DNA from: an uncultured Planctomycetaceae bacterium
GTDB lineage: Bacteria > Planctomycetota > Planctomycetia > Planctomycetales > Planctomycetaceae
Assembly (NCBI GenBank): GCA_937916515.1
Contig: CALFSX010000134.1
Span: forward strand, 1 to 38,604
DNA: 38,604 bases
Direction of reading: 5' to 3'
The notes below the pieces were generated by a model. That model had not been told where the DNA came from. It saw nothing but the letters and a program-made list of their open reading frames with translations, and did not search any database. Position numbers and translations under genes: made by a program. Positions 1 through 38,604 of this stretch are shown piece by piece (the stretch's first letter is position 1; each line of letters starts with the position of its first letter).

Positions 1-365
1 GCCACACTACCTAATTTACCCACCTGGCGCCAGTCTCCCGTGAAATGCGCTCTAATACGTTTTCAACGAGTGAATCAACGCCCTGCTATGCGAGACGTTC
101 CGGCGATCCTCAAAGGTTCAACGCCGGAGACGGGCATGGCTAGATTACAGCATGGCCGGTCTTGTTTGTTCCTGAAGACTGTAGCTGTTCACCTTAAGAC
201 ATAATCGTCTTTCCTTCTCCGACAGAACCTGCTTTCGCACGTTCGCACAGCGGGAGAAAAATTGCTTTAAGCCTGTAGCTCGGAAGTGAGCAGGTGGAAC
301 TCGACGCTGCAACTCGATAACCAAGCGATAAAGCTTCTGCAACTGTCAGTTGGGGCAGGAACTTT
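1..365. other. Left-edge region without a supported gene
   Basis: Nothing convincing is seen here. A minus-strand frame of 65 codons (145-342) lies just downstream of the HAD gene, but its product matches no family I recognise and is rich in Arg, Leu and Cys in a way typical of chance frames. No clear terminator follows the HAD stop codon. Confidence 0.4.
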
Positions 366-998
366 TCAGAGACTGTCCCGAAGAATTTGAAGCAGTTGCT
401 CCGGGTGAGACACTAAGTGAGTGGGATGGTGGCTGGACAGAGCTTCGGCTGAATTCAGCCCCCAAGATACGGCTGCCACATCCATTCCCGCTGCCTGGGA
501 CGCTTCAATGTCGCGAATCTCATCACCGATATACAATACTTCGCTGGCATGAACCGAGAACTGCTTTGCAGCAGACTTCAGCCGTCGCTCTTTTCCAAAG
601 ATACGCGACGTTCCGCTCACATACGTGAAGTACGTCTCCGCATTATTCGACTTCAGGCATTGCTGAATAATCTCCGTCGCGTTCGAAGATACAACGCCCT
701 GACGAATTCCCATTAAAGAAATCTGCGGTAGCGCATCGCCAATTCCTTCGTTCAACGAAATGTCAGCTGCCAGTTTGCCCAATTCCTTTAGAAATGCGGC
801 AAAAGCAAATGGTACGCGATATATCGGCACGTCGTGCGACTTCAGAAACTCCCGCATGTTCATCTCACGCACGGCATGCGGATCAGTGATGGGCTTAAAC
901 TGCTTTTCTTTAGCCATCCTGTTATAGAGATTCAACGCGAGTGTCAGCGTGTCGGCCAGCGTGCCGTCGAAATCCCAAAGTAACAATTTGTACTTCAT
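366..998 (-). CDS. HAD-family hydrolase (phosphoglycolate phosphatase-like)
   Basis: About 210 residues. The start is placed at the ATG at 998 because the HAD motif I (DFDGTLADT, nucleophile Asp9 and acid/base Asp11) must lie close to the N-terminus; a longer frame would add 18 unlikely residues. Motif II is the Ser of VVSSNAT, and motif III/IV is the Lys of GKERRLK followed by YIGDEIRDIEA. The alpha-helical cap between motifs I and II matches subfamily I enzymes such as Gph and pyrophosphatase PpaX. Such enzymes hydrolyse phosphate monoesters in the cytoplasm; the substrate cannot be read from the sequence. It lies about 245 bp downstream of the LuxR-type gene on the same strand and may have its own promoter. 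Confidence 0.85.
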   Translation of the reverse strand: MKYKLLLWDFDGTLADTLTLALNLYNRMAKEKQFKPITDPHAVREMNMREFLKSHDVPIYRVPFAFAAFLKELGKLAADISLNEGIGDALPQISLMGIRQGVVSSNATEIIQQCLKSNNAETYFTYVSGTSRIFGKERRLKSAAKQFSVHASEVLYIGDEIRDIEASQAAGMDVAAVSWGLNSAEALSSHHPTHLVSHPEQLLQILRDSL

Positions 999-1141
999 CA
1001 ACCTACATCTGAAACTGGGCGGCGAGGTTCCTGAGCGGATCCCGCCCATCATTTAGAAAATTGTAACGCCCCGGTAACCTTGAGCCACCACTTTTCCGGA
1101 CCACAATCACAGCATCCGTTAATGAAAGGGGGGCTACAATT

Positions 1142-1164
1142 GCGATAGCTTTGTGCGCTATCGC
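1142..1164 (-). terminator. Hairpin downstream of the LuxR-type gene (possible terminator)
   Basis: Perfect 8-bp arms GCGATAGC (1142-1149) and GCTATCGC (1157-1164) with a 7-nt loop, about 80 bp beyond the LuxR-type stop codon. No T-run follows on either strand, so a factor-independent terminator is doubtful; it could be an RNA 3' end stabiliser or a regulatory site before the HAD gene. Confidence 0.3.
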
Positions 1165-1244
1165 TTCCGCTGTGGCCCGAATAACGACAGAAAACTGCGG
1201 AGGGCTGCAGGACGCCGGCAAGGAAGTTCTCACCCAATGCGGAG

Positions 1245-2270
1245 TTACGATTCAGCATCCTGATCGTCGGTGACCAGATCAGAAAACAACTTCGCTTCTG
1301 TAACTCTACGCACAAGTGTGACCGCGTTACGAATCCCGAGCTTCTGCATGATGTTAGACCTGTGCTTCTCTACGGTCTTTTCACTGATTCTTGATCTCAA
1401 CCCAATGGCTTTGTTTGTAAACCCCTCGTAGACAAGATCCAGAATCTGCGTTTCTCGCTCAGTAAGCTTCGAAAGTTGCTGTTGGGCAACTTCTGTTCGC
1501 CTTCGCAATTCTGGAGGAATTGGGGCAAAGCCATCGTGTTCGAAAATGAGCATTCTGCCAATTGGACGTGCTGTGGCATCGGTTACTGTTTGGCATTTCA
1601 CAGCCACGCCAAGGCCACTTAAGTCAGGCATTACAGGATGTTCGATTAGACCGTTTTCTGCCGTTCTTGTTAATGCTCCGATCCAGTCTGGCGAACATCC
1701 ATGTTTTCGGAAGGCCTCTTGGACCACGCTGCAGTTGAGGTCTATGGGGACATCAATATCAAAGGGAAGACTCCAGAGCCGACGGAACGCCCATGAACAG
1801 TGGCTTATCTTTTCTTCACCAATTGACATAAAGCACCACGTATTGCTGCCGAGACCGCAAACGGCCTGCAATACAGCCTCAGAGTAATCTTTGGCGTGCC
1901 TGGAGTGCATGTTGATCCACAAGAAGTGTCGAACAATCGATGTGACTTGAATGGGCGAAACCTGGCCACCCACCGGAAAATCGAAATACACGTCTGGAAC
2001 CGGACCTGAAAATTCGTGATTTCCTCGACTCGCGCCACATCCGCACCTTCCAGCAGTCGAAAATGCCGTATAGCTGTCGGCAGACAATGCTAAGGTTAGC
2101 CGTGCTTTGCAATGTCTCCTTTCCGCACGAATGGGCCAGAAACATAACACGCGAATACTTGTCATCCGATTGGAGCAGACATGGAACATGTCATTGTTCG
2201 CGGTGCCCGCTTGTCCGCAGATATTTGTGCAATATCGGGGGCTTGAAAGCAGACAGAGCAAGCCGCCCAT
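1245..2270 (-). CDS. LuxR-family transcriptional regulator with unassigned N-terminal part
   Basis: The last ~70 residues form a GerE/LuxR helix-turn-helix: LSKLTERETQILDLV, a Gly-Phe-Thr-Asn-Lys turn, then ISEKTVEKHRSNIMQKLGIRN, as in FixJ/NarL DNA-binding domains. The central part (about 120-260) looks like a sensory domain but matches neither a receiver (no phosphoacceptor Asp pattern) nor an autoinducer-binding domain that I can recognise. The start is uncertain: ATGs exist at 2270, 2189, 2165 and 1910, and the first ~90 residues are Cys/Arg-rich and read poorly as protein, so the true start may be internal. It is transcribed after ribF with a 50-bp gap. The target genes are unknown. Confidence 0.7.
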   Translation of the reverse strand: MGGLLCLLSSPRYCTNICGQAGTANNDMFHVCSNRMTSIRVLCFWPIRAERRHCKARLTLALSADSYTAFSTAGRCGCGASRGNHEFSGPVPDVYFDFPVGGQVSPIQVTSIVRHFLWINMHSRHAKDYSEAVLQAVCGLGSNTWCFMSIGEEKISHCSWAFRRLWSLPFDIDVPIDLNCSVVQEAFRKHGCSPDWIGALTRTAENGLIEHPVMPDLSGLGVAVKCQTVTDATARPIGRMLIFEHDGFAPIPPELRRRTEVAQQQLSKLTERETQILDLVYEGFTNKAIGLRSRISEKTVEKHRSNIMQKLGIRNAVTLVRRVTEAKLFSDLVTDDQDAES

Positions 2271-2322
2271 TTAATCGAGGAAACAAAATTCGGGAAGCAA
2301 GTCGCGTCGCAGGAAACCAAAA

Positions 2323-3249
2323 TCAGATTTCAGAAGCAGCAAAAATTTGTCGGCACCGCAAAACATCGTGATTAATCTGGGTCACGAGGGCTTCTTGCGA
2401 ATCAAAAGAATGCAGCTCGCGAAGTTCACTCAACAGGTCAACAGCCATAGCCTGACCGTAGATATCACCAGCAAAATCAATCACGTGACATTCAAGCTTT
2501 CGAGTGCTGTCATTGAACGTCGGGTTCGGCCCGATGTTCACAGCACAAGCATACGGCTTTCCGTTCAGTACACAACGACCTGCGTAAACGCCATCAGCAG
2601 GCAGTAATTCCGCAATGCTTTCAAGGTTCGCCGTCGGTATCCCCAATGTTGTTCCGCGCCCAGCCCCATGAGACACCTGACCGGTGATGGTATAGCTATG
2701 CCCCAGAAGATTGACTGCGTCAATAAGCCGGCCGCCTGAAATCAGGCTTCGAATACGAGTTGATGAGATCATCTCAGCATCGTGACGCACGGCAGAAATC
2801 ACCTGCAGGCGAAGTCCGTTTTGTTCGCACAATTGCTTCAGGACCGTGGTGTCACCCAATCGGTCTTTGCCGAAACGAAAATCCGGTCCCTCAACTACTC
2901 CCGTCGCTTCCAGTTGCTGAATAACGACTTGTTTGAAAAACGTTTGAGGATCCATTCCAAGCAAATCGTTATCGACGTGCAATACGACCACTTCGTCAGC
3001 GCCAAAACGTTTCAGCAGTTCCGTTCGAGTCTTCAAAGAGGACAATCGAGGCAATTCGATTTGCGGACGCAGTATGTTGACCGGATGAGGATCGAAGGTA
3101 ACAACAACGACGGGACTGGAAGCATCCAACGCACAGCCACGAACGGCCGTCAACATCGCCTGATGCCCGCGATGGACTCCGTCAAAGTTGCCAATGGTGA
3201 CAATGCCGCCCTTTGCAGAGGGCGGCACATTCAGGCCGGACCATGTCAT
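2323..3249 (-). CDS. ribF: Bifunctional riboflavin kinase / FAD synthetase RibF
   Basis: This enzyme phosphorylates riboflavin to FMN and adenylates FMN to FAD in the cytoplasm. The N-terminal FAD synthetase domain shows the nucleotidyltransferase motif GNFDGVHRGHQ (residues 20-30) and SSTRIRSLI (about 162-170). The C-terminal riboflavin kinase domain shows GRGTTLGIPTAN (PTAN about 205-208), where the Thr binds Mg/ATP. Length (308 residues) is normal for the family. The ATG at 3249 is preferred over the in-frame TTG at 3267 because a GAAGAG-like ribosome-binding site precedes it. It lies about 80 bp downstream of the DUF2780-like gene on the same strand. Confidence 0.95.
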   Translation of the reverse strand: MTWSGLNVPPSAKGGIVTIGNFDGVHRGHQAMLTAVRGCALDASSPVVVVTFDPHPVNILRPQIELPRLSSLKTRTELLKRFGADEVVVLHVDNDLLGMDPQTFFKQVVIQQLEATGVVEGPDFRFGKDRLGDTTVLKQLCEQNGLRLQVISAVRHDAEMISSTRIRSLISGGRLIDAVNLLGHSYTITGQVSHGAGRGTTLGIPTANLESIAELLPADGVYAGRCVLNGKPYACAVNIGPNPTFNDSTRKLECHVIDFAGDIYGQAMAVDLLSELRELHSFDSQEALVTQINHDVLRCRQIFAASEI

Positions 3250-3330
3250 GTTGCTCTTCGCATGCAAATCAGGGATTGCCGCTACTTCGCAAAGTCAGGC
3301 CGCCATTGATGACAGCCAGTCCCTGCGATC

Positions 3331-3753
3331 TCAATCTTTACCACCCAACAATTCAGGCAGCTGCGCTGCCTGATTGGCAAACATGTCGTCTCCGAGCTTT
3401 TCTTTCAGAAACGTAATCAATGCGGAAAGAAATCCACCGGCCTTGTCCAGGCCAATACCTGAATCGCCCAACGCCTTGGCAATACCAGCAGCTCCGCTGT
3501 CTCCGCCACCAAGCAGACTGCCCGCCATGGATGTCAAGGACCCCATCAATCCACCGCCGCCGTCAGGCTTTCCAGTACCTGCTTCCGCCTGGCTAACGAG
3601 TGCTTCTGCACCGGGAAGCTTTGAAAGCAGACTGCCGAATGAGGATTCGTCAAGCTGCTCCTTGACCATTTTAAGGATGCTTCCCGTTGCCGACTTGCCG
3701 GCATCTTCCCCAATACCAAGTTGGTTGGTAAGCATTGAAATGAACTCATCCAT
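3331..3753 (-). CDS. DUF2780-like small Gly-rich protein
   Basis: 140 residues. It starts with an amphipathic segment (MDEFISMLTNQLGI), has a Gly/Ser-rich middle (GGGGLMGSLTSMAGSLLGGG) and ends in a hydrophobic helix followed by LPELLGGKD. This pattern resembles the VcgC/VcgE group (DUF2780) and related DUF937-type proteins, whose function is unknown. There is no signal peptide or clear transmembrane segment. It sits between the clpP terminator and ribF and probably starts its own transcription unit. The family assignment comes from composition and pattern only. Confidence 0.65.
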   Translation of the reverse strand: MDEFISMLTNQLGIGEDAGKSATGSILKMVKEQLDESSFGSLLSKLPGAEALVSQAEAGTGKPDGGGGLMGSLTSMAGSLLGGGDSGAAGIAKALGDSGIGLDKAGGFLSALITFLKEKLGDDMFANQAAQLPELLGGKD

Positions 3754-3933
3754 TGACCAGAATCCCCATTGGTACGAACTGTAAAACGAGAAAAGAAACG
3801 CGGATGATAGGTGGCCACTGCTAAGCGAACAACTTCTACACCGGAATTCAATCGACTTAAAACTTCGAATCTCGCTTCAATCGTTCCGCACACGTCGGCC
3901 AGACGACATAGTGCCTGATGATGGGCGACATAC

Positions 3934-3970
3934 AAAAAGAAAACCCGAGCCGTATTGACGACTCGGGTTT
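3934..3970 (-). terminator. Intrinsic terminator after the clpP operon
   Basis: Perfect 9-bp arms AAACCCGAG (3941-3949) and CTCGGGTTT (3962-3970) with a 12-nt loop. On the minus strand the hairpin runs into a T-rich tract (TTTTCTTTTT). It lies about 30 bp after the last clpP stop codon and closes the tig-clpP-clpP unit. Confidence 0.85.
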
Positions 3971-4001
3971 CAGCAGTTGCGTATATCAGCGACCGTCCAT
4001 C

Positions 4002-4589
4002 CTATTCAATCTTTTCAAGGACGGTATCAATCAGATTGTAGGTCTGAGCTTCTTCTGCAGTCATGAAGTTATCACGATCGGTATCCTGCTCAATCTTTTC
4101 AAGAGTCTGCCCGGTGTGCTTCAGCAGAATCTCGTTCATTCGATGCTTAATTCGAAGAACTTCTTTGTAGTGAATTTCCAGTTCCGTTGCCGTCCCTTCA
4201 TAACCCGCCAATGGTTGGTGAATCATGATGCGAGCGTTTGGCAAGGCATGTCGTTTGCCGGCAGCTCCAGCAGTCAGCAGTACGGCCCCCATACTTGCAG
4301 CCTGCCCAATGCAATATGTCGCCACGTCACAGCTGATGTACTGCATCGTGTCGTAGATGGCCATGCCAGCAGTGATGGAACCGCCTGGTGAGTTGATATA
4401 AAAGTGGATATCAGCTTTGGGATCATCAAACTGCAGGAATAGAAGCTGGGCGACAATGCTGTTGGAAACGTCATCGTTGACGCCACTTCCCAGAAACACG
4501 ATGCGGTCTCTAAGCAGGCGACTGTAAATGTCCATGGCGCGTTCATCGCGGCCATTTTTTTCCACAACGTAAGGAACCAAGTTGGTCAT
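4002..4589 (-). CDS. clpP: ATP-dependent Clp protease proteolytic subunit (second copy)
   Basis: 195 residues, the standard mature ClpP length. The catalytic triad is visible: Ser99 in GQAASMGA, His124 in IMIHQP and Asp173 in DTDRDNF. NSPGGS (about 66-71) supplies the oxyanion region. It forms the double-heptamer peptidase chamber fed by ClpX or ClpA/C. It lies 55 bp downstream of another clpP, so both are probably on one transcript from tig. Its active-site residues match canonical ClpP more closely than those of its neighbour. No clpX is present in the window, although in many bacteria it follows clpP. Confidence 0.95.
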
Positions 4590-4644
4590 GTTGGAATCCG
4601 TCCGACTAAAGGTGTTGACTTACAAAGAACAAAGTGCGAAAGAA

Positions 4645-5271
4645 CTACTTCTTTTCCTTCGCGGACTTGTCAAGAATTTCGTCAACCAGACCGTATTCTT
4701 TAGACTGCAGAGCTGTCATATAGAAGTCCCGCTGAGTGTCAGCAGCAATCTTCTCTACAGACTGACCGGTGTGCCCCGCCAACATCTCGTTAAGTAGTTC
4801 GCGAGTCTCAATGATGTCTTTTGCCTGGATTTCAATATCCGACACTTGGCCACCAACCTGCCCATGAGGCTGGTGAATCATCATTTTGGAGTGCTTTAGA
4901 GCAAAGCGTTTCCCGGCAGTTCCGCCAGCAACAAGAATTGCTCCGCCACTCGCCGCAAGGCCGACACAATATGTCGCGACATCACATTCAATAAATTGCA
5001 TGATGTCGTAGATCGCCAATGTCGCAGTGACAGAACCACCTGGCGAATTGACGTAAAGATGGATGTCCTGATGTCGATTTTCCGACTGCAGAAACAGCAT
5101 CTTCATCACGATCAGGTTGGCGCTACCGTCGTGGATCGGGCCATCAAGAAAGATGATGCGGTTGTCCAGCAGAAGATCACCGACAGTCATCTGTCGCTGT
5201 GCCGCATAGTCACGAGCCGCCATTGGCGTGTACCCGGAACGAAAATCCGTCATTCGCTCAGTCCTGTTCAT
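4645..5271 (-). CDS. clpP: ATP-dependent Clp protease proteolytic subunit (first copy)
   Basis: 208 residues, with a slightly longer N-terminus than its neighbour and a Lys-rich C-terminus. The triad is intact: Ser108 in GLAASGGA, His133 in MMIHQP and Asp182 in DTQRDFY. It differs from canonical ClpP by Gly instead of Met after the nucleophile Ser, and by Gln instead of Glu/Asp in the DTxRD segment. The two tandem ClpPs are clearly diverged paralogues, not a recent duplication. It follows tig by about 58 bp. By comparison with other bacteria that have two ClpPs, a mixed-ring protease is possible, but that is inference. Confidence 0.95.
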   Translation of the reverse strand: MNRTERMTDFRSGYTPMAARDYAAQRQMTVGDLLLDNRIIFLDGPIHDGSANLIVMKMLFLQSENRHQDIHLYVNSPGGSVTATLAIYDIMQFIECDVATYCVGLAASGGAILVAGGTAGKRFALKHSKMMIHQPHGQVGGQVSDIEIQAKDIIETRELLNEMLAGHTGQSVEKIAADTQRDFYMTALQSKEYGLVDEILDKSAKEKK

Positions 5272-5330
5272 CCGTGTAATTGAATTCAGCGGCGGTGGAA
5301 CAAGTGATCCACCATCGCTGTCATGACGTT

Positions 5331-6803
5331 CTATTCTTCTGCTTCGTCGTCAATCAAACTTGATGACATGTTTCCGCAGATTGCAAACGAGGCCGCTGTC
5401 ACAGTGTTCTCAGCAGCTGGCTCTCGCTCTGTGTCATTGAATGTTGCGTGTTCAAGAATAAAGTCAACTGCTTTTCTTTCACGCAATTGAGCTTCCATGT
5501 TCTCAATCATGCCTGACTTAACCATTCTAGCACGCAGGCGTCGCAATGGCTCGCCAGTCTGGAATGACATCATCAGTAATTCAGTGTCAATATCCTGAGG
5601 CTCACACTCGATCTCTTCTTTCGAAGCGATACGATCCAGAACAAAGTGTTCCTTTAGAGCTTTGCGAGTGTTCTCAATCGCATTCTGGCGAATCTCGTTT
5701 TCACGAGCAGCAATCTGCTCGCGAGTGAACCCAGCCTGAGACATTTCAAGCATCTCGCGTCGCAAAGCATTCTCAGTCTGCTGCTTCACAAGAGATTCCG
5801 GCAGATCCCAATCGGCAGACTCAGTGATCTTTTCAAGAACCTGATCGCGAGTCGACTGACGCTGCTGAAACTCAATCTGACGTTCCAATGCAGACTTTAT
5901 CTGTCCGTCCAGATCTTCTTCTGACTCACAATTGAACTGCTCAAGAAATTCTTTGTCGAGCTCCGGACGAGCGTGCTCGCGAACTTCCTTGACTGTTAAA
6001 GTAATCTCAACTTCTTCGCCACGCATCTCAACAACAGACGCCTGCACAGAAACTGAGACCGTAGCTGTCTTTGTGTCACCGACCGTCACACCCAGCATCA
6101 ACTGATCGAAACCTTCCAGCACAGCGTCCTGAAAGCGAAGAGTGGGGCGAAGTCGCAGAGAAACACCCTCATTCTCACGAATCTCTTTGCCTTTGTGCGT
6201 GAACAGCACGTCAACAAGCACAGAATCACCGACCGCGGCAGCGCGATCCACCTTTTTCTGCTCAGAGTAAGACTCAAGGAACTGGTCTTTGAATGCTTTC
6301 AACTCAGCATCAGAAAGCTCACCAACCGGGCGATTAATTGTAAACTTGGTGTAGTCCGGCACTTCGAATTCGGGGCGAACTTCAACATCGAACTCGTACG
6401 AGCAATCGCCGGATTCCGGAATGTCCAGACTATCAACGTCGATATTGGGCTGATTGATCGGATCGATGTCGTTTTCTTCCGACATCTGCTCAAGGCTCTG
6501 CAGCAAAACCTTTTGCTTAACCTGATCTGCAAGCTCGTTCTTGAACCGCTTCTTCAGCAAACTGCGAGGCACTTTGCCGATGCGAAACCCTGGAACTTCT
6601 GCTCCACCCGCAAAATCGTCGAGCGAAGCGTCGCGGATCAGAGCGATGTCCGCTTCCGGAACTGTCACGGAAACGTGCTTCCGGCAAGGGCCGATTGACT
6701 TAACTTCGACGGTCAAATTCAGACGCTGCTGTTCTTCAGCCGGCAAATTATCAACGGCTGTTGCGTCTCCTGAGGTGACGTTATCTTCGCCATCAGAACT
6801 CAT
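5331..6803 (-). CDS. tig: Trigger factor (ribosome-associated chaperone / prolyl isomerase)
   Basis: 490 residues, longer than the ~430 usual in proteobacteria. The ribosome-docking signature GFRIGKVP (72-79) is present in the N-terminal domain. An FKBP-like domain follows (about 185-275, starting GDSVLVDVLF), then a long helical C-terminal substrate-cradling domain. The extra length is an acidic N-terminal extension of about 25 residues and an unusual C-terminal tail rich in Ala, Thr, Ser and Glu. It binds nascent chains at the ribosome exit. The order tig-clpP is widely conserved and supports the call. The ATG at 6803 is the only sensible start. Confidence 0.93.
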   Translation of the reverse strand: MSSDGEDNVTSGDATAVDNLPAEEQQRLNLTVEVKSIGPCRKHVSVTVPEADIALIRDASLDDFAGGAEVPGFRIGKVPRSLLKKRFKNELADQVKQKVLLQSLEQMSEENDIDPINQPNIDVDSLDIPESGDCSYEFDVEVRPEFEVPDYTKFTINRPVGELSDAELKAFKDQFLESYSEQKKVDRAAAVGDSVLVDVLFTHKGKEIRENEGVSLRLRPTLRFQDAVLEGFDQLMLGVTVGDTKTATVSVSVQASVVEMRGEEVEITLTVKEVREHARPELDKEFLEQFNCESEEDLDGQIKSALERQIEFQQRQSTRDQVLEKITESADWDLPESLVKQQTENALRREMLEMSQAGFTREQIAARENEIRQNAIENTRKALKEHFVLDRIASKEEIECEPQDIDTELLMMSFQTGEPLRRLRARMVKSGMIENMEAQLRERKAVDFILEHATFNDTEREPAAENTVTAASFAICGNMSSSLIDDEAEE

Positions 6804-6875
6804 TTATCTAGCCTTTTTTCGATTCTGGTCGCTTGCCTACAAACATCTTGAGGCAAAGTCGGGCCATAAAAAAAG

Positions 6876-6947
<72 letters not shown>

Positions 6948-6956
6948 ATAAGGACA

Positions 6957-6972
6957 CGTCTTGAACAAGACG
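6957..6972. promoter_or_regulatory. 16-bp palindrome upstream of tRNA-Gly/tig
   Basis: CGTCTTG-AA-CAAGACG has perfect 7-bp arms around a 2-bp centre. It begins 9 bp upstream of the tRNA 5' end. The spacing fits an operator or an RNA-processing hairpin in the 5' precursor. No regulator can be assigned; it is not a CIRCE element. Confidence 0.35.
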
Positions 6973-7239
6973 CGAATCAAGTTGTTGGTAACCGGCCGAG
7001 TCACCTCGGAGATCGGGATTATGTCCGATTCCTTAGACTCGTCAACCGAATCGATGCCAATTCACATCGGAATACCAGCACTCGTTCTTTGACATTTCTG
7101 CCAAATTGCCCGCAAGAATCATCTTCCAGCCTATATTCTACGGCAATTTGCGAAGTTTTGAGCTTCATTTCGCCTGATGTTTGTACCACCTGAATCGATT
7201 GCAAACAACATTGCGTGGCGGCATCATTTGAGAATCAGA

Positions 7240-7557
7240 CTCTCATTTGCGATAAGTGATTGCAATCAAATAACTTAGATAACCTGATGCAGCGTCGCTC
7301 GGCAACAAATTGATGCTCAACCTACGCACGCCCACATTTCCGGAACGGGGTAGCCGGCTGCACTAAAACTCCGCAACCCGTTTATCTGAAACAACTTACA
7401 ACAACACCAAACACATTACCAACCATTGGCACACTGGCTGCTATACAGTAAATCAATACCCCGCCTGACGCACCAACAGTCGCTCCCACAGCGACGCCCC
7501 CATGACCCCAAAGCGTCGGGCACCCCCAAGAAGCCGGGCAACTCGCCCGGTTTTTTT
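7240..7557 (+). ncRNA. Candidate small RNA or terminated leader (5' end unknown)
   Basis: The only support is indirect. A strong intrinsic terminator on the plus strand (7534-7557) has no plus-strand protein gene upstream of it in this window, while all genes to its left run the other way. The transcript ending there must therefore be non-coding, or an attenuated leader of the glycosyltransferase/asnB genes that begin about 275 bp further on. The stretch contains possible stems (GTCGCT/AGCGAC near 7480) and an A/C-rich single-stranded part. It does not show signatures of 6S, SRP, RNase P or tmRNA that I can recognise. The 5' boundary is only a guess. Confidence 0.3.
7534..7557 (+). terminator. 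Strong intrinsic terminator on the plus strand
   Basis: GC-only arms CCGGGC (7534-7539) and GCCCGG (7545-7550) enclose the 5-nt loop AACTC and are followed directly by seven T (7551-7557). The minus strand has no T-run after the hairpin, so the direction is plus. No plus-strand gene lies upstream in the window. Confidence 0.88.
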
Positions 7558-7831
7558 AAGCGCAGTGTAAACTGCTGCTGCCTGGATAGCGGCGTTCACT
7601 ACTCACCAGCATCGGCATCCCGTCAAATTGCCCGATGCCCGAACGCTGTCAGCACCGCGCCAACTTGCTAATTCCATCGCAATTCAGAAATCTCCTGAAT
7701 TCAGGCGACGGACAACTCAACAACGGCGTAAGTCACTACACTTAGCCTCACTGTTATCTGAACGCGCTGCACAGGAAGTGCGGTTTCAATGCGTTTAGAC
7801 CGTCAACTGAACCAGCATTGCGAGCGATCTC

Positions 7832-8932
7832 ATTCGCATTACATTTGTCATTCCAACGCTCGATCAGTCTGGAGCGGAACGTCAGTTGTGCCTGCTGGCT
7901 ACGGAACTAGCCCAATCTGCGGATGTATCCGTCATCGCGTTGAATCGCGGAGGATTCTACGCCAGCCAACTGAAGGATGCGGGGATTTCAGTTCATGTAC
8001 TGGAAAAGCGATTCCGCTTCGACCCTCTTACATTTGTGCGACTGCGAAGCCTGCTTTGGAAAAGCCGCCCCCACATAATTCAGTCGTTTCTGTTTTCCGC
8101 AAACACTTACGTGCGGCTGCCCGGCGTTAGACCCGGCGGTTCCAAAGTGATAGTTTCTGAACGCTGCGTGGATTCATGGAAAAGCGGTTGGCAGCTATCA
8201 GCAGACCGCCGACTTGCGAAACGTATGGACGCGATGACGGCCAATTCGCACAGCGTCGCAGACTTCTACCGAACAAGAGTGGGTGTCCCAGACAATCTCA
8301 TCAACGTCATCAGCAACGGAATTCCGTTACGTTCGCAGCAACCGGCCCCCGCAACTGACCAAACACTTCGCAGCGAACTGGGAGTTTCCGACAACACCAA
8401 ACTGGTTGGATTTGTTGGACGACTTGCGGCTCAAAAGTGCCTGAAAGATCTGGTCTGGTCATTTCAGCTGCTGCATCAAGTTGTTGAAGACGTACGCCTT
8501 GTTTTTATCGGCGATGGCCCCGAACGAGACAACCTGGCTGAACTGCTGACAAGTTTTGGCTGCCGCAACAAAGCACACTTTCTGGGACACCGTGACGATG
8601 CACAGCAACTTATGCCACAGCTAAACGCGTTTTGCCTGCCGAGCTTATTCGAAGGCATGTCTAACAGCTTAATGGAAGCCATGGCATCCGGCGTTCCGGC
8701 AGTTGTCAGCGACATTCCAGCCAACCTGGAACTCATTCAACACGAACAGACCGGCTTGGTTTTTCCTCAGGGCAACGGGCCGGAAATCACAAAGTCGCTG
8801 AAGAAAATACTGGACGACGACGCCTTGGCAAAAAAACTGGCATCAGCGGCACTAAAACACATTCAGCAACAACACAGTGTTGAACTAATGATTCAGAAAC
8901 ACCTTGATCTGTACAATCGCCTGACATCCTGA
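7832..8932 (+). CDS. GT4-type glycosyltransferase
   Basis: A GT-B fold transferase of the GT4 group. The N-terminal strand reads ITFVIPTLDQSGAERQ, the usual acceptor-side start of this group. The C-terminal donor half has GFVGRLAAQK, FIGDGPER and the EX7E region LFEGMSNSLMEAMASG. The first normal start codon in frame is TTG at 7886, but it would delete the conserved VIPTLDxSGAERQ strand. Upstream in frame to the stop at 7808 there is no ATG, GTG or TTG, so I place the start at the ATT at 7832, which gives a typical N-terminus. A frameshift joining the ATG at 7789 (preceded by AGGAAG) is the alternative. Followed by asnB, it probably acts in surface polysaccharide or glycoconjugate synthesis. 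Confidence 0.88.
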   Translation: MRITFVIPTLDQSGAERQLCLLATELAQSADVSVIALNRGGFYASQLKDAGISVHVLEKRFRFDPLTFVRLRSLLWKSRPHIIQSFLFSANTYVRLPGVRPGGSKVIVSERCVDSWKSGWQLSADRRLAKRMDAMTANSHSVADFYRTRVGVPDNLINVISNGIPLRSQQPAPATDQTLRSELGVSDNTKLVGFVGRLAAQKCLKDLVWSFQLLHQVVEDVRLVFIGDGPERDNLAELLTSFGCRNKAHFLGHRDDAQQLMPQLNAFCLPSLFEGMSNSLMEAMASGVPAVVSDIPANLELIQHEQTGLVFPQGNGPEITKSLKKILDDDALAKKLASAALKHIQQQHSVELMIQKHLDLYNRLTS

Positions 8933-9059
8933 GAAGAGCAGGGCAGCTACAACGAAACTACCAACCAGGCGCGGTACACCGACATCCATGAAGCCGTTCC
9001 AAAGCTTCGAACTGATCCATCTGATTTTACGGGGCAACGTCCCATAAAAGGTTAATACA

Positions 9060-11000
9060 GTGTGCGGAATTGCTGGAGCAATTTGGTGGAAACAACATCA
9101 ACGGATCGACCGTGACGTTCTGCAACGAATGACGGACTCTATTCGACACCGTGGCCCCGACGCAGAAGGCCACTGGATCGTTGACCAGTCGTCCGATAGA
9201 CAGCCGGGAGTCGCTCTGGGGCATCGACGACTTTCCATCATTGATGTGGCAGGAAGTGCTCAACCGCTGGGGAACGAAGACGATTCCATTCAGATCATCT
9301 TCAACGGCGAAATCTACAACTATCGCGAACTGCGCGAACAACTTTTAAGTGCCGGTCACCAGTTCAAAACAGACGGCGACACAGAAGTTATCGTACACCT
9401 GTACGAACAGCACGGCCTGGACTTTGTCCAGCACATGCGGGGCATGTTTGCGTTGGCGATTTGGGATTCCAGGCTGCAGCAACTGGTGGTCGCTCGAGAC
9501 CGCACCGGGCAAAAACCGTTTTTCTATCGACTGGAAGACGGCCGCTTTTCGTTCGCCAGCGAACAGAAAGCTTTGTTGCAAATTCCTGGAATTCCACGAC
9601 AGCTTGATCGCAGCAGCGTATTAAAGTTCCTCACTCTTCAATACGTCCCCGCGCCACACTCAATGATGCAGGGCTTCAAGCGACTGCCTCCAGCAACGAT
9701 TGCCGTTTTAAAAAATGGCGAACTCAACACGCACAGGTACTGGACGGCCCCCTACGACCAGCCAGACTTCAATCGACGCACAATCGACGACTGGAAAGAT
9801 GAACTGCGCAGCGAACTCACGGAAGCCGTGCGATTGCGACTGCGCAGCGACGTACCGCTGGGAGCGTTCTTATCCGGAGGCATCGATTCAACAATCATCA
9901 CCGGCTTGATGCAACAACAATTAGACCGCCCCGTACAGACGTTCTCTATTGGGTTTCCGGTGAAGGCCTTCGACGAACGCCATTACGCTCGGCAGGCGTC
10001 GGAGATGCTGGGCACGGACCATCACGAAGCCATGGTTGAACCGGACGCCATTCGTATCCTGCCGGAACTGATTTGGCACTATGACGAACCGTTTGGCGAC
10101 AGCTCTGCCATCCCGACAATGTACCTGTCACGAATGACGCGGCAAAACGTAACAGTGGCGCTTACCGGAGATGCCGGTGACGAATTATTTTGCGGCTACG
10201 ATCGTTATCGAGGCGTCCGATTGATGCAACGCATGGCTTTTCTGCCACGTTGGGCGCGGCGGATGCTGGCGTCTGCGGCTGCCGTTTTGCCGACTTCCGT
10301 ACGACAGAAGTCGCTTCTGCGGCGAGGCAAACGGTTCATGGAAACGCTCGCCATGGATTCAGAAGAACGCTATCTCAACTGGATTACAATCTTCAACCGC
10401 CACTTACTTCAACAACTTGTCAGCGAAGACATGTTCGCCCTGACAAAGACTGAAGATCCGGCGGCCTGCATTTTTGATGCGTACCGAATGTTTCCCAAAC
10501 GAGACTTTGTAACTCGCACAACAGCCGTTGACGTAGAAACGTATCTTCCATGTGACCTGTTGACAAAAGTTGATATTGCCAGCATGCATGTGGGCCTGGA
10601 ATGCCGCAGCCCCATGCTGGATCACAAAGTCATTGAACTTGCCGCTCGCATGCCGCTTGAAGTCAAGCAGTCAATGCAGCAGGGCAAGATGGTTCTGACG
10701 GAAACCTTTCGAGACCTGATTCCGGCTGACATTCAAACACGAAAGAAAATGGGCTTCGGCGTTCCTATCGACCACTGGTTCCGCAACGAACTGAAGCCGC
10801 TACTGCATGATGTGTTGCTCTCACAACGTTGCCTTGATCGAGGCCTTTTGAATGCCAACGAAGTGCGACGCCTGGTGGAACAACATACGTCGTCAAAATT
10901 CGACCACGCGTATCGGCTGTGGAACCTGCTATGCCTGGAACTCTGGCAACGCATGTACCTCGACGAAGCCCCGCCACTGTCTGCCCCCACCACCATCTAA
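9060..11000 (+). CDS. asnB: Asparagine synthase (glutamine-hydrolysing), AsnB type
   Basis: 646 residues. The GTG start at 9060 puts the catalytic Cys at position 2 (MCGIAG), required for the N-terminal glutaminase. Other glutaminase motifs are RHRGPD, HRRLSIID and FNGEIYNY. The C-terminal synthetase domain has the PP-loop SGGIDST followed by the acidic ALTGDAGDELFCGYDRY segment. It uses glutamine and ATP to amidate aspartate; homologues beside glycosyltransferases often amidate sugars or envelope components instead, and that context applies here. An AAAGG ribosome-binding site precedes the start. It lies 127 bp after the glycosyltransferase on the same strand. Its stop codon falls inside a dispersed repeat (10995-11081). 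Confidence 0.93.
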   Translation: MCGIAGAIWWKQHQRIDRDVLQRMTDSIRHRGPDAEGHWIVDQSSDRQPGVALGHRRLSIIDVAGSAQPLGNEDDSIQIIFNGEIYNYRELREQLLSAGHQFKTDGDTEVIVHLYEQHGLDFVQHMRGMFALAIWDSRLQQLVVARDRTGQKPFFYRLEDGRFSFASEQKALLQIPGIPRQLDRSSVLKFLTLQYVPAPHSMMQGFKRLPPATIAVLKNGELNTHRYWTAPYDQPDFNRRTIDDWKDELRSELTEAVRLRLRSDVPLGAFLSGGIDSTIITGLMQQQLDRPVQTFSIGFPVKAFDERHYARQASEMLGTDHHEAMVEPDAIRILPELIWHYDEPFGDSSAIPTMYLSRMTRQNVTVALTGDAGDELFCGYDRYRGVRLMQRMAFLPRWARRMLASAAAVLPTSVRQKSLLRRGKRFMETLAMDSEERYLNWITIFNRHLLQQLVSEDMFALTKTEDPAACIFDAYRMFPKRDFVTRTTAVDVETYLPCDLLTKVDIASMHVGLECRSPMLDHKVIELAARMPLEVKQSMQQGKMVLTETFRDLIPADIQTRKKMGFGVPIDHWFRNELKPLLHDVLLSQRCLDRGLLNANEVRRLVEQHTSSKFDHAYRLWNLLCLELWQRMYLDEAPPLSAPTTI

Positions 11001-11081
11001 CAAGGGCTTCGTCCTTGTCCCAGTGGCGTGGGATGCGAGAAGACGTGGGGAGATTGAACGCCAAGCCGCTCCGTTGTCGCT
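10995..11081 (+). repeat. Dispersed repeat, copy 1 (87 bp)
   Basis: It begins ATCTAACAAGGGCT with a small hairpin (ACAAGG/CCTTGT), contains CCCAGTGGCGT, and ends CGCTCCGTTGTCGCT. The same start, middle and end recur at 26547-26634 with a more variable interior. The TAA near its left end serves as the asnB stop codon. Confidence 0.75.
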
Positions 11082-11161
11082 GGGCGAACACGACTTAACG
11101 TGAACCACGCCCGATCAGGAAAATAAACAAAACGCACTCGAACGTCGCAAACATCCATCAC

Positions 11162-11187
11162 CATGCTTTGCAACAACGCAAAGCATG
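11162..11187. terminator. Strong hairpin between convergent genes
   Basis: Perfect 10-bp arms CATGCTTTGC (11162-11171) and GCAAAGCATG (11178-11187) with the 6-nt loop AACAAC. It starts 7 bp after the stop codon of the minus-strand membrane protein gene and lies downstream of asnB on the plus strand, so it may serve both. There is no strong T-run on either side. Confidence 0.6.
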
Positions 11188-11194
11188 TAACAAA

Positions 11195-12433
11195 TCAGCG
11201 TTGACTCTGGTCACGGCCTTCGAAGCGTGATGAGTTATATCGCCCTGGTTGATTCACCACGATGGCATCAAATTTCGGATCATCCAATTTTCCGTTCTTC
11301 GTTTCACCAGCAAACGTCAGGCGACAAACAACGGTTGGTTTCACCCAAATGGCCTGACGTTCTGATGGAATAGCAGGAGTACGGCGGACTTCTTTGTAAA
11401 GCCGAACCGCAATAATACGAAACTTGTCGCGTGGCAGATCATTCACGTCGAGCTCCGCGACGTGCTGTTCCGTTCCCAGAATGTTTGATGCAAACAAAAG
11501 TTTGGTTGGCACGTTCCTGTCATCAACAACCACGCCATAGATAAAGCATTCGAGCTCCTTCCGCTTGGCCGCCGCTTTCAACTTTGCCAGTTCTTCAGTG
11601 TCGAGACCTTCCAGTTGGTCTTCCATATTGCCGAGTTCGTTCAGGGCGTCTTCCATGCTCTTGGGGCCGCCGTCTTCAAGATCACCACTGGCTCCGGCTT
11701 CGCTCACCTGGCTTTGAAGATCGCCCAGAGCCTCGTCCATCGACTCGCTGTCGTCCGCTCCTGCTCGAGCAGCTCCGGCGACGGCTCCAACAACGCTCAA
11801 TGGCTTCAGTTCAGGCGATTTGTGAGTTCGAAACGGAGCGGAATAGTCGATGCCTCCGATGACCGTCACTGCCGTAATCACCGCGATACCGCCCCACACA
11901 AATGCCCAAATCCGTTTGCAGGTGTGAGGCAACGCGGAAATTGTAGGCTGCCAAATATTAAACCACGAGAGCAGAACGTCGTTAAAGTTAACTCGCCGAT
12001 CACTCTTCATGGCGAACTTCGCCGAAATCGCGTGTGCAATGAACATGCTGACAAATCCAAGCGACAGCTGCAGCAATGCAACCGTGCCGCGAATTTCCTC
12101 ATCGTCTGGATAACTTGCGCGTACAAAAACGCTGAAGCCGGCAATCGCGACAATCCCACCCAGTAAGCCCCAAAACCAGGCTGGAATGGATTCAAGAGCC
12201 GTGCGACTGTCATCCTCTTCTTCCTGAGGCAGGTCGGGAAGATTATCCGCCCACGAAGTACCGTCTTCCGCAGACTTATCAACGACCGGATAGAAGCCAC
12301 AATCAGGGCACCAGGACATCTGCCCCCACGATTTTGTTGTATGACAACGAGGACACGTTTCCCCTGGCGTTTTAGCCGTGGTTTCTGCGGTCGTCTGTGT
12401 TTCTACTTCGGCAATAGACATTGCGATACCCAT
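11195..12433 (-). CDS. Zinc-ribbon membrane protein of unknown function
   Basis: 412 residues. The N-terminus carries CPRC (27-30) and CPDC (42-45), a probable zinc ribbon on the cytoplasmic side. An acidic linker follows, then three predicted membrane helices (about 84-104, 116-136 and 175-195). After that comes a long acidic, probably helical section (about 230-300) and a C-terminal domain with no family I recognise (residues 300-412). The layout suggests a membrane-anchored structural or regulatory protein. An alternative ATG at 12421 would remove four residues. It is divergent from the HNH gene across a 255-bp gap and is followed by a strong hairpin. Confidence 0.8.
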   Translation of the reverse strand: MGIAMSIAEVETQTTAETTAKTPGETCPRCHTTKSWGQMSWCPDCGFYPVVDKSAEDGTSWADNLPDLPQEEEDDSRTALESIPAWFWGLLGGIVAIAGFSVFVRASYPDDEEIRGTVALLQLSLGFVSMFIAHAISAKFAMKSDRRVNFNDVLLSWFNIWQPTISALPHTCKRIWAFVWGGIAVITAVTVIGGIDYSAPFRTHKSPELKPLSVVGAVAGAARAGADDSESMDEALGDLQSQVSEAGASGDLEDGGPKSMEDALNELGNMEDQLEGLDTEELAKLKAAAKRKELECFIYGVVVDDRNVPTKLLFASNILGTEQHVAELDVNDLPRDKFRIIAVRLYKEVRRTPAIPSERQAIWVKPTVVCRLTFAGETKNGKLDDPKFDAIVVNQPGRYNSSRFEGRDQSQR

Positions 12434-12688
12434 TTATCTGCGTATTCAGCCCGGTGCGGGCGCAAAATCACGTTTGGCAATCCGGATCAACGAACTGGTT
12501 GTTTACGGGAAACATAGGTTGTCGTATTGCAGCCGCAATGAAGTTTCGAAGGTTTTCTATTGAAGCGGGCTCCGCTGCAATTCCTATAACACTTACAAAC
12601 GCAGCAGAACCAACGATTGGCTTGTCGTGTCAGCACGTCAGCCTGAAAATCACCTGAACAATCGTATCCGTAGAGGAAACCTGCCCGT

Positions 12689-13006
12689 ATGAAATCTGCG
12701 GCTGACGACGACTATCCATATGAATGCCCGTTGTGCACACGCAAAGTACCACGCACTTCGGCCCATCACCTCAAACCCAAAAGCCGCGGTGGAAGTGAGA
12801 CGCTGAATATCTGCCTGGACTGCCATGGCATGATCCACGCCCTGTTTCCAAACAAGCAACTGGAACGTCAGCTAAGCTCCGTGGAAGAACTGAAATCGCA
12901 CCCGGAATTCGCCAGATACTTAACCTGGATCGCTCGCAGAAACCCAGAACGACGCTATCGAGCAACTCGATCAAAAAAGACTCGAAGACGCGGTCGATCC
13001 GGGTGA
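12689..13006 (+). CDS. Small HNH-endonuclease-family protein
   Basis: 105 residues. CPLC (about 13-16) with a later CLDCH gives four zinc-binding Cys. The HNH core is SAHHLKPKSRGGSETLNI, with the final His in CHGMIH. The C-terminal 20 residues are strongly basic. The start at 12689 has a good AGAGGAAA ribosome-binding site. Stand-alone HNH proteins of this size are common and their roles are mostly unknown; there is no phage or restriction context here. It converges with the MFS gene. Confidence 0.85.
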   Translation: MKSAADDDYPYECPLCTRKVPRTSAHHLKPKSRGGSETLNICLDCHGMIHALFPNKQLERQLSSVEELKSHPEFARYLTWIARRNPERRYRATRSKKTRRRGRSG

Positions 13007-13079
13007 CCGGACGGAAGCAGCTCGCACGCAACACATACAGGACATTCAGCAACTTCGTTCGCTCAACCTCGACCGTACT

Positions 13080-14480
13080 TTAAACAACCGTGTTTCGTTT
13101 GGGTGGAGCCGCCGACAAAACGGCAATTCCAGCGGCAGTGGGCAACGTCAAAAACAACATCAATACAGCTCGATAGTTCCCCGTGTAATCCGCAGACAAC
13201 GCCACTGGCACGGGGCCGAACGCCGCAGCAAGCACCATAATCGACATAGAAACTCCCTGGATCGATCCCTGAAACCGCCGCCCAAAATAATTAATCCACA
13301 CCATGCTGCCCGCACTGCGAATAATGCCGCCATGCAGACCCAACAAAGCTGAATAAACAAACGCCCACCGGGGAGATGGCAGAAACAGCAACAACAGCAA
13401 CGCCATGATCTCAAACAGCATCGAAAACGCCAGCACGTATCGGGCTTCCATACGATCAATCAGATAGCCAGCCAACAGCGTGGAGAACGTAGCAGCACAC
13501 GCCTGCACTCCCAGACACGTCAAAGCGGTTTCACGACTGACGCCGGATTCTGCAAGTATCGAAACCTGATGAAAAATCAAACCGGTGCCAACCAATGAAA
13601 CAGTGGCCACAACACTGGCAACCTTCCAAAACGCAGAACACCGTAACGCCTCGCTCACCGTAAACGAATTTTCCAGCTCAGCCAATTCCAATTCGGCTTT
13701 CAGCTGCTTGCCGGTTGGCTGAACTGCAGATGACTCAACTCCGGGTAACTCATCCTCAGGTAACTCACGGTCTTCCAGATCTGCGAACTTCCAGTCGGGC
13801 AAAAGCCCCAGCGGTTCAGGGCGATCGCGAAGAAGGAAAATTGCAGGCAGCACCAGACAAACGCTAACGGTTGCTCCTAAAATCATCCAGGTGTCTCGCC
13901 AACCGTAAGCGTCGATCAACAGGTTATTCACCTGAGGCACAACGAATACCGACAACGTGCCTCCCACCGCACAAATCCCAGCAGCTCGGCCTCGAAATAC
14001 ATGAAACCACTCGCCAATGATCCAGTTCGCAATTAACGTCAACGAACCTTGCCCCAAACAGCGAATCATTGTGAAGCCGACGTACAAACCAACAGCTCCC
14101 GTTAGTTGCGACATCCACGCACACGCGGCACTCAGCCCCAACGCCACAATCGGCAGTACAATGCGTGCCCCAATGCGATCGACCAGTCGCCCAACAAACG
14201 GCAGAGCACAACCGCCAATCAAAGTGGCAACCATGTACGCAAGGGAATAGTTCGTGCGTTGAATCTTTAGATCCGAAAGCATTGGATCCACAAACGCAGC
14301 CACAGAAAACGACTGGCCTGGAGCCGACATAAACGTTGTGGCGGCGGCAATTCCCAGCATAATCCATCCAGGATGTCGTCGCCAAACACGTTGCGTGACA
14401 ACTGGTTCCTGTGAAGTCGCCTGGAATTGAGGTGTCTGAAGAGACACGTGCGTCGTTTCAAAAAAAGAGCAGAAGCTCAC
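13080..14480 (-). CDS. Major facilitator superfamily transporter
   Basis: 466 residues with about 12 hydrophobic segments and a charged central loop (about 235-270). The MFS loop 2-3 signature appears as VGRLVDRIGARIV, and its counterpart in the second half as AGYLIDRMEARYV. The pattern resembles the oxalate/formate and monocarboxylate transporter groups, but the substrate is not predictable. The start is a GTG at 14480; a later GTG at 14447 is possible since the first helix begins only near residue 40. It stands alone, 148 bp downstream of the beta-propeller gene on the same strand and convergent with the HNH gene. Confidence 0.88.
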   Translation of the reverse strand: MSFCSFFETTHVSLQTPQFQATSQEPVVTQRVWRRHPGWIMLGIAAATTFMSAPGQSFSVAAFVDPMLSDLKIQRTNYSLAYMVATLIGGCALPFVGRLVDRIGARIVLPIVALGLSAACAWMSQLTGAVGLYVGFTMIRCLGQGSLTLIANWIIGEWFHVFRGRAAGICAVGGTLSVFVVPQVNNLLIDAYGWRDTWMILGATVSVCLVLPAIFLLRDRPEPLGLLPDWKFADLEDRELPEDELPGVESSAVQPTGKQLKAELELAELENSFTVSEALRCSAFWKVASVVATVSLVGTGLIFHQVSILAESGVSRETALTCLGVQACAATFSTLLAGYLIDRMEARYVLAFSMLFEIMALLLLLFLPSPRWAFVYSALLGLHGGIIRSAGSMVWINYFGRRFQGSIQGVSMSIMVLAAAFGPVPVALSADYTGNYRAVLMLFLTLPTAAGIAVLSAAPPKRNTVV

Positions 14481-14628
14481 AGTGTCGACACTTCACGACG
14501 CTGGTCAATCGCCGTTCTGGAGATCAACAGATAACTCCTGAAAGCGAGAGCCCGTTTTTATCGCATCAAGGCTCGGCACATTGTTGTTCCAGCCACCATT
14601 CCGCCTCAGAACCGGGCAACACACGCTC

Positions 14629-16242
14629 CTATTTCGGAATCCTGTTCAGTGTGTAGTAAGCATGAGCGTGCAACAGCGGCTCACCATCAGCGCTGCGAAT
14701 TCCTTTGGCGATCAATTCGTGAACAAACATTTCTCGACGTCCTTCAATGGCCAGCGAAACCGTCAATCCGTCATCGGAAACACGATCAGTTTTTACCGCA
14801 AGGTCCTGCGTCTGAATTTCATCGCTGCCGTAGGTGGAATGATATAGATACGTGTAACTGGACATCGCATACGATTCGCTGCTGTTGGCAGTTGCGACAT
14901 CGACGGGTTTCGTAAACACCAGGTCAAACCCCGTCGCCGTCGCTTTCATCTCTTTGATCTCAAATGGAACTTTCCCCGTCCACACCAACCGCTGTAAACC
15001 ATACGACGCGGAGCCAAGACTGCTCCAGCCACGATTGGTCAGCCCGACAAACACGCTGCCATCGGTACCTTGTGCCAGCCTTAGCACGGCCGAAGCCAGG
15101 CCCGATCGAAATGGAAAACAGGCCCCTTGATACTGACCATCAACCAGCTCCAGAAAGACGCGATTGATAGACGCCTGAGTGAACTCGCCAATAAACAACT
15201 GACCGGCAAAGGGGCCAAATTGCCCGTCGCTTTCGTCCAGCATAATATCGGTGGCTGACTGCCCCATTTTCTTGTAGGGAAACCAAACGGCGGGCGGCTT
15301 CAACTGCTGAAACTGCTTCACTGCCTGAGGAACCGGCACACCATTCGGAACTTCCGTGATACCTCGAATTGGAGAACCGGGCAGATTCATCGACGCCAGT
15401 GCTTCTGCGTGATGAAAGAACACTCCTTCCCGCATGTGGTGCAGGCTGTTGGTCGCGACCCAGTTTCCCTGCTGATCTGTATAGAACATGTCTCCAGCCG
15501 CGTTACTGCCGATGCCACTGGGAGACCGCATTCCAGCACAAACAGGAATCATGGTCCCATCGGGAGTGATCTTCATCCCCCAACCGCGCCAGCGTGCCTG
15601 ACGAACGTTCAGTGTCGGATTCAAAATCGTCCGCGCCTGCATGTCGCCTTTCAGGCCCATGCCAATATTCAGCGTAACCCACAGATTTCCATCTTTGTCA
15701 AGCTTCGGGCCGTACGCGTATTCGTGATAGTTGCCCGTGACTCCCCAACCTTTGGCGACCGTCAGATACTCATCGGCAACTTCGTCGCCATTTGTATCGC
15801 GCAGCTGAGTTAATTCCGTGCGTTGAGTGGTGTATAGAGAATCGCCCAGCTTCAGCAGCCCCAACGGTTCATGCAGAGCAGACGCGAATTGTTTGTAGCT
15901 GACTTTCGACGGAGGATCGTCATAGACGCCATCAAGTATCCAGACTTCTCCCTTGCGAATCGAAACAGCGATGCGTTTGTCATCCAGAATTGTCAGCCCA
16001 CTCACTTCCAACGCCAGGCCATCGGGAGCCGGCTTCCAATTCGCAGACCTGGAATCTGCGGTTGCCTTCGACGTCGCTACAGAAATAATGCGGTAATAGT
16101 CTTCTTCAGTGCCATCAGCCAGACCACGTGACGCACAAGACACGGCAGCGCAGATCGCAAGCACAACCGCCGCAACACGGAGCCACCCACCGCACACAAA
16201 AAGTCGAAAAGACAAACAAAAATCATTGACTGCCGCTACCAT
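14629..16242 (-). CDS. Exported beta-propeller protein (sorbosone/glucose dehydrogenase-like)
   Basis: 537 residues from the ATG at 16242, which overlaps the end of the cytochrome gene by 7 bases and so suggests translational coupling. A signal peptide is evident (Arg, then a hydrophobic stretch around VVLAICAAV, processed near GLAD). The body has propeller-type repeats: GLTILDDKRIAVSIRKGEVWIL, LDKDGNLWVTLN, MKITPDGTMIPVCAGMRSPSGIG, LFIGEFTQ and TDGSVFVGLTNRGW. This resembles planctomycete propeller proteins related to PQQ-dependent sugar dehydrogenases. The last ~100 residues form an Ig-like domain ending before HAHAYYTLN. It is probably periplasmic and a partner of the adjacent cytochrome. 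Confidence 0.82.
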   Translation of the reverse strand: MVAAVNDFCLSFRLFVCGGWLRVAAVVLAICAAVSCASRGLADGTEEDYYRIISVATSKATADSRSANWKPAPDGLALEVSGLTILDDKRIAVSIRKGEVWILDGVYDDPPSKVSYKQFASALHEPLGLLKLGDSLYTTQRTELTQLRDTNGDEVADEYLTVAKGWGVTGNYHEYAYGPKLDKDGNLWVTLNIGMGLKGDMQARTILNPTLNVRQARWRGWGMKITPDGTMIPVCAGMRSPSGIGSNAAGDMFYTDQQGNWVATNSLHHMREGVFFHHAEALASMNLPGSPIRGITEVPNGVPVPQAVKQFQQLKPPAVWFPYKKMGQSATDIMLDESDGQFGPFAGQLFIGEFTQASINRVFLELVDGQYQGACFPFRSGLASAVLRLAQGTDGSVFVGLTNRGWSSLGSASYGLQRLVWTGKVPFEIKEMKATATGFDLVFTKPVDVATANSSESYAMSSYTYLYHSTYGSDEIQTQDLAVKTDRVSDDGLTVSLAIEGRREMFVHELIAKGIRSADGEPLLHAHAYYTLNRIPK

Positions 16243-18713
16243 GAGTACTGTACCTCGATCTGCAGTTCGCCGGTTTTGGGCAACGGAAAAATCCATTCCG
16301 CTTTCGCAGCCGTTCGACGCAGTTCGGCAGCACCATCAACGCCTTTTACAACCGTCACAACAACCCCTGCATCGTTCGTGCACGAATTCGATTTCGTCAG
16401 CTTCAGTTCTTTCCCCTGGTGAACTCTCATCCACAACGAACGATCCTCAGCTACACTCGACTCACGCGGCACCACTTTAAATTGCCGCGTCAGAATCTGC
16501 TGTGTCTCCAGTTGTTTGCCGGGCTGAATTCGATCTTCCACATCGTAGTTGCCGAACTGATACAAAAACGTGGGCACTCCGCCAGCATCCAGTCGATAGC
16601 CTTTAAACCGATAACCGGCTGCCCCTGCGTCTGCGGGCCAAACCTGTTTGGCATCAATCAAAGACGCAAACGGAACGCTGTCCGCAAAAACAGCGAGGTG
16701 ATCTCCCAATGGATTCGCTGGCGGCGTAAACCTCACGAACCAGGTTCCCTGAGCGTCCAGAAATCGACCTCGCCACGCCTGAGCTAATCTGATTTTTTCT
16801 GCGTCAAAGGCAAAGTGAATGTTTGCCGGAAACCCCACTGCGATGGCATGAGTTCCTGCTTCGGGCATAAAGGTTCTTAACACAATCGGGCGGTCTGTGG
16901 GAACAAGTTCATAGTCCTGATTCCGCGCGACCAGAATCTTTTCGGGAACCAACTGCCGATCGAGATCTTTCAAATACGCCCACATGGCAGAAATCTGTTT
17001 TCGCGTGTCGCCGTTCAGAATATCTTTGTTCTGGCTAATCCCATTCGGAAAGAACGTCGGCATGCGAGTTCGTTCCTTCAACAGCGATGGGTTGTGCAGG
17101 AAATCGTAGAACCATTTCGGGTTCACTCGATCAGTCACACCTGCCAGATCGACTCCTACAGTGCCCGGCAACGTTTCGCCTTTGAACGTGTGACATTGCA
17201 CACACCCGGCATCCATAAGTGCGCGTCCTTCTGTTGCGAGACTTTTGAAATTGCCGAACACCGCCGCTTCTGTTGGCTGAGAACCGATGCTATCCGCTGC
17301 CGCAAATAGTTCCGGAAGCTCCTTTGTGGCTGCTGTTGGAAACACGGGCATTCGAATGTGCATGTGAGGCCGTATGGCCGTCTTTCCAGCCAACACGCTT
17401 TTCATTGAGGCCACTGTCAGTTTCTTTCCGATCCCGGTTAGTGCGGGCGGCAATCGCCCTTCGTCACCGATATCGACGTTCGCAACAGTTTCGAAATACG
17501 GCCTCCGAAACCGACCAATGCCGCCAAGTTTGTCGCGGTCGTGGCACGCAAAGCAGTTCGATTGCAACAGCCGGGCTTGTAACTCATCGCGTGAATTCAA
17601 TTTATTGCGAACAGCAGAGGCCGCTGTTTGTTGCAGCATCTGGCGTTGAACTTTGTCGATGGGGAAGTGAGGAATTCCTTCAACAGCAGACCCAACACAG
17701 TTTTTCCGGGACTCGAAATCCAACATGGCCAATGGCTTCGCAACAACGTTGCTACCCTTAAAATCTGTTACGGAATGACAGTTGATGCACCCCAAACTGG
17801 CGAACAACTGACGGCCAGCTTCAATCACAGATTCCGAATCGGAAAGTACGCTGGAATCGCCCGCCGTGCGAAAGGCTGCGTCTTGAATATCTGTCGTTTG
17901 TCTTTGCAGCAGGTACGCCGCAACGTCTGCAGCTTCCACCGCCCCGAAACCAAAATTCGGCATTCGCCCGGAAGGACGCACGTGTTCCGGGTTCAGCAGA
18001 AAATGAGTGAGCCCGATTGGCGTATACTTCGATGCAACATTCGGCAATGGAATCGATTCAACCTTGCGAGCGACGTGTTCCAGGCCAAGCTCTGCAATCT
18101 CATCGGCATCAAGTTGATTCAACGATTGGTCGATGGGTGACTGAGCAATCTCCACAACCGCAAAGTCTGGATCTGCTGCGTGACAGGCAACACAACCAAC
18201 ATTGTGGTAAAGCTGTTTACCACGCTGAAAGTTGCCACGATCCCAGAACTCCAAAGGAACCGGATTTATGCCAGAACCTTTGATTTCCGGAAAAGGCTTG
18301 TGAAGCGTCGCCAGAAAAGCGGCCAGAGCCTTCGCTGCGGCTTGCCTGTCATCGTGCGTCAGGGCGGCCAGCATATCGGGCATTGTAGTGCCAGGCTTCG
18401 CTTCTGAAGGAGACAACAAAAACTGCTGCAGCCACTCCGGGCTTACTCGATCAGCAACTCCATCCAGCACAGGACCACGCTTGGCCTGCAGCGAATTCTG
18501 ACTTACAGCATGACACGCCGTACAACTTAGCTCGCTAACCAGCAGTCTTCCACCACTGGCGGCATCGATGGCTTCATGCCGCGCGAATCTTTCAAAACCG
18601 GCCACAAATGGTGAAACGGAATCAGCGGCAAATGCTGTCGTCGAAACAGGCGTGCAAGCCCACAACACACAACACAACACAGCCCCGAACATTGCGTGGC
18701 GACGAGTTGGCAT
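16236..18713 (-). CDS. Multi-haem (five CXXCH) cytochrome c protein
   Basis: 825 residues from the ATG at 18713; the 35 residues upstream in frame overlap the previous gene and precede the signal peptide, so they are excluded. The signal peptide ends near TTAFAAD. Five haem-binding motifs are seen: CTACH (64), CVACH (174), CINCH (309), CFACH (387) and CVQCH (504), with Met-Pro segments nearby (TTMPDML, GRMPNFG, TRMPTFF) as likely axial ligands. The last ~280 residues have no haem motif and look beta-rich. It is probably periplasmic and accepts electrons from an oxidation. It lies 4 bp after the DJ-1 gene and overlaps the propeller gene, forming a tight operon. Confidence 0.88.
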   Translation of the reverse strand: MPTRRHAMFGAVLCCVLWACTPVSTTAFAADSVSPFVAGFERFARHEAIDAASGGRLLVSELSCTACHAVSQNSLQAKRGPVLDGVADRVSPEWLQQFLLSPSEAKPGTTMPDMLAALTHDDRQAAAKALAAFLATLHKPFPEIKGSGINPVPLEFWDRGNFQRGKQLYHNVGCVACHAADPDFAVVEIAQSPIDQSLNQLDADEIAELGLEHVARKVESIPLPNVASKYTPIGLTHFLLNPEHVRPSGRMPNFGFGAVEAADVAAYLLQRQTTDIQDAAFRTAGDSSVLSDSESVIEAGRQLFASLGCINCHSVTDFKGSNVVAKPLAMLDFESRKNCVGSAVEGIPHFPIDKVQRQMLQQTAASAVRNKLNSRDELQARLLQSNCFACHDRDKLGGIGRFRRPYFETVANVDIGDEGRLPPALTGIGKKLTVASMKSVLAGKTAIRPHMHIRMPVFPTAATKELPELFAAADSIGSQPTEAAVFGNFKSLATEGRALMDAGCVQCHTFKGETLPGTVGVDLAGVTDRVNPKWFYDFLHNPSLLKERTRMPTFFPNGISQNKDILNGDTRKQISAMWAYLKDLDRQLVPEKILVARNQDYELVPTDRPIVLRTFMPEAGTHAIAVGFPANIHFAFDAEKIRLAQAWRGRFLDAQGTWFVRFTPPANPLGDHLAVFADSVPFASLIDAKQVWPADAGAAGYRFKGYRLDAGGVPTFLYQFGNYDVEDRIQPGKQLETQQILTRQFKVVPRESSVAEDRSLWMRVHQGKELKLTKSNSCTNDAGVVVTVVKGVDGAAELRRTAAKAEWIFPLPKTGELQIEVQYSW

Positions 18714-18717
18714 CTGA

Positions 18718-19284
18718 TTATTGCGATGAATCACGAGCGGCTTCCAGAAGTTTGATCCATGGTCCAACATAGTGCCCATTGTCGTGAAACGTGCGACCGC
18801 TGACCAGGTTGCCGTCAATCACACATGGTTCGTCAACGAAAATCCCACCACACACTTCCAGATCAAACCTGCACTTTCCAACCGTCGCCATTTTGCGACC
18901 CTTAACGCAATCTGCGTAGGCTGGAATTTCAACACCGTGGCAAACACTGGCAATGGGCTTGTTGGCGGCGAAGAAGTGCTTCGTCATTCGCACCAGATTC
19001 TCGTCGTAACGAATATACTCAGGTGCTCGCCCGCCGCTAAACATAATGCCAGCGTACTCTTCTTCGTTAACTTCGCTGAACGGCACGTCACATTGAATCG
19101 TGTAGCCTTCCCATTCCTTTGTAATGGTCCACCCAGGTTTTACTTCGTGCATCACCATCTGATACAGGCGTTTTTCGGGCGCCGTCACAACGGGCTGAAA
19201 CCCGGCCTCGATCAAGCGATAATACGGATACATGGTGTCGAGCGTTTCCGACGCATCGCCAACTACGATCAAGACTTTGTTCAT
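18718..19284 (-). CDS. DJ-1/PfpI-family protein
   Basis: 188 residues from the ATG at 19284; the preceding in-frame TTG is not needed. The class I glutamine-amidotransferase-like fold is shown by MNKVLIVVGD at the start, GIMFSGGRAPEY, and the nucleophile-elbow Cys115 in ASVCHGVEI. The C-terminal GRTFHDNGHYVGPWIKLLEAA is typical. The family includes proteases, glyoxalases and deglycases, so the activity is not certain. It is the first gene of the unit with the cytochrome and propeller genes; 4 bp separate it from the cytochrome start. A protective role against reactive carbonyls from sugar oxidation would fit but is inference. Confidence 0.88.
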   Translation of the reverse strand: MNKVLIVVGDASETLDTMYPYYRLIEAGFQPVVTAPEKRLYQMVMHEVKPGWTITKEWEGYTIQCDVPFSEVNEEEYAGIMFSGGRAPEYIRYDENLVRMTKHFFAANKPIASVCHGVEIPAYADCVKGRKMATVGKCRFDLEVCGGIFVDEPCVIDGNLVSGRTFHDNGHYVGPWIKLLEAARDSSQ

Positions 19285-19700
19285 CAAGTGGAATTCCTGT
19301 TCAGCACAACTGACACTCAGCAGAAACCAGGCACAAACCAGGACGGCCGAATATTGGCGACTCTGCCTGATATCTCAGTCTCACAACATTCGCAGAATCG
19401 ACTAAGCCATCAGAAGATATGTCCTCCGAAACTGTCTCCTGCACAATCTCTATTGTGGCGATTGAACGCCATGCGTCTACTGAAGACGTGACACGGGACG
19501 AATTCCGCTGAATTGGCATTCTCATTTTTCCTATTCCCGATTAAACCAGACCTGCCCGCTCGCAGCAAATGCCGGTCGCTGCCAGAATTGCCACCGCATT
19601 GACTTACACACACTTCAAAAGCAGCTGCTGGTGCTTTAGCTTGCAGATTTGCCAAGCAGACAGTTCCTGGGTTCATAGTGGCTGACGTACGGAATTTACG
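19285..19700. other. Divergent intergenic region
   Basis: About 415 bp between the minus-strand DJ-1 operon and the plus-strand kinase gene. Both promoters must lie here, but no boxes stand out clearly. Short minus-strand frames (19301-19525 and 19410-19715) have no recognisable product. Confidence 0.5.
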
Positions 19701-20915
19701 ATGAGCGAAGATCAAAACCTGGCATCGCCTGCAGTGGAATCGACGGAAAACCTTGAGGTCAAAGATGCTCAGTTGATCTTCACCAACGTCTGGTCAGAAC
19801 TGGAGGCCGAGTACGGACATGAAAATCTTCGGTTTTCAAAAGAACTGATTCTGCTTGGCGGAGCACCTGGTTCCGGCAAAGGAACCAACACCGGCTTCAT
19901 CATGAAAGCTCGCGATCTTACCTGCGAACCAATCGTGGTCAGCGCCTTACTTGACACCAAAGAAGCCCGCCGCATTAAGCAAAACGGAGGCATGGTGGGC
20001 GATCGCGAAGTTGTGAACCTGGTCTTTCGCAAACTTCTGGAACCCGATTACCGCGATGGCTGCGTGCTGGACGGATTCCCGCGAACTCGAGTACAGGTCG
20101 AATGCCTGAATCTGCTGGTTCGCAAAATGGATCAGCTGTATCGCGAATACCAATCGACTTCACTGGCAATCAACTTTCGGAAACCAACCATTCACGTGAT
20201 GGTGCTGTTTGTTGATGAAAAAACCAGCGTTGAACGACAGCTGAAGCGTGGACGAGAAGTTGCCGAATGGAATGCACGAGCTCGAGCTGAAGGTGACACT
20301 CAGCTGCTGGAAGAACGTGCCACGGACCAGGACCCCGAAGCCGCTCGACATCGCTATCGTGTATTCAAAGAAAAAACGTGGGAAGCACTGCAGTCGCTGA
20401 AGGAAATCTATCACTACCATTTCGTGGATGCTCAGGCATCTGTCGAAAGCGTTGAACGCAATATCCGCAAAGAACTGGACTACCAGTCGTCGCTGGAACT
20501 GGACCCCGAAACTCATGATGCAGTGCGACACCTGCCGCTGGCCAGCGACCTGATCATGCACGCTCGGCAGGAACTTGTTCGCCGACTTGATGGCTACCAG
20601 CTAAAACACAAAGACCTGTTTCACAGCGTCATTCGACTGATTCAGGATCGTTTCATCCCGATTGTCATTCGTCACGCCATACCTGGCCTGGCGGTGGTGA
20701 ATTCAGAAGATCCGCTGCTGGAAGATCCTTTGGCGCTCGCCATGGTGATTGATATCTTTGCAGAACGAGGCTACAAGGCGGTCGCCAATATCAACCGAGC
20801 TCAGGTGCCGGAAAGTGTGGATCTGCAAACCGGTCGCATCACCTGTATTACGAAAAATATCTACCGCTTCCAGATCAAATTTACCGGTTCAGAAATCCGC
20901 CGAGGCGGCGAGTAG
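19701..20915 (+). CDS. Adenylate-kinase-like nucleoside monophosphate kinase with C-terminal extension
   Basis: 404 residues, about twice the size of an adenylate kinase. The P-loop GGAPGSGKGT (53-62) and the NMP-binding motif DGFPRTRVQVECL are clear, followed by LFVDEKTSVERQLKRG as expected for the LID-adjacent part. The LID differs from bacterial Adk and has no zinc Cys. Residues from about 255 to 404 match nothing I recognise; they contain LIQDRFIPIVIRHAIPGLAVV and a basic C-terminus. The first 40 residues form an acidic extension. The gene stands alone between divergent neighbours. A housekeeping adk elsewhere is likely, so this may be a specialised paralogue. Confidence 0.82.
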   Translation: MSEDQNLASPAVESTENLEVKDAQLIFTNVWSELEAEYGHENLRFSKELILLGGAPGSGKGTNTGFIMKARDLTCEPIVVSALLDTKEARRIKQNGGMVGDREVVNLVFRKLLEPDYRDGCVLDGFPRTRVQVECLNLLVRKMDQLYREYQSTSLAINFRKPTIHVMVLFVDEKTSVERQLKRGREVAEWNARARAEGDTQLLEERATDQDPEAARHRYRVFKEKTWEALQSLKEIYHYHFVDAQASVESVERNIRKELDYQSSLELDPETHDAVRHLPLASDLIMHARQELVRRLDGYQLKHKDLFHSVIRLIQDRFIPIVIRHAIPGLAVVNSEDPLLEDPLALAMVIDIFAERGYKAVANINRAQVPESVDLQTGRITCITKNIYRFQIKFTGSEIRRGGE

Positions 20916-21229
20916 CGAACAGCCTGCCCTCAAGAGTAGCCATCACGCTCCGCCGTGATGAACGCAACACAACAAGCGTGCTACACTCAGAAACCCTACA
21001 ACAAGAACTCCGGCTTAAAAAACCAAGCGAGTCAACTATAGTGCTATTCGTCACGGCGGAGCGTGACGGCTACTAATTCAGGGCCGCCAAAAGCAAACAA
21101 TTGAAGCCGTCATGGATGAGCCCCAAGAGGCTTTCACTAGAACGGCGCACGGAAAAAACCGTGGCATCAGCAACAAGCTCAGCCCCGCTCTAATCAACCG
21201 TAAACACGTGCAGCACCGCAATCGGCGTG
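20916..21229. other. Convergent intergenic region
   Basis: About 314 bp between the kinase (plus) and TPR protein (minus) genes. Besides the REP-like pair it shows an imperfect hairpin (AGCACCG...CGGCGTGCT, 21212-21231) that overlaps the stop codon of the TPR gene and might end its transcript. No gene is seen. Confidence 0.5.
20936..21073. repeat. REPIN-like pair of inverted REP hairpins
   Basis: Two 27-bp units (20936-20962 and 21047-21073) lie in inverted orientation about 84 bp apart. Each is itself a hairpin with 7-bp arms: CATCACG/CGTGATG in the first and CGTCACG/CGTGACG in the second, with a 6-nt GC-rich loop. The two differ only by an A-T versus G-C exchange that keeps the stem paired. 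Each has GTAGC outside and GAA on the inner side. Confidence 0.75.
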
Positions 21230-22663
21230 CTACATGTCGTCCATGTCGGAAAACTCATCACCGCCCTGAAGTTCCTGCAGTCGAGCCAGCACGTCACGGT
21301 ATTCGTAGTCAACAGACAGAATTTCTGTGTAGTGATGTTCTGCCTGTTCGTTCTTCTTGGCTTTCTCGTACAACCGACCCAGAAAATAGTTGGCGTTCTT
21401 GAAGGCTTCCGGGTTGTCCTTGGCGTTTAGCGTTTCCAAAGCTTTATCAAACTGACGTCGGCCCAGGTCTCCCTGCCCGGCGCGAACAAAGCATTCTCCC
21501 AACGCCACCAAAGCTGATTCTTTAAGTCGTGAATCGCTGGAAGCCTGCTGAAACAATGGAATGGCCAGCTTGTACTGCTTGGTTTTTCGATAGCGTTCAG
21601 CCAGTTCAAAACGCATCTTCATGTCGTTGGCGTTGTTGTTCACTCTGGCCGCCAGCACTTCAATTTCACGTTTTGTCAGTTCAATTGTCAGCGCCTTGGC
21701 TTTGTCTACCAGACGTTCTTTGTCCGGGTTCTTGCGAGCTCGATCTGTCGCATCGGCAAGCTTCTCTCGCATGATGTCCAGCTCAACATCTTCACGCTGT
21801 TCGACAATTCCCGTGTTGTTTTTGGACAGTTCGACAGCTTTGTCCAGCAGCTCCATCGCCTGAGCCAGCTTGCGTTCGCCGCGCAGCAGATCGGCAAGCT
21901 TCAGGTACAAGGCAACGTTTTCGGGATCTTTACGAATAGCGGCTCGCAGGTCCATTTCAGCCGACTCACCCGGTGCAACGGAATCCTTTGGCGTTCCCTT
22001 TCGAGCTCGACGGTCGGCTTCGTATGCGTTGACTGGGGCTTTATCGACCTTCACTTCCTGAGTCGACTTGGCAGTGTCGTAGTTGGCGGAATGAATGATC
22101 CCGTCGGCATCGCACTTGCCCATCATCGAACGAGCATCACCATCGGTCGAATCAATATCACGAATGCGGCTGAAACAAACTCGTGCGTCCTTGAACTCAT
22201 TGCGATTGTACAAGACATGCCCAAGTCCTCGCAGGTATTCGATATTCTTGCCATCCAGCTTCACCGCTTCTGAATAGCCGAATTTTGCGATATCGCTGCG
22301 ATCGAGTTCGTCCGCAGCCTGCCCGAGATCGGCAAACAACTGAGCATCCCAGGGATTCACCGCCAGTCCATCTTCAACCAACGCATCAATCGACTTCCAG
22401 TCTTTCTGCATCCTGGCTTTTTTGATTTTCCCCCGAACACCCATCAGCTTCATGCCAGCCATTTTGGCGCCGGAACCATTGTCGCCATACATTTTTCGAC
22501 AACAACCAACCTTACTTTGGCGATACAGCGGAACGTCGGGTTTCATCTTGATGGAGTTACTAAAACACTCAACAGCAAAGTCCCAGTTTTGCCGCCCCAT
22601 GGCGTCGGTTCCCTTTTTGAACCAGTCCTGAGCTGCATTTGCGAGAGGGTCGGGATCACTCAT
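21230..22663 (-). CDS. TPR-repeat protein
   Basis: 477 residues, cytoplasmic, with no signal peptide or membrane helix. Tetratricopeptide motifs are scattered through it: GRQNWDFAVECFSNSIKMKPD (about 24-44), LDRSDIAKFGYSEAVKLDGKN (about 127), YNRNEFKDARVCFSRI, LAQAMELLDKAVELSKN (about 265) and KTKQYKLAIPLFQQASSDSR (about 360). A Lys/Arg-rich helical section joins the first and second groups. TPRs mediate protein-protein contacts; the partner is unknown. It lies 420 bp downstream of the secretion operon on the same strand, so it may be read from that operon, but the gap suggests its own promoter. Confidence 0.85.
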   Translation of the reverse strand: MSDPDPLANAAQDWFKKGTDAMGRQNWDFAVECFSNSIKMKPDVPLYRQSKVGCCRKMYGDNGSGAKMAGMKLMGVRGKIKKARMQKDWKSIDALVEDGLAVNPWDAQLFADLGQAADELDRSDIAKFGYSEAVKLDGKNIEYLRGLGHVLYNRNEFKDARVCFSRIRDIDSTDGDARSMMGKCDADGIIHSANYDTAKSTQEVKVDKAPVNAYEADRRARKGTPKDSVAPGESAEMDLRAAIRKDPENVALYLKLADLLRGERKLAQAMELLDKAVELSKNNTGIVEQREDVELDIMREKLADATDRARKNPDKERLVDKAKALTIELTKREIEVLAARVNNNANDMKMRFELAERYRKTKQYKLAIPLFQQASSDSRLKESALVALGECFVRAGQGDLGRRQFDKALETLNAKDNPEAFKNANYFLGRLYEKAKKNEQAEHHYTEILSVDYEYRDVLARLQELQGGDEFSDMDDM

Positions 22664-23083
22664 ATCCGAAAGCCTGTTTTAAGATCCTGCTGCGGGCTTC
22701 CCGGTGGAAGAAACCGCACAAACAAATTGACTTGCCAATCAACCAGAAACGAAATGTGAGTCCGAAAATCGTCCAGGCATTGCCCGCCCGACACAAGAAT
22801 CCGTCCCCATTTCAACGGCGTCTTATCGTCAAAACGACGAATCCGCAGAATCTAGCATAGCTCTGCAGAAGGCAATAGCCCAGCGATTCGCCGTGCGTAA
22901 TCGAGGCAACCAGAATTCTTCGCCAATCTGCGTTGACTTATGAGGGCGGACAACCACATTCCAGCGGACTCAGCAGGCGTTTCGCAAGTCGGCCGGTGCA
23001 ACACCGCCAGCAGTCGCTGAATCGACAAGCTAAATAGATCCTTGCCGAAAGGAGAACGCGATCTCAGTGTCGTGCGGAGTTAC
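22664..23083. other. Intergenic region after the secretion operon
   Basis: 420 bp between the last secretion gene and the TPR gene. I see no gene, clear terminator or repeat. The promoter of the TPR gene probably lies in its left part. Confidence 0.45.
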
Positions 23084-25000
23084 TTAGGTGGAGGACGCAG
23101 AAGCTGTCGGAGCGACCACTGGCGCAGATTCCGGCTCCGCAGCGGGTGTCACTTCTACGGGTGTCGCTTCAGCGGGTGCCGCAGTTGCTGGTGCAGTTGC
23201 TGCAGGCTCGACACCAGCTGGCGTTGCTTCCGCTGGCAACGAATCCGTGGTCGGCGAAGCGGCAGGTGCCTGCTGCTCAGCCGCCTCTTCACCTGTCGCA
23301 GGTTGCTCTACGGCTTCCGGCTTGCTGACTGGTTCAATCAGTTCTCGTTGACGAAGATTTTCGCCCAGCCTTAGCCGCCAGATGCCTTCAGCGTCCGCCA
23401 GCAGAATGTGGCGTTTGGAAATTTCCGTGACTTCAACGTCGATATCGGACGCTGTCAGACGCTCGCCGACTTTCACTTCCGGACGCTTGTTTTCTGCCTG
23501 ATTCCAGAACCAGGCAACCGGCACGCCATCCAGCCCTACCGCGCCGGTAAAGCGAGTCAGAATGGCCATGTCGTCCTGAACCTTCAACGTAATTGGCCCA
23601 CTGGCTGACTTTGCTGGAGTTCCCGAATCCGTTACCTTCACAGTGACGGTGTAATCCCCAGGAGTAAACGTTTTTGGGGGAGTCCAATTCAGTACTCCGC
23701 TGCCATCAATCGTCAAGCCAGCTGGTGGTTCACCATCGAAAGAGAACTTCAGTTTGTCCGCCGCGCCATCGTCTGTTGCGGAAACCGTTGTGGAAAAATC
23801 TCGCCCCAGTACCACAACAGCACTGGCGGGAACTTCGATTTTGGGATCTGCGTTGGGAAGCAAAATTGTAATGGCCAGCTTCTTTTCGACACGCAGGCTC
23901 TCGTCGTTGTTTTGGGTCAACACAACGGTGGCTTCGTACGTTTTCGGTTCCAGATCAGCTGCCGGCGTCCATTCGAATTCGCCTGTTTCCGCGTTGATCG
24001 CCATACCTTCCGCCGCGTTTTCCAGAGAAAATACGGCAGCTCCAACGCTGGTGTTGAGGTCTTCCGCTTTTGCCGCAATCTTAACCGCTTCGCCGGGACC
24101 AATCGTCTTATCGCTGATTGCCAATCGTGGCTTGTAAACACGATCAGGCTTCGGCTTCGTGAATGGCGATGCCGCAAGGAAGTTTTCGTAGTCGGTGAAT
24201 TCTGAACTCTGACGAACTTCAGCAACCGGAAACAGAAAGACGTTTTGATCAGCTGGGTGAGCAACGGAAACTGTATTCAGCAGCCCGCGTTTTACGGTCC
24301 ACGTACCGCCATCAACAGTCTCAACTTCTACCATTTCTCTGCCAATCTGCACAAGAAACGGAGTCTTCTGTGGGAAGTCTGCGCTTTCGGCCACTTTGAT
24401 TTCAGTTGACTTTTCAGTGATCGGTGCAGCAATCAGCGTTCGAGGAAACACGTCGCTTTTGACGGGGCTTTTATCAACGCTCATACCTTCGGCGGTCAGC
24501 GTGATTTCCATGCGAGGATTGTCCTGTGAGCCGGTACTGGCGATATCCAGAGACGAAACGCGATGCATCAGGTCGGCTTTTTCAAACAGAAACAGAAACT
24601 TGCTAAGTCCTTCCAAATCCGTTTCGGCTTCAACATCCACATTGACCGTCAGATATTGACCGGGACGATTTTCTGTACGACCAGGCGTGACCTTCAACTG
24701 AGCAAACTTGCACTGTTCAGACAGGTTGGTAATCCACGACTGATACAGCCGCTGCGCATCGGAAATTTTGGGCGGCAGACTGACGGCTTTCCCCTCAGAA
24801 ATGCGCTTTCTGGCGCGTACGACTTCACCCTGTTTTTCGTAGGCCGTATCAAATCGTTTGTTGGCGTTTTGCAAATCAGACTGGGCTTCAGTGATCGGCC
24901 TCATTAACGCGCGGTCAGGTCTGATAAACATAAACCCCAGCACTCCTACAAGTGCCGCAGCCAGAATTTTAGTTCGTTTTGATTCGTCCATTTCACTCAC
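23084..25000 (-). CDS. Fused PilO/GspM-like, Ig-like and GspC/PilP-like secretion protein
   Basis: 638 residues. A short cytoplasmic N-terminus leads to one membrane helix (about 11-27). A coiled-coil and ferredoxin-like part (about 35-180, with YLTVNVDVEAETDLEGLSKFLFLFEK) resembles PilO/GspM. Residues about 290-474 contain two cadherin/putative-Ig modules (INAETGEFEWTPA and IDGSGVLNWTPP). Residues 478-550 (VPVAWFWNQ...KVGERL...LADAEGIWRLRLGENL) resemble the homology region of GspC or PilP. The Ala/Pro/Glu-rich tail (about 556-638) is disordered. It is the last gene of the operon, 61 bp after the PilM/PilN-like gene. The GTG at 25000 or the ATG at 24991 starts it. It is likely the inner-membrane/periplasmic connector. 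Confidence 0.72.
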   Translation of the reverse strand: MSEMDESKRTKILAAALVGVLGFMFIRPDRALMRPITEAQSDLQNANKRFDTAYEKQGEVVRARKRISEGKAVSLPPKISDAQRLYQSWITNLSEQCKFAQLKVTPGRTENRPGQYLTVNVDVEAETDLEGLSKFLFLFEKADLMHRVSSLDIASTGSQDNPRMEITLTAEGMSVDKSPVKSDVFPRTLIAAPITEKSTEIKVAESADFPQKTPFLVQIGREMVEVETVDGGTWTVKRGLLNTVSVAHPADQNVFLFPVAEVRQSSEFTDYENFLAASPFTKPKPDRVYKPRLAISDKTIGPGEAVKIAAKAEDLNTSVGAAVFSLENAAEGMAINAETGEFEWTPAADLEPKTYEATVVLTQNNDESLRVEKKLAITILLPNADPKIEVPASAVVVLGRDFSTTVSATDDGAADKLKFSFDGEPPAGLTIDGSGVLNWTPPKTFTPGDYTVTVKVTDSGTPAKSASGPITLKVQDDMAILTRFTGAVGLDGVPVAWFWNQAENKRPEVKVGERLTASDIDVEVTEISKRHILLADAEGIWRLRLGENLRQRELIEPVSKPEAVEQPATGEEAAEQQAPAASPTTDSLPAEATPAGVEPAATAPATAAPAEATPVEVTPAAEPESAPVVAPTASASST

Positions 25001-25061
25001 ACCAGACTTTGAATTACCCGTTGGCTTTAACCGACTTGCTTACCATGGCAGTCACTAACAA

Positions 25062-26528
25062 TCAGGCCTTAACAGCGGGTTTTTCCTTGGGGGGTGTCGG
25101 GATATTAACTTCCAGCCGAAGCTCCATATTGTAGTTTGGATCTTTCAGGCTTTGCGTAATTTCTGTGGGTTTGACTTCATAGCCAGCTTCCGTCAACACA
25201 CGCATCAGGTCTTCGATATCTCGACGCGACTTGGCGTAACCTTCTGCATCAAAAGCAGCAATATAGTCGCCGCTCATCAGATGAAAATTGAACTTCTTGA
25301 TGAACACCCGATCGGTGCCACCCATTAGCCCCTGCAGCTTCTGCATTTCATCCAGCCAGCTGATATCGCGATCGCTCCACGATGCCAGGTTAGCGGCCAG
25401 CTTCAATTCGTTACTGGCCAGCTTATAGGCACCTTCCATGTCCTCCACTTCACCAGAAACGGCGGCGACTTCTTTTTGAATGGCTGTCACTTTCGCTTCT
25501 CGCCACTTCCAGCCACCCACCAGAGCTAAAACAGCAACGCCGGCGAGCAACAGTTTTTTGACTCGACTGTAGTCGCTTTTTTCGGGCGTTCGTCGTGGAT
25601 TCACAAGGTCAACGGAAGTTACCGATGGCGTTTGCACGTTGGCAACAACGCCCGCAATGGCCAGCAGGTCAGTCGCCGAAATCCCAGTAAACGAACCACT
25701 AAGCAACGCATTCTGCGGGTCAACTCGAGCCACGTCGGCATCGTTCAACCGTTTTGTGATCGAATCCGGAACGGCAGCCGTCACGTCCGGGCTGCCAATC
25801 AACGTCAGGCGACGAACGACATAGCTGCCCATGTCGCCTTCGGCAGCCATACGAGCTCTGGAAATCTCCGAACGTACGGCCTGCTCAATTGCTTCAATCG
25901 ACGTCCACGATGCACCGCTGTGAGAAAAAGCGACGTTGTGCCCTGACATGAAGATCATTTCGATCGAATCAGAACCCAAAGCAATAATCGCTTCGACTGC
26001 TCTGCTGTCAGCATTCTTCTGCATCAATCCCGAATGCACAACCGATGCCGCGATGCCAAACGAACTGACGCGCACTCCCTTTAGCTCGATCGCACAAACA
26101 TCCAAAGCTTCTTTGACCTGATTGATATACTGTCGAGGCACAGTTACCAGCAACACGTCTCGTGTTTCCGAACCCGCCGGAATCGGCAGCGGAGCGAAGT
26201 CCATATACACGGATTCAACGGGCACCGTCAGGCGAGTCGCCGCCTGCATCTTCACCATTTCCGGTATTTCATCGTCACCGATGTTAGGCAACGTGATGCG
26301 ACTGAACGTGACCAGATTACGTTCAAAAACCACAATCGCTTCGTTGGCGGTCACGCCCACGGACTTCAAGCCTGCCGCCAGCTTTTCGCCCAGTTCAGAA
26401 GGCAGCAATTCGCCGCCCTGACGATCGATGCTGACCGCAGACTGAATTTTTACCGAACTGCTTTCCGCAGAACCCAAGGCCGCCAACAAGCGGTCTCGGC
26501 CCCATTCGATAACAAGTGTTTCAGACAT
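25062..26528 (-). CDS. gspL: GspL-like protein (PilM and PilN parts in one chain)
   Basis: 488 residues. Residues 1-295 are an actin-like cytoplasmic domain of the PilM/GspL type (MSETLVIEWGRDRLLAALG, paired sheets around GVRVSSFGIAASVV). VDLVNPRRTPEKSDY (about 307-320) corresponds to the PilN segment before the membrane. One helix spans about 325-341, and a coiled-coil plus ferredoxin-like periplasmic domain follows. PilM and PilN are separate in type IV pilus systems and fused as GspL in type II secretion. It couples the ATPase to the pseudopilus platform. It is separated from gspK by 312 bp containing a dispersed repeat, so it may have its own promoter. Confidence 0.8.
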   Translation of the reverse strand: MSETLVIEWGRDRLLAALGSAESSSVKIQSAVSIDRQGGELLPSELGEKLAAGLKSVGVTANEAIVVFERNLVTFSRITLPNIGDDEIPEMVKMQAATRLTVPVESVYMDFAPLPIPAGSETRDVLLVTVPRQYINQVKEALDVCAIELKGVRVSSFGIAASVVHSGLMQKNADSRAVEAIIALGSDSIEMIFMSGHNVAFSHSGASWTSIEAIEQAVRSEISRARMAAEGDMGSYVVRRLTLIGSPDVTAAVPDSITKRLNDADVARVDPQNALLSGSFTGISATDLLAIAGVVANVQTPSVTSVDLVNPRRTPEKSDYSRVKKLLLAGVAVLALVGGWKWREAKVTAIQKEVAAVSGEVEDMEGAYKLASNELKLAANLASWSDRDISWLDEMQKLQGLMGGTDRVFIKKFNFHLMSGDYIAAFDAEGYAKSRRDIEDLMRVLTEAGYEVKPTEITQSLKDPNYNMELRLEVNIPTPPKEKPAVKA

Positions 26529-26840
26529 GATGATTTGATTTCATTGATCTAACAAGGGCTGTGCCCTTGACCCAGTGGCGTAGCCAGCTGAAGCAGGTGG
26601 GTTGCTTCAAACGCCGAAACGCTCCGTTGTCGCTTTTAAACAATGCCCGCACGATGTTGATTTGGTCTCAAACTGACGGCCGCTCTTCGCCGACGCTGAC
26701 AGCTTTCGTCGTAAACACCGCACCATCCATGGTGGCGCTGCATTTACCTAAACGCAATAACGGGTTAGTGGTTATGTCGGATCGGTTATCAGATTTGGAT
26801 TGATTTTCCGGCCTCTAAACCAGCCCGAAGGAGTTATGAA
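26529..26840. other. gspK-gspL intergenic region
   Basis: 312 bp. Apart from the 88-bp repeat nothing clear is seen in 26635-26840. It interrupts an otherwise tight operon and may hold a second promoter for gspL and the last gene. Confidence 0.45.
26547..26634 (+). repeat. Dispersed repeat, copy 2 (88 bp)
   Basis: Same orientation and borders as the copy at 10995-11081: ATCTAACAAGGGCT at the start, CCCAGTGGCGT in the middle, CGCTCCGTTGTCGCT at the end. Its hairpin (CAAGGGC/GCCCTTG) is longer than in copy 1. It lies between gspK and gspL, opposite to their direction. Confidence 0.75.
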
Positions 26841-28472
26841 CTATTGGCTGCCATCCGTCGCACTTTTCAACATGCTGGGATGGTAGCCTCGCCCCAGCGT
26901 CGTAAGGTCTCGAACAAAACTGATTTGCGGTGGATAAATTGTCGCGTCAATCATGGCTTCCATGCGGGTGGTCGGCCCACCTTCGTCGAAATGCCCGATC
27001 GATTGAAATCGATAAATATCCCCGCCGGTGGTGATGTAGGGCCCCAGGTCTCGCAGTGTGGCAAGATCCACCAGCCCTTCTGCCAGAATCCAGGCAGCCG
27101 TGTTGCGGCGAGCCATAATCGTTGATGAAGCACTTTCCAATGTCACCGGTGGACGGGAGCTGATGATATCATCGGGCAACCCTTCCGGAATATAAGGAAT
27201 CGCCATCAACACTTCGCGGCGAGCCTGGTTGATGTTGATTCGACCTTCGATATAAGCATCTTCATTGATCGTCAGCGTCTGTTCCAGATCCGGAAAGATA
27301 TTCAACAGAGTGTTAGCGTCTTCCGTCCACGGGCTGAGAAAGCTTTGGTTTGTCCCACTTAGCATTTTGACCGGATTGGTTTCACCGCCAATCAATTCAT
27401 ACAACGATGTAAACTGATAGGCGGGCACAACGGTCAGGTCGATATCGTTGCGTGAAATTTTATCGGTGATTCCCGAGTCCGTCGCCGGCAGGCCCTCAGT
27501 CGAATAGTCCGTGCCACCCAATCGGTAAGCCACCACAAAACTGGCGGCATCAGCCCCATACAGTTCTTCAATGGCATCGTACAGCTCAGTCATCTCACCC
27601 ATATTCAGGTTAATTTTCGCTTCACCTTCCGGTGTGGAATTGCGTTCGCGACTGGTAGCAGTCAGATAGTCTTTCCAGCCGAGATCCAGGATTCCGTCAG
27701 CATTGTCCATTGGCAAAGTTTTGTCGCCATCGTTTTCGTTAGGGTCCAGCAGTCCGTTTTTGTTGGCATCTTCACCGTAAAACAGATCCGGTGTGACTCC
27801 CTGAATCTTCAGCAATTCTTCAATCGATTCCATGGGAGCATTCTTGCATTCGTAGGGAATCGCCAAGGCCTGATAGTCTGAATTTTCCGCTCCATAGGGC
27901 CGTCGTTCGTCGTCGGAATCGAGCCAATCCAAAATCGAATCCATCACCTCGTCGGTCATGTTTGGAATGTTGGAAACCGCCATCGACACCAGCCCCAGCT
28001 TCTCGTCGTCCGGTAACGCTTCTTCAAGAGCGTCCAGTTCCAGCATCTTGTTGATATTGAATTTCGCACTTTCATTGGCCAGGCCAAACCGCACGTTGCC
28101 GGACGTGGTGTTGGTTTCATCGATGGCTAAAATGGTGCAGCGAACTCGCCCACGATCGACGGTTGAATCAGCGATCAACCGACCTCGAAAGAAATCCGGA
28201 TCGTTGTACAGATTGATCGTGCTGTCAGCATCGCGTTCCAGAATGCGAGTGGCGGCATATTCGATTCCGGACTCCGCGGCTGTTCTGGCCAACAGGTCTC
28301 GCCCGCCCATCACCACGGCTTCGTGTTCGACAAGCATTGTTCCTGAATAGTTGTAGGCGGCAAAGGTCAGCAACACGATGGTGATCGTCACCACTGCCAA
28401 AATGAAGCCACGACGCCCCGGCGACAATGCTGGAATGCCTGACAGTTTGCCCGCGGAAACTTTGGTTTTCAT
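26841..28472 (-). CDS. gspK: Type II secretion minor pseudopilin GspK
   Basis: 543 residues from the ATG at 28472, which overlaps the gspJ stop by 4 bases (ATGA); a longer frame upstream is not needed. The prepilin-like N-terminus GRRGFILAVVTITIVLLTFA cleaves after Gly22 and lacks Glu at +5, as GspK does. The body contains the large alpha-helical T2SSK domain (DEVMDSILDWLDSDDE, GINQAR-like INQARREVLMAIPY, and YGADAASFVVAYRLGG), longer than in proteobacterial GspK (about 320). It caps the pseudopilus with GspI and GspJ. It may bind calcium through acidic stretches such as EDANKNGLLDPNEND, which resembles an EF-hand-like loop. Confidence 0.88.
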   Translation of the reverse strand: MKTKVSAGKLSGIPALSPGRRGFILAVVTITIVLLTFAAYNYSGTMLVEHEAVVMGGRDLLARTAAESGIEYAATRILERDADSTINLYNDPDFFRGRLIADSTVDRGRVRCTILAIDETNTTSGNVRFGLANESAKFNINKMLELDALEEALPDDEKLGLVSMAVSNIPNMTDEVMDSILDWLDSDDERRPYGAENSDYQALAIPYECKNAPMESIEELLKIQGVTPDLFYGEDANKNGLLDPNENDGDKTLPMDNADGILDLGWKDYLTATSRERNSTPEGEAKINLNMGEMTELYDAIEELYGADAASFVVAYRLGGTDYSTEGLPATDSGITDKISRNDIDLTVVPAYQFTSLYELIGGETNPVKMLSGTNQSFLSPWTEDANTLLNIFPDLEQTLTINEDAYIEGRININQARREVLMAIPYIPEGLPDDIISSRPPVTLESASSTIMARRNTAAWILAEGLVDLATLRDLGPYITTGGDIYRFQSIGHFDEGGPTTRMEAMIDATIYPPQISFVRDLTTLGRGYHPSMLKSATDGSQ

Positions 28473-29323
28473 ATCGACGTTTCTCCCACGTATGGAGGCG
28501 CAACCAGAATGGGAACAACCAGGCGATGCACAGATTCGGGCATCCAGCCAGGGATATTTTCCGGGGTTCGAGCATCTTGGGGGTCTGTCAATGTCCGCAA
28601 TGTCAAATTGACAACGATGGCAATTGGCATGGCGTTTTGCACGGTGCTGTCCCATTCCGTCTGCAATTCCACGCCGTCCCAGTATTCGAACGTGATCCCG
28701 GAAACTTCTTTGGCCAGCAATTGAGACGCCTGCTTCTGCATATCCACGTCACCGTTGCTGATCGCAAGACTTAAACCGGAAAGGTCACCCTGCATGCGTC
28801 CCAGCCCGACAATTGTTTCCGACGAATTGCCTTGAATGCTGTCAGATGCCAGTTCGCCCGATAGCCCACCGGCCCCCTTTTCGGCCAGCAAATAGCGAAC
28901 AATCATCGCGTCACTGCTGCGATCGGCGGGACTGGTCACTTCCTGAGCCGCCACGTAACTATTCGTTCGATCCGGTCGGCTGATGTACAACACCAGATCG
29001 GATGATGAACCAAACAGTCCGTTGGTATAGGATGCCATGGCAGTGTCAGCATCAACGGCTTCGTCGCTGTCACCATCGTCGTCTGATTCGGATGTGTCCT
29101 GTTCCACAAACGTTGCCGACTGAATATCGCGAGCCATTTCACGCAGGATGGCTCTGGCGATCTGACCTCGTTCAATTTCTTCGTAGCTGTCGGTTGCGGA
29201 CGTCCAATAGATATTCATGGCGGAATACATGGCGGCCATCAGCAACGACGTCAGCCCCACCGCAACCAGCACTTCGATGATCGTAAAACCGCGACCTGTC
29301 GTTTCAGCGGAAAGTCGTTTCAT
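28469..29323 (-). CDS. gspJ: Type II secretion minor pseudopilin GspJ
   Basis: 284 residues. Class III prepilin signal GRGFTIIEVLVAVG, cleaved after Gly12 with Glu at +5 (Glu17), and a following hydrophobic helix. The downstream sequence (SATDSYEEIERGQIARAILREMARDIQSA) fits the alpha-helical spine of GspJ. It is larger than typical GspJ (about 200), with an acidic insert (SESDDDGDSDEAVDADTA). It sits in the pseudopilus tip with GspI and GspK. It overlaps gspI by 4 bases and gspK by 4 bases. Confidence 0.85.
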   Translation of the reverse strand: MKRLSAETTGRGFTIIEVLVAVGLTSLLMAAMYSAMNIYWTSATDSYEEIERGQIARAILREMARDIQSATFVEQDTSESDDDGDSDEAVDADTAMASYTNGLFGSSSDLVLYISRPDRTNSYVAAQEVTSPADRSSDAMIVRYLLAEKGAGGLSGELASDSIQGNSSETIVGLGRMQGDLSGLSLAISNGDVDMQKQASQLLAKEVSGITFEYWDGVELQTEWDSTVQNAMPIAIVVNLTLRTLTDPQDARTPENIPGWMPESVHRLVVPILVAPPYVGETSI

Positions 29324-29814
29324 TCGTCCGACTCCGCTTCTTCAGCCGCCATGGCGGCATCCAAAAACAGCTGCGGATCTCGCATCAATCGCGAAAGCTG
29401 AAAGTACGAATTCGCCTGCGTTCCGTTAACGACGTGTTCCACCAGAACCGTAACTTTCAACAAACTTGTACCGCCTCCATCTTCCACTTCGGTTGTGTAC
29501 TGCCAGGCTTCCGACGAAGACAGTTCACCAGAATCCGGGAACGGAACTGCAGCTTCGGCCTTTAACGGCAGAATACCGGAGACATATTCCCCCATTAAAC
29601 TTTCACAGCGCAAAGCGGCTTCTGCGTCCAGCCGGGCGCTCAGCCGTGATTCATGGCCGACTCGCATGATCTGCAGAATTGCCGTTAGTGCTCCCAGAAA
29701 GATCGCCGTGGAAATCAGCACTTCCAAAAGGGATATACCGGATCGGCGAGCGGTGCGTGACAGTCCTCGAGATGACCGCTGTTGCCACGTTTCATGTTGC
29801 AAGTAGCGTTTCAC
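29320..29814 (-). CDS. gspI: Type II secretion minor pseudopilin GspI
   Basis: 164 residues. The start is a GTG at 29814, which overlaps the gspH stop by one base. The prepilin motif RSGISLLEVLISTAIFLG cleaves after Gly26 with Glu at +5. The leader is unusually long (26 residues). The length and the position between H and J fit GspI. It forms the pseudopilus tip complex. The last residues are acidic (AAEEAESDE). Confidence 0.82.
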   Translation of the reverse strand: MKRYLQHETWQQRSSRGLSRTARRSGISLLEVLISTAIFLGALTAILQIMRVGHESRLSARLDAEAALRCESLMGEYVSGILPLKAEAAVPFPDSGELSSSEAWQYTTEVEDGGGTSLLKVTVLVEHVVNGTQANSYFQLSRLMRDPQLFLDAAMAAEEAESDE

Positions 29815-30416
29815 TAGTCATCCTCCTGATAAACCAGCCCGGTTTTCGAGGTGCCAGTGAGACCACGCAAAGTAACTTTGCAGGTTAACCCTTCTTTATC
29901 AGAGACTCGGAATACGAAGTCATCAGATGTTCCATCAAAGCGAAACAGCACAGCAGTCGCCCATGCCTTCTGAGCAAGTTGCGATCCGCCCAGCTGTCCA
30001 AAGCGTTCCGGGTCCAGCGTTTCGGTCGCCATTTCAACATCTTCGTCCGCTCGAATTCGCATGCCTTCCGGCAGTTCCACCAACATGCGGATGTAGGAGT
30101 CTGTTGTCGTACTCTGACCGGCTTCGTTAACGTTTTGTTCGCTTTCAGATGGCAGCACCACAGCTGTTGCACCGTTGACTTCGAAGCGAAACTCATAGTC
30201 GATCCCGGTATCAATGGCGTAACGACGTGTTTCACCCAGACTGGCACGAACCTGGTCCGCCGCATCAAAAACGGCGTTCTCCCGCATCAATGACATCAGC
30301 TGCGGCGACGCCATGGCAGAAATCATGGCGATGATGGCTACAACCACCATCAATTCCAACAACGAAAAGCCAGCGGCCATTCGCGATGTCTGGGATTGTG
30401 GTTGAAGTCGTTTCAT
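29814..30416 (-). CDS. gspH: Type II secretion pseudopilin GspH
   Basis: 200 residues from the ATG at 30416 (a GTG at 30425 would add three). Prepilin motif AAGFSLLELMVVVAIIAMISAMASP, cleaved after Gly16 with Glu at +5. The remainder is beta-rich (YEFRFEVNGATAVVLP and VLFRFDGTSDDFVFRV), as in GspH/FimT. It is a minor pseudopilin connecting the tip to GspG. It is separated from gspG by about 147 bp containing a strong inverted repeat. Confidence 0.83.
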   Translation of the reverse strand: MKRLQPQSQTSRMAAGFSLLELMVVVAIIAMISAMASPQLMSLMRENAVFDAADQVRASLGETRRYAIDTGIDYEFRFEVNGATAVVLPSESEQNVNEAGQSTTTDSYIRMLVELPEGMRIRADEDVEMATETLDPERFGQLGGSQLAQKAWATAVLFRFDGTSDDFVFRVSDKEGLTCKVTLRGLTGTSKTGLVYQEDD

Positions 30417-30435
30417 GGCGTTCACACAGCATGAC

Positions 30436-30472
30436 GGAACCGCACGAATGACCAGGCGGCCAGTGCGGTTCC
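30436..30472 (-). promoter_or_regulatory. Hairpin between gspG and gspH
   Basis: Perfect 10-bp arms GGAACCGCAC (30436-30445) and GTGCGGTTCC (30463-30472) with a 17-nt loop. It lies about 90 bp after the gspG stop and 19 bp before the gspH ATG. There is no T-run. It probably stabilises the gspG 3' end or lowers expression of downstream minor pseudopilins. Confidence 0.5.
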
Positions 30473-30563
30473 AAAGTTCTTATTCTGAAAAAGGCAGAGC
30501 CATTAGCAGCAAATTTTCGTGACAGACCACAAAACGTTGCTGCGTAAAATAGCCTTCATAAAC

Positions 30564-31037
30564 CTACTCTGTATCACGGCTTAGATTGCTGACGTCGTCA
30601 GAACTTTTGCTTCCGCCGCCATCCTGTCCATCGGGACCGAACGACCAGATACGTGGCTTCAGGTCGGTATTGGAATCATAGGCGTACTGAAATTCGCGGT
30701 TCCATGCGTCGCGCGGCACTTCTTCCAGAACCGGTTGTTGCTGCTTACCAAGTGCATCCTCCCAGGGCTGAGCAAGTGCTCGAATAACTTCCGAGCCGCT
30801 GCCGGAATCGAATACACCATTCATTTTCACCGCTTTGCGTTTGAAAGCATCTTCAACCGTCCGAATCGTAGCTCGCGTGGTCGAGATGTTCGCATCCTGA
30901 GCACTGCCGATCAGGTTTGGTGCGACCATGGCAGCCAGGGCCACGATGATTCCCAGAACGATCAAAAGTTCCAAAAGCGTAAAACCAGACCGCAATGCCT
31001 TAACTGCCGGACGTTGAACTTTCGTCATCAATTTCAT
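30564..31037 (-). CDS. gspG: Type II secretion major pseudopilin GspG
   Basis: 157 residues. The prepilin motif RSGFTLLELLIVLGIIVALAA cleaves after Gly18 with Glu23 at +5. The C-terminal part has PWEDALGKQ and PRDAWNREFQYAYDSNTDLKPRIWSFGPDGQDGG, the calcium-binding-type loop of GspG. A GGAAAA ribosome-binding site precedes the ATG at about 8 bp. It is the main pseudopilus subunit, extracted from the membrane by GspE action. It has a 337-bp gap upstream to gspF, so it may have an extra promoter. Confidence 0.92.
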   Translation of the reverse strand: MKLMTKVQRPAVKALRSGFTLLELLIVLGIIVALAAMVAPNLIGSAQDANISTTRATIRTVEDAFKRKAVKMNGVFDSGSGSEVIRALAQPWEDALGKQQQPVLEEVPRDAWNREFQYAYDSNTDLKPRIWSFGPDGQDGGGSKSSDDVSNLSRDTE

Positions 31038-31374
31038 TTCACATTTTCCTTTTACGTCGTTTGCTCATGTTGAGCAATTATTAACATGTTGAAAACGGCT
31101 TGCAGCAGTTGGCTATTCTTGTGAATCAACCATTTCCGCCGCCACCTTATAAACCCTGTTTGCAGCGAAGTCTGTTCGAGCAAAACAATATTTTATTACA
31201 AATCGTCCGTAATTCTAAACCATGTTCAGAACAGAAAACTGAACCAAGCCATCCACCAGCGTTTCTCTGGGCAACTGTCCCGATTCGCGTCAAAGTAGCG
31301 CCGGTTCCTACCGGCCGCCGTTCGTCGGGGCGGCCGTTCGTCGGGGCGGCCGATAGAAACCGGCCCGACGAAAG
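31038..31374. other. gspF-gspG intergenic region
   Basis: 337 bp. Besides the GC-rich inverted repeat (31300-31372), the left part next to gspG is AT-rich (around 31060-31210) and could hold a gspG promoter. No gene is seen. Confidence 0.45.
31300..31372. repeat. GC-rich inverted repeat with 16-bp tandem copies after gspF
   Basis: Arms 31300-31319 and 31345-31364 pair over 20 bp with two mismatches. Between and across them a 16-bp unit (GTTCGTCGGGGCGGCC) occurs twice in tandem (31320-31351), and CCCGACGAA (31364-31372) is the inverse of TTCGTCGGG. The element begins 2 bp after the gspF stop. It may act as a terminator or stabiliser. Confidence 0.6.
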
Positions 31375-32586
31375 TTATTTCATACTGGACATATTCAGAA
31401 TTGGTAAAAGCAGAGCGGCAATCACAAACGTAACGATCGTTGCCATAAACAACAACATTATGGGTTCCAGCATGCGAACGACGACGTCGATCTTGCGGCT
31501 GGTGTATTTTTCCAGACTGTCGGCGATACCAATCAGCACGTTTTCCAGATTATTCGCTTCTTCACCGATCGAAATCATTTCCACGATTTCTCGCGAAAAC
31601 TGCCCACTGGCTCTAAGAGGCACGGCCAGAGACTTACCGCCAGAAACGTTATCCGCCGCGTTACCAATGGCCTGACTCAGCACCGCGTTACCGCTGGCAT
31701 CTTTCGCAATCTTCAACGACTGCAGAATTGGCACACCGTTGCCAAGCAGAGTTCCCAGCATGCGGCAAAATCGAGCCACCGCCAGATTCTGCACGATTGT
31801 GCCCAATCCCGGTGCTTTTAGCTTCCAGCGGTCAAGCTGTTCCTGGCCTTCCGGATTATCCTGATAGTGCATGATGACAGCAGCAACAGCTAAACCAATC
31901 GCTGGAAAAATGATGTACCACCAGCTTTGGAGACTCTCGCTAAATGACATCAGTGCCGTCGTCGCCCACGGCAACTTGCCCTGATCTCTCATACGCCCAA
32001 AAATCGCAGCGAACTCGGGCACGAACCACACCAGCAACACAGTGATGATAATCGTACCGACGCCCATCAGGAACAACGGGTACACCATGGCTCCCGTAAC
32101 TTTGCCTTTCAGTTCTTCCTGATGATCGTTGAATGCGGCCACTCGAGCCAGCACGTCTTCCAGAAAGCCGCCTTCTTCACCCGCCTTGACCATGCTGATG
32201 GTCAGACTGTTAAACGCTTTGGGATGACGGCGCATCGCGTCGTTAAGTCGCGTACCTTCGGCAACCTGTTCGTGAATATCCTGAGTCACATACTTCAGCG
32301 CCGGGTGAGACGTTTGGTCCTGCAGCAGCGTAAGTGACTTCAGCAGCGGAACGCCGGAACGCAGCAGGTCAGACAACTGGTTATAGAAGGTCGTCAGAAT
32401 TCGACCGGGCACTCGTTTGGAGCCGCTGATGGCCTGCTTTTTGGTCGCCTCAGAAATTCCGATCTTCATCGGAAACAGTCCCTGAGACTGCAATGCAGAC
32501 AGCGCATCTTTTTCGCTGCCGGCACTCAGAATTCCTGTGACCTGCTTTCCTGAAAGTTGTCTGGCTGTGTAAGCAAATTCTGGCAT
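31375..32586 (-). CDS. gspF: Type II secretion inner-membrane platform protein GspF
   Basis: 403 residues, the normal length. MPEFAYTARQLSGKQVTG is the usual N-terminus of GspF/PilC. Two T2SSF domains are seen (about 65-190, with LRSGVPLLKSLTLL and KAGEEGGFLEDVLARVA; and about 268-390, with LGNGVPILQSLKIAKD and SIGEEANNLENVLIGIA). Three membrane helices are visible: MVYPLFLMGVGTIIITVLLV, YIIFPAIGLAVAAVI and IMLLFMATIVTFVIAALLLP. It is the membrane platform that works with GspE to assemble the pseudopilus. It lies 72 bp after gspE. Confidence 0.95.
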   Translation of the reverse strand: MPEFAYTARQLSGKQVTGILSAGSEKDALSALQSQGLFPMKIGISEATKKQAISGSKRVPGRILTTFYNQLSDLLRSGVPLLKSLTLLQDQTSHPALKYVTQDIHEQVAEGTRLNDAMRRHPKAFNSLTISMVKAGEEGGFLEDVLARVAAFNDHQEELKGKVTGAMVYPLFLMGVGTIIITVLLVWFVPEFAAIFGRMRDQGKLPWATTALMSFSESLQSWWYIIFPAIGLAVAAVIMHYQDNPEGQEQLDRWKLKAPGLGTIVQNLAVARFCRMLGTLLGNGVPILQSLKIAKDASGNAVLSQAIGNAADNVSGGKSLAVPLRASGQFSREIVEMISIGEEANNLENVLIGIADSLEKYTSRKIDVVVRMLEPIMLLFMATIVTFVIAALLLPILNMSSMK

Positions 32587-32658
32587 CGATTAATTGTTCA
32601 ATTTACGCCCACTGTTTTTGATTTAACGACTGACACAATAGTAAACATTGGCTGGCCC

Positions 32659-34362
<1,704 letters not shown>

Positions 34363-34413
34363 AATATTTGACTCACAATTTCATGGGGCAGTTCAGGCGA
34401 ATTTGCGGGACGA

Positions 34414-37400
34414 TTATCGTCCACCGCGAGTGCCGCCGCCACGAGTTCCGCCACCGCCACCGAATGGGCTTGCTCCGCCACCAAAGCCGGTACGACCGCC
34501 ACCTGGCGTTGTGCCACCACCAAAGCCTGTTCGGCCGCCACCGGGAGTTGTGCCGCCGCCAAAGCCTGTTCGACCGCCACCGGGAGTTGTGCCACCACCA
34601 CCTCGCATCTGCATCATTCGATTGAAGGCATCCTGCTGAGGATTTGACGAACTGCCACCGGAAGAATCACCACCAGATGAACCAGAAGTATTGCTGCCCG
34701 AAGTGCCGCTGCCACCGGTTCGGGAAGACGAAACAGAAACACGAGGAATCAACGCAGAAATGGATTGTTGAATCATGGAAGCGTCTGCATTCTTCAATTG
34801 AATCACTCGAATACCGGGATTCGCAATTCGAGTTGATTCGTCCAGTTGGCGGACTACAAGTTCCACTTCTTCAAACAGACTCTGGTTGCAGTTTACGGTC
34901 AGCGTGCTGGTTTGAGTGTCAGCGGCAATCATCATGCGAACCTGTTGAGCTGCATCGTCACCACCTCGACCGCCTCCGCCGCCCAGCATCGCTGCAAAGG
35001 GGTTTTGTTGCTGCTGCCGTCCGCCACCCTGCGATTCCGTATATACCTTAAACACTTCCTTCAGGTGCGACTCCACGTCTCGCACGTCAGCGTATTCCAC
35101 CTGAATAAAGTGAGGCTGCATGTCCTTCAGTGATTCCGGAATGTCGTTCGAATCCAGAACATCCAGAAACGTCAAAGCATCTTTGATCATCATTTGCGGG
35201 CCCGTCATAAACAGCGAGTTTGTGCGTGGGTCCGGAATGATTTTCAGCGAATTGGAACTGGCCCCCAGTCCGCTTAATCCCGTCATATCCATCAGGCTAC
35301 TGCCCATAGACGACATGCTGCTTCCAAGGCTGCCCAACATGCTTCCACCGGAAGACGAAGAAGAGCTTGCTACAGAGCTGCTGGGAAAAAACTGAGACAA
35401 CATATCGGCGGCTTCAAGAGCATCAGCCGACTTCAGGTACACCACAGTATATTCCGGCTTAAACGGCATTGACTGCTGCAACTGGTCCATCAAATCTTCC
35501 AGCCGATCCAATTCTGCTTCGTCTGGTGAAGACAGAATCAACTGATCGCCGTAGACGATGACATCGACGCCTTTTTTTCCAGATGAATCGTTTGAATCAG
35601 ATTCCGTTTGCTCAGCCGCTGCCGACTGCTCGTCCTGCTGATAGGCGGACGCCACTGCAGTCAATTGGTTGGTAGGTTTTCGCCACTGTTTCCAATGATC
35701 GCCCGACGCATTTTTTGAACCACGACTTGTTTGAGAAACATCATCACCTGGCTCTGACGATGTTTGCGGTTGACGGCGATCTACGCCGGTTTCCACTTCG
35801 CCCGTTGTGCGGCGACTGCGAATCGGACCGGGTTCGTTGGGAATGATGATGTTGATTTTCTGAGTCTCATTGGCGTCCCAGGCCTGCTTTAGAATTTTCA
35901 CGAAGTCTTCCGGGTTGCGGCCCTGCAAAGAGAACTGACGAACCGTTCCGCCGTCGCCACGAGCTCGAACCCCTGTGCCGTCTTCGCCAAGATCGGCCAG
36001 CACCTGCTTAATTTGAGTGATCTGATCCATGTCGCCACGCACAATCAGGCGGCGCCCGTAAAGATCCGTTTCAATTGTGGGTGCATCGGTGCCATCCGCA
36101 TAAAACAGGCTTCGCAAAGTTGCAGCTGCGGAAAGTGGATCCATTTGTGCCAGCTGAATCACGGCAACCATTCCACTGGAACCACTGCCATCCAGTTGAC
36201 GAATGATCACGGCGACTTCTTCATGCTGTCGCTCGGAAGCCATGATGTGAATTTTCCCGGTGGATCGCTCTTCATTGACCACGGTGACTCCAGCAATATT
36301 CATCGCCGTCAGAGTCTTGGTGACTTCCCCAGCATCCGCTGTCTTAACGGTATAGACCTCCAGATAAACCCCCTTGCGACCACGAGTCAGAGATTCACCG
36401 TTGGGGCCTTCAGAAACGTCCAGCGACGCCAGAATTTCCTCAACCAGTTTATGCTGCGCGGCTGTGCCTGTGACAAGCAGACCGTTCAATCGCAGGTCAG
36501 AAGCAATCTGAATCGTGGGTTCAGTTTTGGCTGCCGGCGTGGGGGCTCCACCGCGTTGAGGCGGCTGTTGAGCCTGAGTTCGTGACTGCATCCGGGATTG
36601 CATTTCCACCGCGGAGCTTACGTTTGTTGCGCCCTGTCGCATGCCGAACTGCGTCTTAACCTGCAGTTCAGCTTCTTCAGCATCCATATTTTTCAGATAG
36701 TAGGCCTTAAACAGCAACGCGTCCGGTTTCGATTTGCTCATCGCAGCTGTCAGCAATGCGTGAATTCGTCGCAGACTGCCGCCGGTATCGGTGACAATCA
36801 AAATCGAAGACTCAGTCAATGCGATCAGGCTGCCATGTGGGCCAACAATAGCTTCCACTTCCTGAGCAGCTCTGGCGGTATCCATGCCTTCGATGGGCAT
36901 CGTGACACTCACAAGCTGGTGTTCGCCAACTTCAAATCCGTCACTATTAATTTGAACCAGTTCTTCAATGGTCGCGCTCGGCACCAGATAAGGCGGAATT
37001 CCATTGTCGACGTTCAACACGATTAGAAAACCGTTGTTTTCCATCATCGCGTATCCCTTGCGAAGCAAATAACCGTTCAAGATGTCCAGCGTTTGCCTGG
37101 GAGTGTACTTGTTGTCGTCGTAGTGGCTGAACGTTCCTGGTGGGATCTGATTCAGGTCCAGAGTTAACCCGGCACCGTCTGCGTACATCTGCAGAACCTG
37201 TTCCCAGGGAGCACCACGGAAGTTGAAGCTGAATTCCTCAACTCGCTTGCGTTCACCCGCAACTGTTCCGCCCCCGAATGTGCTGACCACTTCACCTGCA
37301 GGCACCACTTGGCCCGGAACCATAACCGAACCAACAATACCAACCGCCGGTTGGCCATTGGCTGCAACGGCCGTGGTTGCTGGTTGTTCGCCTTCAGCAG

Positions 37401-38007
37401 ATTCTTTTTCAAAGCGAGCTTTCTGTTCCGGCGTTAGTTCCGCCATAAACTTGCTCTGCCAATCCGCGTTGAATTTGTCACGATCCTCTTCCGATGCTCC
37501 AGAAGGCAAGTCGCGTGCTGCGTTGCGACGCAGATCAGAAAGCTCGTTAATCTTCGCGATCTGTTCCTGAGTGATGCCGTAATCTGCGGCGACGGTTGCG
37601 TCTGTTAATCCTCGTGGTCCCGCACTTCGCAAAAACACGCCTCGAAGCTTCTTCTTCTGGCTGTCGTTCAGAACGTTAATTGTGGCTTTCTTGAATTCCA
37701 GCCCGGCGTTGGCAACTGCGGCCGTCATCTCAGCGCGAACAGCCGCTTCGGCTTCTTTGTCCGGAGCGTCTTTAATTCGCTGCAGAAACGGTTCAAAGAA
37801 CTCACGACCGGGGGAGGAGTTCTTTTGAGCTTCCTCCAGCTTGGTAATCTGAGTTTCGGATAAGCCCAACTCCGCTCTGACTTCCTGACGACGCAGCAAA
37901 TCGGATTCTGAGCCGCCTCCCCGCTGAGCCATCGCAGAACTGCAGGCTGAGCCAAGAATAACGATCAAAACGAGCAATGATTGAAATCTACGCTGAAAGT
38001 CTGTCAT
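34414..38007 (-). CDS. GspD-like secretin N-domain protein without a visible pore domain
   Basis: 1197 residues from the ATG at 38007; the 30 upstream in-frame residues precede a good signal peptide (LLVLIVILGSACSSAMA, cleaved before QRGGG). Residues about 35-205 are helical with LTxxQ/Spy-like modules (LGLSETQITKLEEAQ, YGITQEQIAKI, LTPEQKARFEKE). About 255-335 is an STN/N0-like domain (EFSFNFRGAPWEQVLQMYADGAGLTLDL). Then several secretin N1-type repeats follow (AYYLKNMDAEEAELQVKTQF, IQLAQMDPLSAAATLRSLF, VVYLKSADALEAADMLSQFF, FIQVEYADVRDVESHLKEVF, RVIQLKNADASMIQQSISAL). The C-terminus is a Gly/Thr/Pro repeat, and I find no VPxLGxIPxLGxLF-type barrel motif. It is the first gene of the operon. 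Confidence 0.85.
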   Translation of the reverse strand: MTDFQRRFQSLLVLIVILGSACSSAMAQRGGGSESDLLRRQEVRAELGLSETQITKLEEAQKNSSPGREFFEPFLQRIKDAPDKEAEAAVRAEMTAAVANAGLEFKKATINVLNDSQKKKLRGVFLRSAGPRGLTDATVAADYGITQEQIAKINELSDLRRNAARDLPSGASEEDRDKFNADWQSKFMAELTPEQKARFEKESAEGEQPATTAVAANGQPAVGIVGSVMVPGQVVPAGEVVSTFGGGTVAGERKRVEEFSFNFRGAPWEQVLQMYADGAGLTLDLNQIPPGTFSHYDDNKYTPRQTLDILNGYLLRKGYAMMENNGFLIVLNVDNGIPPYLVPSATIEELVQINSDGFEVGEHQLVSVTMPIEGMDTARAAQEVEAIVGPHGSLIALTESSILIVTDTGGSLRRIHALLTAAMSKSKPDALLFKAYYLKNMDAEEAELQVKTQFGMRQGATNVSSAVEMQSRMQSRTQAQQPPQRGGAPTPAAKTEPTIQIASDLRLNGLLVTGTAAQHKLVEEILASLDVSEGPNGESLTRGRKGVYLEVYTVKTADAGEVTKTLTAMNIAGVTVVNEERSTGKIHIMASERQHEEVAVIIRQLDGSGSSGMVAVIQLAQMDPLSAAATLRSLFYADGTDAPTIETDLYGRRLIVRGDMDQITQIKQVLADLGEDGTGVRARGDGGTVRQFSLQGRNPEDFVKILKQAWDANETQKINIIIPNEPGPIRSRRTTGEVETGVDRRQPQTSSEPGDDVSQTSRGSKNASGDHWKQWRKPTNQLTAVASAYQQDEQSAAAEQTESDSNDSSGKKGVDVIVYGDQLILSSPDEAELDRLEDLMDQLQQSMPFKPEYTVVYLKSADALEAADMLSQFFPSSSVASSSSSSGGSMLGSLGSSMSSMGSSLMDMTGLSGLGASSNSLKIIPDPRTNSLFMTGPQMMIKDALTFLDVLDSNDIPESLKDMQPHFIQVEYADVRDVESHLKEVFKVYTESQGGGRQQQQNPFAAMLGGGGGRGGDDAAQQVRMMIAADTQTSTLTVNCNQSLFEEVELVVRQLDESTRIANPGIRVIQLKNADASMIQQSISALIPRVSVSSSRTGGSGTSGSNTSGSSGGDSSGGSSSNPQQDAFNRMMQMRGGGGTTPGGGRTGFGGGTTPGGGRTGFGGGTTPGGGRTGFGGGASPFGGGGGTRGGGTRGGR
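34475..34591. repeat. Three 39-bp tandem repeats inside the gspD-like gene
   Basis: Units 34475-34513, 34514-34552 and 34553-34591 encode a 13-residue Gly-rich unit (GGGTTPGGGRTGF). Units 2 and 3 are nearly identical in DNA; unit 1 has diverged more. The repeat is in frame and forms part of the protein's low-complexity C-terminus, so copy number may vary between strains. Confidence 0.85.
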
Positions 38008-38425
38008 CGAAGCGAACCTTCGAGGTTGTGCAGGCTGGTTGAAACTGGAGGCTAAAACGTGCTGAATGCACCAAAGAAACGGGACTATGCACTCCACTGG
38101 CCGAAACCCCGGCGAAACGGGTGAAGAGTCTCTATATTTCCTAAATTCGTCGCTTAAGGCGGCTATTCTTCGGCATGCTTGACACGATGCAAGGGAATAA
38201 GTCAGTCTGATTCGGAGTTGTCGGTTGTGACGAATGGCTATTCTGCCTGAGTCGGCGTTTTGAACGATTATTGCCTCAGTTCGTCATTCTCCACTGAATT
38301 ATCAGTTGAAATATTGCCCGATCCGGTAACCAAGTCGATACTGTGCACGAGTGCAAGGTTTGTGCCCCGTGATTGCCGACTCCGTTCAAATCAGTTTTCA
38401 CGGCCTAAGTCGAGAAAGCCCGCCA
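38008..38425. promoter_or_regulatory. Divergent promoter region of the secretion operon
   Basis: About 418 bp between the gspD-like gene (minus) and a secreted protein gene (plus). Both promoters must lie here. The stretch around 38130-38210 is AT-rich near the start of the operon, but I cannot assign -35/-10 boxes. No other gene is seen. Confidence 0.45.
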
Positions 38426-38604
38426 ATGAAATTCCTGCAGAAAACAGCATTTTTGCTGACAATTACCATGTTGCTTTCCGGCAACGCCCTCGCTCAACGC
38501 GGCGGCGGTGGTGATCGAACTGGCGGCGGCGATCGAGGCGGCTTTGGCGGACGTGGCGGCACACCTGGAGCACCAACAAGTGGATTCAGCCGAGGTGGAT
38601 TCGG
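38426..38604 (+). CDS. Exported Gly/Arg-rich protein, truncated by the window edge
   Basis: 59 complete codons are visible and the frame is open at the right edge. MKFLQKTAFLLTITMLLSG is a signal peptide ending in NALA before QRGGGGDRTGGG; the mature start is Gly, Arg and Asp-rich with GGFGGRGG repeats. The mature N-terminus (QRGGG) is the same as that of the divergent gspD-like protein. A GAGAAAG ribosome-binding site precedes the ATG. The function cannot be told from this part; it may be a helical or EF-hand-type periplasmic protein working with the secretion system. Too short to be in a standard frame list. Confidence 0.75.
   Translation, partial: MKFLQKTAFLLTITMLLSGNALAQRGGGGDRTGGGDRGGFGGRGGTPGAPTSGFSRGGF

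Follow-up and report, generated by a model that had tools for sequence, protein, structure and literature searches.

The protein D1, which leads a type II secretion system (T2SS) operon in the 38,604-nucleotide stretch of Planctomycetaceae DNA analysed here (the window), is probably one of two subunits of a T2SS secretin, the half that lies closer to the inner membrane, with the gene split inside an N1 domain, as judged from sequence comparisons. Its co-occurrence with a barrel protein, here called D2, with which it often shares an operon and to which it is collinearly fused elsewhere, makes a lower secretin half the best reading of D1. GspD is one polypeptide with the domains N0–N3 plus a barrel. 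Like the T2SS secretins GspD, PulD and XcpQ, D1 contains N0-like and N1-type domains and precedes gspE, and its best structural matches were to such proteins, but it has no barrel and far more N domains. D1 occupies the GspD position. Its signal-like start leads into a helical region of LTXXQ type and an N0-like domain; seven N1-type domains follow, then an eighth of which half is present, and a Gly-rich tail closes the chain (Table 1).

Table 1. Parts of D1 and genes of the surrounding T2SS operon, with positions in the window
Feature	Position	Strand	Basis
D1, GspD-like leader without barrel, 1197 aa	34414..38007	-	ORF, Pfam, AlphaFold2
Signal-peptide-like start, aa 1-26	37930..38007	-	By eye; helix 2-21 in AlphaFold2 model
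LTXXQ-type region, all-helical, aa 34-205	37393..37908	-	AlphaFold2 model, LTXXQ scans
N0-like domain, aa 257-344 (259-332 in model)	36976..37239	-	HMM, AlphaFold2, Foldseek; no Pfam N0/STN match
N1-type domain 1, aa 365-425	36733..36915	-	HMM, AlphaFold2 model
N1-type domain 2, aa 432-529	36421..36714	-	HMM, AlphaFold2 model
N1-type domain 3, aa 548-605	36193..36366	-	HMM, AlphaFold2 model
N1-type domain 4, aa 613-672	35992..36171	-	HMM, AlphaFold2 model
N1-type domain 5, disordered insert, aa 689-846	35470..35943	-	AlphaFold2 model; missed by HMM in D1
N1-type domain 6, aa 852-952	35152..35454	-	HMM, AlphaFold2 model
N1-type domain 7, aa 965-1061	34825..35115	-	HMM, AlphaFold2 model
Half N1 domain, first strand and helix only, aa 1065-1095	34723..34815	-	HMM positions 2-29 of 70, 14.7 bits; helix alone formed in model
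Ser/Gly-rich tail, mostly disordered, aa 1096-1197	34417..34722	-	Sequence, AlphaFold2 model
gspE-like ATPase	32659..34362	-	PF00437 8.7e-136, MshEN 3.2e-18
gspF-like	31375..32586	-	PF00482 3.8e-59
gspG-like major pseudopilin	30564..31037	-	PF08334 3.6e-12
gspH-like pseudopilin	29814..30425	-	N_methyl 1.8e-6; gspH 8.7e-8
gspI-like pseudopilin	29320..29814	-	gspI 2.9e-5
gspJ-like pseudopilin	28469..29323	-	PF11612 2.4e-6
gspK-like, overlaps gspJ, start codon uncertain	26841..28655	-	PF21687 1.6e-15
gspL/PilM-like	25062..26528	-	PF11104 1.5e-6
gspM-position protein, Ig/cadherin-like repeats and conserved C-terminal domain	23084..25000	-	Place after gspL; no T2SSM match

The Pfam Secretin_N model (PF03958) matched D1 in five stretches (E 2.7e-35), and an AlphaFold2 model of the single chain (53 sequences, mean pLDDT 71.6, pTM 0.34) contained seven beta-alpha-beta-beta-alpha domains at residues 365–1061 that correspond to the seven N1-type domains, which confirms the many N1-like repeats noticed in the sequence-only reading. 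When the model was compared with the PDB by Foldseek, 28 matches passed E ≤ 0.001, and the title of every one referred to T2SS secretins, type II secretion systems or injectisome needle complexes, so the likeness of the predicted fold to secretins is not due to chance. The secretin barrel model (PF00263) gave no match in D1 up to E = 1, and the NCBIfam GspD model scored 126.7 bits, short of its cut-off of 351, with its best stretch at profile positions 160–296 of 600. The C-terminal part of the AlphaFold2 model showed helices at 1076–1086 and 1123–1136, and pLDDT was below 50 at residues 1086–1125 and 1137–1197. Since strands were absent past residue 1039, no barrel is predicted within residues 900–1197. 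Pfam and AlphaFold2 thus rule out a barrel concealed in the tail, and the Gly-rich tail pointed out earlier in the place expected for the barrel was mostly disordered in the model. Relatives agreed with the claim that D1 lacks the barrel: the 80 best loci out of 126 detected yielded 63 complete D1 relatives from named genomes, and none of them (0/63) matched a purpose-built barrel model, no barrel ORF was detected in these 80 loci, and Pfam found no barrel in 14 D1 relatives scanned.

Other parts of the proposed architecture stood in part. The STN/N0-like domain was supported by its predicted fold and by likeness to the N0 domains of the same genome's other secretins, as scored with a similarity model partly trained on D1 itself, whereas the Pfam STN and N0 models gave no match at E ≤ 1. 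The Pfam LTXXQ match was weak on whole D1 (E 0.97), but the region was all-helical in the model and matched at E 1.8e-6 when excised; 41 of the 53 aligned D1s were scanned in this way, and 39 of the 41 excised regions matched at E ≤ 0.1. Foldseek returned nothing for this region from the PDB at E ≤ 0.001, and as Spy appeared only at E 7.3, no chaperone-like role is claimed.

Membership of the operon in the T2SS was indicated by GspE, GspF, GspG and minor pseudopilins including GspK, with PF00437, PF00482, PF08334, PF11612 and PF21687 above Pfam cut-offs. Because all gsp models matched in the operon scored below the NCBIfam equivalog cut-offs and GspE also matched pilB (579.5 bits, NCBIfam), the assignment leans on GspG, GspJ and GspK. 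Pfam matched no GspC, the clamp that binds the N0 of the secretin, among the ten operon proteins scanned, and PF01203 found no GspN in the genome. The C-terminal domain of the gspM-position protein is a candidate GspC-like HR domain, a weak lead since the match (3oss_C, E 0.3) ranked below those to designed proteins.

A search of the window's genome for a separate secretin found D2, which consists of N domains and a barrel, on contig C50 (1314 aa; Secretin 1.1e-43, Secretin_N seven times). The comparative evidence bears out the earlier suggestion of a pore encoded elsewhere. The lipoprotein gene that adjoins operon-encoded D2s also follows D2 on C50, and the C50 protein is orthologous to those D2s. 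A barrel contributed instead by the protein on contig C49 (948 aa), or by another of six barrel proteins, is very unlikely: the D2 of genome G020 scored 986 bits with the C50 protein compared to 345 bits with that on C49. The C49 protein is D1-like at residues 121–445 and D2-like at residues 409–803, and the next gene resembles the C50 lipoprotein weakly (36 bits), but the C49 protein owns a D1-like N0 and stands beside other genes.

Both genes were found on one contig in 24 genomes of the family. In 17 of these D2 lay 10.8–13.1 kb downstream on the same strand, and seven operons, from seven genomes, showed the order D1-E-F...K-L-M-D2-lipoprotein with D2 directly after gspM; an N-domain half and a barrel half are here encoded by separate genes of one system. 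A gspE gene adjoined D1 in 48 of 60 relatives. The rule used to call D2, which was fixed after the rows had been inspected, was passed by 80 of the 82 family genomes with D1, and the two failing genomes contained D2 fragments at contig ends (Fisher value for co-occurrence 1.4e-9, ignoring relatedness). Six genomes passed it without D1 over the threshold, two with a divergent D1 and four with only paralog-like matches. D2 was unlinked from the operon in the window's genus (the window's genome and G004) and in G013. Besides, two genomes of this genus (G004 and G002) carried another T2SS operon that is split in like manner, in which D1b (2202 and 2141 aa, respectively) had N0 and 20 N1 matches at E ≤ 0.001 without a barrel, and D2b, with barrel, stood at the operon's tail; no T2SS gene was matched beside D2b in G040. 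The stop of D1 inside an N1 domain could suggest that a pseudogene, frameshift or assembly artefact removed the barrel, but this is refuted by the relatives and has practically no probability, as the same D1 end occurs in dozens of assemblies, including single-contig genomes, and gspE begins 51 bases past the D1 stop codon.

In three genomes of another family, D1 and D2 were present as a single collinear protein of 2175–2328 aa, and two further genomes contained giants of 3240–3269 aa with about 30 N1 domains. The D1 profile matched residues 70–942 of the G030 protein (2291 aa) with 384 bits and the D2 profile matched piecewise from 1191 to 2130, other N-domain cross-matches being weak (25–35 bits); the same order was found in G025 and G034. 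No T2SS genes were matched beside the three fused genes. In the N0 tree, the D1 N0s grouped with those of the fused proteins and apart from the D2 N0s (100/100), and the D2 tree placed two fused groups at different positions, its deepest forks being weak.

Given the co-occurrence with D2, the operons and the fusions, the pore-independent ring or scaffold role first proposed for D1 is less well supported. If D1 acted by itself in the periplasm, as a ring or scaffold organising the T2SS or the envelope outside any pore-forming stack, this would agree with two N-domain-only paralogs of the genome, on contigs C327 (1033 aa) and C77 (877 aa); the surrounding 20 kb contained no barrel gene in either case, and for these paralogs such a role is still conceivable. 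It would also agree with D2 of the window's family, which could dock without D1 since it carries its own N0 and first N1. For D1 it is unlikely in view of its place in the operon, its co-occurrence with D2 and the collinear one-piece versions. It is highly improbable that D1 and D2 alternate, each docking by its own N0, with D1 as an unstacked cap, regulator or storage ring: the two N0s are separate and strongly diverged in the window's family, but no N0 was detectable in D2 of other families (G036, G028 and G031), and the fused forms hold both parts in one chain.

The reading of D1 as the lower half of a split secretin also bears on where the gene was divided. The last N1 match was a half domain in 46 of 53 D1s, including that of the window, many at low scores, often under 5 bits. 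This half was conserved like whole N1 domains (entropy 1.67 compared to 1.43–1.96), and D1b, as seen by eye, has no Gly tail and stops at the corresponding point, the D1 profile reaching residue 2198 of 2202. A matching second half was found at or near the D2 start in some families (8–13 bits in G028 and G031). The split would fall within an N1 domain, at its Gly-rich loop, so that the first strand and helix stay with D1, and the two halves may, with moderate confidence, rejoin as one domain linking D1 and D2. This idea of a shared domain is weakened because the expected place of the first half was poorly conserved in D2 of the window's family (majority identity 0.44 compared to 0.70) and D2b has a whole N1 where the split one would stand. 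As D1 ends in a half domain, fission seems favoured as the direction of change.

In the proposed arrangement D1 would be exported, its N0 would dock on the inner-membrane platform and its N1 domains would pile up as rings. D2, assisted by the lipoprotein on its way to the outer membrane, would interact with D1 by stacking on top of it and provide the pore. Such a long stack would fit the enlarged planctomycete periplasm.

A split secretin, RhcC1/RhcC2 (HrcIIC1/HrcIIC2), has been described for the type III secretion systems of rhizobia and P. syringae (PMC3574062, PMC3973906, PMC3459982). There, as here, an N-terminal half and a barrel half come from two separated genes and only the second contains the secretin domain; unlike that pair, D1 and D2 belong to a T2SS and line up in order with homologs made in one piece, and the N1 domains of D1 number from seven to more than 20, the chain stopping within one. 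One of the sources mentions the first N-domain (PF03958) for RhcC1 and argues that RhcC1 and RhcC2 differ in origin through partial gene replacement (PMC3459982). In PilQ of Thermus thermophilus, N-domain rings form a long stack that is reported to bridge the greater part of a wide periplasm (PMC5745081), but PilQ is a single polypeptide with six rings, compared to about 16 N-type domains over D1 and D2 and about 30 in the giants. No split or multi-N-domain T2SS secretin of Planctomycetota was found among the matches listed from the open-access PMC literature.

The D1/D2 pair would account for the whereabouts of the T2SS channel of the window, and models that expect a single GspD could miss or misjudge this system. 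Secretins with few to about 30 N domains, in one or two pieces, form a natural series for comparing ring number with channel length. Crateriform structures of Planctopirus limnophila seem to fasten the inner membrane near the cell wall, and the available text of that report names no protein behind them (PMC5394234). It is a tentative and rather doubtful idea that exceptionally long planctomycete T2SS conduits (about 16 N-type rings in this case, about 30 for the giants), made of two polypeptides joined via a split N1 and with ring number set by gene length, are the connections between outer and inner membrane seen as these structures, for whose proteins D1 and D2 are testable candidates. A two-protein gate of this kind may yield an unusually long channel through the wide planctomycete envelope.

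The T2SS-like operon of the window was headed by the GspD-like ORF D1, followed by gspE, gspF, gspG, gspH, gspI, gspJ, gspK, a PilM/GspL-like gene and a gene in the gspM position. A Pfam search of D1 showed Secretin_N (PF03958) in five stretches (E 2.7e-35) and no match to the barrel domain (PF00263) up to E = 1. In the AlphaFold2 model (53 sequences, mean pLDDT 71.6, pTM 0.34, so that the domain folds are usable and their mutual arrangement is not), seven N1-type domains could be recognised together with a helical region and an N0-like domain; the Gly-rich tail was mostly disordered. Foldseek matched secretin N domains (PulD 6hcg, E 3.3e-9); XcpQ and GspD N-domain crystals were also matched, and all 28 matches at E ≤ 0.001 were titled secretin, T2SS or needle complex. 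Compared with solved structures, a profile of 53 D1 sequences matched secretins only (E ≤ 0.01, 17 sequences). The ORF is real, and the helical region, N1-like repeats and lack of a barrel described in the sequence-only reading were confirmed; the N0-like domain is supported by the predicted fold.

Coordinates of D1, D2 and related genes
Feature	Location	Strand	Basis
D1, 1197 aa	window 34414-38007	-	
gspM-position protein	window 23084-25000	-	Ig/cadherin-like repeats, He_PIG 2.2e-14
Divergent gene cut by window end	window 38426-38604	+	signal-like start
D2, 1314 aa	contig C50, L008 10753-14697	-	
Barrel-less N0+N1 protein, 1033 aa	contig C327, L042 8401-11502	-	Secretin_N x6
Barrel-less N0+N1 protein, 877 aa	contig C77, L043 9828-12461	-	Secretin_N x6
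One-piece secretin, 947 aa	contig C49, L012 3268-6111	+	profile matches
Secretin, 1478 aa	contig C38, L013 9740-14176	-	PF00263 match in two pieces

Judged from its relatives' sequences, the absence of a barrel in D1 is conserved. The comparison used 80 loci, the best of 126 confirmed in named genomes; these are the closest relatives, and fused forms elsewhere therefore fall outside the sample. D1 was the best ORF in 79 of the 80 loci, and none of the 63 ORFs clear of both locus edges (1103 to 1572 aa) contained a barrel according to our own model, built from five secretins of the window's genome. With Pfam, Secretin_N was found in all 14 D1 relatives searched, window included, and PF00263 in none. 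The 3′ end of the gene was present for 67 D1s; at least 900 bases lay downstream of it in 60, and gspE directly followed D1 in 48 of these.

The suggestion that the pore may be encoded elsewhere agrees with the comparative evidence. Six barrel proteins were found in the assembly that includes the window (8.33 Mb in 343 contigs, 99% complete). On sequence evidence, the pore of D1's system is probably one of these, a second protein termed D2 on contig C50. D2 combines a barrel with seven N1-type matches and an N0-like domain, and the gene after it is lipoprotein-like (lipobox judged by eye). D1 regions were fetched from ten family genomes, mostly picked for a nearby barrel gene. In seven (G020, G009, G016, G117, G060, G087, and G097), the D2 ortholog lay directly 3′ of gspM in D1's operon and was followed by a match to the C50 lipoprotein (80–132 bits), giving the order D1-E-F...J-K-L-M-D2-lipoprotein, with some small pseudopilin genes uncalled in some operons. 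In G014, where a long antisense frame masked the operon tail, the family search placed D2 at 11.1 kb from D1; in G004 and G013, D2 was found elsewhere, away from the D1 operon. Outside the family, G036 carried other genes between D1 and gspE, G028 had D1 after gspM with D2 apart in the same region, and G031 showed the order ...L-M-D1-D2, then a 198-aa ORF without a match to the lipoprotein query.

Among 100 family genomes, 82 contained a D1 match (E ≤ 1e-50) and 95 a D2-query match (E ≤ 1e-100). Two main types could be told apart among the D2 matches, D2a and D2b; a match was assigned to D2a when it started before position 280 of the query or had an identity of 44% or more, a rule set after the matches were seen. 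D1 occurred together with D2a in 80 genomes, D1 only in 2, D2a only in 6 and neither in 12, of which nine contained D2b. Both D1-only genomes had D2 fragments at contig ends, one on D1's own contig; of the six D2a-only genomes, two contained a divergent D1 and four only paralog-like matches. When D1 and D2 shared a contig, D2 was 10.8–13.1 kb downstream on the same strand in 17 of 24 cases and 0.39–7.0 Mb apart in seven; in the remaining 56 genomes they were on different contigs, which means little in fragmented assemblies.

The D1/D2 split is, by gene content, repeated in another T2SS operon present in each of G004 and G002 of the window's genus, D1b-E-F-...-K-L-M-D2b-lipoprotein-like ORF (33–40 bits). 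The matching leader D1b (2202 and 2141 aa, respectively) showed N0, 20 matches to N1 (E ≤ 0.001; 24–25 counting weak ones) and no barrel; D2b (1317 and 1328 aa) contained one. Three family genomes with D2b and without the first-type leader D1a (G040, G051, and G092) had long D1-like frames of 2391–2701 aa; in G040, the region beside D2b gave no match to T2SS genes.

One-piece versions were found in another family (G030, G025, and G034) as single ORFs of 2175–2328 aa with the D1 part preceding the D2 part. In G030, the D1 profile covered 70–942 (profile positions 252–1107 of 1196) and the D2 profile 1191–2130 in pieces; weak cross-matches between the N domains also occurred in the fused proteins. 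Between the two parts, a Gly-rich stretch similar to the D1 tail preceded the second half of an N1 domain (by eye). The 15 kb retrieved around each of the three fused genes gave no match to a T2SS gene. Besides, G031 and G035 contained giant ORFs of 3240–3269 aa after gspL-gspM, with one N0, one barrel and 31 N1 matches, some of them weak; in the G031 giant, Pfam counted 28 stretches of Secretin_N in addition to Secretin.

The last N1 match of D1 covered only approximately positions 2–29 of 70 (first strand and helix) in 46 of 53 sequences; of the others, four reached positions 44–47, two ended in a whole N1 and one matched 32–48. Many half-N1 matches scored below 5 bits, so that conservation is the better argument for a half domain: mean entropy was 1.67, compared to 1.43–1.96 for whole domains and 3.00 for the linker. 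D1b ended at the same point (by eye), with the D1 profile running to residue 2198 of 2202. The D2s of G028 and G031 showed a signal-like start, a linker and then the second N1 half (8.0 and 13.0 bits). Together, these ends point to gene fission inside a Gly-rich N1 loop, and suggest that the split halves may meet in the assembled machine. A universal shared-N1 joint is argued against by D2 of the window's family, which has N0 and N1 in front and is poorly conserved at the site of the missing first half (0.44 vs. 0.70), and by D2b, which has a whole N1 there.

Several further genes were noted. The 20 kb retrieved around each of the C327 and C77 genes of the window's genome contained no match to T2SS or barrel genes; frames of ~860–1140 aa with similar partial matches were among the matches listed for other genomes. 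The C49 secretin, with a D1-like N-terminal and a D2-like C-terminal part, represents the one-piece version in compact form; its neighbours are a lipoprotein-like gene and a gene for a 1480-aa protein. The C38 secretin contained a long Gly-rich insert between its PF00263 pieces (by eye). Contig C114 of the window's genome (L045, 9822 bases), with gspE divergent from an F-like gene and several pilin-like ORFs (F-like and pilin-like ORFs by eye), looks like a second T2SS-like cluster; PF00263 gave no match on it. The gene cut by the window end had a Gly/Arg-rich stretch resembling the D1 start after its signal, and a gene upstream of D1 in G009 was similar to D1 (58 bits). In the gspM-position protein, the C-terminal domain was conserved and weakly resembled GspC HR (E 0.3); the protein's repeats varied among seven aligned relatives, perhaps another adaptation to envelope length.

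Operon place, co-occurrence and collinear fusion show, at the level of genes, that D1 (N0/N1 rings only) and D2 (rings plus barrel) are linked. Split secretins, with halves argued to have distinct origins, are described in reports on rhizobial-type T3SS (PMC3574062, PMC3973906, PMC3459982). The planctomycete case likewise has two genes for one secretin, but belongs to a T2SS, has halves collinear with one-piece homologs and contains far more N domains. By analogy with known secretins, the N domains of D1 and D2 would stack as rings, N0 would dock on the inner-membrane platform and the lipoprotein may help D2 reach the outer membrane, while the substrate or pseudopilus would pass through the column. 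D1 plus D2 would give about 16 N-type domains; Thermus PilQ has six rings, related by its authors to a wide periplasm (PMC5745081). A link between the D1/D2 system and the crateriform structures of Planctopirus limnophila, which appear to hold the inner membrane near the cell wall (PMC5394234), is speculation.
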